Assembly: GCA_949298985.1 (NCBI GenBank)
Contig: CASFYV010000021.1
Location: 186,001 to 250,000, forward strand
DNA length: 64,000 nucleotides
Reading direction: 5' to 3'
Origin: an uncultured bacterium
GTDB taxonomy: Bacteria > Cyanobacteriota > Vampirovibrionia > Gastranaerophilales > Gastranaerophilaceae
Under the pieces are notes generated by a model, which ran no database searches, had not been told where the DNA came from, and was given only the letters and a program-made list of their open reading frames with translations. Positions 1 through 64,000 of this stretch are shown here, piece after piece (position 1 is the stretch's first letter; the number at the start of each line of letters is the position of its first letter). The position numbers were made by a program, and so were the translations under genes.

Positions 1-230
1 GCTTTAAAATTTTTAATATCCTTTAACCTGGAAATATTTCTAGCCATTTTTAATAAAACATCTTGAGTTGAATCAGCTATATCTTCTCTTCTATCAATTA
101 GATAACTAAAAACAGTAAAAATCTCTTTTTGCACTCGTTTAACAAGCTCTTCTAAAGCAGCAATATTACCACCTTGAGCTTGAATAATTATATAACTAAT
201 ATCCCTCTTCTTTAAATTAGTCTTCGACAT
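1..230 (-). CDS. ECF-type RNA polymerase sigma factor, N-terminal part (cut by window edge)
   Basis: The minus-strand frame opens with ATG at 230 and runs off the left edge, leaving 76 codons. The start reads MSKTNLKKRD, then a region resembling sigma-70 region 2: a helix with ALEELVKRVQKEIF, then RREDIADSTQDVLLKMARN, which matches the core-binding D-x-A-x-D-x-x-Q-(D/E)-V pattern of ECF sigma factors. Regions beyond 2 lie outside the window, so the subgroup cannot be named and a companion anti-sigma gene cannot be seen. Its start codon sits behind a long AT-rich intergenic stretch. Seen: the region-2 pattern. Inferred: a sigma factor directing core polymerase to a small regulon. Confidence 0.7.
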   Translation of the reverse strand, partial: MSKTNLKKRDISYIIIQAQGGNIAALEELVKRVQKEIFTVFSYLIDRREDIADSTQDVLLKMARNISRLKDIKNFK

Positions 231-598
231 TAAAAGACTCCTTCTTGGGATAATTATATTTAAACTAATAAAGAAACATATTCCCCTACTGTAGAAGACC
301 ATCGTATAAATCAATTTAGGGAAAAAGAAAACAGGTCGGTTAAATATCCTTCCTGTTAAGATTTTACACTAGCCGAAATATAAATAGCAATATCATTGTA
401 CATTAAAATCAATAAAAACACAAATAAATATTTACACTTGAAATTGTTTTAAATATTGAATAAAAGACTATAATCCAATCATATCTTTAAAATTTTTAAA
501 TGAAGAAATGTAAAGTTGTGTAACATTTATATATTTTTTATATATAAACTAGTCAATTATCTTTACATACCAAACTTTATATATATGAGGCAATATAT
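231..598. other. 368-bp intergenic region between divergent genes
   Basis: No convincing ORF was found. It separates the minus-strand sigma gene from the plus-strand gene at 599 and should hold both promoters, but no strong -35/-10 pair stands out. An imperfect hairpin lies at 330-357 (AACAGG paired with CCTGTT, followed by a T-rich run on the minus strand), so a minus-strand attenuator ahead of the sigma gene is possible. The last 120 bp are very AT-rich, with TATATA runs. Confidence 0.4.
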
Positions 599-1078
599 AT
601 GAATTCAAAATTTAATTCGATAGTTAGTAATACAGAAATAAATGCTCTAAAAGAAATGATACTAAAACGAGCATCAGAAAAAGCCGAACAAAAAACAGAA
701 GAAGAGCACGTTGAAATCATGGACATGGCAAGAAATTCTTTTATAAGTAAAAATAATCCATTTTCTCAAATTGCTAACAACAATATAAACACCACTCCCA
801 AAACATCCTCTACAGATATAACAAATATAAATGAATCAGAAGCAAAATCTTCAATTAGAAAACACGAAATTGGGTTTCCTATAAAACAACAAGACAAAAT
901 CATTCAAACAAAAGTTTTAAATGATATAAAACAAATAACATTAAACAACAACATGCACGAAGCTCGAGCAAGCTTAAATCAAAACGCTAAGTTTAATAGT
1001 GCAATAGAATTTTTGAATAGTCAGGCACTTGTATCTCTATTAAAAGTAAAATCACAAAATTTTGAAATTTTAGTATAA
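599..1078 (+). CDS. Hypothetical protein, 159 aa, unknown function
   Basis: The family is not recognised. The ATG at 599 has a GAGG at about 587-590, a workable ribosome-binding site. The protein is soluble, with no signal peptide or membrane segment. It has a charged helical N-terminus (residues 15-45, rich in K and E), a low-complexity N/S/T linker (about 55-85) and a second helical part from about 100 to the end. Codon use and base composition match the neighbours. It stands alone between a divergent sigma gene and a pseudopilin that has its own promoter; the interlaced inverted repeats begin 8 bp after its stop codon. It may be a small regulatory or partner protein, but nothing in the sequence identifies a role. 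Confidence 0.6.
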   Translation: MNSKFNSIVSNTEINALKEMILKRASEKAEQKTEEEHVEIMDMARNSFISKNNPFSQIANNNINTTPKTSSTDITNINESEAKSSIRKHEIGFPIKQQDKIIQTKVLNDIKQITLNNNMHEARASLNQNAKFNSAIEFLNSQALVSLLKVKSQNFEILV

Positions 1079-1085
1079 ACGAGGA

Positions 1086-1130
1086 TGTGTGAGCATCAGG
1101 TCGTCTACGGGATAGCACACAACCTGATGC
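1086..1130. ncRNA. Candidate structured RNA or 3'-UTR element with interlaced inverted repeats
   Basis: Two perfect pairings interlock: TGTGTG (1086-1091) with CACACA (1116-1121), and GCATCAGGT (1093-1101) with ACCTGATGC (1122-1130). The connecting loops are 1 nt and 0 nt, too short for a simple H-type pseudoknot, so the pairings are more likely alternative hairpins, or a DNA-level protein site. The element starts 8 bp after the stop of the 599 gene and lies upstream of the pseudopilin promoter at 1207, so it is not in that gene's leader. No known riboswitch or ribozyme consensus was matched by eye. Confidence 0.35.
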
Positions 1131-1206
1131 GAAACCGTTCCAAGAAGTTTACGAGAAAAATGTCAATTTTACCGCAAACTCAAAAAGTAAAAATCACATT
1201 TTTTTA

Positions 1207-1235
1207 TTGACAGTAATATAGAAGTCTGTTAAAAT
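1207..1235 (+). promoter_or_regulatory. Sigma-70 promoter of the pseudopilin gene
   Basis: TTGACA at 1207-1212 and TAAAAT at 1230-1235 are separated by exactly 17 bp. Transcription should begin near 1242, giving a leader of about 50 nt before the ATG at 1294, with AAGGAA at 1281-1286 as ribosome-binding site. Confidence 0.75.
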
Positions 1236-1293
1236 GAGTGTAGAAGTAGAAGTTTAATAATCTTTGAATATAAGAAGAGAAAGGAATATTACA

Positions 1294-1989
1294 ATGAAGA
1301 AGACTGGTTTTACTCTTGCAGAAGTTTTGATTACCTTAGCTATCATTGGTGTAGTTGCAACATTAACACTTCCTGCATTAATGACAAACACTGCTGAGCA
1401 ACAAGCAAAAACAGCATTAAAGAAAGGTATTAATACATTAACAGAAGCAGCGCAAATGAATCAAGCTATCTCAGGTTTTGACTATGCTTCTTTAACAACT
1501 GCGATGAGTTCTACTGATAACCCAAGTCCTGATGAACAATCTTTATATGGTTTATTAGCTACAAGAACATCTATTGATTATCAAAAGTCAGGAATTAAAA
1601 AATTAATTACAAACCAAGGGACAGCTACAACAGAACCATCTGACAACTATACATTGTTCTTTAGAGATGGTTCGGCGTTAATGTTTGATCCTGCGATTGT
1701 AAGTTCAAGTACTCCAGCTGATCAAGGAACCGGAAGTGAATCAGGTACAACTTTAATGGATGACAATTTAGTATATGGTATTACTGCAATATATGACACA
1801 AATGGAACAAAAGGTCCTAATATCGTTTCCAACTGTAATGCTGCTGCTTTAGGTGTTTCAAAAGATATACATGATATCAAAGAATGTACAACTTCCAACC
1901 GTGTTATCAAAGACCAATTCGGTGTAAGATTAAGAGGCGGTTATGCTGTTCCTAACGGTGCTGCTGCTAGATGGGCATTCGAAAACTAA
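1294..1989 (+). CDS. Type IV pilin-like / pseudopilin protein
   Basis: A 231-aa prepilin-like protein. The start at 1294 is chosen because AAGGAA lies 7 bp upstream and it gives the short basic leader MKKTG before the cleavage/methylation site G|FTLAE. The hydrophobic helix then covers residues 6-28 and carries the conserved Glu at +5. The rest is a soluble head; near the C-terminus is a D-T-NG-x-K-G-PN motif seen in many pseudopilin-like proteins of this lineage. The protein would be processed by a prepilin peptidase (not in the window) and assembled by the machinery encoded at 40.4-46.2 kb. It is monocistronic, with its own promoter and terminator. Whether it is a major pilin, minor pilin or secretion pseudopilin is open. 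Confidence 0.85.
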   Translation: MKKTGFTLAEVLITLAIIGVVATLTLPALMTNTAEQQAKTALKKGINTLTEAAQMNQAISGFDYASLTTAMSSTDNPSPDEQSLYGLLATRTSIDYQKSGIKKLITNQGTATTEPSDNYTLFFRDGSALMFDPAIVSSSTPADQGTGSESGTTLMDDNLVYGITAIYDTNGTKGPNIVSNCNAAALGVSKDIHDIKECTTSNRVIKDQFGVRLRGGYAVPNGAAARWAFEN

Positions 1990-2009
1990 GATTTTAAATA
2001 AATCAAATA

Positions 2010-2045
2010 AAAATAGAGAGAATATAAATTCTCTCTATTTTTTTG
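2010..2045 (+). terminator. Rho-independent terminator after the pseudopilin gene
   Basis: A perfect stem of AAATAGAGAGAAT with its complement around an ATAA loop is followed by a run of T. An A-run precedes it, so it may also work on the minus strand for the gene ending at 2081. Confidence 0.85.
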
Positions 2046-2080
2046 TATATTTAACCAAACAATATTAAATTAAAATAAAT

Positions 2081-3013
2081 TTATTTTAAATATTTAGTCA
2101 AAATAAGTTTTTTTAAAGCTTTTGCATTAACTGCATTTGGTTCTATCTCAATAATTTTATCAAGATTTTTTACAGCTTCTTTATACTGACCTAATTTTTT
2201 TTGAATAGCAGCTATCGAATAATAAGCATCAACAAATTTATTATCAATAGCAACCGCACAAACAAAATCATCCAGAGCTTTTTTAGGATTAGTTTCAAAA
2301 ATTAATTGTCCCCTATTAAAATAAGCGTCTGGCATTTTTTTATTTAATTCTATAGTTTTAGTATAATTTTCATAAGCTTTATCATTTTGGTTTAAACTAT
2401 GATATGCTACTGCTTTATAAAAATATACTAAATCATTATTAGAATTAAATTTTAAAGCTTCTTTAAAATTAGCTATAGCTTCAGTGAAATTGCCGGAATT
2501 AACATCTAAAATTCCTAAACTTAAATAATATTTTTCACTAAAATCTTTATCATCTTCAATACAGACTTCTGATAACATTTTAGCTTTATTATCAATAGCC
2601 ATTTTAAATTTTGGATTTAAAATAATAGCTTTATTATAATCTTCTAATGCACCTTTAAAATCTTGCTGTTTATACTTTGTGTAGCCTCTATTGTTATAAG
2701 CTAAGGCACATTTTGAATCTAATTCAATAGCTTTATTATAATCAGAAATTGAGCTATCAAAATCTTGTAACTCATTATTAACAAGTCCTCGATTAATATA
2801 AGCATCTAAAAAATTTGGATTAATATCTATAGCTTTAGAATACAATTCTTTTTTCTTTTCAAGATTTTCTGTAATCAAAGCTAAATAAAAATAATATTCA
2901 TCCATACAGCCCAATCTTCTCAAATCATTTTCAATAATTTTTCTCGCATGCTCATAATCGTTAGCATTAAGAGAATTAGATATTTTACTAATTACTTTAT
3001 TTTTTTCCTTCAT
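2081..3013 (-). CDS. Tetratricopeptide repeat protein
   Basis: A 310-aa protein made almost entirely of TPR units. Repeats such as AYINRGLVNNELQDFDSSIS and AYNNRGYTKYKQQDFKGALE recur from about residue 35 to 300, with the usual W/Y-G-A-Y-A-P pattern; about eight units can be counted. There is no signal peptide, so it is probably a cytoplasmic scaffold for protein-protein contacts. The start follows a TAAAAT at 3020-3025 by only 6 bp, suggesting a leaderless transcript. It lies downstream of the SIMPL gene on the same strand but a hairpin separates them, so it is probably transcribed alone. The binding partner cannot be inferred. Confidence 0.85.
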   Translation of the reverse strand: MKEKNKVISKISNSLNANDYEHARKIIENDLRRLGCMDEYYFYLALITENLEKKKELYSKAIDINPNFLDAYINRGLVNNELQDFDSSISDYNKAIELDSKCALAYNNRGYTKYKQQDFKGALEDYNKAIILNPKFKMAIDNKAKMLSEVCIEDDKDFSEKYYLSLGILDVNSGNFTEAIANFKEALKFNSNNDLVYFYKAVAYHSLNQNDKAYENYTKTIELNKKMPDAYFNRGQLIFETNPKKALDDFVCAVAIDNKFVDAYYSIAAIQKKLGQYKEAVKNLDKIIEIEPNAVNAKALKKLILTKYLK

Positions 3014-3035
3014 AGAAGTATTTTATCATAAACGA

Positions 3036-3063
3036 AACAGGACAGTATTCCCCGTCCTGTTAA
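3036..3063 (-). terminator. Probable terminator after the SIMPL-domain gene
   Basis: AACAGGAC and GTCCTGTT form an 8-bp stem between the two minus-strand genes. The following T-run is broken (TTTCGTTT), so termination may be partial. Confidence 0.6.
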
Positions 3064-3089
3064 AAATTTATTAACTTAAACTAGCAAAA

Positions 3090-3836
3090 TTATTTTACAA
3101 AAAAGCTTGCATTAACATTCGCATTAATTTTTACGACTCCTGCACTAATAGCAGTAGAAGGAACTCCTGCTGCTTCATCAGCAACAGAAGCTAGCATATT
3201 TTTAGCCATATACATCCTTGGATTGTTATAATTATTTGCACTGCAACTTACATCTAAACTTCTAATACCATCAACAGTAGTTGCAAGATTTTTAGCTAAA
3301 ATATCTGCTCTAGTTTTTGCCTTCTGAGTTGCAATACCTAAAAGTTGATTACATTCATCATCATATTTTGAAACAGAGAATGATAAACTATCGACATTTG
3401 TTGCCCCTAAAGATATTGCTTTATCTATAATTTGACCAATTTTATCAATTGATTTTGTATGAATAAAGACTCTATTAGAAACTTCATATCTATCAAAATT
3501 CTTTTTACTTCCTGAATAAGAATAAATAGGATTTGCACTGTAATCAGAAGTTTTAATATAATCTCCATTTTTTGAATTAAGCATTGAACCTAATTCAGAA
3601 TATAATTTATCTGAAATTTCCTTGTTAGCTAATGTAGCTTTTTGCATTGATTTTGTATCAGAAGTTAAAACAGCAAAAGAAACTTCTACAACGTCAGGAG
3701 CAATTTCCGTATTGGCAGAAGTATTTACAGAAATAAACCCCCTTTGAGAATTACCTTGTACAACTGCATAACTAGATAAAGATAAACTGCTTGCTATTAA
3801 ACCTAAAACAGCTACTAATACTAATAATTTTTTCAT
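3090..3836 (-). CDS. SIMPL domain (DUF541) exported protein
   Basis: A 248-aa exported protein. It begins with a signal peptide (MKKLLVLVAVLGLIASSLSL, cleavage probably near SYA). The mature part has the SIMPL/DUF541 layout: an opening strand with ISVNTSANTEIAPDVVEVSFAV, the D-Y-x-x-x-P-I-Y-x-Y region near residues 103-112, and a second half with KARADILAKNLAT-type sequence (KTRADILAKNLAT, about 173-185). The family includes Brucella BP26 and E. coli YggE, which form periplasmic or outer-membrane ring assemblies linked to oxidative-stress defence; the molecular role is unsettled. A strong GGAGGG precedes the ATG. Function here is inferred from the family only. Confidence 0.85.
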   Translation of the reverse strand: MKKLLVLVAVLGLIASSLSLSSYAVVQGNSQRGFISVNTSANTEIAPDVVEVSFAVLTSDTKSMQKATLANKEISDKLYSELGSMLNSKNGDYIKTSDYSANPIYSYSGSKKNFDRYEVSNRVFIHTKSIDKIGQIIDKAISLGATNVDSLSFSVSKYDDECNQLLGIATQKAKTRADILAKNLATTVDGIRSLDVSCSANNYNNPRMYMAKNMLASVADEAAGVPSTAISAGVVKINANVNASFFVK

Positions 3837-3921
3837 ATTTTCCCTCCTTCTTACAAAAAGTTTCTAGCATTATATCATATAAACGATTTTTATTTCTAAT
3901 TGTTCATTTATAATAAATTTT

Positions 3922-4953
3922 ATGAAAGCTTTGGTTTGGGAAAATAATAAAATTGAACTAAAAGAAAAAAATTTGCCTAAAATTATCCATCCAAGAGATG
4001 CAATAGTTAAAGTTAAATTATCTTCTATTTGCACAAGTGATTTACATATAATTAAAGGCTTTGTTCCAAAAGCAAAACCTGGAGTTATATTAGGTCATGA
4101 ATTTGTTGGAGAAATCGTTGAAATAGGCTCTGAAATTAAAAATCTAAAAATCGGAGATAGAGTAAGTGCTAACTGTGAAACATTTTGCGGCGAATGTTAT
4201 TTTTGTAAAAAAGGTTTTATAAATAATTGCGAAAAAGGTGGCTGGGAGTTAGGTTGCTCAATAGATGGATGTCAAGCTGAATATATAAGAGTACCTTATG
4301 CCGACAAAGGCTTGAATAAAATACCGGAAAATTTAAACTATGAAAATGCTCTTTTTGTAGGAGATATTTTAGCAAGCGGATATTTTGGAATAGAACTTTG
4401 TGACCTTCAAAAAGGCGATACCATTGCTATAATTGGAGCAGGACCTGTTGGTTTATGTTCAATGGCATGCGCTAAAAATTTCAACCCTTCAAAAATAATA
4501 GCCATAGACATAAATAATACAAGACTCAAAAAAGCTAAAGATTTAAATTTAGCTGATTATACATTTAACCCTAGTGAATGTGATATTAAAAAAGAAATAA
4601 AAAAATTAACCCAAAATCGAGGAACTGATTGTGTAGTTGAAGCAGCAGGAAGCGATAAAACTTTTAAAATGGCTTGGGAGATTGCCAGAGCCAATACAAA
4701 TATTGCAATAGTTGCAATGTATGAAGAAAATCAAACTCTTCCACTGCCTCAAATGTATGGGAAAAATCTTGTTTTTAAAACAGGTGGTGTAGATGCTATC
4801 CATTCAGAAGAATTACTGGATATGATTTCTAAAGGCATTATCAATACAGATTTCTTGATTACACAAAAATATCCGTTTGAAAAAATAATAGAAGCTTATG
4901 ATTTCTTTGAAAACAATAAAAACGACTGCTTAAAAGTTGCGATTACGTATTAA
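3922..4953 (+). CDS. Zinc-dependent alcohol dehydrogenase, MDR family
   Basis: A 343-aa medium-chain dehydrogenase/reductase, NAD(P)-dependent, oxidising an alcohol or polyol or reducing the carbonyl. Catalytic zinc ligands C37, H59 and E60 are in place (SSICTSDLH; GHEFVGEIVEIG). The four structural-zinc cysteines are C89, C92, C95 and C103. The Rossmann fold begins with AIIGAGPVGL near residue 172, followed by an acidic residue (AIDINN) that usually favours NAD over NADP. Substrate is not predictable; threonine, sorbitol and short alcohol dehydrogenases all share this frame. The TATAAT at 3909-3914 ends 7 bp before the ATG, and no ribosome-binding site is visible, so the mRNA is probably leaderless. 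It is monocistronic. Confidence 0.9.
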   Translation: MKALVWENNKIELKEKNLPKIIHPRDAIVKVKLSSICTSDLHIIKGFVPKAKPGVILGHEFVGEIVEIGSEIKNLKIGDRVSANCETFCGECYFCKKGFINNCEKGGWELGCSIDGCQAEYIRVPYADKGLNKIPENLNYENALFVGDILASGYFGIELCDLQKGDTIAIIGAGPVGLCSMACAKNFNPSKIIAIDINNTRLKKAKDLNLADYTFNPSECDIKKEIKKLTQNRGTDCVVEAAGSDKTFKMAWEIARANTNIAIVAMYEENQTLPLPQMYGKNLVFKTGGVDAIHSEELLDMISKGIINTDFLITQKYPFEKIIEAYDFFENNKNDCLKVAITY

Positions 4954-4967
4954 AATTGTGGGACGGA

Positions 4968-5000
4968 AGTGAAGCGTAAGACGTGAAGAGTGAGGAGTTC
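4968..5000 (+). repeat. Heptanucleotide tandem repeat, purine-rich on plus strand
   Basis: Degenerate 7-bp units (AGTGAAG CGTAAGA CGTGAAG AGTGAGG) run just after the dehydrogenase stop codon. The array resembles cyanobacterial STRR repeats. A second array of opposite polarity lies at 5059-5090. Confidence 0.65.
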
Positions 5001-5058
5001 ATTGAAAAGGTAATAAGTTTAGGAGTTGAGTAGTTTAGAAGAATTTAATAATAAAAAT

Positions 5059-5090
5059 CTATTCACTATTCACAAGTCACAATTCACTAG
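5059..5090 (-). repeat. Heptanucleotide tandem repeat, purine-rich on minus strand
   Basis: Units read CTATTCA CTATTCA CAAGTCA CAATTCA CTAG with a strict 7-bp period. It lies 20 bp beyond the stop codon of the minus-strand gene ending at 5111 and forms an inverted pair with 4968-5000. Confidence 0.7.
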
Positions 5091-5110
5091 TTTTTCACCC
5101 AATTTACAAT

Positions 5111-6349
5111 CTAATTTACACCAGTTACACCATCAGAACTTTTTTTATAATACTCTTTTAAATAATCTTGTCTTTGTTTTATTTTTAAAAGAGTTTCCAT
5201 ATCCATTTGTTCAATTTTTCTTTCATACTCTAATTTTTTTATATAATTTTCAAAATTTTCATTCTTTTTAGCTTCTTTTTTCTTTTCTTTTTCAAGCTCT
5301 TTTGCACGTCTTGCCTCAAATTCAATTTCAGACATCGGCATTACATCAATATCCTGCTCAAGCCTATAACCTACAACAGAAATTGGAATTAAAGCACCTG
5401 TTAAAGATTCTAATTTTGAATTTTCACCATTAATATCAATACTCCAAGTTCCTAAAAACTTTGGAACATCACCAGTATATGCATAAGCACACAAAATAAC
5501 TCGATTTTCATTATTTGCATCAAAACCCATCGGATAAATATCCCAACGTTTTTCATCAAAATCAATCCCTCCTGTTAATGCCCAATAATTTACAATAGCA
5601 TCACGGATTTGAGGGAGCTTTTTAGCTTCTTTTTTTTGAAAATCATATATCCATAAATCAGTTTTCCATATTCCATCATGACGATGGCCAACTTTTTCTT
5701 TAACAATAAGTTTTGTATTATCAGTTGAAAAATCAATAGGGGTTAGAGTTCTAAAAATAAACTTTGTATCAATATCTTTTGATGTTGAAATCAATGGTTT
5801 TGGATCCTTATTTAAAATATTAGCCTTCTTAACCTTTTCGATATTCGAAAGTGAAGAATCCAAATTAATCAAAAACAAATCACAACTTGTACAGTCTGAT
5901 TGGGCATAGTAATAAACAGCTGGATAAACTAATTTTGTAAAATCGCCTGAAACAATACCTTGAGCGTTAATTTGTCTATCAAAATTCAATTTTCTTGGTA
6001 AAGTAAGTTCAGGACTACCAATAGGATCATTATATTTTACAAGCTTAAATTTTCTTTGAGGAATATATACCATATTCTCATCTTTTGGCATCTCAGCTTC
6101 CGTAAGAATTTTAGCATTAATTTCTTTACGAGTTTTAGCTCTTGACTTAGCTTCATACTCTGCAACCGTCATATAACCCGATTCAGGAAGCTTACTTTTT
6201 TCATATTTTTCAGTCTCGCCAATTTTATCAACTTCATTTCGATAAATACATTCCGCAACAGCTCTATCCTGTCTTTTTATCAACGGATATTTAAGCTGAG
6301 TAAAATGAAGTTTCATAGCCATAAACATGCCGGCTAAAGCTTCGAACAT
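5111..6349 (-). CDS. Hypothetical protein, possibly beta-propeller-like with C-terminal coiled coil
   Basis: A 412-aa protein when started at ATG 6349 (MFEALAGMFM). That codon overlaps the stop of the upstream regulator as TAATG, which argues for translational coupling and against the longer in-frame start. The N-terminal 15 residues are mildly hydrophobic but are not a clear signal peptide. The middle (about 130-330) contains motifs resembling TolB/WD-type propeller blades, such as DFSTDNTKLIV and KTDLWIYDFQKKE. The last 80 residues are K/E-rich and likely helical (ELEKEKKKEAKKNEN). No family is recognised. It is the last gene of the kinase/regulator operon, so it may be a target or accessory of that signalling system. 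Confidence 0.65.
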   Translation of the reverse strand: MFEALAGMFMAMKLHFTQLKYPLIKRQDRAVAECIYRNEVDKIGETEKYEKSKLPESGYMTVAEYEAKSRAKTRKEINAKILTEAEMPKDENMVYIPQRKFKLVKYNDPIGSPELTLPRKLNFDRQINAQGIVSGDFTKLVYPAVYYYAQSDCTSCDLFLINLDSSLSNIEKVKKANILNKDPKPLISTSKDIDTKFIFRTLTPIDFSTDNTKLIVKEKVGHRHDGIWKTDLWIYDFQKKEAKKLPQIRDAIVNYWALTGGIDFDEKRWDIYPMGFDANNENRVILCAYAYTGDVPKFLGTWSIDINGENSKLESLTGALIPISVVGYRLEQDIDVMPMSEIEFEARRAKELEKEKKKEAKKNENFENYIKKLEYERKIEQMDMETLLKIKQRQDYLKEYYKKSSDGVTGVN

Positions 6350-7011
6350 TAAACTAACCCCTCTTTCATAGCAGTAACTGTAGCTTGAGTTCGAGAAGTA
6401 ACACATAATTTTTGTAAAATACTATGAACATGAGCTTTCACAGTAGCCCTTGTAATAATTAACTTTTCAGCAATTTCAGGATTAGATAATCCTTCCACCA
6501 TAGCTTCCAAAACATCCAACTCTCTTTCTGTGAGTCCATAAGTATTGTTATTATTTTTTTGAATTGGAGTGGAATTTAAATTTATTGAATTAGGTTTTTG
6601 AATGTTTGAAAAAACCATTTTAGCAATAGTAGGATCTATCCAACCAATGCCCTCATTAACAGCTTTGATAGCAGAAATTGTTTGTTCTGGCGTAGCTCCC
6701 TTCATTACATATCCATCAGCTCCAGCTTGAAAAGCTGCAAAAACATCATTTTCATTATCTCTTGAAGTAAACATTAAAACTTTTATCTCTGGATTAAAGT
6801 CCTTAATTCTTTGTGTTGCCTCAATTCCATCAATATTTGGAAGACCTATGTCCATCAATATAACATCCGGAGATAAATCCCTTGCCTTCTTAATCCCTTC
6901 AATACCATCAGCCGCCTCGGCTAAAAGAGATATATCTTCAGCCTTTGAAAGCAACATTGACAAGCCCATTCTATATAATTCGTGATCCTCTACCAACAAA
7001 ACATTTATCAT
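6349..7011 (-). CDS. Response regulator, NarL/FixJ type
   Basis: A 220-aa two-domain regulator. The receiver domain (residues 1-120) carries the acidic pair E8/D9, phospho-acceptor D54 (VILMDIGLP), T82 and K104. A linker leads to a LuxR/NarL helix-turn-helix at about 155-215 (LTERELDVLEAM, then NPEIAEKL and TRATVKAHVHSIL). It should bind DNA as a dimer after phosphorylation. The start ATG overlaps the kinase stop by 4 bp (ATGA) and its own stop overlaps the next start, so the three genes form a tight operon. The kinase next door is the obvious partner. Target promoters are unknown; the divergent pseudopilin promoter at 8601 is a candidate. Confidence 0.92.
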   Translation of the reverse strand: MINVLLVEDHELYRMGLSMLLSKAEDISLLAEAADGIEGIKKARDLSPDVILMDIGLPNIDGIEATQRIKDFNPEIKVLMFTSRDNENDVFAAFQAGADGYVMKGATPEQTISAIKAVNEGIGWIDPTIAKMVFSNIQKPNSINLNSTPIQKNNNNTYGLTERELDVLEAMVEGLSNPEIAEKLIITRATVKAHVHSILQKLCVTSRTQATVTAMKEGLV

Positions 7012-8561
7012 ACCAAAGCACCTTTTTTACTAACAACAGTATCTGTTAAAATAAAGGAAAATTCACTACCTTTATTCAATTTACTTTCAAGCCAAATTTT
7101 ACCACCATGAGATTCTATGATTTGTCTTGACAAATATAACCCTAACCCTGTTCCCGTAGAACGTTTTTTACTTGTACCTTGAGAAAATCTTTGAAACATA
7201 TTTGGAATATCCTCAGGAGGAATTCCACTTCCATTATCAGAAACAGAAAATATCAAATCTTTATCTTCATTTTTAATAGTTATTACAACTTTTCCATTTT
7301 CACCTGTATAATTAATCGCATTTCCACAAAGATTACAAATTACCCTTCTTATCTCACTTCTATCAGCATTTATTTCCAGAGTCTTGTCAGAACAATCGAT
7401 TAAAAACTCTATATTCTTCATCTTAGCAAGAGAAGAAAGTTCACTATAAACTTGCTCCACAAGAGCATACATATTAAAATTCGTCCTTGTCAAGACTAAC
7501 TTATCCGCATCATATTTATAAACTTCTAATAATGCGTTCACTAACCCCAACAAATCCTGATTACTTTTTTGCATAGTAGCAAGTAAATGCTTTTGTTTTT
7601 CATCTAACTCGCCCAATGCCCCATCTAAAAAGAAAGTTAAAGTTTGTATAGCTGCTAATAAAGGAGTTCTTAAATCATGAGTAAGCGTTGCAATAAAATC
7701 ATCTCTCAACTTATCAGATTTCTTTTGTTCAGTAACATCTCTTATAACACCTACAAATCTTTTATAACTATCATCAGGATTAATCCTTGCAAAACTTATC
7801 TCTACAGGAATTTCTATATTACTCAACGGATTTTTAACATAAAAATCCCTTAATAATAATTCAGATTCTTCCAATTTATGTAATTCTTTAGAAATAAAAG
7901 TCTTATTAGAAAATAAATAATCATCAATAGACGAATTCAAAAGTTTAGAAGCAACCAAACCAATTAAAGACTCCGCCGAAGGATTAACCTGTTCAATAAT
8001 ACCGTCTTCATTAAGAATAACAATACCATCAGCACAATAGTTTACAATTCCTTCCAACTTAGCATTTGATTGACGTAAATCAACAGTACGTTCTTCTACA
8101 ATCTTCTCTAAATTGTGAGAGTAGTTTTCTAATTCTCTATGTGCAACTTCTAGTTCAGAAATTTTTTTACGAAGCTCACTCAATAAATAACTTCTTTCAA
8201 TTCCATTTTTTATATTAATTATTAAATCATCATTATCCCAAGGTTTTTCAATATAACGATATAGCCCAATTTCATTAATCGCTCTTATTGCATTTTCTTT
8301 ATCTGCATATCCCGTTAACAAAATCTTACTGACTTCAGGATAAATTTTATTAACTTTACTTAAAAACTCTAAGCCGTTCATTTCCGGCATCAAAAAATCA
8401 GAAATAACTATATCTGGAATATTTTCTTTTAAAAAATCTAAAGCTTCTTTTGGATTATTATAAAAATGTATATCTTTAAACCCTTCTACTTTTAACAACG
8501 TATTAAAAGCAGAAGTAACTATTTTTTCATCATCGACTACTACAATTTTCCCCTTAATCAT
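7008..8561 (-). CDS. Receiver-PAS-histidine kinase (cytoplasmic hybrid sensor kinase)
   Basis: A 517-aa cytoplasmic protein with no membrane segment. Domains in order: receiver (1-125; D10/D11, phospho-acceptor D55, K107 in IEKPWDN, of the RpfG-like class), coiled coil (125-170), PAS (about 168-280, closing with the PAC signature FVGVIRDVTEQKKSD), HisKA with H295 in THDLRTP, and HATPase with DNGSGIPPED and GTGLGLYL. A receiver placed before the sensor suggests that it is itself controlled by another kinase, then passes phosphate to the NarL-type regulator that overlaps it. It opens an operon divergent from the pseudopilin/PC4/kinase operon. Confidence 0.92.
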   Translation of the reverse strand: MIKGKIVVVDDEKIVTSAFNTLLKVEGFKDIHFYNNPKEALDFLKENIPDIVISDFLMPEMNGLEFLSKVNKIYPEVSKILLTGYADKENAIRAINEIGLYRYIEKPWDNDDLIINIKNGIERSYLLSELRKKISELEVAHRELENYSHNLEKIVEERTVDLRQSNAKLEGIVNYCADGIVILNEDGIIEQVNPSAESLIGLVASKLLNSSIDDYLFSNKTFISKELHKLEESELLLRDFYVKNPLSNIEIPVEISFARINPDDSYKRFVGVIRDVTEQKKSDKLRDDFIATLTHDLRTPLLAAIQTLTFFLDGALGELDEKQKHLLATMQKSNQDLLGLVNALLEVYKYDADKLVLTRTNFNMYALVEQVYSELSSLAKMKNIEFLIDCSDKTLEINADRSEIRRVICNLCGNAINYTGENGKVVITIKNEDKDLIFSVSDNGSGIPPEDIPNMFQRFSQGTSKKRSTGTGLGLYLSRQIIESHGGKIWLESKLNKGSEFSFILTDTVVSKKGALV

Positions 8562-8600
8562 ATACTCATGTTACCTCAAATAATGTAAATAGACAAATTA

Positions 8601-8628
8601 TTAACATTTATAAATAATATGATATAAT
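8601..8628 (+). promoter_or_regulatory. Promoter of the pseudopilin-PC4-kinase operon
   Basis: TTAACA at 8601-8606 and TATAAT at 8623-8628 are 16 bp apart. Start of transcription is expected near 8635, giving a leader of about 25 nt with AGAGG at 8647-8651 before the ATG at 8660. Confidence 0.7.
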
Positions 8629-8659
8629 TAATACGTCAATGACAAAAGAGGATTATAGA

Positions 8660-9388
8660 ATGAAAAAAAGAGCTTTTACGTTAGCAGAAACATTAGTAAC
8701 TCTAGCTATAATCGGCATTGTTGCATCTCTAATAATGCCAAGTCTACGCAATAGTATAGGAAGAGATACTAAAGCACTATCGCTAGCAAGAACAGTGGAG
8801 TTATTCCACAATGGAATTGGTGAAATTTTCAATGAAGTTCAAACAAAAAACATGGAATCTACTCCCCCTACAGAGCTAAATGCAATCCAAATAAAAGATA
8901 TATATAATGGAGGCTCTGAAGATTATCTTACAGATGGTACAAACTTAATGGATGAAGCCCAAAGCCTTATGGGTGTAGAAGAAGTTACTGACTACAATGT
9001 CAATCTTATAAAAAATTACTTAGAAAATGAAATTAATGGTGATTATACAAAAAATGTTAATACCTACAGATTTAAAAAACTTAACTCAGTAGTAATTTTC
9101 CAAGAAGTACCAGCCACAGGTATAGATACAGCAAGTAAAGATGTTGTTATAACCAGAGTTCTTATTGATGTTAACGGCAATAAAGCTCCTAATCTACTAG
9201 GGAATGATGTTTTCTTATTTGGCTTAACAAATAATGGTCACTTAATTCCAGCAGGAGCAGAAGCATACAACAATAATCTTTTTAATGAAACCATAGACTC
9301 ATATCAAACTGGTTGCAACACCACCATTACAACAGGAGCTTCTTGTACTGCAAGAGTAATGGCTGATGGCTGGAAAATTAATTATTAA
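8660..9388 (+). CDS. Pseudopilin-like protein, first gene of a signalling operon
   Basis: A 242-aa protein when started at ATG 8660, chosen for AGAGG 8 bp upstream and for the short basic leader MKKRA before FTLAE. The hydrophobic helix (residues 6-27, FTLAETLVTLAIIGIVASLI) has the conserved Glu at +5. The C-terminal part carries D-V-NG-N-K-A-PN and then G-N-D-V-F-F-type sequence, the same signature as the pseudopilin at 1294. It leads an operon with a PC4-type protein, a soluble kinase and a receiver protein (gaps 17 bp, 3 bp, then overlap). That is unusual company for a pilin and suggests that the pilin-like protein or its assembly is tied to the signalling genes. Confidence 0.85.
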   Translation: MKKRAFTLAETLVTLAIIGIVASLIMPSLRNSIGRDTKALSLARTVELFHNGIGEIFNEVQTKNMESTPPTELNAIQIKDIYNGGSEDYLTDGTNLMDEAQSLMGVEEVTDYNVNLIKNYLENEINGDYTKNVNTYRFKKLNSVVIFQEVPATGIDTASKDVVITRVLIDVNGNKAPNLLGNDVFLFGLTNNGHLIPAGAEAYNNNLFNETIDSYQTGCNTTITTGASCTARVMADGWKINY

Positions 9389-9405
9389 TAAAAGGAGGTT
9401 ATAAA

Positions 9406-9639
9406 ATGGCAGAAGCAAAATTATTAGCAAGTATTCAAAGATCTGACACAGAACAATTACAAATATCAATTTCTGAATATAGAGGAAAAAGTTATTTTAA
9501 CCTAAGAATTTTCTATACAACAGATGATGGTGCAACCTGGCTTCCTACAAAAAAAGGAGTAACTTTCGCACCAGATCAATTGGATATTTTATCAGAAGCT
9601 ATTGAAGAAGCTAAAAAAGAATTTATGAGTGAAGAATAA
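9406..9639 (+). CDS. PC4/Sub1-type ssDNA-binding transcriptional coactivator homologue
   Basis: A 77-aa protein matching the PC4 (transcriptional coactivator p15) C-terminal domain: a beta-sheet with ISEYRGKSYFNLRIFY, the loop DDGATWLPTKKGVTF, and the closing helix LDILSEAIEEAKKEF. In this family the curved sheet binds single-stranded DNA and the helix makes the dimer. Bacterial members are small and poorly studied. A strong AAAGGAGG precedes the ATG. It sits between a pseudopilin and a histidine kinase, so it may act as a nucleoid or promoter-opening factor for this operon's targets, which is only an inference. Confidence 0.85.
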   Translation: MAEAKLLASIQRSDTEQLQISISEYRGKSYFNLRIFYTTDDGATWLPTKKGVTFAPDQLDILSEAIEEAKKEFMSEE

Positions 9640-9642
9640 ATA

Positions 9643-10359
9643 ATGAAAAATTCAATACAAGAAGAATTTATAGCAACCGTTTCACACGAATTGAGAACCC
9701 CTCTTACAAGTATAAGAGGGTTTTCTCAAACGTTACTAAATTCTTGGGACAAAATAAATGATGATGATAAAAAAAAGTTTATTAAAATAATCGAAGAACA
9801 ATCCCAAAGACTAATAAATCTTGTAGAAAATATTTTAAGCGTTTCAAAAAATAATGCTGAAGTTCAAGTTCTAAAAAAAGTAAACATAAATTCTTCTATC
9901 AAAAAAATTGTTCCACTATTTATTGAACAATATAAAAATCATATCTTTAAGCTAAACTTACAAAATAATTTACCTCATGCAAGATTAGATGAAGATAAAT
10001 TTCAACAAATAATGACAAATTTAATCGATAATGCCGCAAAATATTCAGAAGAAGGTAAAACTGTTGAAATAATAACAAAAATTCAAAATAATAATATCTT
10101 AATCCAAGTAAAAGATTCAGGAATTGGCATAAAAAAAGAAGATTTTGATAAAATCTTTAAAAAATTTAGCCGACTAGAAAATCATCTAACCAGTAAAACC
10201 CAAGGAAACGGATTAGGCTTATATATAACCAAAGAAATCGTTGAAAAAATGTCAGGCACAATTAATTTTACAAGCGAGCCAGGAAAGGGAACAACATTTG
10301 AAGTACTATTCCCTTTCTATAACGAGGAGGAAGTTTTAAAATGTTCTCAACAATCTTAA
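9643..10359 (+). CDS. Soluble sensor-less histidine kinase
   Basis: A 238-aa minimal kinase: HisKA at the very N-terminus with H15 (TVSHELRTPLTS), then HATPase_c with the N-box (LIDNAAKYS), G1 (DSGIGIKKEDF) and G2 (GNGLGLYI) motifs. No membrane helix and no sensor domain are present, so input must come from a partner protein. It starts 3 bp after the PC4 gene and overlaps the following receiver gene by 19 bp, which indicates coupled translation. Likely phosphate acceptors are the two receiver domains of the next gene, or the N-terminal receiver of the divergent hybrid kinase. Confidence 0.9.
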   Translation: MKNSIQEEFIATVSHELRTPLTSIRGFSQTLLNSWDKINDDDKKKFIKIIEEQSQRLINLVENILSVSKNNAEVQVLKKVNINSSIKKIVPLFIEQYKNHIFKLNLQNNLPHARLDEDKFQQIMTNLIDNAAKYSEEGKTVEIITKIQNNNILIQVKDSGIGIKKEDFDKIFKKFSRLENHLTSKTQGNGLGLYITKEIVEKMSGTINFTSEPGKGTTFEVLFPFYNEEEVLKCSQQS

Positions 10360-11618
10360 TAATTGATAAAAGAAAAGAACTTCCTATAAAATACAAAAAA
10401 TCCTTAGAAAACGAACAAACAAGCGTTGTTATATCCAGAAATATTCAAGAAGGATTAAAACAAATTCAATGTATAATACCAGATATTATAATCATTTCTG
10501 ACAGTATAGAAGAAGATTTATCAGTATTTTGCGAAAAAATCAGAACACTAACATTCAATACTCGCCCAATAATAATTGCATTATCAAAATCCGCGGATAT
10601 ACAAGATAGAATAAAAATTTTAGAACACGGGGCAGATGATTTTTGGGGCGAACCGGTCAATATTGACGAATTTCGAACAAGAATACAAGCTCACCTAAGA
10701 CGTGATATTGAAATAAATCTTGATAATAAAACACTACTACCTAATAAAAAAATAGTAGAAAAAAATTTAAAAAGACTTCTGAACTCAGAAGAAAAGCAAG
10801 CTACATTACTTATTAGCATAGAAAATCTAAATAATTATAAAAGTGTTTATTCAGAAATTGCAGGAGATAAAATAATTCAAACTCTAATTGCAATAATAAA
10901 ATCAACAGTTGATACAATAGATTTTTTAGGGCAAATTGACGAAAAAACACTTATTATAATCACAAACCCATATGGTGCAGAAAAACTGGCAGCATTTTTA
11001 ACATTCGCTTTTGATACTGTAGCACCAAAATTCTATTCAAATGACGATGTTAAAAGAGGATATATAATTTTAAAAGGTGACAGAAAAGCCGGAATGAGAA
11101 TTAATTTTGTTTCAATTTTAATCTCAGGTATTATAGACAATTACAAATTAATCTCAACACCAGAAGGTTTATTAGAACGACTTTATTCAATAAAAGAAAT
11201 TGCAAGAATTCCGCAAGGCTCAAATTATGCAATAGATAGACTCAAATTATCAGGAGATTTTTCAAACGATAACTTAACAAATAATAATCAAATTTTTATT
11301 AGTGAAACAGATAGCTCTCTAGCACTACTACTAAGAACAAGTTTAGAATTACAAGGTTATGATGTAATCGAAAATATCAATGTGGATAACTCTATACAAC
11401 CTAAAATATTGATAATAGATACCGACAATGACCTTTCCGGATTGAATGTCTGCAAAGCTTTAAAAGAAAAACTTAATTTTGTAAATAGCAAAATCATAAT
11501 GACAAGTTCGCAACATAACAAACAAGAAATATTATCAGCCGGAGCAGATTTATACTTACCTAAACCTTATGAAATCACCGATTTAATACAATGGATAGAA
11601 TATTTTATAAAAAAATAA
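10341..11618 (+). CDS. Receiver - degenerate GGDEF - receiver protein
   Basis: A 425-aa protein. The first receiver (1-120) has acceptor D54 in IIISDSIEE, and the region HGADDFWGEPVN carries a Pro but Glu instead of the usual Lys before it. The middle (about 130-290) has the GGDEF-domain outline (LLPNKKIVEKNLKRLL, LISIENLNNYKSVYSEIAGD) but the GG(D/E)EF signature is replaced by GQIDEKTL, so cyclase activity is not expected. The C-terminal receiver (about 303-425) has ILIIDTDNDLSG and ends YLPKPYEITDLI, with the conserved K-P. GAGGAGGAAG supplies a strong ribosome-binding site. It may sense c-di-GMP or GTP, or act as a phosphate-dependent adaptor. It closes the operon that starts at 8660. Confidence 0.8.
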   Translation: MFSTILIIDKRKELPIKYKKSLENEQTSVVISRNIQEGLKQIQCIIPDIIIISDSIEEDLSVFCEKIRTLTFNTRPIIIALSKSADIQDRIKILEHGADDFWGEPVNIDEFRTRIQAHLRRDIEINLDNKTLLPNKKIVEKNLKRLLNSEEKQATLLISIENLNNYKSVYSEIAGDKIIQTLIAIIKSTVDTIDFLGQIDEKTLIIITNPYGAEKLAAFLTFAFDTVAPKFYSNDDVKRGYIILKGDRKAGMRINFVSILISGIIDNYKLISTPEGLLERLYSIKEIARIPQGSNYAIDRLKLSGDFSNDNLTNNNQIFISETDSSLALLLRTSLELQGYDVIENINVDNSIQPKILIIDTDNDLSGLNVCKALKEKLNFVNSKIIMTSSQHNKQEILSAGADLYLPKPYEITDLIQWIEYFIKK

Positions 11619-11667
11619 TTAAATAACACTTGCAAAAAAAGCTTTATGTGATATTTTAGAATAGTAA

Positions 11668-11725
<58 letters not shown>

Positions 11726-11741
<16 letters not shown>

Positions 11742-12037
11742 AATAAAAAGAGGATGGGATTTTTCCTAATCCTCTTTTTATTTTGCATGTGATAGCGATA
11801 AGAACGCACTGTTTGCGTTCGGCGGATTTTTTGCAGAGAGCGGAGGGCTTTTGCCAAAAGAATATATATTCTTGCAGGCAAAAACCGAAGACTCGTTTAA
11901 CGCAAAAAATCCAAGACAAATCGCATCCAGGGTATATAAAAAGAGGATAGGATTCTTCCTAATCCTCTTTTTATTTTGCGTGTGATAGCGATGAGAACGA
12001 ACTGTTTGCGTTCAGCGAATTTTTTGCAGAAAGCGGA
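11726..12037 (+). repeat. Tandem direct repeat of tRNA 3' end, terminator and downstream segment
   Basis: Positions 11726-11844 (119 bp) recur at 11919-12037 with few mismatches and an offset of 193 bp. Each copy begins with the last 15 bp of the tRNA (AATCGCATCCAGGGT), then the terminator hairpin, then a shared segment containing a GAACGCA/TGCGTTC hairpin. The 74 bp between the copies hold the 16-bp palindrome AAGAATATATATTCTT and a long-range inverted repeat (GGATTTTTTGC near 11824 with GCAAAAAATCC near 11902). With the tRNA it fills the 437-bp gap between 11618 and 12056. It looks like a relic of a duplicated tRNA unit or of an integration event at the tRNA 3' end. Confidence 0.8.
11745..11784 (+). 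terminator. Terminator after tRNA-Arg
   Basis: AAAAAGAGGAT pairs with ATCCTCTTTTT around a 13-nt loop and is followed by ATTTT. A near-identical second copy lies at 11938-11977 in the downstream duplication. Confidence 0.85.
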
Positions 12038-12055
12038 TATAGCAAACATAATAAG

Positions 12056-12694
12056 CTAATCAATAATAACCGATTTCGATAAATCTTCAGATTTACTATC
12101 CTCTACTAATTCATATGTGCTTTTTTTAGAAAATTCTACCAACTGTTTTTTTATATCCATTAAAGAAATACTCATTTGATTTCTTTCATATTCATCATCA
12201 TAATCAAAACCAAATTTATAATAAAACAAATCTGAACCAAAAGCTGGAGTTAAATCTATATTAGCTTTATTCTGAAATTTATTAAAAATAAAATTTATTA
12301 AATCTGTTCCACCATTTTTAATTTTTATTAATTCTGGAGTTTTCCAAGTTAATAAATAAACTAAATGCATATCTCTCTTATTAGAAGACAAAAGAGTCAT
12401 AAGTCCAAAAGGTTTATTATCCCTAACTCCGATAGCTGCATAATCAGAAAAATCTAACGAATTAAAAGCATTTTTTACAAAATGCCCGAGATTTTTATTA
12501 TCAACTTGCATTCTTTTATTACTCGATTTAACCAAATTATCCCTAAGTACATTACAAAACTCAAAATCTTTTGTTTTTTCTAATTCATATATAAAAGTCT
12601 TGTCATTTTTATTTATATTAGAAGTAATTTGAGCAACTTTAATCGCTCTAAAATTAATACAAGTTTGATTTCTATCTACACAATTTACTCGCAT
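12056..12694 (-). CDS. Probable GNAT-fold acetyltransferase-like protein with N-terminal FRA tag
   Basis: A 212-aa protein. The start reads MRVNCVDRNQTCINFRAIKV, an N-terminal stretch ending in N-F-R-A that recalls the F-K-G tag on other proteins of this lineage. The body has a GNAT-like order of elements: an N-terminal helical part, strands with AIGVRDNKPFGLMTLL, HLVYLLTWK, then a helix starting G-G-T-D-L-I-N-F (where the acetyl-CoA loop would be, but without the full R-x-x-G-x-G/A), and the late F-Y-Y-K-F-G-F-D motif common in GNATs. Catalysis is therefore uncertain. TATAAT at 12701-12706 ends 6 bp before the ATG, so the mRNA is probably leaderless. It diverges from the glycosyltransferase operon. 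Confidence 0.6.
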   Translation of the reverse strand: MRVNCVDRNQTCINFRAIKVAQITSNINKNDKTFIYELEKTKDFEFCNVLRDNLVKSSNKRMQVDNKNLGHFVKNAFNSLDFSDYAAIGVRDNKPFGLMTLLSSNKRDMHLVYLLTWKTPELIKIKNGGTDLINFIFNKFQNKANIDLTPAFGSDLFYYKFGFDYDDEYERNQMSISLMDIKKQLVEFSKKSTYELVEDSKSEDLSKSVIID

Positions 12695-12769
12695 TTATAA
12701 ATTATATCACAAGGTTAAATTAATTATTCAAAAGTATTTTTACCACTATTTTTGTGATAAAATTCCTTT

Positions 12770-13720
12770 ATGGAAAATGAAAAAGTTTTTATTATTTTTA
12801 ATACTGCTTTTATTGGTGATATGTTAGTCACTAATACGTTAGTAAAAAACATTAAACATTTTTACCCCAATTCAAAAGTTGTTTTTATTTGTAATACTCC
12901 ATTCATTGATGTGGCAAAATATCAAGAAGGAATTGATGACGTTATTGCTTTTGATAAGAAAAAAGATAAATCACTTATAGGAATTTTAAAATTTGCAAAA
13001 AAATTCCCCTATAAAAAACCTTTTGCATCATTTGTGACTTATTCCAATGAACGGAATTTATTAATTTCCAGACTAATCGGAGTAAAACATATAATTTCAC
13101 ATCATCACGTAAGCTTTTGGAACACAAAAGAAAAATTCCCTATCAAAGAATATACGCATATGAACGATAAATGGGGAGGAATGATTGAACCTCTTGTTGG
13201 AGAACACAAAAACTTTCCAATAACTTTTAATCCACCTTTAGTTGAAAATGATTTAATAAAAAAAATAAACGAAATTTCTAAAAATAAAAAAATAGTAGTC
13301 TTATGTACAACAAGTAAACTAAAAGCTAAAGACATGCCAGTAGAAGATTGTATCGAATTAATAAACATTTTAAATAATAATGGATATACTCCAATATTAA
13401 CAGGAGCAGGTAAAGTTAGCGAAGATTATTCTTTAGCACTAAGAAAATTAGGATGCTTCAATTTTATAGATCTAGTTAACTGTACAAATTTCATAGAGCT
13501 AGCTAATATCTTAAAAATTGCGAAACGATGTATTAGCGTTGATACAGGAACAATGCATTTCGCAAATGCATTGCAAATACCGGTTGTAGATATTTTTTAC
13601 CATTGTTGTGCAGAAATGTGGGCTCCTAATCCTGAAATATACCCTTCTAAAACAATTCTCGGAAGACCAAAACCTATTGAAATTTTTAATGAACTTGTAA
13701 AATTAACAGGTGAAGAATAA
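12770..13720 (+). CDS. Glycosyltransferase family 9 (heptosyltransferase-like)
   Basis: A 316-aa GT9-type, GT-B fold enzyme: the N-terminal half starts with FIIFNTAFIGDMLVTNTLVK, the usual I-G-D-x-(L/V) nucleotide/acceptor motif, and the C-terminal half has SVDTGTMHFANALQIPVVDIF, matching the family's D-(T/S)-G-x-x-H-x-A-x-A signature. GT9 enzymes move heptose or other sugars onto lipid A core or related surface glycans. A GmhA homologue at 19196 fits a heptose pathway. It opens a four-gene operon whose genes overlap by 1 bp or abut. TAAAAT at 12758-12763 lies 6 bp before the ATG, so it is probably leaderless. Confidence 0.88.
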   Translation: MENEKVFIIFNTAFIGDMLVTNTLVKNIKHFYPNSKVVFICNTPFIDVAKYQEGIDDVIAFDKKKDKSLIGILKFAKKFPYKKPFASFVTYSNERNLLISRLIGVKHIISHHHVSFWNTKEKFPIKEYTHMNDKWGGMIEPLVGEHKNFPITFNPPLVENDLIKKINEISKNKKIVVLCTTSKLKAKDMPVEDCIELINILNNNGYTPILTGAGKVSEDYSLALRKLGCFNFIDLVNCTNFIELANILKIAKRCISVDTGTMHFANALQIPVVDIFYHCCAEMWAPNPEIYPSKTILGRPKPIEIFNELVKLTGEE

Positions 13721-14622
13721 TGAAATTTATTCAAAGATTTGATGGACATTTAGTTATTAATTTTTGTGGAATACTTATTAGAATAAAACAAAATATTCCT
13801 TTTAATTGTCCTGAAGTTAAAGAACTGGGAGTTACAAGACTCAAACGAGAAAAAAAAGTTATTGTTTCTTTAACGAGCTTTCCTGAAAGAATAAATATAG
13901 TTATAAAAACTATAAGAACTCTTTTAACTCAAACAATGAAACCTGATGAAGTAATTCTTTGGTTAGCTCCCGAACAATTTCCAAATCTTGAAAAAGATTT
14001 GCCAAAAGAATTATTAGATTTAAAACAATTTGGTCTAACTATTGATTGGTATAAAGACATTAGATCTTATAAAAAAATTATCCCAACTCTAAAAAAATAT
14101 CCAAATTCAATAATTATAACTACTGATGATGATATTTACTATGCAAAAGACACTATTGAAACTTTATACAAATCTTACCAATTACATAATAATGAAATCC
14201 AAGCTCACCGTTGTGATTGGTTAAGTTTAGATGCTAATAAAAACATTATTTGGGAAAAAACTAGAGAACTTTATTTAGACAGACACAAAAATACCGCAAG
14301 TTTTAGAAACAGATTAACAGGATATGGTGCAGTATTATACCCGCCAAATTGTTTTTACAAAGATATTTTAAATGAAGACTTAATAAAAGAACTTATACCA
14401 ACACACGATGATATTTGGCTGTGGGCTATGGCAAGCCTTAATGGATATAAAACAAGACTTATCAAAGGATATTCCGAATCTATTAATTATGTAGAAAATT
14501 CTCAACAATTCGGGCTTTGCAAAATCAATAAAAAAGGAGTTGGAATGTCACTTGATGAAGCATATAAAATAATCACGGAAAAATATCCAAAACTAATAGA
14601 AATCTTAGAAAAAGAGGAATAA
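13720..14622 (+). CDS. Glycosyltransferase, GT2-like
   Basis: A 300-aa protein overlapping the GT9 gene by 1 bp (TAATG). After a short N-terminal extension it has VIVSLTSFPERI, then KTIRTLLTQTMKPDEVILWLA, and the metal-binding cluster TTDDDIYY near residue 145, the D-x-D equivalent of GT-A enzymes. Towards the end, THDDIWLWAMA may serve as catalytic acidic site. Related proteins are usually annotated as family 2 or unclassified glycosyltransferases of capsule or LPS loci. No membrane helix is seen. Donor and acceptor are unknown; it should act on the same glycan as its operon partners. Confidence 0.8.
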   Translation: MKFIQRFDGHLVINFCGILIRIKQNIPFNCPEVKELGVTRLKREKKVIVSLTSFPERINIVIKTIRTLLTQTMKPDEVILWLAPEQFPNLEKDLPKELLDLKQFGLTIDWYKDIRSYKKIIPTLKKYPNSIIITTDDDIYYAKDTIETLYKSYQLHNNEIQAHRCDWLSLDANKNIIWEKTRELYLDRHKNTASFRNRLTGYGAVLYPPNCFYKDILNEDLIKELIPTHDDIWLWAMASLNGYKTRLIKGYSESINYVENSQQFGLCKINKKGVGMSLDEAYKIITEKYPKLIEILEKEE

Positions 14623-15555
14623 ATGTTTATAAAATCATTATTTTGGCAATTTATTAATTCAATTATAAAAATTTTATTAGAGGTTTTTGTTTTTAATAGG
14701 AAAATAAGACGAATTTTAAAAGGTAATTGGGCCAAATTTTATTTAAAAAAATATATTAAAAAAGGAATAAAAAATTCTGAAAAAAATACTTTGCCATATA
14801 TCGAAAACACACAAAAAAATTTAAACAAAAATTCCATCATTTGGCAATATTGGGAAAGTCCTAATGGTGAAATTCCACCACTTGTTCAAGCCTGCTTAAA
14901 CAGTGTTAAAAAATATAAAGGAAACTACGAAAGAATATTATTAACTCCTAATAATGTAAAAGAATATGTAAAAATACCTGAAATTTTTTGGAAATTAAAA
15001 GAAAAAGGTATAATAAAAACAGCTTTCTTTTCAGATATCTTAAGAACTTGTCTTTTAATTCAAAATGGAGGTATTTGGATTGATGCAACTGTACTTTTAA
15101 CTGAAGACTTACCCGAACATATTAAAAATGCTGAATTATTTGTCTTCCAAAATGATTTAAAGATAGACTTAGACGGGCTTAATATGGCAAGCTATTTTAT
15201 AGCATCAAAATCTAATAATAAAATTCTAAAAGATACTCTTTCTAGTTTAATAGAATACTGGAATGAAAATAATTTTCTAATTAATTATTTTACTTTTTTA
15301 CACGCATTTACAATGGTAACTCAAGCAAACCTAGAAAATAAGAATATATATAACAACATTCCATTCTTTAATTTTTTACCTGTACAACAATTACAAGGCG
15401 AACTATTAAATCCATTTTCTTCTGAAAGATGGGAACAAATAAAAAAAATAAGTCCAATACATAAACTTACTCATAAACAATCCGTTTTAACTAAGAAAAA
15501 AGAACTTAATATAAGTGGAACTTTTTATGAACATATTATTGAGGAGTATAAATAA
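14623..15555 (+). CDS. Capsular polysaccharide synthesis protein, GT32-like
   Basis: A 310-aa protein of the Caps_synth type (related to GT32 sugar transferases). Key segments are IIWQYWESPNGEIPPLVQAC (about 68-87), then KTAFFSDILRTCLLIQNGGI and WIDATVLLTEDL, the last supplying the D-x-(D)-type metal site in variant form (IDAT). The first 25 residues are hydrophobic, a possible membrane anchor. It starts directly after the previous stop codon and overlaps the GT8 gene by 1 bp. It probably transfers a sugar to a capsule or lipooligosaccharide chain; specificity cannot be read from the sequence. Confidence 0.85.
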   Translation: MFIKSLFWQFINSIIKILLEVFVFNRKIRRILKGNWAKFYLKKYIKKGIKNSEKNTLPYIENTQKNLNKNSIIWQYWESPNGEIPPLVQACLNSVKKYKGNYERILLTPNNVKEYVKIPEIFWKLKEKGIIKTAFFSDILRTCLLIQNGGIWIDATVLLTEDLPEHIKNAELFVFQNDLKIDLDGLNMASYFIASKSNNKILKDTLSSLIEYWNENNFLINYFTFLHAFTMVTQANLENKNIYNNIPFFNFLPVQQLQGELLNPFSSERWEQIKKISPIHKLTHKQSVLTKKKELNISGTFYEHIIEEYK

Positions 15556-16508
15556 TGAAAATTAATATTGCATATTGTCCAGATGATAAATATATGAATC
15601 AAACTATTGTTTCTATCATAAGTGCGTTAGAAAATAATATTAATAATGAAGTTGAAATTATTATTCTATATTCAAAATTAACAGAAGAAAGTATAAATAA
15701 ACTTAAATCTGTCGAAAATAAATACTCTAATATGAAACTAAGACTTTTAGAAGTAGAAGAAAATGCTTTTAAATCACTTCCACTTTCTCATTGGGTAACA
15801 GTACAAGCTTGGTTTAGAATTTTAATACCTGATTTATGTAAAGACTTAGAAAAAGTTTTATATCTGGATTGTGACACATTAATTTTAGGAGATTTATCTG
15901 AATTATTTAACACAAATTTAACAAACTGTTATTTTGCAGGAGTAAAAGACGTTTGGGGAGTAAATAAATATGTAAAACGTTTAAACATGAAAAGTCCTGT
16001 CTATGTAAACTCAGGGATGCTATTATTTAATTGTGATTATTGCAGAAAAGAAAACTTCTTTGAAAAAATAACAGATTTTGCAAAAAACAATTCTCAAATA
16101 ATCGAATTTTGTGATCAAGATTCTATAAATAAAATAGCTGATGAAAACAAAGTTGTATTAAATCCAAAATATAACCTCATGGATACTTGGTGGCGAGGTG
16201 GCTATTACGAATTTGAAGGAGAAGAAGAAATAGAATATTTACAAGCAAAAGACTCTCCAATTATCATTCATTTAACAGGACTAAAACCTGCTTTTAAAGG
16301 CTGTGGAAATAAATTTAAAGATGAGTGGTGGAAATATGCTCAAAAATCTTTAATCTATGAAGAATTAAAAAAAGATTATGATGAATCCAAAGAACCATCT
16401 AATAAAATTGCTTTTTACAAAAAAATATTTTCAATAAAAAATGAATATAAAGGCAAAACAAAAACAAAAGTATTAACACTATTAGGAATAAAAATAAAAC
16501 TTAAATAA
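15555..16508 (+). CDS. Glycosyltransferase family 8 (LgtC/GspA-like)
   Basis: A 317-aa GT8, GT-A fold retaining enzyme. It opens with INIAYCPDDKYMNQTIVSI, has the metal-binding D-x-D in LYLDCDTLILGDLSELF (about 97-113), VNSGMLLFNCD, the F-C-D-Q-D-S-I-N motif, and a late IIHLTGLKPAFKGCG that matches the H-x-x-G-x-x-K-P-W region of galactosyl/glucosyltransferases. Such enzymes add galactose or glucose to LPS core. It ends the glycosyltransferase operon, tail to tail with the DUF4127 gene 2 bp away. No separate terminator is visible in that gap. Confidence 0.9.
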   Translation: MKINIAYCPDDKYMNQTIVSIISALENNINNEVEIIILYSKLTEESINKLKSVENKYSNMKLRLLEVEENAFKSLPLSHWVTVQAWFRILIPDLCKDLEKVLYLDCDTLILGDLSELFNTNLTNCYFAGVKDVWGVNKYVKRLNMKSPVYVNSGMLLFNCDYCRKENFFEKITDFAKNNSQIIEFCDQDSINKIADENKVVLNPKYNLMDTWWRGGYYEFEGEEEIEYLQAKDSPIIIHLTGLKPAFKGCGNKFKDEWWKYAQKSLIYEELKKDYDESKEPSNKIAFYKKIFSIKNEYKGKTKTKVLTLLGIKIKLK

Positions 16509-16510
16509 AA

Positions 16511-17821
16511 TTATTCACTAATTTCAACTTCAAATTTCCTACCCCAAGGAAAAGAATATTTAAAGTCAGATTTGTAATCAAAAATTTTACTAAGTTTTTG
16601 CTCATATTTTTGTATCAAATTCTTAATATCCATTGGGTTCTCAATTAAAGCTCTAACATTTGCCTGATAAGCCCAATCATCTAAAAACCTAATCATTTGT
16701 AACTTTTTAAAAGCTTTGTCATTATATTTTTTAGCATTAAATTTAACTTTAATAGCAGCCAAAAGAGAACCTAAAGAATTAGCCGAAGTATTCCAAGCAG
16801 AATACCCATAAAACTTATTCAAACTAATCTTATCAATAAAATCATTAACAAAATTATTATCTGCACCGTTAGCAAACCTAACATCTGCTATAGCATACAT
16901 TTTATTAGGTTCAATAAAATTCTTATTATAAGGTTTAGTATCCCACCCCATAACTAATTCACCTTGATTTTCAATAAAATTATTTACCAGCAAAATCAAA
17001 TCAGCTTCGTTTTTATTAAAAACTTGCTTAAAACCACCTAGTTCCAATTGTCCTTGAACCGATTTTTCAATTGAAACATCTTCATAATTAGAAATACAAT
17101 TTTTATAATCAGGTTCTATAAATTCTACAAAAACCTTAATATCTTTTTTGATCGTACGACTTAATAAAGCTAAAGGAATTTCATCAGCACCCGTTTTTGT
17201 AATACCTCCAAGTTCTTCTAATTCTTTTGCTTCCTCAACATTAAACCCAAATTCTGCACAATCATCTTTTGAAAAAATCAAAGTTTCAAATAAACCTTCT
17301 TTTTGCCATTCAAGATACATTTTATTTATCTTAAAATTACGCTCTCTTGTCTTTATATAATCTTCTAATATTTCACTTGGAATTCCATTATTAATTTTTC
17401 CTCCGGAATATGAATATTCAAAAATTTTTTTTCCATAAATTTTCCAATACTCTTTTTCTTCCTCATTATAATTATTATTAGAAATTCTCATAATGCTGGA
17501 AAACGCATAAACCTTTTTCCCCACTAAAAAAGGCTTCAACTCTTCCATTCTACTTTTAATCATCTCAAAACTATCAGTAGATCTTCTTGAAGGAATTAAA
17601 CCTCCATAAGCCAAAGTATCAAGAGATAAAACCATACAATCATATTCAGGTAAACTTTCTATCCAATTAAAAATACCTTTTATATCAGCAACTTTTTTTA
17701 AATCTCCCAAAAATTCTCTAGGCGGAATAAAAAATTCTAAATCCTCATCAATTGCAACTATATCTTTAGCCAAATTATAACAAACAGGTCTATTATCAAT
17801 AGGAATAAAACAAATTTTCAT
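16511..17821 (-). CDS. DUF4127 family protein
   Basis: A 436-aa protein resembling the DUF4127 family: the start KICFIPIDNRPVCYNLAKDI and the segment VLSLDTLAYGGLIPSRRS are the clearest family marks. Members are usually near 500 aa, so this one is somewhat short but has no break. The family has no settled biochemistry; proteins of this kind are predicted cytoplasmic or exported enzymes with an alkaline-phosphatase-like or TIM-type fold, which is not proven. No signal peptide is present here. GGAGAAG precedes the ATG. Its placement beside surface-glycan genes hints at sugar or cell-wall metabolism, only by context. Confidence 0.75.
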   Translation of the reverse strand: MKICFIPIDNRPVCYNLAKDIVAIDEDLEFFIPPREFLGDLKKVADIKGIFNWIESLPEYDCMVLSLDTLAYGGLIPSRRSTDSFEMIKSRMEELKPFLVGKKVYAFSSIMRISNNNYNEEEKEYWKIYGKKIFEYSYSGGKINNGIPSEILEDYIKTRERNFKINKMYLEWQKEGLFETLIFSKDDCAEFGFNVEEAKELEELGGITKTGADEIPLALLSRTIKKDIKVFVEFIEPDYKNCISNYEDVSIEKSVQGQLELGGFKQVFNKNEADLILLVNNFIENQGELVMGWDTKPYNKNFIEPNKMYAIADVRFANGADNNFVNDFIDKISLNKFYGYSAWNTSANSLGSLLAAIKVKFNAKKYNDKAFKKLQMIRFLDDWAYQANVRALIENPMDIKNLIQKYEQKLSKIFDYKSDFKYSFPWGRKFEVEISE

Positions 17822-17850
17822 AAACTTCTCCAGATAACTTTATTTTAATA

Positions 17851-17886
17851 CAAAAAAGGCTTACACAGAAAATTCTTTGTAAGCCT
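17851..17886 (-). terminator. Terminator after the AMIN-domain gene
   Basis: On the minus strand AGGCTTACA pairs with TGTAAGCCT around a 12-nt loop, followed by TTTTTT. Confidence 0.9.
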
Positions 17887-17919
17887 AAAACCATCTCTCT
17901 TCTTATCTCTCTTCCAAAA

Positions 17920-18981
17920 TTAAGCTTTAATATTATTCTTAGTCAAACTAGCTTTCAACCCTTTAGCTAAATCATGACGACCACTTTTTTCATAAATAGC
18001 AGTCATTGATTCTAAAAATTTCAAATTATCAATATTAGGATTTGACTGATTTACAGGAGCAGTATTTACAGGAGTTGTATTCTTTTTAATACTAGGTTTA
18101 ACAGCAGTCTGTATATTTTGTTTTGGAGGCTGTACCATAGAAGCAACATGTTGTTCTGCTGGTTGATTAACATAATTTCTTAATCTTGGATTATGAACTT
18201 GTACAGGTGCTGACTCATATGGATTTCTATTTTCTCTTTGGTAAGCATTTAAACCATAATTAACAGTAGTAAAAGGTTTTTCTACATTAACATAAGAAGT
18301 ACCAATAGGTTGAGAACCTCTATACATTTCAATTTCACGTTCATTTAAACTTTGAGAAAGTCCGATTTTAATATCAGATTCTTTACGTTTAAACAATCTT
18401 GCAACTGCAAAAATTAATAAACCAATTAAACCGAAAGAAAACGCTTTATTTGCAGTGTCAGAAACAGTATCTTCATCAATAGAATCTTTTATACCTTCAA
18501 CTGCAGAAGAATTTTTTAATTTATCAAATAAAGGAGATGTTTTAGCTTGTGCTAAATCTTCATGATAAATAGGTGCATAACTTTCAACAGGATTACTTAA
18601 TTTCAAATTTTGAGTTTCTATTTTTTTAGGCGCAACAATTGGTGCTAAAGAATCAAAAGAAATACTTGTTCCTGCAGCATTTTCAGCTTGGAAAAAGATA
18701 TTCAACCCATTACCAGAAGGTTCTACCATAACAGTATCAACATTAGATACATTATTATAAATTGTATTCAAATTCTTAGAAGCTCTTATATCCTTCAAAT
18801 CTAAACTAATTTGATTAGGTGCTTTTACAGTTTTCTTAACATCAACCGCTTTATCCGCAACTAAAACTATATTATAAGTATCTTTAACAGGAACAATTTC
18901 AATTGTCTGTAAAACATTATCTTCTGCTAAAACACTTAACATTGATAAAAACATTCCAAAAAATAACAACGTTTTCTTCAT
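17920..18981 (-). CDS. Exported AMIN-domain protein with C-terminal-half membrane helix
   Basis: A 353-aa protein when started at ATG 18981 (MKKTLLFFGM), preferred because GGGAGAGAGAG lies upstream and it yields a normal signal peptide ending near VLA|ED. Residues about 22-115 fit an AMIN domain (TIEIVPVKDTYNIVLVADK, then PNQISLDLKDIRAS and NGLNIFFQ), a peptidoglycan- or periplasm-binding module found in PilQ and AmiC proteins. A helix AFSFGLIGLLIFAVARLF followed by KRKE lies near residue 185, so the Pro/Gln-rich C-terminal part should be cytoplasmic. It could link the wall to the pilus or division machinery. A palindromic operator overlaps its predicted -35 region. Confidence 0.7.
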   Translation of the reverse strand: MKKTLLFFGMFLSMLSVLAEDNVLQTIEIVPVKDTYNIVLVADKAVDVKKTVKAPNQISLDLKDIRASKNLNTIYNNVSNVDTVMVEPSGNGLNIFFQAENAAGTSISFDSLAPIVAPKKIETQNLKLSNPVESYAPIYHEDLAQAKTSPLFDKLKNSSAVEGIKDSIDEDTVSDTANKAFSFGLIGLLIFAVARLFKRKESDIKIGLSQSLNEREIEMYRGSQPIGTSYVNVEKPFTTVNYGLNAYQRENRNPYESAPVQVHNPRLRNYVNQPAEQHVASMVQPPKQNIQTAVKPSIKKNTTPVNTAPVNQSNPNIDNLKFLESMTAIYEKSGRHDLAKGLKASLTKNNIKA

Positions 18982-19070
18982 AAAATATACTCTCTCTCCC
19001 TTTGATATTAGTGTACTAGATAGGCATGCCAATGCCATCAATCAGGAGATTATATTTTCATACATTCAAT

Positions 19071-19088
19071 ATAGACCATATGGTCTAT
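19071..19088. promoter_or_regulatory. Perfect 18-bp palindrome, probable repressor/activator operator
   Basis: ATAGACCATATGGTCTAT is fully palindromic. A minus-strand TATAAT at 19049-19054 lies 17 bp away, so the palindrome covers the -35 position of the AMIN gene, and it lies 24 bp upstream of the gmhA -35. A half site (GGTCTA) recurs near 19170 just after the gmhA start of transcription. The form fits a dimeric helix-turn-helix regulator such as TetR-type proteins. Confidence 0.6.
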
Positions 19089-19111
19089 TAATTGAAAAAA
19101 TAAAAAAATAT

Positions 19112-19140
19112 TTGCAAAAAGTTCATATTACTATGATAAT
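19112..19140 (+). promoter_or_regulatory. Promoter of the gmhA-like gene
   Basis: TTGCAA at 19112-19117 and GATAAT at 19135-19140 are 17 bp apart. The leader of about 50 nt contains AAAGG before the ATG at 19196. Confidence 0.65.
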
Positions 19141-19195
19141 AAATATACAAAATAAAAATAAAAAAATAGTGGTCTAAATAAAGGATTTTTTGTTT

Positions 19196-19771
19196 ATGAA
19201 TATCAAAGAGGATATAAATAATTCACTTAATCAAATTACTAAATATTTACAAGACTTGGGTGAAAAAACTGAAATTATAGAATTAATTTCAGAAACAATA
19301 ATTGACTCACTAACGAGTGAAAACAAAATAATCTTTTGTGGCAACGGCGGTTCTGCAGCAATATCTCAGCACTTATCTGCAGAATTAATGGGTAAATATA
19401 AACTTGATAGGACACCTCTTGCATCACTAAGTTTAACCACAGACACCTCTGCAATCACTGCGATAGCAAATGACTACGGGTTTGAACATATTTTTTCTCG
19501 ACAACTCAAAGGTATTGGAAAAAAAGGTGATGTATTAATTGCAATTTCCGGTTCAGGAAATTCAAAAAATTTAATAGAAGTATTAAAAACAGCCAACAGT
19601 ATGGGGATTAAAACAATTTCTCTTACAGGTGAAACCGGTGGAGAAATGAAAAATTTTTCAGATATTACGCTAAATGTACCATCTAAAATAACAAATTATA
19701 TTCAAGAGCAACATTTAATAGTAGGTCATATTATTTGTGGAATCGTTGAAAATCATTTTTTCAAAAAATAA
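19196..19771 (+). CDS. gmhA: Phosphoheptose isomerase (sedoheptulose-7-phosphate isomerase)
   Basis: A 191-aa SIS-domain protein when started at ATG 19196; an in-frame TTG lies two codons upstream. It has the GmhA signatures IIFCGNGGSAAISQHLSAEL (about 43-62), DTSAITAIANDYGFEHIF, AISGSGNSKNLIEVLKTA and the C-terminal QEQHLIVGHIICGIVE, including the catalytic His of the last segment. The enzyme converts sedoheptulose 7-phosphate to D-glycero-D-manno-heptose 7-phosphate, the first step to ADP-heptose for LPS core. This agrees with the GT9 heptosyltransferase-like gene at 12770. No other heptose genes are in the window. It has its own promoter and terminator. Confidence 0.92.
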   Translation: MNIKEDINNSLNQITKYLQDLGEKTEIIELISETIIDSLTSENKIIFCGNGGSAAISQHLSAELMGKYKLDRTPLASLSLTTDTSAITAIANDYGFEHIFSRQLKGIGKKGDVLIAISGSGNSKNLIEVLKTANSMGIKTISLTGETGGEMKNFSDITLNVPSKITNYIQEQHLIVGHIICGIVENHFFKK

Positions 19772-19800
19772 ATGGGAGCCATTTAACTCCCATTTATTTT
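19767..19800. terminator. Terminator between convergent gmhA and malQ-like genes
   Basis: AATAAATGGGAG pairs with CTCCCATTTATT around an 8-nt loop, with T-rich sequence after it on the plus strand. It overlaps the gmhA stop codon and may serve both strands. Confidence 0.85.
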
Positions 19801-19820
19801 ATATTATCCAATCTAAATAA

Positions 19821-21689
19821 CTAAGAAAGTTTTTCAATCAAACTTGCATATTTAGAAGCAAATTCCTTGCCTCTTGCAATAATTGCAGCTTTCAAAATTG
19901 CATGCAAATCAATCGGAGTTAAATCTTCAAAATTATTAGGTAATCTTAAAGACCAATTTTGATCTCCTGAAGTCCCAGGACGATTATAAACATCTTTAAT
20001 TTGAAAGAAATCAGTAAAGAACATTTGAACATTTTTTGCTTTTGAAGCAAAAATTTCAGTTAACTTAACAAAAGTCAAATACTCTTTATCTTGAGTTAAT
20101 CTAACAATAATATCATCCTTATTTTCAGCTTCAGCAAATAAATCTTCAACTAAATTCTTAGCGTGTAAATAACCTTCGTGAGTATTAATCATACTTTCAG
20201 CCCACATTGCAATTGGATTATTATCATGAGTTCCAACCATATTCCAAACATTCTCTGTAATATTTTTACAACGATAAGGATGCTCAGGTTTTTCAGGAAC
20301 TACAAACTGTGTTAATCTCATTCCTTGTAAACCATATTTCTTCATAACAGCATCTACAGGATTTGTTAATGTACCCAAATCTTCACAAACAATTGCATTT
20401 TTATCTAATCCGCATTCTTCAGCAGCAGCAATAACAATTTTTTCTACTAATCTGCCATACAAAGAAATTTGTTCATCAGATAAGCTCTTAACACGTTTTT
20501 CTTTATCAGCTTCTAAGGTTAAATCTAAATCTTCATATTTTGCAATTGCATACTTATAAAGTTCAGAATGTTCAGGAGAAGAATATAATCTACCCGCACC
20601 TTCTTCACACATAGGTTTTTTCCCAACTTTATAAACCCAAGGATCAATCAAACCGACAATATGGTCAATTCTAACTCCGCCAGGATTTTCTTGAAACATT
20701 TTCTTATAAAGACGTTTCATTAATATACCGCCTTCACCTAATGAACCATCAGAATTAAACATTTTTTCAGGATCCATAACAGGGAAGCCCCAAGCTTGTC
20801 CATCTTTTGAAAAATAATCAGGAGGACAACCTAAATACCAACCTTCTAAGAATAATGATTGATAAGCCCAAGCATCTCTATCAGAAAAAGCAACTTGTCT
20901 ATCTGCTATCATTCTTATGTTTTTAGATAATGCATATTTTTTAGTTTCTTCATTTTGAACTTCTAAAACAAACTGACAGAATTTATAAAAATCAATTTCA
21001 TCAGCATACTTATCTTTTATTTCTTTTATTCTTGCTTCATAAAGTTTCTTTTCTTCATCATTTTTCGGATTTTTTAGATTCTTATCAATTTCGTTTTCCC
21101 AAGTGTACCAAAAATCGTTATCATTTTCGATAGAAAGAGCTTCATATAAAGAATCATTATCTAACCAAAAATCATTTTCTTTTTTAAATTTATCAAAATC
21201 TTTCTTTAAAGAAGATCCAAATAAACCGCTGCTTAAATCTTTAAAATTATTCCAAGCTTCTTTTAAAGCTTCATTCTGAGCTTTCATAATATAAGAATAA
21301 GCTGTTTTACCTTGATTTTGATTAGGATTATTATTAACAACTTTTTCAAAAGAAGCTTGTGACAAAATATTTTCCCATTTTTTCTCAGTTAATTGTTTTA
21401 AATCAATGAATAAAGGATTTCCTGAGAAAATTGTACCTGTATAAGGAGAAGAATCTGAACTTTTAGTTTTCCCTGCAGGTCCAAGCTGAATAGCATTAAA
21501 AATACCAGACGCATAATCAATTAAAGAATGCCCTGATTTTGAATTAAATGTTCCAAAACCTGTATCTTCACCATTAGCAGATGGAAAACTGCTTCCGTGA
21601 ATTATCAAAGCTAAATTTTCTTTTCCTAAAGCTTTTAAAGCTTCTGCTACTAATTTTGTATCTATTTTTTGTGATGTTAAACAGACCAT
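19821..21689 (-). CDS. malQ: 4-alpha-glucanotransferase (GH77, amylomaltase)
   Basis: A 622-aa GH77 enzyme. Marks are GGVRIDHIVGLIDPW (catalytic nucleophile Asp in R-I-D-H), AIVCEDLGTLT (acid/base Glu in E-D-L-G), and MVGTHDNNPIAMW (transition-state Asp in T-H-D-N). It disproportionates maltooligosaccharides or glycogen-derived glucans in the cytoplasm. At 622 aa it is longer than the usual 500, because of an insertion of about 120 lysine/glutamate-rich residues in the first third (about 120-250). AAAGGAG precedes the ATG at 21689. No other glycogen gene is adjacent. The first 60 residues (IIHGSSFPS, GFGTFNSKSG) also match this family's N-terminal region. Confidence 0.92.
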   Translation of the reverse strand: MVCLTSQKIDTKLVAEALKALGKENLALIIHGSSFPSANGEDTGFGTFNSKSGHSLIDYASGIFNAIQLGPAGKTKSSDSSPYTGTIFSGNPLFIDLKQLTEKKWENILSQASFEKVVNNNPNQNQGKTAYSYIMKAQNEALKEAWNNFKDLSSGLFGSSLKKDFDKFKKENDFWLDNDSLYEALSIENDNDFWYTWENEIDKNLKNPKNDEEKKLYEARIKEIKDKYADEIDFYKFCQFVLEVQNEETKKYALSKNIRMIADRQVAFSDRDAWAYQSLFLEGWYLGCPPDYFSKDGQAWGFPVMDPEKMFNSDGSLGEGGILMKRLYKKMFQENPGGVRIDHIVGLIDPWVYKVGKKPMCEEGAGRLYSSPEHSELYKYAIAKYEDLDLTLEADKEKRVKSLSDEQISLYGRLVEKIVIAAAEECGLDKNAIVCEDLGTLTNPVDAVMKKYGLQGMRLTQFVVPEKPEHPYRCKNITENVWNMVGTHDNNPIAMWAESMINTHEGYLHAKNLVEDLFAEAENKDDIIVRLTQDKEYLTFVKLTEIFASKAKNVQMFFTDFFQIKDVYNRPGTSGDQNWSLRLPNNFEDLTPIDLHAILKAAIIARGKEFASKYASLIEKLS

Positions 21690-21864
21690 ATATATTTACT
21701 CCTTTTCTTCTTCATTTTGAAGTTTATCATTTATATAAACTTATTTCAATAAATTGTAAATTTAAGCAAATAAAATTTATCAATTAATTTACATTTTCAA
21801 AATATCTCAAATCTCTGTGAAACAAATAGTTATTCTTAGCTAATTTATGATATAATCATCAAGT

Positions 21865-22929
21865 ATGAAAAGAATATTCAAGAAGATTTTTTCTAAAGTA
21901 ACTTTAATAATTTTAGTTTGCGTACTAGCTCTTTTAGCTTTTTTCTTTTGGGGTTGGATAGAAAAACAAATTAATAAAGCTAAAGGTACTTATTATATCT
22001 ATCGAGGAGATCAAGCTTATTACCAAAATAATATTGCTAAAACTTTAGAATATTATAATTCAGGTTTAGAATTATACCCTGAACATTATGAAGCTTGGTT
22101 TAACTTGGGTAATATTTATACGGTTTATGAAGACTATTATTCAGCAATTGATGCTTATGAACATGCAATAAAATACAACCCAAATTATGTTTTAGCAAGA
22201 ATGAATTTAGGTATAATTTATTCAGAAAATTTAGGTTTATTTGACGAAGCTATAGAACAATTTGACGCAATTCCAAAAATAAAAATTTTCAAATTATGGA
22301 TACCATTTGTTTACAGTAATATAAAAAGTGTTCCTGCAAATAAAGGAATTGCTTATTATAACAAAGGAGTTGCCTACAAAAAGAAAGCCATGTATCTTCC
22401 TTTGGATAAAAGATATTTAACATATAAGTACTTAGGTGAATCTGTTGAAGCATACAAAAAAGCTCTTAAATATTTAAAAAATAATTATGATGTTTATTAT
22501 AATAAAGCAGTTGCACATCATCTAAGAGGAGATTTTAGAGAAGCCGGTTTAGACTACTGTAAAGCTATAAAAATAGAGCCTATGAAATACGAAGCTCATT
22601 ATAATTTGGCAGTACTATTAAAAGGTTTGCATAGATATAGAGATTCAGTTGATGAACTACAAAAAGCTGCAATGCTAATCTTAGAAGATCCTGATACTAC
22701 AAATTTACAATCAGCTTACATATTTAATTTACTTAACGATGTCACAAGGAATTTTATTTCCAGTCAAGAATATTATTCTCAACGTTTATCGGATGAACCT
22801 ACTACAGCTTTATCTTATACATATGTAAATGGTAAAATCGTTCCTGATGAAGAATTTGATAAAGCTATTATAGAAAATTTTAAATCTTGTGCAGGATTTG
22901 AATATTTTAATGAGGAAGAAGAATTTTAA
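21865..22929 (+). CDS. Membrane-anchored TPR protein
   Basis: A 354-aa protein with an N-terminal basic stretch and one membrane helix (residues about 13-31, VTLIILVCVLALLAFFFW), then TPR units: YRGDQAYYQNNIAKTLEYYN, AWFNLGNIYTVYEDYYSAID, MNLGIIYSENLGLFDEAIEQ, and later YYNKAVAHHLRGDFREAGLD. The TPR part probably faces the periplasm or cytoplasm at the membrane surface; orientation by the positive-inside rule puts it outside. TATAAT at 21851-21856 ends 8 bp before the ATG, so the mRNA looks leaderless. It is the first gene of an operon with a diguanylate cyclase, TsaE and TsaB, overlapping the cyclase by 1 bp. Confidence 0.85.
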   Translation: MKRIFKKIFSKVTLIILVCVLALLAFFFWGWIEKQINKAKGTYYIYRGDQAYYQNNIAKTLEYYNSGLELYPEHYEAWFNLGNIYTVYEDYYSAIDAYEHAIKYNPNYVLARMNLGIIYSENLGLFDEAIEQFDAIPKIKIFKLWIPFVYSNIKSVPANKGIAYYNKGVAYKKKAMYLPLDKRYLTYKYLGESVEAYKKALKYLKNNYDVYYNKAVAHHLRGDFREAGLDYCKAIKIEPMKYEAHYNLAVLLKGLHRYRDSVDELQKAAMLILEDPDTTNLQSAYIFNLLNDVTRNFISSQEYYSQRLSDEPTTALSYTYVNGKIVPDEEFDKAIIENFKSCAGFEYFNEEEEF

Positions 22930-24326
22930 TGAACAATAAAGACTTTTTATTTTTATCAAGAATTTCTAATACTTTAACAAAAGAATTCGATATTTCTGAA
23001 TTAGATTTTAATTTAAAGAAAGAATTTTCTGAATTTATTAAATTTGAAAATTTAAATTTATACGTTTTTGATGAAATAACTAATACGTTAAGAAATTGCG
23101 GAAATAATTGGAATATTATTAACGATAATGATGAAGTTTATGAAGCTTTTGAAAATCTTAAAGAAAATGATTTCATAATCAATAAAAAAGCTTATAAAAT
23201 TCCGGCTCAAATTGGAGATATTTCTATTAAAATAAATTCTCTAATCATACCTTTACTCAAAGGAGAAAATATTTTCGGATTAATAAAATTAGAATTTCAC
23301 AATGAAGAAACCTTAAACACATATTTCTTACAAATAATGAAAATTTTTGCTACAGAAATTTCTTTGAAAATACAAAATATCGTATTAAATGAACAATCAA
23401 AAATTAATGTTGATTTTCATGATTCAATGAAAAATATTGCAAAAATAATAGAAACTCAATATGAATTAAATTATATAGTTCCTCTAATTGGAGAAATGTT
23501 AGACAGATTTATTTCAGATCATTTGATTTATATATTTTTAAAACAGGATGAAAAATTTAATCTTGTTTGGCCAAAGGCTTGCAATGATGAAAGAATTTAT
23601 GAGATTTTATCTAAATTAAATAATAATACTGAATATCTTTTAACAAATGATAATAAAATTGGAGCATTCCCGCTAATGTCTGAAAATGAAATTACAGGAT
23701 GTATTGTTGCAAGAAGTACATTAGATTCCCTATCAAAAAGAGATATCAGTTACTTGGAACAGTTAACAAGACAATCTGCAATTACGATAAATAGAGCTAA
23801 TACTTATTCAAAAGTTTTACAATATGCGACATTAGATGCTTTAACAAATTTAAATAACCGCAGACAATTTGAAGTTCGTTTAGGTCAAGAAATTGCGACT
23901 ACCAAACGTCAAAAAAATCCACTATGTGCAATGATGATTGATATCGACTTTTTCAAAAAAGTCAATGACACCTACGGTCACGCAAGCGGAGATATTGTTT
24001 TAAGAACAGTAGCACAGATAATTAAAGAACACTTAAGAGAATCTGATATCCCTTCAAGATATGGCGGAGAAGAATTTGCTATCCTTCTTCCATATACTCA
24101 TATAGAAGAAGCCCAAATAGTAGGAGAACGTCTTAGAAAAGCTGTTGAGGAAACGCCAATTTGTCTTGACAAACAAAATATAAATGTCACAATTAGTATG
24201 GGACTTGCCGAATTAGACTCTAATGAGAGTGGTGAAGATTTATTCAAAAGAGCAGATAAAGCTCTATATGAAGCAAAAGAAAGCGGAAGGAACAGGGTAT
24301 GTTTAAACAAAAATGCCAAACCTTAG
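22929..24326 (+). CDS. Diguanylate cyclase with N-terminal GAF-like sensor regions
   Basis: A 465-aa cytoplasmic protein. The C-terminal GGDEF domain (about 300-460) is complete: DALTNLNNRRQFEVRL, the metal-binding MIDIDFFKKVNDTYGH, and the active site RYGGEEFAILLP. The inhibitory I-site R-x-x-D lies five residues before it (RESD), so product feedback is expected. The first 290 residues look like one or two GAF domains, ending in the usual linker SYLEQLTRQSAITINRANTYSK. It should make c-di-GMP in response to an unknown cytoplasmic signal. It overlaps the TPR gene by 1 bp and TsaE by 28 bp, so it sits in one transcriptional unit with a tRNA-modification pair. Confidence 0.93.
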   Translation: MNNKDFLFLSRISNTLTKEFDISELDFNLKKEFSEFIKFENLNLYVFDEITNTLRNCGNNWNIINDNDEVYEAFENLKENDFIINKKAYKIPAQIGDISIKINSLIIPLLKGENIFGLIKLEFHNEETLNTYFLQIMKIFATEISLKIQNIVLNEQSKINVDFHDSMKNIAKIIETQYELNYIVPLIGEMLDRFISDHLIYIFLKQDEKFNLVWPKACNDERIYEILSKLNNNTEYLLTNDNKIGAFPLMSENEITGCIVARSTLDSLSKRDISYLEQLTRQSAITINRANTYSKVLQYATLDALTNLNNRRQFEVRLGQEIATTKRQKNPLCAMMIDIDFFKKVNDTYGHASGDIVLRTVAQIIKEHLRESDIPSRYGGEEFAILLPYTHIEEAQIVGERLRKAVEETPICLDKQNINVTISMGLAELDSNESGEDLFKRADKALYEAKESGRNRVCLNKNAKP

Positions 24327-24757
24327 ATGATACTAAAAAGTTAGCATATAAATTTGCAAAACTCGTTGAAAAAGACGGTTGTTTTGTTAATTTATTTGGA
24401 GAAATCGGAGCTGGAAAAACAGCTTTTGTTAAACTTGTTGCTGAAGCTTTAGGTATAAAAGAAAAAGTAACCAGCCCAAGTTTTGTTATTCTTAATGAAT
24501 ACCATAGTGCTTCAATTCCAGTTTATCATTTTGATTTATATAGACTTGAACACACTGGAATAAAAACAATTACAGATGAATTAAGAGAATATTCTTACGG
24601 TAAAAAAATTACATTCGTAGAATGGGCAGAATTCTCTCAAGGAGAGCTACCTTTTGAAAGAATTGAAATAAATGTAACATATGATGACGATGACAGCAGA
24701 ATTTATGAATTTAAGTCAATCGGAAAAGATGAAATTATAGAAGGACTAAAAAATTGA
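24299..24757 (+). CDS. tsaE: tRNA threonylcarbamoyladenosine biosynthesis ATPase TsaE
   Basis: A 152-aa P-loop protein with Walker A GEIGAGKT at residues 34-41, VTSPSFVILNEY, HFDLYRL and the Walker-B-like FVEWAE, all standard for TsaE. It drives the TsaB-TsaD complex that makes t6A at position 37 of ANN-decoding tRNAs. The start overlaps the cyclase gene by 28 bp and the stop overlaps TsaB by 4 bp. Position directly before TsaB supports the assignment. TsaD is not in the window. Confidence 0.95.
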   Translation: MFKQKCQTLDDTKKLAYKFAKLVEKDGCFVNLFGEIGAGKTAFVKLVAEALGIKEKVTSPSFVILNEYHSASIPVYHFDLYRLEHTGIKTITDELREYSYGKKITFVEWAEFSQGELPFERIEINVTYDDDDSRIYEFKSIGKDEIIEGLKN

Positions 24758-25368
24758 AAATATTAGCTTTTGATACTTGTCTTGACAAGACTTATATTAC
24801 TTTAAGTGAAGATAGTAAAATTATTGAAAGTAAAATAATTTTATCAAATAGCGAGAATTACCATTCAGCATATCTTATTTCGACTATTGTTGAAATTCTA
24901 AAATCTAATAAAATAGAGCCTAAAGATATTGATATGATTGCAACAGATATAGGCCCGGGAAGTTTTACAGGAATACGAGCTTGTACTACAGTTGCTAGAG
25001 TTTTAGCTCAACAATTAGATATAAAAGCTGTTGGAGTTTCTTCTTTAGAAATATTATCAAAAATTTTAGAAGGAAATGATTTAGTAGCCCTAGATGCTCG
25101 TAAAAATAAAGCTTATATTTTTGATGGAAAAATTTTAGGTGCTGTAGAACTTGAAGAAGTTGATAAAATTGTAAAAGGTAGAAGAGTTATTTCTGATAAC
25201 AGTTTGTATGCAAGATTGAAGGAAAATGCTGACGAAGTTATTTCTTATCAACAAAATGAATATCCACTTGGCGAAATACTTGCAAAACTGGCATTAGAAA
25301 AAACAGAAACTGATTGGAGAAAACTAAAACCTTTATACATTCAACCGCCTCCTGTTTTTGGAAAATAA
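24754..25368 (+). CDS. tsaB: tRNA threonylcarbamoyladenosine biosynthesis protein TsaB
   Basis: A 204-aa ASKHA-fold protein, somewhat shorter than the usual 220-230. Marks are ILAFDTCLDKTYITL, the G-P-G-S-F-T-G-I-R motif (ATDIGPGSFTGIRACT, about 66-81) and VGVSSLEIL. It is the scaffold partner of TsaD in t6A synthesis. The start codon is TTG at 24754, inside the TsaE stop overlap (TTGA), so translation is probably coupled. Confidence 0.93.
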   Translation: MKILAFDTCLDKTYITLSEDSKIIESKIILSNSENYHSAYLISTIVEILKSNKIEPKDIDMIATDIGPGSFTGIRACTTVARVLAQQLDIKAVGVSSLEILSKILEGNDLVALDARKNKAYIFDGKILGAVELEEVDKIVKGRRVISDNSLYARLKENADEVISYQQNEYPLGEILAKLALEKTETDWRKLKPLYIQPPPVFGK

Positions 25369-25440
25369 AAATCAATTGTCTGGTTGTATTATTGCAGAAA
25401 AAATTTTATTAAGATATTTTATTGGTGAGGAGAAAGCTAA

Positions 25441-26694
25441 ATGACAGTTATAGAAAAAATTAATGAAATAAATGATGTTGTAAAAGAAATATTTGAATTT
25501 ACTCAAAACAATGAAAAAGTAAAATCAGATTTTGATGAATATCTTGCAACAATTGGTGCTAAGAATATTTCTCTTAATCAAATGGAAAAAATATTTCTTC
25601 CTTATATTTTTGAACGCAGAATTGATAATAAATCAATTTTAGAAATGTTTAAAGAAAACGGGACCAAAAATGAAAAAATTACTGATAGTTTCATTAATGC
25701 ACAAGCTTCAATTTTTGAAATTAAAAAGATTTTAAAAAATGGTTTTGAATTATATAACTTGATAAATGAAAAAACATACAAAGTACTTTCTCTCACAAAA
25801 ATGACAAATTTTAGAGGAGTATACGCAGGACAATATATCGTTGCTCGAATTTTCGAACTAGAAGGAGATTATTATATTATAGAAATTTCTAGTATTTTAT
25901 CTCACTCACAAAAAGCAGATGCAATCAGATATGCTGTAATGAAATTAGTACAAACTCCAAGACTTTTATACTTAGATAATCCTGAGAAAGAAAAAGAAAT
26001 ACAAAATACAATTTCAGAAATGCATCAAAAATTTATTAAAACTTTTGATACAGACATAATTTTAACAACAAATAAACACGCTGATGAAATAATCGGTGCG
26101 TTTAATGATGATGAAGAAATTGATTTATCAGATAAAGGTTCAGATATTGAAAATTATAAATTTTTCCACGTAAAAGAACTAGATAATAATTATTCTAATT
26201 TCTTGGAAAATTCAATGGGAGGTTTTTCTTCCCATAACGAAACTTATGACGTAGCAGTAATTTTTGAAGAAAAAAACGGACTTTATGCAATACCTTTCTT
26301 TGAAACGTTTTGTAAAATCTTTGAAGATAAAGAAAAAGTAGAAAATGCAAAAGCTTGTGTTGAATACTTTTTAACAAACGATTCTATTCCAAATACTATT
26401 TTAGATAGAGTTTCAACAAAATATGCCAACTTTATGGACACAATAAATGAAATTATGGGAACAACTTATAATTATGATGAATTGATTAAAAATTATAAAT
26501 CTGACTATCTAAAAAATAAAATATATTCATCAGCAACAATCTTATTCTGTTCTCAATCATTCTCCGAAATTTTTGATTACATAACAACTCCGGTAGAAGA
26601 AAAAACTCCAATAACAGAAAAAGTCGGAAGAAATGAACCTTGTCCTTGCGGTAGCGGTAAAAAATATAAAAATTGCTGTGGAAAAAATTCTTAA
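25441..26694 (+). CDS. SEC-C motif protein of unknown function
   Basis: A 417-aa protein. Only the C-terminus is recognised: [17 protein letters not shown] is a complete SEC-C zinc-binding motif (C-x-C-x8-C-C) as found at the end of SecA and in many unrelated proteins. The remaining 395 residues are acidic, mostly helical and lack a known domain or membrane segment. GAGGAG lies just before the ATG at 25441. It follows TsaB by 72 bp, so it may be the last gene of that operon or separately transcribed. A role in handling nascent or misfolded proteins is possible from the motif but unproven. Confidence 0.8.
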
Positions 26695-26702
26695 AAGACA
26701 AA

Positions 26703-26730
26703 CTAGTAATTAGTGACTAGTGAATAGAAT
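26703..26730 (+). repeat. Heptanucleotide tandem repeat
   Basis: CTAGTAA TTAGTGA CTAGTGA ATAGAAT, 7-bp period, right after the SEC-C stop codon. An inverted partner AATTCACTAG lies at 26876-26885, so the pair encloses the structured segment 26740-26905. Confidence 0.6.
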
Positions 26731-26739
26731 TTTATTTTT

Positions 26740-26905
26740 AACACAAAAATTAAGCCCCTTTCGGAAGAGAGACAAAAGGAGCAAGGCTAATTATTATGAA
26801 GAAAAGATTTTGGTTTTTAAAGATGTAAGTCGAACACACACACAATGCCTAATCATTTTTTAGTCGAAATCCGACAATTCACTAGTTGCCTTCGACTTAC
26901 ACTTA
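26740..26905 (+). other. Intergenic segment with long-range inverted repeat, candidate structured RNA
   Basis: TGTAAGTCGAA at 26824-26834 is the exact complement of TTCGACTTACA at 26891-26901 (11 bp, 56-nt loop). Inside are a small hairpin GTCG/CGAC near 26863-26875 and an ACACACACACA run. Upstream, CCTTT and AAAGG near 26757 and 26775 can pair. A 10-codon ORF (26796-26828, MKKRFWFLKM) ends inside the left arm, but it has only a distant AAAGGAG. No known RNA family was recognised. Confidence 0.35.
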
Positions 26906-26968
26906 TATTTTAGCATTTTTATCAAAACTTCTTAATGCTCTATAGAAGTAATTCTTTAGAGTAATCTT

Positions 26969-27877
26969 TTAATTTTTATTGGCTTTCTTAGGAACTTTTA
27001 TCTTATCAATTTCAGGTCCTAAATATTTACCGATTAACACATGTTCTACAAAACTATCAATCGGCTTAATTGCCATTCCTAAAGCAATAAAACCTCCTAT
27101 AGTTTTAACAAATTTGCCTTTCATCATTTTACTCTTCTGAAACTGTCTAAGAACACTTTTTACAGCTACAGTTTCAGTCTGCCCGGAATTAAGAGATTTT
27201 ATATAATTTGAATACCAATCACCAGCTTTAAATTCAGAAGAAGGATTCAATAAATTTTTTCTCATTTCAATTAAATTTGTTATTGTTTTAGTAGCATATT
27301 TATTAACATTTTTTTCATTGTCACTTCTAAATACTTTTAATTTATTTTTTAAAGATTTTTTCTTTTGACTATAATCGAGTGAATTTGAAACAGTATTTAA
27401 AAATTCTTTAATACATTCTTCATCTTTACCATCAAAAGCACGCATTTTGCCATTTTTAACAAAATCTTCAGCTAATTTAGAAATATGTTCTTTAGTATTG
27501 ATGCTAACTTTATCTTCACCAAACTTTCCAAATTGAGAAAAAACATTTTGTCCTGCTGTAACAGCAATCAATGGTAAAAATACACTCGCCATACCTTGAA
27601 AAACTGCTTGCTTTAAACATCTTTTTGAATTAGGACTATATTCAGTTTCATTATTTTTATACTTATCATAAACATCAGCACCTATATACAAAAGAGCCGG
27701 AACCCAAAATAAATTTGCAGCATTTCCAATCATCGGACGTAAAGCTTCACCTACTTCATTCGAAAAAGCAGCTCCTCTAAGTGGCCACTTTAAAAGTGGA
27801 TCATCATAATTCTTATTCTCAACTTCTTTTGGTTTAAATCTAAATACGTTTCTTTGAACCCCAACAGGTGTTATCAT
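26969..27877 (-). CDS. Hypothetical protein with N-terminal FRFKP tag and membrane helices
   Basis: A 302-aa protein, not recognised. The start, MITPVGVQRNVFRFKPKEVE, has an F-K-type tag like that of the gene at 31406. Two hydrophobic segments lie near residues 50-65 (ANLFWVPALLYIGADVY) and 90-110 (GMASVFLPLIAVTAGQ), and one near 265-280 (GGFIALGMAIKPI); the rest is lysine-rich and helical. GGAG lies before the ATG. It shares tag, size class and alternation of helices and basic regions with 31406-32911, so the two may be distant members of one lineage-specific family. Localisation may be the inner membrane. It diverges from uvrB. Confidence 0.6.
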   Translation of the reverse strand: MITPVGVQRNVFRFKPKEVENKNYDDPLLKWPLRGAAFSNEVGEALRPMIGNAANLFWVPALLYIGADVYDKYKNNETEYSPNSKRCLKQAVFQGMASVFLPLIAVTAGQNVFSQFGKFGEDKVSINTKEHISKLAEDFVKNGKMRAFDGKDEECIKEFLNTVSNSLDYSQKKKSLKNKLKVFRSDNEKNVNKYATKTITNLIEMRKNLLNPSSEFKAGDWYSNYIKSLNSGQTETVAVKSVLRQFQKSKMMKGKFVKTIGGFIALGMAIKPIDSFVEHVLIGKYLGPEIDKIKVPKKANKN

Positions 27878-27997
27878 CCAACCAGTTCTCCTTCATACAC
27901 ATTTTGCTATTTACAAAAAAATTGCTAAAAAAATAAATTTGCTCTACTAGTTACAAAATTTTACATAATTTATATTTGGCATGTATAATTATATCAT

Positions 27998-29980
27998 ATG
28001 GAAAGAAAATTTGAAATTGTTTCTAAATACAAACCTTCAGGAGATCAACCAAAAGCTATCGAGCAGTTAGTCGAGGGCTTAAAAAATGGTGATGATGCTC
28101 AAACTCTGCTTGGAATTACTGGTTCTGGTAAAACTTTTACAATTGCAAATGTAATAGAAAGAATTCAAAAACCAACTTTAATTATTGCTCATAATAAAAC
28201 TTTAGCCGCTCAGTTATACAATGAATTCAAAGAACTTTTTCCAAATAATGCAGTAGAATATTTTATTTCTTATTATGATTATTATCAACCGGAAGCATAT
28301 ATTCCAAGAACGGATACTTATATCGAAAAATCTGCAAGTATTAACGAAGAAATTGATAGATTAAGACACAATACTACAAGAAGTCTTTATGAAAGAAATG
28401 ATGTAATAATTGTGGCTTCTGTTAGTTGTATTTATGGTTTAGGTCTACCTGAGAGTTATTTTAAAGGAACAATACAAGTAAAAATTGGTGATACATTAGA
28501 TAGAGCTGATTTAATCAAGCATCTTGTTATGACGCAATATACTAGAAATGACTTAGTTCTTGAGCGTTCAACTTTTAGAGCTAGGGGAGACATTTTAGAA
28601 ATCATGCCTGCTTACGAAAAAATTATTACAAGAATTTATTTCTTTGGTGATGAAATAGAAAAAATCGTAAGAATTGATAATTTAACAGGTGAAATTATTG
28701 AAGTTCCTGAAAGTGTTATGATATATCCTGCTGTACATTATATAGCCTATGATGAGAATGAAGAAGAAACCATTAAGATGATAAAACAGGAGCTTAATAA
28801 TAGAGTAGTAGAATTAGAAAGCCAAAACAAAATCTTAGAATCTCAAAGACTTCAACAAAGAGTTAAATACGACATAGAGATGATAAAGGAAATGGGCTAT
28901 TGTTCAGGTATTGAAAATTATTCAAGAATAATAGAGCGTCGTCCGGTGGGTTCTGCTCCTGCAACATTATTAGATTATTTTAGAGGAGATTTTTTAACTG
29001 TAATTGATGAATCCCATGTCACTCTTCCTCAATTAAACGGAATGTATCATGGAGATGCTTCAAGAAAAAATACGCTTGTAGAGTTCGGATTTAGACTTCC
29101 TTGTGCAAAGGATAATAGGCCTCTAAAAAGTGAAGAATTTTTTGCTAAAGTCGGACAAAAAATTTATATTTCAGCTACTCCAGGTGAATTTGAAAAAGAA
29201 ACTTCCGAACAAATGGTAGAACAAATTATTAGACCTACAGGCTTAGTTGACCCGAAAATTTCTGTAAGACCTATTGAGACTCAAATTTCTGATTTAAAAA
29301 TAGAAATTGAAAAACGAGCTAAAAAAGAAGAGCGTGTACTTATTACAACTCTTACTAAAAAAATGGCAGAAGATTTATGTGATTACTTTTTACAAGACGG
29401 AATTCGTGTAAGATATCTGCATAGTGGAATAAAATCAATTGAGCGTGTAGAAATTTTAAGGGATTTGAGATTGGGAGAATTTGATGTTCTAATCGGTGTA
29501 AACCTTTTAAGAGAAGGCTTAGATATTCCTGAAGTTTCACTGGTTGCGATTATGGATGCTGATAAAGAAGGTTTTTTAAGATCTGAAACAAGTCTTATCC
29601 AAACAATCGGTCGTGCTGCAAGAAATTCTTGCGGAGAAGTTATTATGTATGCTGATAAAATTACTGATTCTATGCAAAAAGCGATTGATGAAACCAATAG
29701 AAGAAGAGAAATTCAACTTAAACATAATGAAAAATACGGAATTATACCTCAAACTATTAAAAAACCGATTGAAAATAATCTTTTATCGCTTGTTGCAAGT
29801 TATCGTGATTTAGAAGATATTGTAGCAGAAGAAATGGTTGACTTAGGTATTGATAAAAAAGATTTGCCAAAACTAATTTCAAAATTAGAAAAAGATATGC
29901 ATAAAGCTGCTAAAATTCTTGATTTTGAACGAGCTGCAGAAATCAGAGATCAACTTAAAAAACTTAGAGAAATGGTCTAA
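27998..29980 (+). CDS. uvrB: Excinuclease ABC subunit UvrB
   Basis: A 660-aa nucleotide-excision-repair helicase subunit. Walker A is GITGSGKT (39-46), the beta-hairpin that grips the damaged strand is [20 protein letters not shown] (about 92-111), the helicase motifs include [11 protein letters not shown] and [16 protein letters not shown] with QTIGRAARN, and the C-terminal UVR motif is [20 protein letters not shown]. Full length for the family. TATAAT at 27984-27989 ends 8 bp before the ATG and no ribosome-binding site is present, so the transcript is probably leaderless. No LexA-type box was noted. Confidence 0.98.
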
Positions 29981-30014
29981 TAACAAAAAAATTTTTTACA
30001 GTTTTTATATCAAT

Positions 30015-30518
30015 ATGAAAAATTTTAATTCACCACTTCCTAAACAGAATATACCAACAAGACTTATTTACAATCCAAGCGGTTCTGATTTTTATAGAAT
30101 GTTTAATACAAAAACAGGAAACATTATTGGAGAAATGATAGCATATCCAACAATAAATCAAGATATTTTTATTGATAGATTATTAATATATAAAGAAAGA
30201 CGCCAAGGAAATGGAACAAAATTCTTAAATTTTGCAAAAAATATGAGTAAACATTTTGGTTTTGAAGGAAGAATGTTTGTTTGTGCAGGGACTTTACCGG
30301 AAGATCCATTTAATCCTCCACATATTTTTTATAAAAAATATGGATTTACGCCAGTATATGAAAACTATTCAAAAATAATTGATAGACATATAAAAAAGAA
30401 TAAACAATTAAACTATAGAACAATGCCTGAAGTTATGATGTATTATAACCCTAAAGAAATAATAAAAAATAAAACAACTTTTTTTGATAAAATAAAAAAT
30501 ATTTTTAAAATTCTTTAA
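30015..30518 (+). CDS. GNAT-family N-acetyltransferase-like protein
   Basis: A 167-aa protein when started at ATG 30015 (MKNFNSPLPKQN); the longer frame into uvrB has no better start. It has a GNAT layout: NIIGEMIAYPTINQDIFIDRLLIYKERRQGNGTKFLNFAK, where R-R-Q-G-N-G-T is the acetyl-CoA pyrophosphate-binding loop (R-x-x-G-x-G/A), and the late F-Y-K-K-Y-G-F motif. Substrate unknown. It follows uvrB by 34 bp and has a weak ribosome-binding site. Proteins of this short GNAT class with a loose N-terminus occur repeatedly in this lineage. Confidence 0.75.
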   Translation: MKNFNSPLPKQNIPTRLIYNPSGSDFYRMFNTKTGNIIGEMIAYPTINQDIFIDRLLIYKERRQGNGTKFLNFAKNMSKHFGFEGRMFVCAGTLPEDPFNPPHIFYKKYGFTPVYENYSKIIDRHIKKNKQLNYRTMPEVMMYYNPKEIIKNKTTFFDKIKNIFKIL

Positions 30519-30538
30519 TTTTATGTTAATCTAAAATT

Positions 30539-31402
30539 ATGAAGAAATTAGCTTTATTATTTTGTTTATTATTAGTATCACAAAATTTTGTATTCTCCAG
30601 ACCAACCGTGTTTAATGAAAATGGAAAATTTGGCTTAAAAAATGAATGCGGTCAAGTTATAGTTGATGCAAAATACAAAAAAATGATAACTCTGGGAGAA
30701 AGTGGCTGGATTATCCAACACAAAAATAAATTTGGAATAATGAACGATAACGGTGAAATAATAGTAGAGCCAAAATATTCACGTGCAGATAGAGTCTTAG
30801 GAAGATTTGCAAAATTTACTAAAGGTGATAAAAACGGAATATTTGATGAAAAAGGCTTTGAAGTATTACCTGTAGAATATTCTTCTATTGATCTTTTATA
30901 TGGTGGGATGTTCTTAACTTGCAAAAATTACAAATACGGCGTTACCGATCTTAACGGACAAGTAATTTTAGATAATATATTTGATGATATTTATATGCCC
31001 AAACCCCATTTAATGGTCATAGTATATAACGGAAATAAATATGAAATAGAAGGTGTAAAAGGAACAGAGTTAACTTTGCCTTTTGATAAATTAGCTGATA
31101 GTTCTAATTTTAAAATTACAGAAATTATGTCAAATCCAGCAACTGCGACAGGTTATTATGGAGTTACTGCAACAAATTACTTTTTAAAAATATTTTCATC
31201 AATTTCTCCTGCCTATGAAGACACAATTGATGAATTAATGTTTCTACAAGGAGCAGATGCTGCAAATACTATTATTAAATTTTCTTGGATACCAAAATTT
31301 CCATTTGTATATGCAAAAAAATATTATCAAAATCTTGTAGCTCCAAATAATGGTCCTTTAAGTGGTGTAAAAAATGATTTAAAACGGCAATTAAACAATT
31401 AG
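30539..31402 (+). CDS. Exported WG-repeat protein
   Basis: A 287-aa protein with a signal peptide (MKKLALLFCLLLVSQNFVFS) and three or four WG-type repeats in the first 160 residues: NGKFGLKNECGQVIVDAKYK, NKFGIMNDNGEIIVEPKYSR, KNGIFDEKGFEVLPVEYSS, YKYGVTDLNGQVILDNIFD. In these units the W is often replaced by F or Y, as here. The C-terminal 120 residues show no repeat. WG/KWG repeats form beta-propeller-like surfaces and are common on exported proteins; the role is unknown. It converges on the FKG-type gene at 31406, 3 bp away. Confidence 0.82.
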   Translation: MKKLALLFCLLLVSQNFVFSRPTVFNENGKFGLKNECGQVIVDAKYKKMITLGESGWIIQHKNKFGIMNDNGEIIVEPKYSRADRVLGRFAKFTKGDKNGIFDEKGFEVLPVEYSSIDLLYGGMFLTCKNYKYGVTDLNGQVILDNIFDDIYMPKPHLMVIVYNGNKYEIEGVKGTELTLPFDKLADSSNFKITEIMSNPATATGYYGVTATNYFLKIFSSISPAYEDTIDELMFLQGADAANTIIKFSWIPKFPFVYAKKYYQNLVAPNNGPLSGVKNDLKRQLNN

Positions 31403-31405
31403 TAA

Positions 31406-32911
31406 TTAAACCGCTTTAGATTTTGCTCTACTTTTTCTTTCCGTAATTTTAGCATTAAGCATCGGAAGTAGTATTCCTAATGTAATTGCAGAATAAGCAA
31501 TCCCAGATGCGTGTGCTAAATTAAGTTTCCACATATTCTTGTTAGCAAATTTTGAACCTTTAGAGGCTATTTCATTATGAGTCTTCAAACTCATATCATT
31601 TAACCAATGCTTTAATCCCTTACCTTTTTTAGTGTAATTAAATAAATTCTCCCCCTTTTTATCCAAAAGATTTGCAACTCCTTTTGCAGCAAAACCACCA
31701 AAAACAAGCCAATTTAAGAACCCTAAATAATCTCTTGTCATAGATTCTCTAAGTTCTGTTCCATTATCAGCAGCCATAAACCTTCCAACTATAGTTGATG
31801 CATATACCGTTTTTATAGCGTTACCGCCAGTAATAGGACCACTAAACTCTAATTTTTTCGCGAATTGTTTTAAATTTTTAACCCCCATTACACTAAAAAC
31901 CATACCAACCATTAAAGCACTTGCTCCAAGTTTTTTAAAAAACAAAAATCTATCTTTTTTCTTCTCACATTTATTATTAGATGTAAAATCAACATCTCCA
32001 ACAAAACCTTTAATACCGGTTCTTTTTTCGGTAATTTTTCTATTCAAATATTGATTTGTAAGTCCTAATAAACAAGAGGCTAAAATCGCGCCAAAAACTT
32101 TAATATTATTAACTTTCCTTATTTTCTTTAATGCAAGTTCTGACGTTTTTTTATCTTGTCCCTTAAAAACATCACGCCCCATATCTATCGTATCTCTCAA
32201 TATATTTTCTAGCTTAGTATTCAACTTATATCCATTAATATTTAATTCAACATCTCTTTCAGCACCTAGAGCATTTGTCAAACGCTTATCTAAAATTGAA
32301 AGTAATTGTTTTTTATCATCTTTATGAATACTTTTTTCATTGATTAAATCAGAAATAACATTTATAAAACCTTTTTCATCTTTCAACTTATCTTGAATTT
32401 TATAAAATTTTGGATTTCCCCACTGAATTTTATCCCACTTTTTTTCATCAATCCACTCAACTTTATTCCAATCAATATCTTTAAAATAATTAATTTTATC
32501 TCCATCTTTACCGGAAAGACTATTTAAAACATTTTTAACATATTTTTTTTCATCACGATTCCAAGCTGAATTTAAAACTTCAATAGAATCATTTGTAAAC
32601 CAACAATCAGGATTAATTTTCACATTCTTCATAACTCGTTTTGATGCAATTTGTGAAATAAACTTAGCAAAAAGTCCTGCAGATAAACAATTTATAAAAG
32701 TTCCGCTAATTTCTCTTATAAAAGTTTCAGCTCCGGCATACTCATTTCGAGCTTTTGTATCATAATATGCTCTTGGAATAACCATTGCCCCGACATCTAA
32801 GCCAACAGCATTTACCATTTCATTCATATCACAAGTTCTTAAAACATTTGTAACAATCCCATCCAATGGTCCCTTAAAATTTACATTACTATTTATATTA
32901 TTAATCTTCAT
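31406..32911 (-). CDS. FKG-tagged membrane-associated hypothetical protein
   Basis: A 501-aa protein, not recognised. The N-terminus MKINNINSNVNFKGPLDGIV carries the F-K-G tag. Several hydrophobic stretches follow: about 78-92 (FINCLSAGLFAKFI), 272-290 (VFGAILASCLLGLTN), 330-347 (LGASALMVGMVFSVMGV), 395-410 (FLNWLVFGGFAAKG) and 465-485 (GIAYSAITLGILLPMLN). The region 110-260 is charged and helical. It is preceded by AGGGAT and by a terminator-like hairpin only 27 bp upstream of its ATG, which suggests an attenuated leader. It may be an inner-membrane protein specific to this lineage. No enzyme motif was found. Confidence 0.65.
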   Translation of the reverse strand: MKINNINSNVNFKGPLDGIVTNVLRTCDMNEMVNAVGLDVGAMVIPRAYYDTKARNEYAGAETFIREISGTFINCLSAGLFAKFISQIASKRVMKNVKINPDCWFTNDSIEVLNSAWNRDEKKYVKNVLNSLSGKDGDKINYFKDIDWNKVEWIDEKKWDKIQWGNPKFYKIQDKLKDEKGFINVISDLINEKSIHKDDKKQLLSILDKRLTNALGAERDVELNINGYKLNTKLENILRDTIDMGRDVFKGQDKKTSELALKKIRKVNNIKVFGAILASCLLGLTNQYLNRKITEKRTGIKGFVGDVDFTSNNKCEKKKDRFLFFKKLGASALMVGMVFSVMGVKNLKQFAKKLEFSGPITGGNAIKTVYASTIVGRFMAADNGTELRESMTRDYLGFLNWLVFGGFAAKGVANLLDKKGENLFNYTKKGKGLKHWLNDMSLKTHNEIASKGSKFANKNMWKLNLAHASGIAYSAITLGILLPMLNAKITERKSRAKSKAV

Positions 32912-32932
32912 AAAATTATCCCTATATACACA

Positions 32933-33065
32933 AAAACCTCGTTTATTATAAACGAGATCTTAAATAGTACCATACAAAACCACACTGCAAAAACTATCTA
33001 AGTCTCGACGAGAACTTGGATGAGGATGTTGTGGATGTATTTGATACGCACTTATTAAAAATCAT
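32933..33065 (-). ncRNA. Putative small RNA or attenuated leader between groEL and the FKG-type gene
   Basis: A minus-strand promoter at 33072-33100 would start a transcript near 33065, and a hairpin with 8-bp perfect stem (CTCGTTTA/TAAACGAG, 32938-32956) followed by GTTTTTG ends it near 32933. The product would be about 130 nt. A CGACGAGA segment near 33005-33013 could compete for one arm of the terminator. It may be a free sRNA or a leader that controls read-through into 32911-31406. It fills most of the 259-bp gap. Confidence 0.45.
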
Positions 33066-33071
33066 AAGTAA

Positions 33072-33100
33072 AGTATACAATTAATTATTTTCTTCGTCAA
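33072..33100 (-). promoter_or_regulatory. Sigma-70 promoter for the putative small RNA/leader
   Basis: On the minus strand TTGACG (33100-33095) and TATACT (33077-33072) are exactly 17 bp apart. No ORF of any size follows it before the hairpin at 32938-32956. Confidence 0.6.
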
Positions 33101-33120
33101 TAGCCATATTATACAAACAG

Positions 33121-33152
33121 AAAAGGGGAAGTTAAAAACTTCCCCTTTTTTA
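33121..33152 (-). terminator. Terminator after groEL
   Basis: AAAAGGGGAAGTT pairs with AACTTCCCCTTTT around a 4-nt loop; a T-run follows on the minus strand. Confidence 0.9.
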
Positions 33153-33170
33153 TAAAACAAGTAAAAGCGA

Positions 33171-34838
<1,668 letters not shown>

Positions 34839-34853
34839 TTATTTAAATATACT

Positions 34854-34888
34854 AAGTAAAGAGTGAAGCGTGAGGAGTAAAGAGTTCT
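34854..34888 (+). repeat. Heptanucleotide tandem repeat between groEL and the four-helix-bundle gene
   Basis: AAGTAAA GAGTGAA GCGTGAG GAGTAAA GAGTTCT, strict 7-bp period, purine-rich on the plus strand. It forms an inverted pair with 35252-35280 around the inserted gene. Confidence 0.7.
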
Positions 34889-34897
34889 TTTTAAAAT

Positions 34898-35245
34898 TTA
34901 GTTTTGCTTCTTTAAATGACGTTTTAATCCAGATAATAATTTCTCTATCTTATCAATATCAGCCAATAGCTCCTGACAACTACAAAAACCTAATTTTTCT
35001 GAAATAATTAATTGCGTTTCAAGCTCTGCAATTGAACCATAAGCCATATCTATAAATCTAAAAGTATCTTTATCGGAATATCTTGCACATCCCTCTGCGA
35101 TATTAGATGGTACAGAAATAGCGGCTCTTCTCATCTGATTAACGATGCCAAACATTTCTTCTTTAGGGAATTGTTCAGTAAGTTTATATATTTTTGTAAC
35201 TAAATTAACTGATTCTTTCCAAGCATTTAAATCTTTATGATTCAT
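34898..35245 (-). CDS. Four-helix bundle protein (S23/IVP family) inserted between groES and groEL
   Basis: A 115-aa protein when started at ATG 35245 (MNHKDLNAWK), which has GGGAG 5-9 bp upstream; a GTG seven codons earlier lies in the repeat array. It matches the four-helix bundle family known from intervening sequences in 23S rRNA genes: LNAWKESVNLVTKIYKLTEQ, then QMRRAAISVPSNIAEGCAR, TFRFIDMAYGSIAELETQLI and a last helix ending in LKRHLKK. The fold is related to Avd of diversity-generating retroelements. Function is unknown. It is flanked by inverted heptad arrays, and the one on its upstream side supplies its ribosome-binding site, so it looks like a mobile cassette that split groESL. 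Confidence 0.9.
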   Translation of the reverse strand: MNHKDLNAWKESVNLVTKIYKLTEQFPKEEMFGIVNQMRRAAISVPSNIAEGCARYSDKDTFRFIDMAYGSIAELETQLIISEKLGFCSCQELLADIDKIEKLLSGLKRHLKKQN

Positions 35246-35251
35246 AATGCT

Positions 35252-35280
35252 CCCTTCACTCTTCACGCATCACTCTTAAT
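35252..35280 (-). repeat. Heptanucleotide tandem repeat between groES and the four-helix-bundle gene
   Basis: On the minus strand AAGAGTGATGCGTGAAGAGT continues as GAAGGGAG, with 7-bp spacing of the GTGA/GTGAA units. It supplies the ribosome-binding site of the four-helix-bundle gene. Confidence 0.65.
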
Positions 35281-35310
35281 TATTTGTCTATCTTCTAGTT
35301 GCTTCTAAAT

Positions 35311-35598
35311 CTATTCGACTACTGCTAAAGCATCTTTGATAGAAAGAATTTTGTATTCTACTCCATCCATTTTTACATCTGTTCCTGCATATTTAGCATA
35401 AAGAATGATATCACCTACATTAACTCCCATAGGTTCTTTTTCACCTTTATCATTAGTTTTTCCTTCGCCTACTGCAACAACTTCACCTTTTTGAGGTTTT
35501 TCTTTTGCACTATCTGGTATAAAAATTCCACCTGAAGTTTGTTCTGTATCTTCAATAACTTTGATAACAATTCTGTCTTGTAATGGTTTTAATGCCAT
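35311..35598 (-). CDS. groES: Co-chaperonin GroES
   Basis: A 95-aa GroES: PLQDRIVIKVIEDTEQTSGG, the mobile-loop motif GIFIPDSAKEKPQKGEVVAV, and DIILYAKYAGTDVKMDG near the end. It caps the GroEL ring. AGGAGG lies just before the ATG at 35598. The upstream 115 bp were checked for a CIRCE element (inverted GAGTGCTAA) and none was found, so heat control, if any, is not by HrcA at this site. Confidence 0.97.
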   Translation of the reverse strand: MALKPLQDRIVIKVIEDTEQTSGGIFIPDSAKEKPQKGEVVAVGEGKTNDKGEKEPMGVNVGDIILYAKYAGTDVKMDGVEYKILSIKDALAVVE

Positions 35599-35713
35599 AA
35601 TAATATCCTCCTATTTTAACTAACATGCCTAAAAGACATTTCGAACTATATTTAACTTATACCCTAAATTTTTCCAAATAATGAGAAAATTAAGAAAAAA
35701 TTAATAATTTAAT

Positions 35714-37012
35714 TTATATTTCTCCAATTAAATCATATTCAGTACAATCTATAATTTTTACCATTTCAATATCCCCCGGAACAACATGTTTGGCTGTTCT
35801 AATATTAACGACGCCATCAATTTCCGGAGCATCGTATTGAGTTCTTGCAATAACTTCTCCCTCATCTGAATAACACTCAATAATACAAGGAACTAATTTC
35901 CCAATAAAAGTTTTATTTCTCTCTAATGAAATTTTCTGTTGAATTTCCATTAATTTCTTATATCTTTGCTTTGCAACTCTTGAATTCACTCTATTTGGTA
36001 ATTTATAAGAAGGAGTTCCTTTTTCTCTTGAATAAGTGAATACTCCCATTTTATCAAACTTCATATCTTCAACAAATTTACATAAATGTTCAAAATGTTC
36101 TTCTGTTTCTCCAGGATAACCAACTATAAAGGCGGTTCTTATAGAAACATTTGAAATTATTTTTCTTATATTTTCAATCATTGGACGATAATCAAACGAT
36201 GGACGATTCATCATTTTTAACATTTCCGGATGAGAATGCTGTAAAGGAATATCTACATATTTAACAACCTTATCCAATTTCGCAATTGTAGTCAATAACT
36301 CTTTATTCATTTGTGTCGGATAAGCATACATTATCCTAATCCAACCTAAACCTTCTATTTCATTTAACTCTTCCAGAAGTTTTGGAAGCATTGGTTTTTT
36401 ATAAATATCAACACCATATCCTGTAGTATCTTGTGCTATTAAAATAATTTCAGTTACACCTTTTTTTACAAGTTTTTTAGCTTCTTCAACAATATTTTCA
36501 ATTTTTCTTGAACGATAATTACCACGTAAATAAGGAATTACACAATACCCACAACGATAATTACATCCGTCCGCTATTTTTATATAAGAACTTGCTCCCA
36601 TTGTTATCTGTTGACGTTCGATATTTTCAGGATAAATGTATTCCGGCTCTCTATTTACTTCATCAATAAAACCTTTATCTAAATTCTTTAAAACTTCTAC
36701 TATTTTAGTAAAATCTGTTGTGCCTAAAATTGCTTTAATTTCCGGAATTTCTTTTTTTAATTCTTCAGGATGTTTTTGAGACAAACATCCGGTAACAATT
36801 ATATTTTTCTTTTTTTCTGCCATTTCTAATATTGCACGAATAGATTCTCTTTCGGCATCAGATATAAAAGAGCAAGTATTTATTATAACTGTATCTGCTT
36901 CTTCTTCATTTAATGTTATTGAATAGCCATTTTCTGCTAACAATCCTAACATTAATTCTGAATCAACAAGATTTTTAGGACATCCATAACTTATTAATGC
37001 AATTTTTTTCAT
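35714..37012 (-). CDS. rimO: Ribosomal protein S12 methylthiotransferase RimO
   Basis: A 432-aa radical SAM methylthiotransferase. N-terminal UPF0004 domain with cluster cysteines C11, C47 and C76; radical SAM domain with C150-x3-C154-x2-C157 (CNYRCGYC); C-terminal TRAM domain near 370-432. The opening ISYGCPKNLVDSE and the segment SYIKIADGCNYRCGYCVIPY favour RimO over MiaB. It adds a methylthio group to an Asp of S12. TAAAAT at 37019-37024 (minus) lies 6 bp from the ATG, so the transcript is probably leaderless. It diverges from the phosphopantetheinyl transferase gene, 53 bp between start codons. Confidence 0.95.
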   Translation of the reverse strand: MKKIALISYGCPKNLVDSELMLGLLAENGYSITLNEEEADTVIINTCSFISDAERESIRAILEMAEKKKNIIVTGCLSQKHPEELKKEIPEIKAILGTTDFTKIVEVLKNLDKGFIDEVNREPEYIYPENIERQQITMGASSYIKIADGCNYRCGYCVIPYLRGNYRSRKIENIVEEAKKLVKKGVTEIILIAQDTTGYGVDIYKKPMLPKLLEELNEIEGLGWIRIMYAYPTQMNKELLTTIAKLDKVVKYVDIPLQHSHPEMLKMMNRPSFDYRPMIENIRKIISNVSIRTAFIVGYPGETEEHFEHLCKFVEDMKFDKMGVFTYSREKGTPSYKLPNRVNSRVAKQRYKKLMEIQQKISLERNKTFIGKLVPCIIECYSDEGEVIARTQYDAPEIDGVVNIRTAKHVVPGDIEMVKIIDCTEYDLIGEI

Positions 37013-37018
37013 ATGTTT

Positions 37019-37058
37019 ATTTTATCATAAAATTATTTTATATTTTTTGTCTTATAAT
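37019..37058. promoter_or_regulatory. Divergent leaderless promoters of rimO and the phosphopantetheinyl transferase gene
   Basis: Minus-strand TAAAAT (37024-37019) is 6 bp from the rimO ATG; plus-strand TATAAT (37053-37058) is 7 bp from the ATG at 37066. The -35 elements are not clear. Confidence 0.6.
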
Positions 37059-37065
37059 ATTAAGT

Positions 37066-37593
37066 ATGGATATTTTTGTAATTGAATTAATAGATGTAGA
37101 TAATGTTCATAAAGAACTTTTGAAGGAGTTTCAAAAAAAAGAAATTTCTAATCAAAAGAAGTGGGAACAACATTGCTTATCTTATTTAATGGTCGATAGA
37201 ATCTTAAGAGAATTTTATAAAATTGAAAATCGAAAAGTTATTTTTAACGGGAAAAAACCTTTTTTAGAAAGTAGAGAAAAATTTTTTAGTATAAGTCACA
37301 GCAATGATTATATTGTTTTAGCTTTTTCTAATTATGATTGCGGAATTGATATTGAACAAATAAAATTAAGAAATTTTGAAGATCTTTCAAAACGCATGGG
37401 ATTTAAGTGCAATACTTTAGAAGAATTTTATAATGAATGGACAAAATATGAAGCGGAATATAAATTAGGGAAACCCGCACAAAAATTTAAAAAGTTTCAT
37501 TTTGAAGATTATATTATAACCGCAGCCAGTGTAAACATAAACGAAAATTTTGAAATTTATATTCAAAGCGGAAATGTTTTTCCTAATGCTTAG
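37066..37593 (+). CDS. 4'-phosphopantetheinyl transferase superfamily protein (Sfp-like)
   Basis: A 175-aa protein when started at ATG 37066 (MDIFVIELID). It carries the Sfp/AcpT signature: the KPFL...FSISHS region near 64-77, CGIDIEQIK with the magnesium-binding Asp, and WTKYEAEYKLG equivalent to the W-x-x-K-E-A-x-x-K motif (Thr-Lys-Tyr-Glu-Ala here). The family moves the phosphopantetheine arm from CoA to acyl or peptidyl carrier proteins. It is short for Sfp types (about 220 aa). It could activate the carrier protein of the ketosynthase locus at the right end. The start follows TATAAT by 7 bp; no ribosome-binding site is seen. Confidence 0.85.
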   Translation: MDIFVIELIDVDNVHKELLKEFQKKEISNQKKWEQHCLSYLMVDRILREFYKIENRKVIFNGKKPFLESREKFFSISHSNDYIVLAFSNYDCGIDIEQIKLRNFEDLSKRMGFKCNTLEEFYNEWTKYEAEYKLGKPAQKFKKFHFEDYIITAASVNINENFEIYIQSGNVFPNA

Positions 37594-37658
37594 AAACGAA
37601 TTGTTTAAAGAAAATTTTTAATATGCCGTTAATCTTTTTAGAAAAGAAAGGATGACTA

Positions 37659-37832
37659 ATGGCAAAAATTATTGAAACAAGTGAAAACTCAAGAAGACTA
37701 ATAAAAATGTCAGTTGATGATATTCTTTCAATTGTTCAAGATTATCAAAGAATTGTTCCAAGATTTTCTACTACAGAAAATGCACGAACATATTTAAGTG
37801 ATACTGTTATTTATATTCCGGAAGATATTTAG
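37659..37832 (+). CDS. Small hypothetical protein, 57 aa
   Basis: An ORF of 57 codons starting MAKIIETSENSRRLIKMSVD and ending IYIPEDI. AAAGGATG just before the ATG gives a good ribosome-binding site. The middle (SVDDILSIVQDYQRIVPR) is amphipathic and helical. Its stop codon overlaps the stop of the convergent TPR gene by 3 bp. It lies 65 bp after the phosphopantetheinyl transferase gene on the same strand, so the two may be co-transcribed. No family is recognised; codon use is like that of real genes nearby. Confidence 0.6.
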   Translation: MAKIIETSENSRRLIKMSVDDILSIVQDYQRIVPRFSTTENARTYLSDTVIYIPEDI

Positions 37833-39490
37833 TAATAATCGGATGATGATAAATCCGCAAGAGAATTTTTTGCTTCTTCAAAAGAAGGATCTTGTTCAAG
37901 AATTTCAATATAAAGTTCCTTTGCCCTATCTCTATTATTATTTTCATACAAAAGTGCCAAATTATACTTTGCTTTAATAAGCTCAGGATCATTTGCAATA
38001 GCTTTCTTAAAAGATTCTTCCGCATTTTTAAAATCGTGTTGTGCTGCATACATAAGCCCAACCCTATAAAGTCCTTGAGGGTTTTTATCATCATATTTTA
38101 ATAAGTCTGTTAAAGCTTTCTTTTCTTCAAAAAAGTTACCTAATTGATGATGTGCATCTGATAACAACAATAAATACTTAGATTGGTTTTCTTTCTGTTT
38201 ATCATATTCAATAGCTTTATTAACAGACTCTATTGTTGATGTAAAATTCTTAAGTTTAAAATAATTTTTTGCCATATTATAATAAATTTCAGAATTGAGT
38301 GTATTGTATTCAATAGCTTCCTTCAACATATCAAAAGAATCATCATATTTTTCTTTATCCGAAAAATCCACAGCCCAAATAATATACAATTCACACAATA
38401 ACAAATTAACGGTCTTTGCTTCTCTAGGAGTAGCTTTATCTAATAAAATTTTATATTTTTCCAATGCTTTTTGATATTCTTTGTTTTGAATATAAGCATC
38501 TGAAAGCTCTAATGTAACATCAAACCCATTTTGTGACATCATAGCCAAATCTTCTAATATCGCAATACCTTCATTCGTTCTTTTTAACTTTAAATTAAAC
38601 GAAGCAATATTATTTCTTACTTTAAATTTATCAGACCCTTGAATATCTAACAATTTTTCAGAATATTCAATCGCCTTTTCATAATCCTCTGTTTCTACAC
38701 TAAGATTTACCAAAGTATCATATATCCACAATAAAACCTTGGCCTCAGTTACAAAAGAAAGCATATACAAAAGAGTTTCTATTGCAACAGGATAATTTTT
38801 TATTTTAATATACAATTCTGTAAGTTTTCTATTAGTATTAACATCATTTGGATAAATCCCTAGCCTTGTTTTATAAGCCTCGAAAGCAGCCGGATAATCG
38901 TGAATTTCTTCATTCAATTCTGCCAAAATAGACTGTACATCAGCAATATCTTCCTCTAAATCTAATAAATCAGCTAAAACTTCATAAGCGCCGATCGCAG
39001 AAAAAATCTGATCAGTTTCTCTATATAATTTTGCTAACGTTCTTACGACATCTTTATCTGTCTTTCTATAATCATAAACATATTCATACTCTTTTATCGC
39101 CTTTAAAGGCAATTGTTTCTTTATATAACAATCCCCTAAAAGCTGCCTTGTTTCTACATTATTAGATTTCCTTTTTAAAATAATTGAGCATTGCTTTATA
39201 GCCTGATTATATTTCCTATCACCATAATAAGCTTTAGCTAGATAAACTCTAACATCAACATGATCCGGAACTCTATCAAGATATTTTGTAGCAAGTAACT
39301 GCACTAAAGCATATTCTTTTTTATCGTACAAAACTTCTACTTGTTCAAGTATGTTTTTAGTAGATAACTGTAGTTCATCACCTTTTTTACCGGAAACACC
39401 TTGAAAAAGAATTATTGAATACAAAACATAAATAGCCGCTATAGCCGCCACAAAAGCTACAATTATAATTATGATGTTAACATCTGTCAT
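37829..39490 (-). CDS. Membrane-anchored TPR protein, 553 aa
   Basis: One N-terminal membrane helix (VNIIIIIVAFVAAIAAIYVL, residues 4-23) leads into TPR units over almost the whole length: VDVRVYLAKAYYGDRKYNQA, YNMAKNYFKLKNFTSTIESV, LYRVGLMYAAQHDFKNAEES, KAKYNLALLYENNNRDRAKE and others, at least ten. The start has AGAGAA upstream. The layout recalls LapB/YciM-type or PilF-type tethers that hold other proteins at the inner membrane. Its partner is unknown. It ends overlapping the small gene at 37659 and lies divergent from the exported protein at 39632, next to the pilus operon. Confidence 0.85.
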   Translation of the reverse strand: MTDVNIIIIIVAFVAAIAAIYVLYSIILFQGVSGKKGDELQLSTKNILEQVEVLYDKKEYALVQLLATKYLDRVPDHVDVRVYLAKAYYGDRKYNQAIKQCSIILKRKSNNVETRQLLGDCYIKKQLPLKAIKEYEYVYDYRKTDKDVVRTLAKLYRETDQIFSAIGAYEVLADLLDLEEDIADVQSILAELNEEIHDYPAAFEAYKTRLGIYPNDVNTNRKLTELYIKIKNYPVAIETLLYMLSFVTEAKVLLWIYDTLVNLSVETEDYEKAIEYSEKLLDIQGSDKFKVRNNIASFNLKLKRTNEGIAILEDLAMMSQNGFDVTLELSDAYIQNKEYQKALEKYKILLDKATPREAKTVNLLLCELYIIWAVDFSDKEKYDDSFDMLKEAIEYNTLNSEIYYNMAKNYFKLKNFTSTIESVNKAIEYDKQKENQSKYLLLLSDAHHQLGNFFEEKKALTDLLKYDDKNPQGLYRVGLMYAAQHDFKNAEESFKKAIANDPELIKAKYNLALLYENNNRDRAKELYIEILEQDPSFEEAKNSLADLSSSDYY

Positions 39491-39631
39491 AAATATTTAA
39501 TTCTCTTCTATGCCCTATATTTTCATTATACACAATTATTTAAAAAAATAAATATTAATTTAGTAAATATTTAAAATTAAAATACCTACAAAAACTTTAC
39601 TTTTTATAAAAATTAGTTATATATTATTACT

Positions 39632-40222
39632 ATGACAAAAAAAATTTTTATATATTTATTCACATCATTACTCCTAACAACCTCTGTTTTTGCAGACGAT
39701 AACTGGGATGATTTTGGAAATATCGATAGAGCTTGGGATGGGCAAAAATCCATTACAAACAAAGAATTTGAAGAAGCAATAAATGTTTTAGAAGGTAAGA
39801 CAAAACAAAAAGAAGAAAAACAAAACAAAAAGAAAATAAAAAAAATAAGTGGAGGCGGCAACAGTTTACATTCTGAACTTGGAGTAGAAGAAGAAATAAA
39901 AGGTTTAAGTGACATTACTAAAAAAGAAGAAGGGCAACTACTAAATATTCCTATCAACCTTATAGTTGACGAAACACCCTTAGAAAAAGGATACTATAAA
40001 GTTTTTGCAGAAAAAGACAAAAACAACGATATATACTTTAAATTTTATCAGTCACAATTTTTCAAAGGACAAATAAGAGCTTCTCTCACTGAAAATGATT
40101 TTAATAAAGAAACCATTGATTTTATAGAACTTATACCATATGATGACAACTTTGTTAAAATAATTTTTGGTTCACTTGATTTTAATGCATATGCATATGT
40201 AAGATATCAAGATAATATTTGA
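39632..40222 (+). CDS. Exported hypothetical protein near the pilus operon
   Basis: A 196-aa protein with a signal peptide (MTKKIFIYLFTSLLLTTSVF, cleavage near VFA|DD). The mature N-terminal part is highly charged and probably disordered (residues 20-90, with KTKQKEEKQNKKKIKKISGG). The C-terminal half (about 105-196) is predicted beta-rich: YKVFAEKDKNNDIYFKFYQS and ending NAYAYVRYQDN. No family is recognised. TATATT at 39620-39625 lies 6 bp before the ATG, so the transcript may be leaderless. Position directly upstream of the pilus/secretion genes suggests a role with them, but they have a separate promoter. Confidence 0.7.
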   Translation: MTKKIFIYLFTSLLLTTSVFADDNWDDFGNIDRAWDGQKSITNKEFEEAINVLEGKTKQKEEKQNKKKIKKISGGGNSLHSELGVEEEIKGLSDITKKEEGQLLNIPINLIVDETPLEKGYYKVFAEKDKNNDIYFKFYQSQFFKGQIRASLTENDFNKETIDFIELIPYDDNFVKIIFGSLDFNAYAYVRYQDNI

Positions 40223-40250
40223 TTGCAATATTTGAAAATTATGGTATGAT
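40223..40250 (+). promoter_or_regulatory. Promoter of the pilus/secretion operon
   Basis: TTGCAA (40223-40228) and TATGAT (40245-40250) are 16 bp apart, with TGG before the -10. The leader to the ATG at 40376 is about 120 nt and very AT-rich; no stable hairpin was found in it. Confidence 0.6.
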
Positions 40251-40375
40251 ATTCTTAAGAATTAATATTTTATTCAAAATTATAAAATATTAGTATAAAT
40301 ACATGATTTTAAATATATAAAATTATTATATATTGTTAGAGTGTAAGAGAGCAAAAAGAAGTATAAAAGAGAGTT

Positions 40376-41029
40376 ATGCGTAGTTACAAAAAGTTAAAAC
40401 CAAAATCTAATATAGTAGATTTATCAGCAGAGGACTTAATAAAGTTACTATCAAAGCATCGTTCATTACCAATACGCAAAATGTTATTGGTAATGTTATG
40501 CCTTGGAGCACTTGTAACTTTTGCAAAAATTAAATTTTTTAGCGAAATATCTGATATCGCATTAGAAGAGCCTGCATTATCAATGGCAACAATACCTGTT
40601 AGTGCCACGGGAGCAAAAAAAGATTTAATTTCAATCCCTAGTGGTACCGTAAAAGCAAATCCATTTTTACCATATCGAGATTTAGGTGGAACTACCGTCA
40701 GTGATGTGCCTAATTATGATTTAGTTGCTCCACCGGAAACAGTAAATGAATTTTCTGAAGCATCAAGAGTCATGGATACAATTGTTTCAGGAATCTTATA
40801 TGATAAATTTAGTCCTTCAGCTATTTTAAATATTGAAGGCAATGATTATTTAGTAAAAAAAGGAGATGTAGTCAACAATTACCACATCCTTAATATAATG
40901 CAAGATAGTGTAACTGTGAAACTGGGAGCCAATGTTTATAAAGCTGGGATAGGTGAAATTTTAACAGAAGGTTCAGTAAATAATAATGACGTTTCAAATT
41001 TAAGTAAGAAATTCGGAGGGAGAAAATGA
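40376..41029 (+). CDS. PilP/GspC-like inner-membrane pilus or secretion protein
   Basis: A 217-aa protein with a cytoplasmic N-terminus, one membrane helix (MLLVMLCLGALVTFAKIKFF, about 36-55) and a periplasmic part. From about residue 133 it has the GspC-HR/PilP pattern: VSGILYDKFSPSAILNIEG, NDYLVKKGDVVNNYHILNI, VTVKLGANVYKAGIG. That domain contacts the secretin in both type II secretion and type IV pilus systems. The start lies behind AGAGAG. It overlaps the secretin gene by 4 bp (ATGA), so the two are translated together. The name PilP or GspC cannot be decided by sequence alone. Confidence 0.75.
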   Translation: MRSYKKLKPKSNIVDLSAEDLIKLLSKHRSLPIRKMLLVMLCLGALVTFAKIKFFSEISDIALEEPALSMATIPVSATGAKKDLISIPSGTVKANPFLPYRDLGGTTVSDVPNYDLVAPPETVNEFSEASRVMDTIVSGILYDKFSPSAILNIEGNDYLVKKGDVVNNYHILNIMQDSVTVKLGANVYKAGIGEILTEGSVNNNDVSNLSKKFGGRK

Positions 41030-42906
41030 TGAAATATAATAATATGCAACGATTACTTTCAGCGGCGTTGTTATTCGCGTTTACTGTTCCGATAAGTTTG
41101 GCTAATACGGTGTATAGTCAATCTGCACCGTATTCTAGTGCTATGCAATTATCTGGGAATGTAAAATTAACTGATAAAAATAACAATATCACATTAAGTT
41201 TGCGCAATTCGGACGTAAAACAAGTTTTGAGAATGTTTGCAGATAAAGCCGGCATGAATATAGTATTCCACTCCTCTGTAGAAGGAGAAGTTACATTAGA
41301 TATGGTAAATATGCCGATTAATGATGCTTTCAAATTAGTGCTTCAAATAGTAGGTTTAAACTATTATACTCAAGGGAATACGCTTGTTATCATTGCAAAA
41401 GACAGTGAAGATAATGCAAGTTTTTCAAAACAAGAGATGATGGTATTTCCTGTAAAATATGTAAGTGCTACAAAAATAGCCGATTTCTTAAATAAAAACG
41501 TATTTGGAATGAAAAAAACAGGGATGTCCTCAGTAGATGCCGCAACTGTTAATACAGCAACAAACGAAGTTATCGTATTTGGTATGGAATCAGATGCTGC
41601 AATTGTACAAAAGGTTATCGATCAACTTGACAGAGAGCCATTATCCAAAACATTCGCAGTAAATCATACCACTCCGGCAGAAATGGCAAATATGATTTGT
41701 AATTTACTCTTACCATCCAGAGGTAGTGTAAATGGAAGTTCGTCAAGTTCTTCATCGGGTTCATCTAGTTCATTAGGATCTGGTAGTACTACTGGAGGGG
41801 CAGCATCTGTTTCAGGTGGTTCAGGAAGCACAGGAGGGGAGCTTAAATTAGGAGAAGGAGTTGTAGCTTGTACAATTACACCAACTGTTGCAAATACGAC
41901 AACATCATCTTTTGATGTTCAAAATTTAGCAGTTTCATATTACCCTCAAAGAGGTACTATAACTCTTATGGGAGGTTCAGAAGCTCAGATAGCTATGGTT
42001 GAAAAATTTATAAAAGACAACGATGTCAAACAACCTCAAGCATATTTAGAAGTTTCTATCGTGGAATTAAATGAACAAGGTAGTAAAGAGTTTTCAAATA
42101 ATTGGGCAATTCAAAGTAAAGCTTGGAATTTTACATTTAATGGAGGAACTTCATCAGGAGGAAGAGAAGGTGGAGTTGGTCAAAGAGTTTATGACGTAAC
42201 CGAACATTATTGGGTAGAACCTTCATACAATGAAGATGGAACATTTAATCCTCCTCAATACATCGCAGTTTCAGGAAAGAAACCTTATCCTGGAGGTAAT
42301 TCATCATATATATCTTGGCAAATGAACTATTTAGTAGAAAATAGAAAAGCAAGAGTTCTTGCTAATCCTAAGTTGTTAATAACAAATGGTCAGGAATCAG
42401 TAATTGATTTAACACAAGATTACGTAGAAAAAGTAACATCTGAATTCTTGTCATCAACTGGTGCCGGTGTAGGAGCAGTAGGTACAGTTCAAAGAACCTA
42501 TACAATTGGTGAAGATAAAGGTATAAAGGTTACTCTAACACCATTTATTTCTCCAGAAGGTTATGTTACATTGAATATAACTCCAGAATTTGCTACTGAA
42601 GTTGGCCAAGTAACAACTCCTTCTATTACAGGTTCAGGAACAGACATTCAAGCTACATTGCTAAGTAGAAGAAATCTTGATTTAAAAAATATTAGAATTA
42701 AAGACGGTGAAACTTTAGTAATCGGCGGTATGATTCAAGAAGAAGACTCTAAAGTTGTTCAAAAAATACCTGTATTAGGAGATTTACCTGTTATTGGAAC
42801 TATCTTCAGAACCACCACTTCTAGGAAAACTAAAAGTGAGCTTGTTATAATGATTACTCCAAGAATTATAAACGATGGAGAAGGTGCGGTAGCTGACAAT
42901 TTATAA
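41026..42906 (+). CDS. Type II/IV secretin (PilQ/GspD-like outer-membrane channel)
   Basis: A 626-aa secretin with a signal peptide (about 1-27, ending near SLA). An STN/N0-type domain (ITLSLRNSDVKQVLRMFADK, about 55-120) and an N1-like domain follow, then a Ser/Gly-rich linker near 235-270, and the secretin core in the last 250 residues: ARVLANPKLLITNGQESVID, the V-P-(L/V)-L-x-x-(I/L)-P-x-(I/L)-x-x-L-F motif as VVQKIPVLGDLPVIGTIF, and ELVIMITPRII. It forms the outer-membrane pore. The N-terminal layout lacks a clear AMIN domain; the AMIN protein at 17920 might substitute. Confidence 0.9.
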   Translation: MMKYNNMQRLLSAALLFAFTVPISLANTVYSQSAPYSSAMQLSGNVKLTDKNNNITLSLRNSDVKQVLRMFADKAGMNIVFHSSVEGEVTLDMVNMPINDAFKLVLQIVGLNYYTQGNTLVIIAKDSEDNASFSKQEMMVFPVKYVSATKIADFLNKNVFGMKKTGMSSVDAATVNTATNEVIVFGMESDAAIVQKVIDQLDREPLSKTFAVNHTTPAEMANMICNLLLPSRGSVNGSSSSSSSGSSSSLGSGSTTGGAASVSGGSGSTGGELKLGEGVVACTITPTVANTTTSSFDVQNLAVSYYPQRGTITLMGGSEAQIAMVEKFIKDNDVKQPQAYLEVSIVELNEQGSKEFSNNWAIQSKAWNFTFNGGTSSGGREGGVGQRVYDVTEHYWVEPSYNEDGTFNPPQYIAVSGKKPYPGGNSSYISWQMNYLVENRKARVLANPKLLITNGQESVIDLTQDYVEKVTSEFLSSTGAGVGAVGTVQRTYTIGEDKGIKVTLTPFISPEGYVTLNITPEFATEVGQVTTPSITGSGTDIQATLLSRRNLDLKNIRIKDGETLVIGGMIQEEDSKVVQKIPVLGDLPVIGTIFRTTTSRKTKSELVIMITPRIINDGEGAVADNL

Positions 42907-42910
42907 TATT

Positions 42911-44953
42911 ATGACTAATCAATTAGAAAAATTAAAAAAGAGTATTAACAAAGAATATTTAAACACATTTGGAATAAACCTGATGAAATCATCAGGTTTT
43001 ATTCCAGTGGATAAAAGACAAAATGATTTTTACATAATATTAGATAAAAATAATACTGCAACTAAGTCACAAATTGAAAATATTATAAGAGAAAAATTTA
43101 ATAATCTTAATCCGCAATTTATTCCAATAGAATCAAATGATTTTAATAATATTTTAAACTATGTATCATCTAATTTGTTACAAATAAATGAAAAAAAAGT
43201 TGAAAATGTCAAACAAGAGCCTTCTGCAGAGGAAATGTTAGTAACTGTAGGTTGGATAACACAAGAACAATTAAATGAATGTATTCAAATTGCTAAAGAA
43301 AAAAAATTACCAGTAGATGCAGTTTTATATGAAAAACAATATCTTTCATATGAACACTTAGTATCATACTTAAAGAAGAAATATAGCTGTGAAGTTGTTT
43401 CCAAAAAAAATATTTCAGTAGATAAATCTATTTTAAAACTTTTACCGGACGATTTCATAGAAAAAAAACAAACCATTATAATGTCTTTGGATGAAAGTAA
43501 CAAGCTTGCTGTTGCAATGGTGAATCCTAATGATAAATATACTATCAGAGAAATATCACTTTCGACAGGACGCTCCTTAAATGTATATTGTATTCCATAT
43601 TTTGAATACGAACAATATTTAAAAGAGTACTATGTACAAAAAAAGACTGAAAAAGCTGCTAAGGAAACAGAGAGAATAATTCAAAGTATCGAAGAAGAAG
43701 CAGCACAGTTTTCTAATGAAGAATCGTTATGGACACAAGTAGAAAAAGAATTACAAGATGCAAGTGGTAATGTAGCAAAATTTGTATACAAAATTATTAC
43801 AGATGCAATTGATGCAAAAGCCTCTGATATTCATATTGAACCACGTCTTGATTATTATGTTGTAAGACTCAGATCAGATGGTATCTTAAAAAAAGTTTTA
43901 GAAATTCCAGGAAGCATTGAACAAGCTGTAATTACACGTTTTAAAGTTTTAGCTAGAATGAATATCGCAGAACACAGACGTCCGCAAGACGGTACTTTTT
44001 CAATAAAATACAACGATAGAATGTATGATTTTCGTATTAATACATTACCGGTTTCCGGAAAGGAAAAAGTTGTTATTCGTATTTTAGCACCTGCCGTTAG
44101 TTTAAAAGCTGCTGGAGATAAAATGATTATTGCCGGAGCCTCAGAAAGTGATATTCAAAAAATACATGATATGGTTCAATCTCCAAATGGTATCATTTTA
44201 ACCTCAGGGCCTACAGGTTCTGGTAAAACAACGACTTTATATACAATATTAAAAGCTTTAAATAAAGAAGATGTAAATATTACTACAATTGAAGACCCTA
44301 TAGAAATTAAACTTGAAGGAATTAACCAGTCACAAGTTAACCCTAAAGCTGATATTACATTTGCATCTTGCATGCGCGCAATATTAAGACAAGACCCAGA
44401 TATTATCCTAATCGGAGAGATTCGTGACTTTGAGACCTTAGAAGTAGCTATTTCAGCAGCTCTTACTGGTCACTTAGTTTTAAGTACCGTCCACACAAAT
44501 TCAGCTGCAGCAACTGTTACACGTTTGATTGAAATGGGTGCTAAAGACTATTTGGTTTCTTCCACTTTAACTGGTGTAATTGCACAACGTCTTGTAAGAA
44601 AACTTTGTGACAAATGCAAAGAAGGTTATTTCCCTACGGAAGAAGAAGTAAAACATATTTCAACAGATGCAAAAACTCAAGAAGAATTAATGAACACTAA
44701 ATTATATAGAAAAAAAGGTTGTAAAGAATGTGGCTTTCTTGGATATACCGGACGTATCGGAATATATGAGGTTATGCCAATTACCCGTGAGATAAAAAAA
44801 TTAATTGCACAAGGAGCTCATGATATAGAAATCGAAGAAGCTGCCGTTGCTGCTGGAATGAATACTCTTAAATATTCTTGTTTAAACCATATCATTAATG
44901 GAAATACAACAACAAGTGAATTTATAAGAGTTTTAGGTTATGCAAATGAATAA
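42911..44953 (+). CDS. Type IV pilus/type II secretion assembly ATPase (PilB/GspE)
   Basis: A 680-aa hexameric ATPase. A long N-terminal region includes an MshEN/T2SSE_N-type domain (about 108-230). The core has Walker A GPTGSGKTTTLYTIL near residue 435, the Asp box TIEDPIEIKLEGINQ, Walker B DPDIILIGEIRD and the His box VLSTVHTNSAAATVTRL. A zinc tetracysteine site (CDKCKEG and CKECGFLGYTGR) is the mark of extension ATPases PilB/GspE, not PilT. No retraction ATPase was found in the window. It starts 4 bp after the secretin stop. Confidence 0.95.
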   Translation: MTNQLEKLKKSINKEYLNTFGINLMKSSGFIPVDKRQNDFYIILDKNNTATKSQIENIIREKFNNLNPQFIPIESNDFNNILNYVSSNLLQINEKKVENVKQEPSAEEMLVTVGWITQEQLNECIQIAKEKKLPVDAVLYEKQYLSYEHLVSYLKKKYSCEVVSKKNISVDKSILKLLPDDFIEKKQTIIMSLDESNKLAVAMVNPNDKYTIREISLSTGRSLNVYCIPYFEYEQYLKEYYVQKKTEKAAKETERIIQSIEEEAAQFSNEESLWTQVEKELQDASGNVAKFVYKIITDAIDAKASDIHIEPRLDYYVVRLRSDGILKKVLEIPGSIEQAVITRFKVLARMNIAEHRRPQDGTFSIKYNDRMYDFRINTLPVSGKEKVVIRILAPAVSLKAAGDKMIIAGASESDIQKIHDMVQSPNGIILTSGPTGSGKTTTLYTILKALNKEDVNITTIEDPIEIKLEGINQSQVNPKADITFASCMRAILRQDPDIILIGEIRDFETLEVAISAALTGHLVLSTVHTNSAAATVTRLIEMGAKDYLVSSTLTGVIAQRLVRKLCDKCKEGYFPTEEEVKHISTDAKTQEELMNTKLYRKKGCKECGFLGYTGRIGIYEVMPITREIKKLIAQGAHDIEIEEAAVAAGMNTLKYSCLNHIINGNTTTSEFIRVLGYANE

Positions 44954-44972
44954 ATAAGATAATGAGGATTGT

Positions 44973-46172
44973 ATGCCAATATATAATTATACAGCATTGA
45001 AACAAGGAAAAGAAATCGTAACAGGTGAAATTACGGCATCCAATTTAAAAGATGCTAGAGATGTTGTTCGTAAAATGGGACTCGTTCCCACAAAAATTAC
45101 TGAATTCAATGATGTTAAAATTAAAAAAGCAGCTAGTCTTGCCCCTTTAACTTTAACAGAAAAAATTGATTTTATTTCTACATTTCAAATATTATTATCT
45201 TCAGGTATTCCAGCTGTAGAATCTCTTATGTTTATGGAACAAGAAGCTGCCAGAAAAAAAATTAGAGATATGGCCAAAACATTAAAAAACCAAATCATGG
45301 CCGGTTCCACATTTGCAGATACTTTAGCACGTTATCCACAAGTTTTTGGATATATTTTTATCGGTTTAATAAAAGCTGGTGAAGAAGCCGGTGAATTAGA
45401 AAAAACTTTAGGACGTATAAAAGATTTATTAACAAAACAATCTGATATTAAGGGAAAAGTTATCGGAACATTAATGTATCCAATGTTTGTTGTTGTTTTA
45501 GCATTTATAATTACACTTGTCATGTTAATATTTGTTTTCCCAGCTTTTAAAGAAATGTTTGAACAACAAGAAAAAGCTTTACCTTTAATTACCTCAATTA
45601 TGATTAGTGCAGGAGATTATTTAAAAACTTATTGGTACACAATTCCAATATTTATTTCAATATTTATTGTGTTATGTATTGTAATTTTCAAATGGCAGCC
45701 TGCAAGAAATATCTTAGACAAATTAGTTTTAAAAATTCCATTATTAAATAATCTAATTATGTATTCAAATTACTCTAACTTCTTATCCGTTATGAGTGTT
45801 TCTTATGATGCCGGTATCCCTATTGTTGACTGCTTACATTTAGCTGTTATCACACTTACTAATTCCGTATTAAAAAACAAACTAAGTAATGCTATTGTAA
45901 AAGTTCAACAAGGGCTTCAAGTATCGCAAGCATTTAAAGCTACAAAAATTGTTCCTAAAATGCTTTTATTTATGATAGCAACTGGAGAACAATCCGGTCG
46001 TTTAGGTGAAATGCTAGAAAAAGGGGTAAATTTCCTAGATAAAACCTTAGACGGTATTATTGATACAATGACTAAAATGATTGAACCGATTATGCTTATG
46101 GTTATCGGTAGTATCGTTCTTGTAATGGCATTAGCATTATATCTACCATTATTCCAATCATATATGAGTTAA
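44973..46172 (+). CDS. Type IV pilus/type II secretion inner-membrane platform protein (PilC/GspF)
   Basis: A 399-aa platform protein. It has the N-terminal start YNYTALKQGKEIVTGEI, two T2SSF domains (about 65-185 and 265-390) and three membrane helices near 165-190, 215-240 and 370-393. Conserved patterns are FISTFQILLSSGIPAVESL, VFGYIFIGLIKAGEEAGELE and MLLFMIATGEQSGRLGEML. It connects the cytoplasmic ATPase to pilin assembly. It follows the ATPase gene by 19 bp with GAGGA as ribosome-binding site. Confidence 0.95.
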   Translation: MPIYNYTALKQGKEIVTGEITASNLKDARDVVRKMGLVPTKITEFNDVKIKKAASLAPLTLTEKIDFISTFQILLSSGIPAVESLMFMEQEAARKKIRDMAKTLKNQIMAGSTFADTLARYPQVFGYIFIGLIKAGEEAGELEKTLGRIKDLLTKQSDIKGKVIGTLMYPMFVVVLAFIITLVMLIFVFPAFKEMFEQQEKALPLITSIMISAGDYLKTYWYTIPIFISIFIVLCIVIFKWQPARNILDKLVLKIPLLNNLIMYSNYSNFLSVMSVSYDAGIPIVDCLHLAVITLTNSVLKNKLSNAIVKVQQGLQVSQAFKATKIVPKMLLFMIATGEQSGRLGEMLEKGVNFLDKTLDGIIDTMTKMIEPIMLMVIGSIVLVMALALYLPLFQSYMS

Positions 46173-46190
46173 AAAAGAAAGAATTTAAGT

Positions 46191-46472
46191 ATGGAAAATA
46201 AAGAAATATTAGAATTAACAACCTCAGCTTGGAGAGAAAAAGTTTATATTGAAACGACCGAATACATAATCAAAGGTTATGTATTTATGCCTAAAATCGG
46301 AAAAAGAAATAGGCTTTTATCCGAAATTTTAAATACGACAAAACAATTTATTGCAGTAAAAAATTGTTCTATGGAATCTAAATTAGTACCTCAAAAAGAT
46401 GTTGAATATCATGAATTTATCCAAGTAAACCTCTCAACAATATTGATAATGAGACCTCTAAATGATGACTAA
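46191..46472 (+). CDS. Small hypothetical protein following pilC, 93 aa
   Basis: The protein has the pattern VYIETTEYIIKGYVFMPKIG, RLLSEILNTTKQFIAVKNC and a beta-rich end, resembling a small beta-barrel domain seen in uncharacterised proteins near pilus genes (DUF6812-like); this match is by memory and loose. No signal peptide or membrane helix. AAAGAAAG lies upstream. It follows PilC by 18 bp and overlaps the SDR gene by 11 bp, so it belongs to the same operon. Confidence 0.65.
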   Translation: MENKEILELTTSAWREKVYIETTEYIIKGYVFMPKIGKRNRLLSEILNTTKQFIAVKNCSMESKLVPQKDVEYHEFIQVNLSTILIMRPLNDD

Positions 46473-47283
46473 AACATACGTTATAACAGGTGCTACCTCT
46501 GGTATTGGAAAAGCATTACTAAAAAAACTGGCGAATGATAATATAATCTTTGCCGGTTACAGAAATGATAAATATTTAGAAGAACTAAAAAAAATTTCTC
46601 CAAATATCTATCCTTTTTACATTGACTACAATAGAGAAGAAACTATAAAATCTGCAACCGAATATATATCATCTAAATGTACTAAAATTGACACAATTAT
46701 AAATGCCATAGGCGGTGTTGTTGCCGGACCTATCGAAAAAATTGATTTAAAAGATATTAAGCATCAATTTAATATTAACACTTTCGGACATATAGAATTC
46801 ACTAGAAATTTATTAAATTTACTAGAAAATGGAAAAATAATAAATATTAGTTCAATGGCAAGCTATGGAGTATTTCCTTTCATAGCCCCTTATTGTGCCT
46901 CAAAAAGATGTCTAGACATGTTATTTAATTCTCTTTTATTAGAAACTAAAAAAAATATAAAAATTATTTCTGTAAAACCTGGAGTAATATCAACTCCTCT
47001 TTGGGAAAAATCAATTCAAGAAAATTCAAAACATTTTAATATCTCTCAAGGATATGAAAAAGAAATGCAATTTTTAATCGCAAATGCTAAAAAAAATTCA
47101 ACAAAAGGACTAAATGTAGAAAAAGTTGTTAATAAAATTATACAAATTGATAACACAAAAAAACCAAAATTATCTTATAATATAGGATTTGATGCAATTT
47201 GCGTAAGCATATTATCAAAATTACCACAAAAATACGTAAATTTTGGTGTTAAATACCTAATGAAATACAGAATTAAACGATAA
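46462..47283 (+). CDS. Short-chain dehydrogenase/reductase (SDR)
   Basis: A 273-aa classical SDR. The NAD(P)-binding T-G-A-T-S-G-I-G is at residues 9-16, N-A-I-G-G at 81-85 (variant of N-N-A-G), the active-site Ser in ISSMASYG, and Y144-x3-K148 in YCASK. The basic residue in AGYRNDK after the second strand suggests NADPH. It reduces a carbonyl or oxidises an alcohol on an unknown substrate. It overlaps the previous small gene by 11 bp, making it the last gene of the pilus operon, with no evident link to pilus function. The C-terminal 60 residues are basic and might touch membranes. Confidence 0.88.
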   Translation: MMTKTYVITGATSGIGKALLKKLANDNIIFAGYRNDKYLEELKKISPNIYPFYIDYNREETIKSATEYISSKCTKIDTIINAIGGVVAGPIEKIDLKDIKHQFNINTFGHIEFTRNLLNLLENGKIINISSMASYGVFPFIAPYCASKRCLDMLFNSLLLETKKNIKIISVKPGVISTPLWEKSIQENSKHFNISQGYEKEMQFLIANAKKNSTKGLNVEKVVNKIIQIDNTKKPKLSYNIGFDAICVSILSKLPQKYVNFGVKYLMKYRIKR

Positions 47284-47438
47284 AATAAAAAAAAGACCTT
47301 GTATAAAATAACCAAGGCCTGTCCGTTTAAATAAGAAGAGAGAGCTTTATATACTATTTTAAAATCTCGTCAACAAAATTTTTGCTACCTTAGTGTCAAA
47401 TGTTTTACAAAAGTTTACATTTTTAATTTAAACTTTTT

Positions 47439-47467
47439 GAACCTTTTTCATAAAATTTCGTTATACT
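47439..47467 (+). promoter_or_regulatory. ECF-type autoregulatory promoter of the anti-sigma/sigma cassette
   Basis: GAACC at 47439-47443 and CGTTA at 47459-47463 are 15 bp apart, the usual GAAC-N15/16-CGT layout of ECF promoters. A sigma-70 reading (TTGAAC and TATACT, spacer 19) is possible but less good. AAGAGG at 47473-47478 precedes the ATG at 47488. Confidence 0.55.
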
Positions 47468-47487
47468 AGTATAAGAGGTAACAAATT

Positions 47488-47832
47488 ATGAAAGATAAAT
47501 GTTCAAAATATGAAAGCTTATTTATTTTTTCAGACGAAGAAACATTAAAAAAACATATTTCAGAATGTGAAGATTGTCGTCAAGAAAATGAAAAAATGCA
47601 AAAGGTTTCAGAATTAATAAACGAAGTTAAATTTTACTATAGAAAAAAACAGAAAAAAATAATAAATTTTAAAGTCGCATGTGCTATGAGTTTAGTATTA
47701 TTTTCAACATTATCATTGGGATTTTTAACTTCTAATAATGATTTGATAGATACATTAATGTACGGAGAAAGTTTAACAGCAGAAGAATTAGGATTTCCTG
47801 TAGATTCATACGGTTTAATAATGGTGGATTAA
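47488..47832 (+). CDS. Anti-sigma factor with zinc-finger motif and one membrane helix
   Basis: A 114-aa protein. The N-terminal cytoplasmic part carries H-x3-C-x2-C (HISECEDC) after an upstream Cys, the zinc-binding anti-sigma (ZAS/zf-HC2) motif. One membrane helix follows (FKVACAMSLVLFSTLSLGFL, about 60-79), and a short periplasmic tail of about 35 residues. It precedes the sigma gene, overlapping it by 1 bp (TAATG); the usual order in most bacteria is sigma first. It should hold the sigma factor at the membrane until a periplasmic signal releases it. Confidence 0.85.
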   Translation: MKDKCSKYESLFIFSDEETLKKHISECEDCRQENEKMQKVSELINEVKFYYRKKQKKIINFKVACAMSLVLFSTLSLGFLTSNNDLIDTLMYGESLTAEELGFPVDSYGLIMVD

Positions 47833-48329
47833 TGAACTTCAATGAAATAATAGAGAATAACAAAAATAATATAAAAAATATAATAAAATTAATAACAAAA
47901 CAAGATAACGAAGATATTGAGCAAGAAGTTTACATAAAACTTTGGAAAAATAAAGATAAATATCAAGAAAGAGGTTCTTTCAAAAGTTGGGTAAATACAA
48001 TTGCAAAAAACACATCAAAAGATTATCTAAAATCTAAAGTTGTAAAATATGAACAAAATTCAACTTCAGAAGAATTGATTCTTAACAATATCAAAGACAA
48101 AAAAAATAATCCTGAAAAAACATTGTTAATTTCAGAACGACAACAAATAATAATTAATGCAATAGAAAATTTAAAACCTAAATTTAAAGAAGTCATTATG
48201 TTATGCGAAATAAATGGTTATACATATGAACAAGCAGCCAAACAACTAAAATGTCCTATAGGAACAATAAAATCAAGAATATACAATGCTAAAAAAGAAT
48301 TAGCAGATAATTTAAAAGAATTATTATAA
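47832..48329 (+). CDS. ECF RNA polymerase sigma factor
   Basis: A 165-aa sigma factor. Region 2 has NEDIEQEVYIKLWKNKDKYQ and SFKSWVNTIAKNTSKDYLK; region 4 has FKEVIMLCEINGYTYEQAAK and CPIGTIKSRIYNAKKEL, a complete helix-turn-helix. It should recognise GAAC-type -35 sites, one of which precedes this cassette. It is coupled to the anti-sigma gene by a 1-bp overlap and followed 14 bp later by a Spy-like gene. Confidence 0.95.
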   Translation: MNFNEIIENNKNNIKNIIKLITKQDNEDIEQEVYIKLWKNKDKYQERGSFKSWVNTIAKNTSKDYLKSKVVKYEQNSTSEELILNNIKDKKNNPEKTLLISERQQIIINAIENLKPKFKEVIMLCEINGYTYEQAAKQLKCPIGTIKSRIYNAKKELADNLKELL

Positions 48330-48343
48330 CAGAGAGGTGAATT

Positions 48344-48850
48344 ATGAAAAAATTAGCAGTAATGTTATGTGTTTTAGGAACTTTATCAACTGTTGCAATT
48401 GCAGCAGAAGATAATACACAAAAAGTGAATGAAGGAATAAAAAACCCTCCGACCAAAGAAGAAATGGTCGCAAAGCGTCAAGCTAGAGAAGCTGCTTTTG
48501 AAAAAAAATTAGGACTAACCGAAGAACAAAAGATTAAAGCTAAAGAAATTCGTCAAAAAGGACATGAACAATTAAAACCGTTATTTGAACAAATAAAATT
48601 AAAAAAACAAGAAGCTGAAATGGTTAAATTATCCAGAATTGCAACTTGGGCTCAAGAAGAAAAATTAGCTCAAATCGATAAAGAAATTAAAGAACTAAAA
48701 AAACAAATTAATGAAATAAGAAAAAATAATATGAAAGAATTTGAATCAATCCTAACAAAAGCTCAAAAGAAAACTTTAAAACAAATGAAAAATGAAGGAC
48801 GCAAAAAATATAAAGAAATGCATAAAAAACAAATAGAATTAAAGAAATAA
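48344..48850 (+). CDS. Spy/CpxP-like periplasmic protein
   Basis: A 168-aa exported protein with signal peptide (MKKLAVMLCVLGTLSTVAIA|AED). The mature protein is helical and very charged, with the LTxxQ-type motif LGLTEEQKIKAKEIRQ and a later EFESILTKAQKKTLKQMK, the two-fold pattern of Spy and CpxP. Relatives act as ATP-independent periplasmic chaperones or, in CnrX-type proteins, as metal sensors for an ECF/anti-sigma pair. Third gene of the cassette, AGAGAGG before the ATG. It may be the main target or the sensor of the system. Confidence 0.82.
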   Translation: MKKLAVMLCVLGTLSTVAIAAEDNTQKVNEGIKNPPTKEEMVAKRQAREAAFEKKLGLTEEQKIKAKEIRQKGHEQLKPLFEQIKLKKQEAEMVKLSRIATWAQEEKLAQIDKEIKELKKQINEIRKNNMKEFESILTKAQKKTLKQMKNEGRKKYKEMHKKQIELKK

Positions 48851-48857
48851 TATGAAT

Positions 48858-48888
48858 AAGCGGCAGATTTTAAAAATCTGCCGCTTTT
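48858..48888. terminator. Terminator after the sigma cassette
   Basis: AAGCGGCAGATTT and AAATCTGCCGCTT pair perfectly around a short loop and a TTTT tail. It lies between convergent genes and can serve both. Confidence 0.9.
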
Positions 48889-48908
48889 AGTAGTGCATTA
48901 TATGTGTG

Positions 48909-50171
48909 TTAATTAAGTCTTTCCAAAGCTCTAGTAGCAGTCATTGATACATCCGGATTTGTATCAGCTTGAGCTAAAGTATAAATTGTTGTTAATTCAT
49001 CTTTATATTCAGGTCTTTGAATATGTCTTAAAGCATCAATAGCTGCAATCTTAACTCCAGAATTAGGGTTATATCTAAGAGCATCAACCATTGCAGAACT
49101 TCCAGGGATATCTGTTAAAGGAACAATGTTACCGGTTTGTTTTTCAACTTCATCAGTATAAACCTTTGCTAGAACTGCCATTGTATACAAAGCATATTCC
49201 TTATTACGTTCAGCTTGTTCCATTGGTGATAATTCATTTGCCAAAGCTATTTCTTGAGGGGTTAAATTATATGGTAAACTACTTGGGCTACTACTGTTTT
49301 TATTTTCTTCTAAAGCTATAAAATTAGCTATAACTTTCTTTCTTGCTTCTATTTGTTCATTTGTCGGAGTATCTAAATTCATAGTATCCTTTTTAGAGAT
49401 ATCAATCAATGAAGAAAAAACTTCTCTTACGATGTATGGAACAGCATTTTCTGGATTATCTAGGGAAATTCTAGCAATTTCTTCCATTTGCTGTGCCTGT
49501 ATGTCATAATCAGGATTTGCTAAATTTGACAATACTAAAGGAATATCTACTTTTGGTTTTATTTCTTCTGATTCAATAATTTCTGGACGTTTTATTTCTG
49601 AAACATCAGCTTTTTTATCTTCGGATTCTTTAACCTCAGTTTCCATTATTTTCACATCATCAATAATTTCATCTTTGACTTCTTTTAAATTATCAGAACC
49701 CTTTTCAGCTTCTATTGTTGTATAGTTAGGCTCTGGAACAACAACATCTTTTTCTTCAGAAACAGCAATTTCTTCTTCTGAATTTATATCTTGTTCTGGT
49801 TCAATTTCTTCGGTAAAATCAATTTCTTCATAATCTTCACCTTTAGGAGATTCTAACTCTATCTCATTTTCTATCTTTGGTAAAATAACATTTGTTGTCT
49901 GATATGCTACATGGAAACCCTTAGGCAAATCTATTGGATGAATATTTGCCATATCATATGTTATAGGGCTTTGTGCCAAAGGATAATCATATATTTTTCT
50001 TGTATTTGTATTAATCGAAGGATTATCAACATTTATATCTACTGCATTATATATTCCATTATCAGTAACTTGCTGAACAGAATCTTCTTTATTTACAGTG
50101 GGATTTTTTATATGTATTTTTACTGCATTATAAGTTGGTTTATTAATATTATTATCTATAGATTGAACCAT
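48909..50171 (-). CDS. HEAT-like repeat protein with acidic central region
   Basis: A 420-aa protein when started at ATG 50171 (MVQSIDNNIN), chosen for AAAGGAAG upstream. Residues 1-100 contain three repeats of the form Y-N-A-V-x-I-x-(I/V)-x-N-P (YNAVKIHIKNP, YNAVDINVDNP). The centre (100-215) is Glu/Asp-rich and likely disordered. The C-terminal 200 residues have HEAT-like helices (SNLANPDYDIQAQQMEEIAR, SGVKIAAIDALRHIQRPEYK, DVSMTATRALERLN). No signal peptide or membrane helix. It may be a scaffold; partner unknown. It lies just downstream of the stator genes on the same strand but 95 bp away. Confidence 0.7.
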   Translation of the reverse strand: MVQSIDNNINKPTYNAVKIHIKNPTVNKEDSVQQVTDNGIYNAVDINVDNPSINTNTRKIYDYPLAQSPITYDMANIHPIDLPKGFHVAYQTTNVILPKIENEIELESPKGEDYEEIDFTEEIEPEQDINSEEEIAVSEEKDVVVPEPNYTTIEAEKGSDNLKEVKDEIIDDVKIMETEVKESEDKKADVSEIKRPEIIESEEIKPKVDIPLVLSNLANPDYDIQAQQMEEIARISLDNPENAVPYIVREVFSSLIDISKKDTMNLDTPTNEQIEARKKVIANFIALEENKNSSSPSSLPYNLTPQEIALANELSPMEQAERNKEYALYTMAVLAKVYTDEVEKQTGNIVPLTDIPGSSAMVDALRYNPNSGVKIAAIDALRHIQRPEYKDELTTIYTLAQADTNPDVSMTATRALERLN

Positions 50172-50266
50172 ATTCACACTTCCTTTCGACACATACACTA
50201 CTTATGATTTATTAATACACCTAAATTTTTTTAATTGCTTATTTATCAAAAGATATTTACAAATAT

Positions 50267-50869
50267 TTACAAATTTATCACATCCAAATTTTTATATTCA
50301 AAAATTTTTCTAATATTATTTTTCATCTTTTGTTCTGCAAGTAAAACCCCAACAATTGCCTCTAATTGAGCTACTGGCATCATGTTATTCGGTAAATCAG
50401 TAAAACCATATTCGAATTTTAACGCAGACTGCAAAAACTTGCAATCTGCAGAAGACCTTTCTTTATAATTAGAATACAAATTCATTTTTTGCCTTGTTAA
50501 ATATACTTCGAACCTACTTACATCAACACCTTGACTTTTCAAATTTAATAACAAGTCACAACCTCTAGAAGAAAATCGTTGCATCCAATTATCTTTATTT
50601 ATAAATTTATTACCATTAGAATGTATTAATTGATAAGGTTTAGAAAGAACTCTCCATTTACCATCTAACATAGTATTATCCCAAGGTAGCGAAACACAAA
50701 TCACTGAATTTTTTAAAGAAACATAATTATCAAAAAAAGTTTGAACATCATTCATTGAAAAAAGTTTATCAACATAAATCAAATCTCCGGATAAAATCTC
50801 TCTAACAGCAACACCGGTTTCAATAGAAGAAATTGGAGCCAATGAAATCCCCACCAAATGAGTTATCAT
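50267..50869 (-). CDS. Hypothetical protein co-translated with MotB, possibly RNase-H-fold
   Basis: A 200-aa protein overlapping the MotB-like gene by 4 bp. The layout (THLVGISLAPISSIETGVAV, SVICVSLPWDNT, AQLEAIVGVLLAEQK) faintly recalls DUF429-type RNase-H-fold proteins, with a strand-turn-strand start and a late helix, but the usual acidic triad is not evident. No membrane helix is seen. It is the third gene of the motA-motB operon. Its role could be in stator control; nothing shows it directly. Confidence 0.55.
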   Translation of the reverse strand: MITHLVGISLAPISSIETGVAVREILSGDLIYVDKLFSMNDVQTFFDNYVSLKNSVICVSLPWDNTMLDGKWRVLSKPYQLIHSNGNKFINKDNWMQRFSSRGCDLLLNLKSQGVDVSRFEVYLTRQKMNLYSNYKERSSADCKFLQSALKFEYGFTDLPNNMMPVAQLEAIVGVLLAEQKMKNNIRKIFEYKNLDVINL

Positions 50870-51942
50870 AAACCAAAATCCTCATCTTCAGGAATATTAG
50901 AATTAAGTCTTATCACCCTTTTTTCAATAACCGGCATTATATTATTATCATCATTATTTGACACATCATCACTAATATTAACGTACAATTCTTGATTTTG
51001 TTTTGATAAATTTTCTTTTTTTTGTTTTTCAATCAAACGTTTTCTATGTTCTTCCAGTAATTTTCTAGCAGCAGGAGAAATTGAATCGCCTTCAACCTTT
51101 GCAATAACTTCCATTCTCTGTTTTTGAATATTTTCTTGTTCTTCTTTTGTCAAATTAAAAGAACTATCATTTCTTGTTTCAAAATGTCTTTTATATTTAT
51201 TCTTCATAATAAGAATTTCCACTCTTCTATTAGCAGGATCTTTTGATGAAATAGAAGTTTTCAAAGGTCTTGTATCTGCATAACCAATCGCAGAAAACAA
51301 AGAAGGTGAAAATTTAAATCTATTAATCATATACCTAACAACTGCCGAAGCTCTTGCAGAAGAGAGTTCCCAATTAGAAGGATATTTTTCAGTATGAATA
51401 GGATCACTATCCGTATGACCTTCTATTCTCATAGAATGAAGAATAAATTTTTTACAAATTAACACCCCAACTTTATCAAGCATTTTTCTAGCATTAGCAT
51501 CTAGATATGCAGAAGCTGGAGCAAAAAGATATTTATCATCAAAAGTTAATAATAAACCTTTATCTGTAATTTCAGTAGTAATACCTTCTAATTCATCCAT
51601 TTCTTTAAGTTTTTGAATTTCTTCTTCAATATCTTTAAAAGATTCCTCTTCATATTTTGGATTTATAAATTCCATCATAAGACTAGGAATAAAAGAATTC
51701 GCTTGTTGCTGGTCAAACAAAGAATTACTTCCATCCATAACCGACTGTTGACCATCAAACAAAGCACCCTGACTAAAAGCTTGCTTTAGAGATTCTTCCA
51801 ACTTCTCAAAATCAGCAACATCAACTTGAGCCAAAGCATACAAAACTACAAATGTTGCAAAAAGCAATGTAATAAAGTCAGCATATGAAACCAACCATCT
51901 TTCTAAATTTTCATGCTCAGGATGTCTTTGTTTTTTAGCCAT
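50866..51942 (-). CDS. motB: Flagellar stator protein MotB/PomB-like
   Basis: A 358-aa protein. One N-terminal membrane helix contains the essential ion-binding D22 (WLVSYADFITLLFATFVVLY). A plug/linker region (about 40-130) follows, then an OmpA/MotB peptidoglycan-binding domain (about 150-250) with LRIEGHTDSDPIHTEKYPSN and NWELSSARASAVVRYM. The last 110 residues are an extra Lys/Glu-rich tail. With MotA it forms the ion-driven stator. It overlaps MotA by 1 bp. Proton or sodium use is not decided. Confidence 0.93.
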   Translation of the reverse strand: MAKKQRHPEHENLERWLVSYADFITLLFATFVVLYALAQVDVADFEKLEESLKQAFSQGALFDGQQSVMDGSNSLFDQQQANSFIPSLMMEFINPKYEEESFKDIEEEIQKLKEMDELEGITTEITDKGLLLTFDDKYLFAPASAYLDANARKMLDKVGVLICKKFILHSMRIEGHTDSDPIHTEKYPSNWELSSARASAVVRYMINRFKFSPSLFSAIGYADTRPLKTSISSKDPANRRVEILIMKNKYKRHFETRNDSSFNLTKEEQENIQKQRMEVIAKVEGDSISPAARKLLEEHRKRLIEKQKKENLSKQNQELYVNISDDVSNNDDNNIMPVIEKRVIRLNSNIPEDEDFGL

Positions 51943-52706
51943 TAACCTTTTTCATCTTTCTTTTCATCTAAAATAAATGAACGTAACTTTCTTTCAATTA
52001 AAACAGGACTTTCTCCTGCCTGAATAGAAAGCACACCTTCTAATATTATATTTTTGTATAAAAATACACTTTGATAAATAAACTTAATTCTTGTACTAAT
52101 AGGAATCATAACAAGGTTAGCAGCAAATAGACCATAAATAGTTGCAACGAAAGCAACTGCAATCCCAGCACCTAATTTAGAAGGATCCGACAAATTCTGC
52201 ATAACCTGAATCAACCCCATAACAGCACCAATGATACCTAATGTAGGAGAATATCCACCGAAAGATTCAAATACTTTTGCAGCATTATTAACGTAATTTT
52301 CAAGTTGTTCTATCTGATTTTCCATCATTTCTCGAACAAGAGTCGGATCAGTTCCGTCTGCAACAGCCCCTAAACCTAAAGTCAACAAAGAATCAGAAGC
52401 ATTGTTAGCTTCTTTTTCTAAAGAAATAATACCTTCTTTTCTAGCCTTAGTAGCAAAACTACCTATTTCCGAAATCAAAGCCTCAAAATCAACATTTGGT
52501 GGCATAAAAACATCTTTTAATATTTTAACAGCTGATGCAAGAGTTTTAGGAGGAAAACTCAATATAACAGCACCGCTTGTACCGCCCAATACAATGAATG
52601 CTGCCGTAATCTGCAAAAGCTGCCCAATATTACCACCTTCCATTGCTTGACCAATTAAAATCATTGTTATCCCGAAAAACAGCCCTATGACTGCAAATAT
52701 ATCCAT
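51942..52706 (-). CDS. motA: Flagellar stator protein MotA/PomA-like
   Basis: A 254-aa protein with four membrane helices (about 3-20, 28-50, 148-170, 180-205) and the typical GGYSPTLGIIGAVMGLIQVM with the conserved Pro, then LGAGIAVAFVATIYGLFAANL. The cytoplasmic loop (60-145) is charged and should contact FliG. GGAG lies upstream of the ATG. It is the first gene of the stator operon with motB and an unknown gene. Confidence 0.95.
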   Translation of the reverse strand: MDIFAVIGLFFGITMILIGQAMEGGNIGQLLQITAAFIVLGGTSGAVILSFPPKTLASAVKILKDVFMPPNVDFEALISEIGSFATKARKEGIISLEKEANNASDSLLTLGLGAVADGTDPTLVREMMENQIEQLENYVNNAAKVFESFGGYSPTLGIIGAVMGLIQVMQNLSDPSKLGAGIAVAFVATIYGLFAANLVMIPISTRIKFIYQSVFLYKNIILEGVLSIQAGESPVLIERKLRSFILDEKKDEKG

Positions 52707-52819
52707 AACTATCTCCGATTTTATACTATTCCCTATACATTAAACTATATTTAAATCTCTATGTAATCCTTTAAACACATTAATTTTATTTAATTGTATC
52801 TTTATTTATAACTTAAAAA

Positions 52820-53659
52820 TTAATTATCTTTTGCAATATAAACACTTGTAGAAGGAAATGCAAATTCAATTCCTTCTTCTCTAAAACGATGAATAATTTG
52901 TTTTATAATACAACTTTTTACTTCAACCCAACCATCCCAAGAAGCTTGATTTGTATGAGCAACCAATCTTAATTGAATTGAACTTGGTGCCATATTGTCA
53001 ATAAAAGCCATTTCACCTTCTAAAATATTATCATTTTGAGCGGCGATTTCTTTTAAAATCTCGATACCCTTATCAATTTTTTCATTAGAAGTCCCATATT
53101 CAATATCAATAGAAAGATCTATTCTTCTTTTATATGCTTGCGAAACATTGATAATCTCTTCATTTGCAAGTTGATTATTAGGAACATTTACTAAATAACC
53201 TTCAAGAGTTCTAACTGAAGTTGAACGAAGATTGATATTTTCAACAGTTCCTTCATAACCATTAAATTTAATATAATCTCCAATTTTATAAACTCTATCA
53301 GCTAATAGTCCCACTGAACCGAAAATATTGCCAATAGCTTCCTTTGCTGCAAAACCAACAGCCAAACCGGTAATTCCAAAACCTGCAATTAATGAAGATA
53401 CATTATACCCAAAACTTTGTAAAAAACCTGCAAGAAGTATAAATACAATAGTTGCTTTTAATATTCTTGACAATACTGGTAATAAATTATATAACGCCGA
53501 ATCTGAATTTTTATCTCTTAACTTTCTTTCCAACTTATTATAAAAAACATCGACAATTTTACATCCCAGCCAAATCAATACAATATTTATGCTGACACCA
53601 ATCACAAATTTCATATGAGTTTCAATGAATTTAACAAAAAAGTTAAGTATACTTTCCAT
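52820..53659 (-). CDS. mscS: Small-conductance mechanosensitive channel (MscS family)
   Basis: A 279-aa channel with three membrane helices (about 12-35, 60-85, 90-115). The pore helix has the Gly/Ala-rich pattern IAGFGITGLAVGFAAKEAIGNI, and a beta domain GDYIKFNGYEGTVENINLRSTSVRT follows. It opens under membrane tension to release solutes after osmotic downshock. It starts 2 bp after the nifS stop, so it is probably co-transcribed with nifU-nifS, an odd link that has no clear functional reason. Confidence 0.95.
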   Translation of the reverse strand: MESILNFFVKFIETHMKFVIGVSINIVLIWLGCKIVDVFYNKLERKLRDKNSDSALYNLLPVLSRILKATIVFILLAGFLQSFGYNVSSLIAGFGITGLAVGFAAKEAIGNIFGSVGLLADRVYKIGDYIKFNGYEGTVENINLRSTSVRTLEGYLVNVPNNQLANEEIINVSQAYKRRIDLSIDIEYGTSNEKIDKGIEILKEIAAQNDNILEGEMAFIDNMAPSSIQLRLVAHTNQASWDGWVEVKSCIIKQIIHRFREEGIEFAFPSTSVYIAKDN

Positions 53660-53661
53660 CC

Positions 53662-54849
53662 CTAAGCCTTTCTTCTTTTTAATTCAGCTAATTCATCCTG
53701 AAATGGAGATAAAGAAGTTAGTTTATCCATAATTGCCGGTAATTTATCTACCACAAAATCAACCTCATCTTCGGTCGTAAATCTTGATAAACTAAATCTA
53801 ATTGAGCCATGTAAAGCCGTAAAAGGTATCCCCATTGCTCTTAATACATGACTTGGTTCAAGAGAACCTGAAGTACAAGCGCTGCCTGAGCTTGCACATA
53901 CACCTATATCACTTAAATGAAGTAAAATAAGTTCTCCCTCAACATATTCAAAACCTATATTTACAGTATTAGGAACTCGATTAGAAATAGAAGTATTTAA
54001 TCTTGCATTAAACACATTTTTCAAAATACCTTGTTCTAATTTATCACGTAATCTTTTTACTTCCTTTAATTCATAATCAAGAGCACTTTGAGCTAATTCA
54101 GCAGCTTTTCCAATACCTACGATATAAGGAACATTTTCCGTACCGGCTCTTAAACCTCTTTCTTGATGACCTCCAATAATTAGTGGAGTAAATCTAACAT
54201 TCGATTTAGCATACAATACTCCAACACCTTTAGGAGCGTGAAATTTATGTCCGGAAATTCCCAACAAATCAATTTTAGTATCTTTAACATTCATCGGAAT
54301 TTTACCGGCAGCTTGAACTGCATCTACAAAAAACCTTGTTTCTGGAGATTTTGATTTTATATATTCACCAATTTCTTCAACAGGATTTATAACACCTGTT
54401 TCATTGTTTGCCCACATTACAGATACTAATGCAGTATCTTTTCTTAATTTTGATTTTAATTCTTCAAAATCCAGTTCCCCTTGAGAATTTACGCCAATAT
54501 AATCAACTTCATAGCCATTTTTCTCAAAATACTTATAAGTATTCAAAACACAAGGATGTTCTACTTTTGTTGTGATAATATGTTTTTTTTCTTTATTGCA
54601 GTCAAGTACGCCTTTTATTGCCATATTGGCAGACTCTGAACCACAAGAAGTAAAATAAATATCTTTTTCACTTTCAGCCCCAATAAAATCTCTAACTTGA
54701 ACTCGAGCTTTTTTTATTGCGTCAGCCGGTTTTTTAGCAAAATCATACATACTTGAAGCATTAGCATACTCTTCCCTAAGAAAAGGCAGCATCTCCTCCA
54801 ACACTTTTTCATCAACCTTAGTTGTTGCATTGTTATCTAAATAAATCAT
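53662..54849 (-). CDS. nifS: Cysteine desulfurase NifS/IscS type
   Basis: A 395-aa PLP enzyme. Opening motif IYLDNNATTKVDEKVLEEML, PLP Lys K202 in ISGHKFHAPKG, and the sulfur-carrying loop with C325 in SSGSACTSGSLEPSHV. It frees sulfur from cysteine and passes it to the scaffold NifU, encoded just upstream with 4-bp overlap. Serves general iron-sulfur cluster assembly; no nitrogenase gene is present. RimO in this window is one possible client. Confidence 0.95.
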   Translation of the reverse strand: MIYLDNNATTKVDEKVLEEMLPFLREEYANASSMYDFAKKPADAIKKARVQVRDFIGAESEKDIYFTSCGSESANMAIKGVLDCNKEKKHIITTKVEHPCVLNTYKYFEKNGYEVDYIGVNSQGELDFEELKSKLRKDTALVSVMWANNETGVINPVEEIGEYIKSKSPETRFFVDAVQAAGKIPMNVKDTKIDLLGISGHKFHAPKGVGVLYAKSNVRFTPLIIGGHQERGLRAGTENVPYIVGIGKAAELAQSALDYELKEVKRLRDKLEQGILKNVFNARLNTSISNRVPNTVNIGFEYVEGELILLHLSDIGVCASSGSACTSGSLEPSHVLRAMGIPFTALHGSIRFSLSRFTTEDEVDFVVDKLPAIMDKLTSLSPFQDELAELKRRKA

Positions 54850-55682
54850 ACTTGCTCCACTTCTATAGAAGAATCTACTTTATCCTTCAAAATTGTTTCA
54901 ACAAAATTCTTCAATGTCATAGATGCATTTTTACATCCGCTACACATACCTACCAACTTCACTTTTACAACATTTCCAATAACATCTACTAATTCAATAT
55001 CACCACCATCTTTTTGAAGTTGAGGAGAAATCTGTTGATCAATTACTTTGCTAATTTTTAAAATCTTTTGAGTTGGAGTAAGTTCTTTTTCTTGTCCTTC
55101 TTTTTTTAGATATGTTTCAATCATATCTTTAATAACGCCTTTACAACGTCCGCAAGCTCCTCCTGCTTTTGTATAATTAGTAACATCTTCAACAGTTTTT
55201 AACCCGTTTACTTTAATAGCTTCCCAAATTTGATTTTCTGTCACATTAAAACAAGTACAAATTATTTTATCTCCTGAATGAGAATAGTTATTATCTTCTT
55301 CAAAAATATCTTCATCCTCTCCGTAATATTTTTTCAAAGCATCTTCCAAAGCTTCATGCCCCATAACAGAACAGTGCATTTTTTCTTGAGGCAATCCATC
55401 CAATTCATCTGCAATATCTTTATTTGTTATTTTTGCAGCTTCTTCAATGGTTTTTCCAATAATCATTTCTGTTAAAATACTAGAACTTGCAACTGCAGAA
55501 CCACAGCCAAAAGTTAAAAATTTAGCATCTTTAATAATATTACCATCAAGCTTTATATATAATTTTAAAGAATCACCACAAGCAAGCGAACCTGCTTCTC
55601 CAATTAAATCTGCATCATCAATTTTACCAACATTTCTCGGATTTCTATAGTGATCCAAAACCTTCTCTGAATATTCCCACAT
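54846..55682 (-). CDS. nifU: Iron-sulfur cluster scaffold NifU, three-domain
   Basis: A 278-aa full-length NifU. IscU-like domain (1-125) with cluster cysteines C35, C60 and C104 and the D37 modulating Asp; central BFD-like [2Fe-2S] domain (about 137-190) with ICTCFNVTE and GGACGRCKG; C-terminal NifU domain (about 205-278) with GMCSGCKNASMTLKNFVE. The three-domain form is typical of NIF-type systems in anaerobes and epsilonproteobacteria. It leads the nifU-nifS-mscS operon. Confidence 0.96.
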   Translation of the reverse strand: MWEYSEKVLDHYRNPRNVGKIDDADLIGEAGSLACGDSLKLYIKLDGNIIKDAKFLTFGCGSAVASSSILTEMIIGKTIEEAAKITNKDIADELDGLPQEKMHCSVMGHEALEDALKKYYGEDEDIFEEDNNYSHSGDKIICTCFNVTENQIWEAIKVNGLKTVEDVTNYTKAGGACGRCKGVIKDMIETYLKKEGQEKELTPTQKILKISKVIDQQISPQLQKDGGDIELVDVIGNVVKVKLVGMCSGCKNASMTLKNFVETILKDKVDSSIEVEQV

Positions 55683-55749
55683 TTTATTTATAACCTCTTA
55701 ACTGTGTAATTGGATTTTCTCCCCTATATAATATTTTACAACAAAATTA

Positions 55750-56064
55750 CTAATTTTCTAATCTTTTTTGCTCTTTACGTAGAAATTCACAATCTGCTTC
55801 CAACCTTCTATCTTCCATAGCTTCTATTAAATCGTCAATAGATTTAATCTGCCCTAATTCGAACCCGACTTCTGCGTATAAAACACAATCATTACATAGT
55901 CTATAAGGTCCATACTGAACTGAACCGGCTAAAGGCTTTTCCTCTCCACAAGCATTACATACAAACATCTCATTTTCAGAATCAGGATTTTCTTCTATAT
56001 CGTCCAAACGCATTTGTTCAACTACCAACTGCATTTCTTTTACAACTTCTTCTTTTGTCTTCAT
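55750..56064 (-). CDS. Small zinc-ribbon-like hypothetical protein
   Basis: A 104-aa protein with two Cys pairs, C-x2-C (VCNACGEEK) and C-x2-C (LCNDCVLYAEV), likely one zinc site. Both flanking parts are acidic helices. It lacks a signal peptide. GAGAGGGAA precedes the ATG, and a TATAAT lies upstream on the minus strand near 56090. No family is recognised; the knuckle form could serve protein or nucleic-acid binding. It sits alone upstream of nifU with a 67-bp gap. Confidence 0.65.
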   Translation of the reverse strand: MKTKEEVVKEMQLVVEQMRLDDIEENPDSENEMFVCNACGEEKPLAGSVQYGPYRLCNDCVLYAEVGFELGQIKSIDDLIEAMEDRRLEADCEFLRKEQKRLEN

Positions 56065-56168
56065 TTTTAATTCCCTCTCACACTAATATTATAACATTAT
56101 ATTAAAGCCATAAAATTGTATATAAAATATATTGTTTACAATTGTAACAATCTCCTCCATCCAAAGGG

Positions 56169-56197
56169 TTGAAATGCAATATCACATGTATTATAAT
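56169..56197 (+). promoter_or_regulatory. Promoter of fliD
   Basis: TTGAAA (56169-56174) and TATAAT (56192-56197) are 17 bp apart, a sigma-70 rather than sigma-28/sigma-54 flagellar layout. AAAGGA at 56233-56238 precedes the ATG at 56246. Confidence 0.7.
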
Positions 56198-56245
56198 ATG
56201 TATATACTGTATATACTATATTAAAATAAAAAAAGGATTTTTATT

Positions 56246-57982
56246 ATGACAATATCATTCAGCGGTTTGGCTTCCGGCTTAGACACATCTTCATGGGTTG
56301 AAGCACTTGTATCAGTAAAACAAGAGAAAGTAACTGCACTTGAGACAGAACTAAAAGGCTTACAAACTGTAAAGACAACGTTAAACGACACTAGAAGTGC
56401 ATTTACAGCTTTAAGAAGTGCTATTGAAAAACTTACTGACGCAAAATTCGGCGGCACTTTTGACTTATTTGGTAAAAATACCGCTACATCTTCAAACACC
56501 GATTTGTTCACAGCAACCGCAACGAGTGATGCTGCAAGACAAAATTACGATATCACAATACAGCAGCTAGCAACATATACAAAGGCGAATTCAAAGGAAG
56601 CTGCCAGTGCTGTTGCTGATGACGAAACATCATTGAAAAATCTTGGGATAAGTGCCGGTACATTAACAACGTATGTAAATGGTCAGAAACATACTGTAAA
56701 TATTGAAGCAGATGATACAGTAGGTGATTTGAAAGCACAATTGGCTGGATTTGGAATAAAAGCTGAGATAGATGATAAAGGTGTTCTTAATCTTTCTGCT
56801 CAAAATGAAGGTGACACTATAAATATTGGTTCAACAACGGATAGTTCAAACTTAACATCTCTTATTGGCTTGACTCAACAAGAAGATGGAAGTTATGCAT
56901 CAACAAATTCTTTATATAAAGCATCTGTAGCTTCAAAATTAACCGATGCAGATTCTGGCTTTAAAGAACAAATTACCAAGGGAACTTTCACAATCGGCGA
57001 TGCAACATTCACGATTGATGATAAAACAACTCTATCATCTTTAATATCAGAAATTAACAGTAATGAAGACGCCCAAGCGTATGCTTATTGGGATGATGCA
57101 ACAGGAAAATTATCAATCACATCAAAAAAAGAAGGAGCTTCATATATAAACATTGAAGCCGGAACAAGTAACTTCACTGATGTAATGGGCTTTACAACTT
57201 CTGAATGGGATGCTGAAGGCAATGTAACATCTTCAAAAATGTATACTGAAGCTCAAGAGTTAGGTAAAAATGCTATGTTTACGGTAAATGGAACCAGCAT
57301 GGTATCAACTTCAAACACTGTAACTTCTGATGTATCAAGGATACAAGGTGTGACTTTGACTTTGAAAAAAGCAAGTACTGAAGAAGATGGAACATCTACT
57401 TTAAAGATTGAGCAAGATACATCACAGTTAAAAGATGCTGTTAATGAATTCATCACAGCATATAATGATATGATTGCAAAAGTTGATGAAGTAACTGCAA
57501 GTGGTGCGGATTTGAATGGCGAAACTTCATTAACAAGTCTTAAGAATACATTAAGAAATTATACTACAAGTTCTAATACGTCTAATGGCGGGATTTATAA
57601 GCTTTTATCCGATATCGGAATAACAACAGCTGCAGCAGATGGTAATAACCTTTCTGCTGACACAAATGAATTAAAATTAGATGAAGAAAAATTCTTAAAA
57701 GCTTTAGAAGAAAATCCGGAATCTGTAAAATCTATTTTAGCTGGAGAGAATGGCGTTCTAACAATGATGGAAAATGCTGTTGAACAAAGTTTAAAAGCTA
57801 CAGTAGGATATTTTGACGTCAAAACATCAACACTTGATTCTGATATAAGCAATATGGAAAAGAAAATTACAAAACAACAAACAAGTGTTGATAATTACAA
57901 AAGTCAACTTGAAGATAAATTCTACAAAATGGAACTTGCAATTTCACAAATGCAACAAAATTACAGTTCGTTCTTACAGTAG
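56246..57982 (+). CDS. fliD: Flagellar hook-associated protein 2 (filament cap FliD)
   Basis: A 578-aa protein with the FliD N-terminal domain (FSGLASGLDTSSWVEALVSV, about 4-23, then a coiled coil and DAARQNYDITIQQLATYTKA) and the C-terminal FliD domain (about 330-575), ending with a coiled coil LDSDISNMEKKITKQQTSVD and the hydrophobic SQLEDKFYKMELAISQMQQN. The central region is Thr/Ser/Asp-rich, as usual for the exposed part. It caps the growing flagellar filament. No other filament gene is adjacent; fliD usually sits with fliS and fliC, so the flagellar genes here are scattered. Own promoter and terminator. Confidence 0.95.
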   Translation: MTISFSGLASGLDTSSWVEALVSVKQEKVTALETELKGLQTVKTTLNDTRSAFTALRSAIEKLTDAKFGGTFDLFGKNTATSSNTDLFTATATSDAARQNYDITIQQLATYTKANSKEAASAVADDETSLKNLGISAGTLTTYVNGQKHTVNIEADDTVGDLKAQLAGFGIKAEIDDKGVLNLSAQNEGDTINIGSTTDSSNLTSLIGLTQQEDGSYASTNSLYKASVASKLTDADSGFKEQITKGTFTIGDATFTIDDKTTLSSLISEINSNEDAQAYAYWDDATGKLSITSKKEGASYINIEAGTSNFTDVMGFTTSEWDAEGNVTSSKMYTEAQELGKNAMFTVNGTSMVSTSNTVTSDVSRIQGVTLTLKKASTEEDGTSTLKIEQDTSQLKDAVNEFITAYNDMIAKVDEVTASGADLNGETSLTSLKNTLRNYTTSSNTSNGGIYKLLSDIGITTAAADGNNLSADTNELKLDEEKFLKALEENPESVKSILAGENGVLTMMENAVEQSLKATVGYFDVKTSTLDSDISNMEKKITKQQTSVDNYKSQLEDKFYKMELAISQMQQNYSSFLQ

Positions 57983-57998
57983 AATTAAAAGAAATTTT

Positions 57999-58030
57999 AA
58001 GGGCGAAAATCGAAGGTTTTCGCCCTTTTT
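57999..58030. terminator. Terminator between convergent fliD and lepA
   Basis: AAGGGCGAAAA pairs with its complement around a short loop and is followed by TTTTT; it lies between two convergent stop codons. Confidence 0.9.
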
Positions 58031-58039
58031 GTATATTAA

Positions 58040-59842
58040 CTATTCTTCATCTAAACTCAATACCGCCATAAATGCTTCTTGTGGAACTTCCACTCTTCCA
58101 ACAGCTTTCATTCGCTTTTTACCTTTTTTCTGTTTTTCAAGCAATTTACGTTTACGAGTAATATCACCACCATAACATTTATCTAAAACACTCTTTCTAA
58201 GAGCTTTTATGTTGGTTCTTGCAATAACCCTTCCTCCAATAGCTGCTTGAATAGGAACTTCAAACATCTGACGTGGAATAATTGTTTTCAATTTTTCTGT
58301 CAATTTTTGTCCGATATAATAAGCATTATCCTCGTGACAAATCACAGACAAAGCGTCAACAATTTCTCCAGCTAACATTATATCAAGTTTTATCAATTTA
58401 GAGCGTTTATAATCTTCAAACTCATAATCCAAACTTGCATAACCTTTTGAACGAGATTTCAATTGATCATAAAAATCAGTAATTACTTCACTTAATGGCA
58501 AATGATAAATCAAATCAACACGAACTTTGTCAAGATAATTCATATTGATAAAAATTCCTCTTTTAGTTTGACATAAATCCATTAAAGTTCCTACATAATC
58601 ATTAGGAGTAATTATTGAAACTCTTACATAAGGTTCTTCAATATAATCTCTATATTGTGCAGCAGGAAGATTTGCAGGGTTATCAATTTCTACAATCTCT
58701 CCATTAGTTTTATGCACTTTATAAATTACAGAAGGAGCTGTTGTTACAATTGATAAATCATATTCTCTTTCAAGTCTTTCTTGAGCAATTTCCATATGAA
58801 GCATTCCTAAGAAACCGCAACGGAAGCCAAAACCTAATGCACTTGAAGTTTCAGGCTCAAACGTAATTGAACTGTCAGATAATTTTAATTTTTCTAAAGC
58901 TTCCTTAAGTTCGTGATAATCCTCATTATCTACAGGATACATTCCTGAAAATACCATTGGTAAAGCTTCTTTATAACCAGGAAGAGGTTCTAAAGAAGGG
59001 TTCTCAACATTTGTAACGGTATCTCCTACAAATCTTGTAATTTCTTTAATAGAACCTGCAAAATAACCTACATCACCGCAAATTAACTCATTTACTTGAA
59101 CTCTATTAGGTGTTAAATATCCCAGTTCAACTATTTCATATTCTTTACCGGAAGCCATAAACCTAACTTTATCACCAAGTTTCATCTTTCCATCCATAAT
59201 CTTGAAGAAACAAAGCGTACCCAAATACGGATCATAAGCACTATCAAAAACCAATGCTCTAAGCGGCTTTTCTGTAGTATCAACTGGTGGTGGAACATAT
59301 TTTACAATAGCTTCCAAAACTTCATCAATACCAAGCCCTGTTTTTGCACTTACAGGTATAGCCATAGAAGTATCAATACCTAAAATTTCTTCAATCTCTG
59401 CTTTTACTCTTTCAACATCAGCCGATGGCAAATCTATTTTATTTATAACAGGAATTATTTCCAAATTTTGTTCAATTGCCATATACACATTGGCTAATGT
59501 TTGAGCTTCAACTCCTTGAGTTGCATCTACTATAAGTAAAGCCCCTTCACAAGCAGCAAGAGAACGAGAAACTTCATAAGAAAAATCAACGTGTCCCGGA
59601 GTATCAATCAAATTAAACACATATTTTTCACCTGCTTTTGAAGTATAATTCATTCTTGCAGCATTCAATTTAATCGTAATACCACGTTCTCGCTCTATAT
59701 CCATAGTATCTAAAAGCTGATTTTGCATATCACGTTCCGCAATAGTGCCTGTTGCTTCCAACAACCTATCAGCTAAAGTCGACTTACCATGGTCAATATG
59801 AGCGATTATACAAAAATTTCGTACATTATCTCTATGTTTCAT
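58040..59842 (-). CDS. lepA: Elongation factor 4 (LepA)
   Basis: A 600-aa translational GTPase, full length. G1 is [17 protein letters not shown]3 [15 protein letters not shown]4 NKIDLP. The LepA-specific C-terminal part is present ([20 protein letters not shown] and [20 protein letters not shown]). It remodels stalled ribosomes. TATAAT (59857-59852, minus) ends 9 bp before the ATG, so the leader is at most a few bases. Confidence 0.98.
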
Positions 59843-59882
59843 AATATGTTTATTATATTAGAAAAAGCTTTGAAGTAAATAT

Positions 59883-61121
59883 TTATTCCCAAACAAAGCC
59901 ATCTTCTTTCATTCTTCTGATAACTTCTTTAAGTTCATCTTTAGAACAAACAATAGATACTCTGAAATATCCTTGACCATAATCGCCAAAGGCATCACCA
60001 GGAACAGCAACAACTCCGGATTTTTGCATTAATTCATTAGTAAACTCTTCAGAAGCTCTATACTTCTTAGGAATTGGCAACCACAAATAGAAAGTTGCTT
60101 GTGGAATTTGAAAATCTTTACACCCAAGCTCTTTTAAACCTTCTACAAAAATTTCTTGATTTTCTTTAAAAGTCTTATTAGCTTCTTTTATATATTCATC
60201 ACCCTCTTTGGAATTCAAGATTTCGGCAGCTGCTATTTGTAAAGGTTTAAAAATACCTGAATCAATAGTTGATTTTAACTTTCCAAAAATCTTAACAGCT
60301 TCTTTATTTCCACAAATCCAACCTATTCTCCAGCCTGTCATTGCGTAAGGTTTTGAAAAACTAAAGAACTCTACTGCAATATCCTTAGCTCCTTCAATTT
60401 CCAAAATACTTACAGGCTTATTATCTTCATGAAAATACATATCAACATATGCTGCATCTGATATTAACAAAATATGATGTTTTTTACAAAACTCAACAAC
60501 ACTTTCCAAATACTCTTTTGTTGCACAAGCACCCAATGGATTATTTGGATAATTAATAATCAAAGCCTTAACCTTATTTGGATTAAAACCTTCTTTTTTC
60601 AAATTCGCAAAAACTTCTTCCATATCAGGCATAAAATTATTTTCCGGCTTTAGCGGAACTGAATAAGCTTGACCGCCTGAAACCTTAATCATTTCTTTAT
60701 AAGAAGCATACCCCGGATCAGGAACCATTATAATATCTTGCTCTTCTTTGTTTGTTATAGGATTAATCATTGCTCGAATAAAATTAGCAATACCTTCTTT
60801 TGAACCTATCAATGAAAAAATCTCATCGACAGGACTAAGCTCCACTCCAAAACAATTTTTCATTTTTTTTGCAATAGCTTCTCTTAAATAAACTTCTCCC
60901 TTTGGAGTTGAATATGTATGAACACCTTCTTTATCAAGAGCATTTTTAAGAGTATCTATTACAAACTTTGGTGGCATCGCTGTCGGAGCTCCCATTGATA
61001 ACATAATTGGCTTTCTACCTTTTGCTGTTAATTCCGGTGCTGATTTTGTTACTGTTTCTTTAATTCGAAACATTATATATGTTTCTAAAGTTTGTACATA
61101 ATCATTAAAAAATTCTTGCAT
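59883..61121 (-). CDS. Class I/II aminotransferase, possibly LL-diaminopimelate or aspartate type
   Basis: A 412-aa fold-type I PLP aminotransferase. PLP Lys is K257 in SFSKPYAMTGWRIGW, with N-Y-P-N-N-P at 190-195 and D222 in LLISDAAYVDMYF. The opening IMLSMGAPTAMPPKFVIDTL and length (about 410) fit DapL/aspartate aminotransferase relatives of cyanobacteria and chlamydiae, but the specificity-determining residues cannot be judged by eye. AAGGA precedes the ATG. It lies 40 bp upstream of lepA on the same strand and could be co-transcribed. Confidence 0.88.
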   Translation of the reverse strand: MQEFFNDYVQTLETYIMFRIKETVTKSAPELTAKGRKPIMLSMGAPTAMPPKFVIDTLKNALDKEGVHTYSTPKGEVYLREAIAKKMKNCFGVELSPVDEIFSLIGSKEGIANFIRAMINPITNKEEQDIIMVPDPGYASYKEMIKVSGGQAYSVPLKPENNFMPDMEEVFANLKKEGFNPNKVKALIINYPNNPLGACATKEYLESVVEFCKKHHILLISDAAYVDMYFHEDNKPVSILEIEGAKDIAVEFFSFSKPYAMTGWRIGWICGNKEAVKIFGKLKSTIDSGIFKPLQIAAAEILNSKEGDEYIKEANKTFKENQEIFVEGLKELGCKDFQIPQATFYLWLPIPKKYRASEEFTNELMQKSGVVAVPGDAFGDYGQGYFRVSIVCSKDELKEVIRRMKEDGFVWE

Positions 61122-61169
61122 ATAATAATCCTTATTTATCTAAATAAAGATTATTATATACTATTTTTT

Positions 61170-61481
61170 TTAAAGTGAACAGTTTTTTATTGTAGAAATT
61201 TTTGCACAATTATCCAAATACTCTATTGTACTTAATTTTTCGTTGTACAAATACTTAATAAAGTTAAGATATGATATGTCAAAAGAACTCAATAATATAT
61301 TTATTTCAAAACCTTCTGAGCAAAACGGTTCATAATCATATACAACATAACTGTTATATTTACTTTTCCATTCTTTTCGTTCGACTTTACAATTATTTTC
61401 TTCTGCAACGTCTTCAACCCAATCAACAATATCCTTATTTATATTTTTTATTTCTAAATATTTATTTTGTAATTTTTCCAT
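61170..61481 (-). CDS. Hypothetical protein, 103 aa, with leader hairpin
   Basis: Not recognised. The protein is charged, with a helical N-terminus (IKNINKDIVDWVEDVAEENN) and a beta-rich middle (SYVVYDYEPFCSEGFEINIL). No membrane segment or signal peptide. A GGAG lies 11 bp before the ATG, next to a 9-bp hairpin (61495-61523) that could mask it. It is 48 bp upstream of the aminotransferase on the same strand. Possibly a small binding or immunity-type protein, with no evidence to choose. Confidence 0.5.
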   Translation of the reverse strand: MEKLQNKYLEIKNINKDIVDWVEDVAEENNCKVERKEWKSKYNSYVVYDYEPFCSEGFEINILLSSFDISYLNFIKYLYNEKLSTIEYLDNCAKISTIKNCSL

Positions 61482-61494
61482 AGCAATAAATCTC

Positions 61495-61523
61495 CATACA
61501 GAAATTGTAAAGTGTTCTGTATG
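61495..61523 (-). promoter_or_regulatory. Hairpin beside the ribosome-binding site of the 103-aa gene
   Basis: CATACAGAA and TTCTGTATG form a perfect 9-bp stem with an 11-nt loop. On the minus strand its 3' arm ends on the first base of the GGAG of the gene starting at 61481. Confidence 0.5.
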
Positions 61524-61605
61524 AACATAAATTACCTGTTAGTTTAGTTTTTAGGGGTAAGGTCTTAAGAAATATGGTATTAGAATTATTGGGAATAATA
61601 AAACT

Positions 61606-61626
61606 CTATTCACTACTCACTACACT
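61606..61626 (-). repeat. Heptanucleotide repeat forming the 3' end of the acyltransferase gene
   Basis: CTATTCA CTACTCA CTACACT, 7-bp period. On the minus strand it encodes the last residues (VVSSE) and stop of the acyltransferase. Confidence 0.55.
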
Positions 61627-62334
61627 AAATCCATACAATGCTTCTTGAATACTTTCAGTGATAGCTTTTTTCTCGATTATTTCACTTTCGTTTGTATAAT
61701 CCTCAATTTTAATTTCCTCACCCATTTTAAGCTCAAAAGTCACTCTTTTATCAGATACCGCATAAAATGGTTGATTAATAAATAGAAAATCTCTATCAGA
61801 AAATAATTTTATTGGAACAATATTTTTCTTTGCATTTAATGCGACTAGAGCTGCTCCTTTTTTTATTTTAGGAAACTCATTTTTACGATGTCTAATTCCT
61901 GATGGAAAAATTATTACATTAAATCCCATATCAAGCATTTTTTTACTTTGAGATTTTAATTCTTCCAGTTCTAACTCATTCGTTAAAAAAATACTGTTAA
62001 TTATATTTTTTAAAATAGGATTATGAGCGAGTTCTTTTTTCACAAAACACGTACTTTGCGGAATTAAACTTATTAAAATTACAATATCGATAAAACTAGG
62101 ATGAGTTGATACAATTACCTTATTTTTAATCGCACTTAATTTTTTTATATCAATTTTTATTAACCTAATAAAAACTAATATACCAACAAAAAATTTCCAA
62201 CTATGACGAATTACATCAGAGCATAATTTTTTGTTATTTTTAATAAATGGAAAAAGGCAAAAATTCATTAAAACAGCCCCAATTCCAAAAATCCCAAAGC
62301 AAATTATTACCAAAAATGAACGAAAATATCTCAA
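61606..62334 (-). CDS. 1-acyl-glycerol-3-phosphate acyltransferase-like protein (PlsC family)
   Basis: A 242-aa acyltransferase with N-terminal membrane helices (about 6-30, 45-60). The H-x4-D motif is in STHPSFIDIV (H78, D83), and the substrate-binding FPSGIRHR matches the F-P-E-G-T-R motif in variant form (S-G-I-R). It is likely to acylate a lipid head or a product tethered to the membrane. It starts 1 bp after the chain-length-factor-like gene, so the two are co-transcribed, which resembles the gene order of aryl-polyene-type clusters. The C-terminal residues come from a heptad repeat. Confidence 0.82.
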   Translation of the reverse strand: MRYFRSFLVIICFGIFGIGAVLMNFCLFPFIKNNKKLCSDVIRHSWKFFVGILVFIRLIKIDIKKLSAIKNKVIVSTHPSFIDIVILISLIPQSTCFVKKELAHNPILKNIINSIFLTNELELEELKSQSKKMLDMGFNVIIFPSGIRHRKNEFPKIKKGAALVALNAKKNIVPIKLFSDRDFLFINQPFYAVSDKRVTFELKMGEEIKIEDYTNESEIIEKKAITESIQEALYGFSVVSSE

Positions 62335-62335
62335 T

Positions 62336-62917
62336 TTAGCCCTCTATTTTTCTTATTATCCCAAAATTTGATTTATAAATATCAATCTTTCCCTCTAAAA
62401 AATCAACAAATGAATTAAATTCATCAGAATTTTTTTGACAGGAATTTTCAAATTCACATTTTATTTTGCCGAATTCTTGAGAAATTAAACACGCAACAGC
62501 AGAGGAATCCGCATAACAAAACAATGAATTATTTTTTTGCGAAATAATACTTTTTATAAACCCTGCAGAAAGAGAATTTTCTCCACTTGAAATTGCATAA
62601 TACGGGATATTAATCTTTTGAAATAAAGTAAAAAATCCAACGGCAAAATTATGTACGGAACCGGAAAATTGTGCAGGCGATACTTCATTTAACTCATTAT
62701 ACTGTTCAATAATTTTTTCCAATCTTGTAATTTCTCCCTGCTTAGAAGAAAAAACAATTTCCTCAACATTGTTATTATAAACTTGAGAAATAACTTCGAC
62801 CGCCAATTTATCAATTGGACTTAACTTTCTTCTAATAAGAGGTGGAATTTTTTCGGAATTAAATTCTTCTACCGATTTAATATAATAAAAATCGCTAATA
62901 TAAAAACTCTTTTTCAT
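62336..62917 (-). CDS. Beta-ketoacyl synthase-like chain-length factor (ketosynthase, inactive type)
   Basis: A 193-aa protein when started at ATG 62917 (MKKSFYISDF), preferred because a TATAAT lies 6 bp upstream and the longer frame would run into the divergent gene. It resembles the Ketoacyl-synt_2 family (PF13723): PPLIRRKLSPIDKLAVEVIS, EEIVFSSKQGEITRLEKIIE, LNEVSPAQFSGSVHNFAVGF. At the place of the active Cys it reads AISSGENSLSAG, with no Cys, so it should be a non-catalytic partner that sets chain length or stabilises the active ketosynthase. Such proteins are known from aryl-polyene clusters. Confidence 0.8.
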   Translation of the reverse strand: MKKSFYISDFYYIKSVEEFNSEKIPPLIRRKLSPIDKLAVEVISQVYNNNVEEIVFSSKQGEITRLEKIIEQYNELNEVSPAQFSGSVHNFAVGFFTLFQKINIPYYAISSGENSLSAGFIKSIISQKNNSLFCYADSSAVACLISQEFGKIKCEFENSCQKNSDEFNSFVDFLEGKIDIYKSNFGIIRKIEG

Positions 62918-62936
62918 GCTAAAATTATACAATAAA
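62918..62936. promoter_or_regulatory. 19-bp divergent promoter region of the ketosynthase locus
   Basis: Only 19 bp separate the two start codons. On the minus strand TATAAT (62929-62924) is 6 bp from its ATG; on the plus strand TAAAAT (62920-62925) or TATACA (62926-62931) serves the ketosynthase. The two -10 elements overlap, and the -35 sites must lie inside the opposite genes. Confidence 0.6.
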
Positions 62937-64000
62937 ATGAGAATTACAAAATACAATGCAATATGCAATCTAGGAAATAGTATCGATGAAATTTTCGCTA
63001 AGGCTTTACTGGGCGATAATTCTTGTTTTGAATATTCTAAAGAATATATTAAAGAAAAAACTCTTCGTCTTGGTACAATAAAAACAAGTCTATCTCAAAT
63101 AGAACTTGATAATTACAATGCAAGATGTAATCAAATTTTATTAAAAGTTCTCGAACCATTAGAGATTGAAAAATTAGATAAAAATACAACCGCAATAGTT
63201 TGTGCAACAACAAATACTGCAGTAGAAGAATTTGAACAAACAAGAAATTATAAATTCGCAGAAATCGGAAATCCTGCTGAATTTGTAAAAAATCATTTCG
63301 GATTTAAAAACTTCTATACATCAGTTTCTACAGCTTGTTCTTCCGGAATAAAAGCTTTTATTATTGCAAAAGAACTTTTAGATTCAAATTATGCAGAAAA
63401 AGTTTTGGTTCTGGGAGTAGATAGTCTTGCAAAATTACCGCTTTTTGGATTTAACTCTTTGGAAATACTTTCTTCTTCTCCAACAAATCCGTTTAGTAAA
63501 AATAGAAGCGGAATTAATATAGGGGAAGGAGCAGCAGCTTTTATAGTGGAAAAAGATGGAGATGGTATAGAAATAGCGGGGTTAGGAGAAACTACAGATT
63601 ATTATCATTCAACGACTCCTGATCCAAGCGGAATGGAAGCTATAAACGCTATTAAACAAGCTTTAGGCAACATCAAACCTTGCGAAATAGATTATATAAA
63701 TCTTCATGGAACAGGAACTGTTGCAAATGATTTAATGGAAGCAACCGCAATTTCAGCTGTTTTTGGAGAAAAAGTACCATCAAGTACAACTAAACCTTTG
63801 ACTGGACATTGTCTTGGAGCTGCTGCCAGTATAGAGATTGCTCTATGTGCTAAACTAATTGAAACAAATTCAGAAAAACTTTTTCCTCATATTTATGATG
63901 AAGAATATGATTTAGAAATCCCAAAAATAAATCTTGTTGAGAAAAATAAAATTTATAATCCGACAAAGACTTGTTTATGTACTTCCTTTGGCTTTGGCGG
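62937..64000 (+). CDS. Beta-ketoacyl-ACP synthase (FabF/KAS II-like), cut by window edge
   Basis: The frame opens at ATG 62937 (MRITKYNAIC) and runs to the right edge without a stop, 354 codons. All catalytic residues are visible: C134 in TACSSGIKAF, H257 in NLHGTGTVAND, K286 and H291 in TKPLTGHCLGAAASIE. The last bases encode TSFGFGG, the normal C-terminal G-F-G-G-x-N region of these enzymes, so only about 15-30 residues are missing. It makes a C-C bond between acyl chains and malonyl-ACP. Pairing with a divergent chain-length-factor and an acyltransferase suggests a secondary polyketide-like pathway rather than housekeeping fatty-acid synthesis. Confidence 0.92.
   Translation, partial: MRITKYNAICNLGNSIDEIFAKALLGDNSCFEYSKEYIKEKTLRLGTIKTSLSQIELDNYNARCNQILLKVLEPLEIEKLDKNTTAIVCATTNTAVEEFEQTRNYKFAEIGNPAEFVKNHFGFKNFYTSVSTACSSGIKAFIIAKELLDSNYAEKVLVLGVDSLAKLPLFGFNSLEILSSSPTNPFSKNRSGINIGEGAAAFIVEKDGDGIEIAGLGETTDYYHSTTPDPSGMEAINAIKQALGNIKPCEIDYINLHGTGTVANDLMEATAISAVFGEKVPSSTTKPLTGHCLGAAASIEIALCAKLIETNSEKLFPHIYDEEYDLEIPKINLVEKNKIYNPTKTCLCTSFGFG

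Follow-up and report, generated by a model that had tools for sequence, protein, structure and literature searches.

A probable hairpin element carrying a four-helix-bundle gene at the groES-groEL junction

Results

Anatomy of the groES-groEL locus

The window, i.e. the whole stretch of 64,000 nucleotides that was analysed, has on its minus strand the ORF order groES, four-helix-bundle (4HB) gene, groEL, which confirms the preliminary description of a 4HB gene splitting the pair. The host gene upstream of the element is groES (35311..35598, minus strand; 95-aa ORF), and the one downstream is groEL (33171..34820, minus strand; 549-aa ORF), whose Shine-Dalgarno (SD) sequence GAAAGG (34830..34835, minus strand, read from the sequence) lies outside the element. 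The 4HB gene, of the 23S-IVP or S23p type (34898..35245, minus strand), encodes 115 aa and is bordered by two period-7 arrays found by TRF, AGTAAAG at 34855-34885 and CTTCACT at 35254-35277. The latter array, which forms the 5' hairpin arm (minus strand), reads AGTGAAG on the strand of the 4HB gene and pairs with the 34855-34885 region, where the 3' array and arm (plus strand, AGTRAAG) is inverted relative to it (inverted-repeat pair I1/I12). Among inverted repeats in this region, the top-scoring one joins 34859-34895 to 35241-35277 (37 nt, 76%). The ATG of the 4HB gene is preceded 4 nt upstream by AAGGGAG (35250..35256, minus strand), read from the sequence as its SD, in which the upstream array ends and which overlaps the last heptad. 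The opposite orientation of the heptad arrays on the two sides of the gene, and the placement of its ribosome-binding site in one of them, are therefore as first described.

In the computed fold of the spacer RNA, pairing of the arms brings the two ends together (-113.5 kcal/mol, z -3.77). Across loci, computed stem formation is only moderately above control, and end-to-end pairing of at least 15 bp is also seen in 29/80 control segments, so that folding alone is weak evidence. A nearly identical element is present in genome G059 (L066, G059:C21:8378-8626), where a 1-nt deletion breaks the 4HB frame; this may be true decay or an assembly error, which are indistinguishable here. The window copy is one of a pair, shared by its own genome (G000) and G059, and may reflect simple inheritance of the element.

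The 4HB protein matches PF05635 (1.7e-35, 121.9 bits, cut-off 33.8) and TIGR02436 (1.8e-35, 121.4 bits, cut-off 24), and a relative from Xanthomonas has a solved structure (PDB 2gsc). With the bAvd profile it scores 20.5 bits, below the curated cut-off of 40, and a search of phage records gave no match. Among relatives the 4HB genes have dN/dS values of 0.05-0.21, as expected of sequences kept by purifying selection.

Arms and array types in the family

Each of the 45 distinct 4HB loci in the window's family has an arm complementarity of at least 33, while the maximum under a Markov null is 25, which excludes chance mirroring. The median score with an element's own partner is 49, compared with 18 for swapped arms and 16 for the Markov null. 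Copies lacking flanking repeats, which the preliminary description had named as evidence against a cassette, were thus not encountered among these 45 loci. Array types vary by element (AGTGAAG, AGTGAAT, CGTGAAT, GTGACTAA, TTAATAAG, GTGATCAA and more), both arms of any one element share the type, and the 4HB clade tracks it with 6 changes. Strict one-to-one covariation of the arms was not found inside a clade; arms match at the level of array type, and in a few cases an arm taken from another element of that type gives better pairing than the native one. The elements at the groESL site form nearly one clade, which spans genera.

Filled, empty and swapped sites

The comparison of the site covered 49 genomes of the genus, with 50 groES-groEL loci among them, groES being present in 49/58 genus genomes. 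The 4HB gene is found in 22/50 loci (one copy truncated, one frameshifted), always in sense to groESL, and is absent from 28/50, most of which have a spacer of 14-45 nt. The empty site that the preliminary description proposed to look for in relatives therefore exists, and the gene is not common to all of them at this position. The mirrored arms are present; mapping of a target duplication was limited by the empty spacers, which are short and AT-rich, and none was found. Some of the spacers that do not carry the 4HB gene (L067, L068, L072, L081 and L095) hold other short hairpin-like inserts, for example arrays of the GGCAATAG type in L081 and of the AAAATTGA type in L095, so that the groESL junction collects small insertions.

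On the groES+groEL tree, occupancy has changed at least 8 times, 5 of the changes being forced by well-supported branches. Across 190 pairs of filled groESL loci, spacer identity does not correlate with flank identity (Spearman rho 0.08), and the identity of the element therefore ignores that of the host. Thus G000 and its close relative G211 are 95.4% identical in the flanks and 65.6% in the spacers, and the G000 4HB protein is 76-77% identical to those of distant hosts versus 62% to that of G211. The reverse pattern is seen in L107/L108, with a spacer identity of 99.6% and a flank identity of 94.9%, where the tract of high identity stops near the element on both sides. Together, the empty sites, the differing elements in close relatives and the elements more alike than their flanks support the mobile cassette proposed in the preliminary description. 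One ancient insertion, followed by repeated losses and fast array turnover, would agree with the near-single clade of groESL-site proteins, and many losses are plausible in themselves, but purely vertical inheritance is very hard to reconcile with the missing correlation between spacer and flank identity and with spacers that, noncoding arms included, are in several pairs more conserved than the flanking coding DNA. We regard it as the least probable of the readings considered.

A second site, between rimP and nusA, was compared in another genus of the same family. The 570-nt spacer of G080 and G017 is 98.4% identical, whereas rimP and nusA are 82.9% and 89.3% identical, respectively, and the conserved tract runs from ~13 nt ahead of the rimP stop to ~35 nt inside nusA. 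The closest host to G080, G144, has a different element at this junction, and the spacer of G125 is short and lacks a 4HB gene. In G105 the start of a G080-type array is kept just before the genome's own, different array; similarly, at the groESL site of G162 an AGTGAAG relic precedes a GTGACTAA element. Such relics beside new arrays point to successive occupants. L079 has lost all but the outer arms of an element resembling that of L074, and from the sequence comparison this locus is a product of decay by internal deletion.

The same observations bear on the route of transfer between genomes. Homologous recombination through the groES/groEL or rimP/nusA flanks could by itself swap filled and empty spacers, with the arms kept as RNA structure. 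Allelic exchange of this kind would fit the site-faithfulness of the elements and the near-single clade at groESL, the mosaic L105/L106, in which identity continues from the spacer into groEL, and the reach of the G080/G017 tract into nusA. It is at odds with the ending of the L107/L108 and G080/G017 tracts near the element on both sides and with the relics of earlier occupants that adjoin new elements, and it leaves unexplained how such a large variety of junctions came to be colonised across many phyla. As an account of how elements pass from genome to genome it must be taken seriously, with a chance somewhat short of even; it concerns the route of spread alone and overlaps to that extent with the reading as a junction-faithful selfish element that we favour below.

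Spread across phyla and junctions

A profile scan of species genomes yielded a broad set of 80 PF05635 loci from many phyla; the scan profile was built from four proteins, a profile of nine diverse proteins being too loose. Arm complementarity exceeds the 99th percentile of the same-locus control in 60/80 of these loci, about a quarter having no arms above the control threshold. Under a strict test, which requires a tandem array of at least 80% on either side of the gene and one period for both, two-sided arrays are present in 26/47, 33/46 and 31/80 loci, together 90/173, as against 0/514 controls, and several of the loci that fail keep an array on one side. Inverted arrays bordering 4HB genes, first described from the window, hence extend across phyla. 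Period 7 is dominant in the broad and cyanobacterial sets; in the window's family, period 8 is as frequent as period 7. The same design is found at PF05635 loci on cyanobacterial plasmids and chromosomes and in Gemmatirosa, and L153, from the phylum genome set, has the same 4HB flanks as the Geminocystis plasmid locus L116. In the broad set the gene is in sense to both neighbours in 43 loci versus antisense to both in 8. Occupied junctions include carA|carB, pgk|pyk, ruvA|ruvB, pglZ|brxL and cas6|cas4, and, in antisense, nrdB|nrdA.

It may be asked whether hairpin and 4HB protein have been domesticated to tune the groES:groEL ratio. The position between the cistrons, the purifying selection and the computed stem would all suit a regulator; the patchy occupancy, the swapping of elements and the recurrence of the same element type in many unrelated operons do not, and we find such a role improbable.

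Some individual loci deserve mention. On a Pseudanabaena plasmid a 4HB element (L115) separates cas6 from cas4, and in Thiohalocapsa another (L206) separates pglZ from brxL in a BREX system; elements of this sort in defence operons may create false signals of gene association. In L198 and L193 the mirroring of the arms reaches past the heptads, and L198 has inverted GGGCGGGACACCCGCACCCGAT on both sides of the gene; one of its arms may have been copied from the other. Genome G317, from the Geminocystis family of cyanobacteria (L123, L142-L149), has 12 PF05635 genes, of which ~8 are near-identical truncated copies sharing the flank TAACTGACGTTACGCA, and L123 terminates in inverted TGCGTAACATCAGTTA. 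These copies give the impression of a MITE that has picked up a 4HB element and multiplied it.

Gene-less heptad arrays in host genomes

The window's genome, G000 (1.79 Mb), has one PF05635 gene above the cut-off, the window copy, which ruled out a comparison of several 4HB genes within this genome. It contains many dispersed heptad arrays without a 4HB gene, several of which are short gene-less hairpins in operon spacers, and inverted heptad pairs lie before tsf (L058) and before accC (L051), both genes named by eye, and at L043. Within the window, 4968-5089 holds an inverted gene-less heptad pair ~60 nt apart and 26702-26727 a lone heptad array. The repeat AGTGAWKAGTGAWK occurs 32 times forward versus 6 times reverse in G000, and is roughly balanced in most relatives; contig orientation together with the repeat-rich contig C13 is perhaps responsible for the skew.

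At least 10 AGTGAWK double heptads are present in 12/12 genomes with an AGTGA-type groESL element, in 5/37 others and in 2/27 empty ones. The Fisher test for 12/12 versus 5/37 gives 6.7e-8, with 4 phylogenetically independent contrasts only, and a weaker trend in the same direction is seen for the octad and CGTGAWT types (p 0.009 and 0.006). Given this small number of independent contrasts, the association is only suggestive of dispersed gene-less arrays accompanying the gene-bearing element in trans.

In principle, a resident reverse transcriptase (RT) could copy the RNA of the hairpin in trans, assisted by the 4HB protein in a role like that of Avd. PF05635 does resemble the Avd of diversity-generating retroelements (DGR) (PMC10053308), the bAvd match found here being weak, and G000 has one RT-protease fusion. 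An RT match was, on the other hand, obtained in just 8 of the 35 genus genomes searched and in a minority of the filled ones, for which reason a resident RT is rejected as a necessary driver for most filled genomes; no RT lies at the groESL locus, and the sole RT of G000 is on another contig. A retroelement acting in trans is accordingly considered unlikely, to much the same degree as domestication. That RT (L113, G000:C26:265387-266022; 559 aa) looks fused to a trypsin-like protease and is perhaps a defence RT.

Discussion

Our data are best accounted for by a selfish, IVS-like hairpin element that is faithful to particular operon junctions, a reading that we consider probable. As the comparison of loci shows, such an element consists of two mirrored arrays of ~7-nt repeats flanking one small 4HB (S23-type) ORF and lies in the spacer of adjacent, usually co-directional genes, mostly in sense. 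By computation, the two arms could pair as a stem in the operon transcript, with the ORF looped out between them. By analogy with the IVSs of 23S rRNA, host RNase III may cut this stem and part the two cistrons, and since each would have its own SD, the insertion would cost little. Translation of the 4HB protein would start from the SD at the 5' arm, and comparison shows the protein sequence to be under selection. The compared loci likewise show horizontal spread into the same junction of other genomes, with elements replacing each other, and to decay by internal deletion into gene-less hairpins. Finally, we infer that the 4HB protein may act on its own heptad hairpin and so aid persistence or spread. 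It is tempting to speculate further that PF05635 proteins drive a very widespread, transposase-free mobile element, a minimal combination of one 4HB gene with a heptad-array hairpin of its own that would home to operon junctions and, in trans, spread gene-less hairpins; this wider proposal is tentative, and we hold it to be somewhat doubtful.

The family of 23S IVS proteins is an orphan one that occurs all over the bacteria, heptanucleotide repeats, known in cyanobacteria as STRR, are abundant and of unexplained origin, and the mobility of IVSs has been debated since their discovery. The gene-in-hairpin design across many phyla points to a widespread mobile element that was recognised before mainly in ribosomal RNA genes, and it joins three loose ends, namely this protein family, the heptanucleotide repeats and small insertions that split housekeeping operons. 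The natural pairs of filled and empty sites make IVS mobility testable, and a mobile element may turn out to be sustained by a protein in which neither a nuclease nor a recombinase domain is known. PF05635 genes beside CRISPR, BREX or other operons may be passengers and not components. If the wider proposal of a PF05635-driven element is true, the origin of many heptanucleotide repeats would be explained and the 23S rRNA IVS would be one special case.

Several known systems can be compared with the present element. The heptanucleotide repeats GGGAATC of Xanthomonas (PMC4692102) and TAACTGA of Beggiatoaceae (PMC4679880) are, in the available text of these reports, described with inverted pairs, close together in the case of GGGAATC, and with a patchy spread, and no mechanism is given there. 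The arms of the present element are similarly intergenic tandem 7-mers, with period 7 in both. They differ from the repeats so described in bordering a PF05635 gene, the available text of these open-access PMC papers (PMC4692102, PMC4679880) naming no gene associated with the repeats, and in particular no 4HB gene. The Avd of DGRs is a related four-helix-bundle family (PMC10053308); unlike in a DGR, neither an RT nor TR/VR repeats are present at the groESL locus, and the bAvd score is below the cut-off. IVP is listed among proteins associated with CRISPR adaptation modules in a survey from 2023 (PMC10910872), and this association could plausibly have arisen by hitchhiking in cas operons, of which L115 is an instance. 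With RAYT/REPIN systems the element has in common a gene between inverted small repeats that are also dispersed without the gene in the genome, and it differs in having a four-helix bundle instead of a Y1 transposase inside the repeats, and tandem 7-mers, not REP palindromes. By analogy, the arrays in trans are suggestive of RAYT/REPIN logic without a RAYT.

The closest likeness is to the S23p-type IVSs of 23S rRNA in Coxiella burnetii and Leptospira (PMC4990558), which are ~430-500 nt long with complementary termini that form a stem, carry one PF05635-family ORF in the loop, and are patchy and horizontally acquired. In C. burnetii the IVS has a 28-bp stem and an S23p ORF, thought not to be expressed, with heptamers (GACAGAT) beside it (PMC4990558), a further similarity. 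Unlike that IVS, the present element has heptad arrays as both arms and an ORF with an SD and under purifying selection, and unlike 23S IVSs in general it sits in an mRNA operon spacer, between groES and groEL. A location in rRNA is ruled out for every PF05635 locus fetched, none of which has a 16S or 23S rRNA motif nearby. The kinship with a passenger of 23S rRNA insertions put forward in the preliminary description hence holds for the architecture, a stem with an S23-protein ORF, and not for the location. The element, being outside rRNA, is not classed as a 23S IVS, and by analogy it would work like one.
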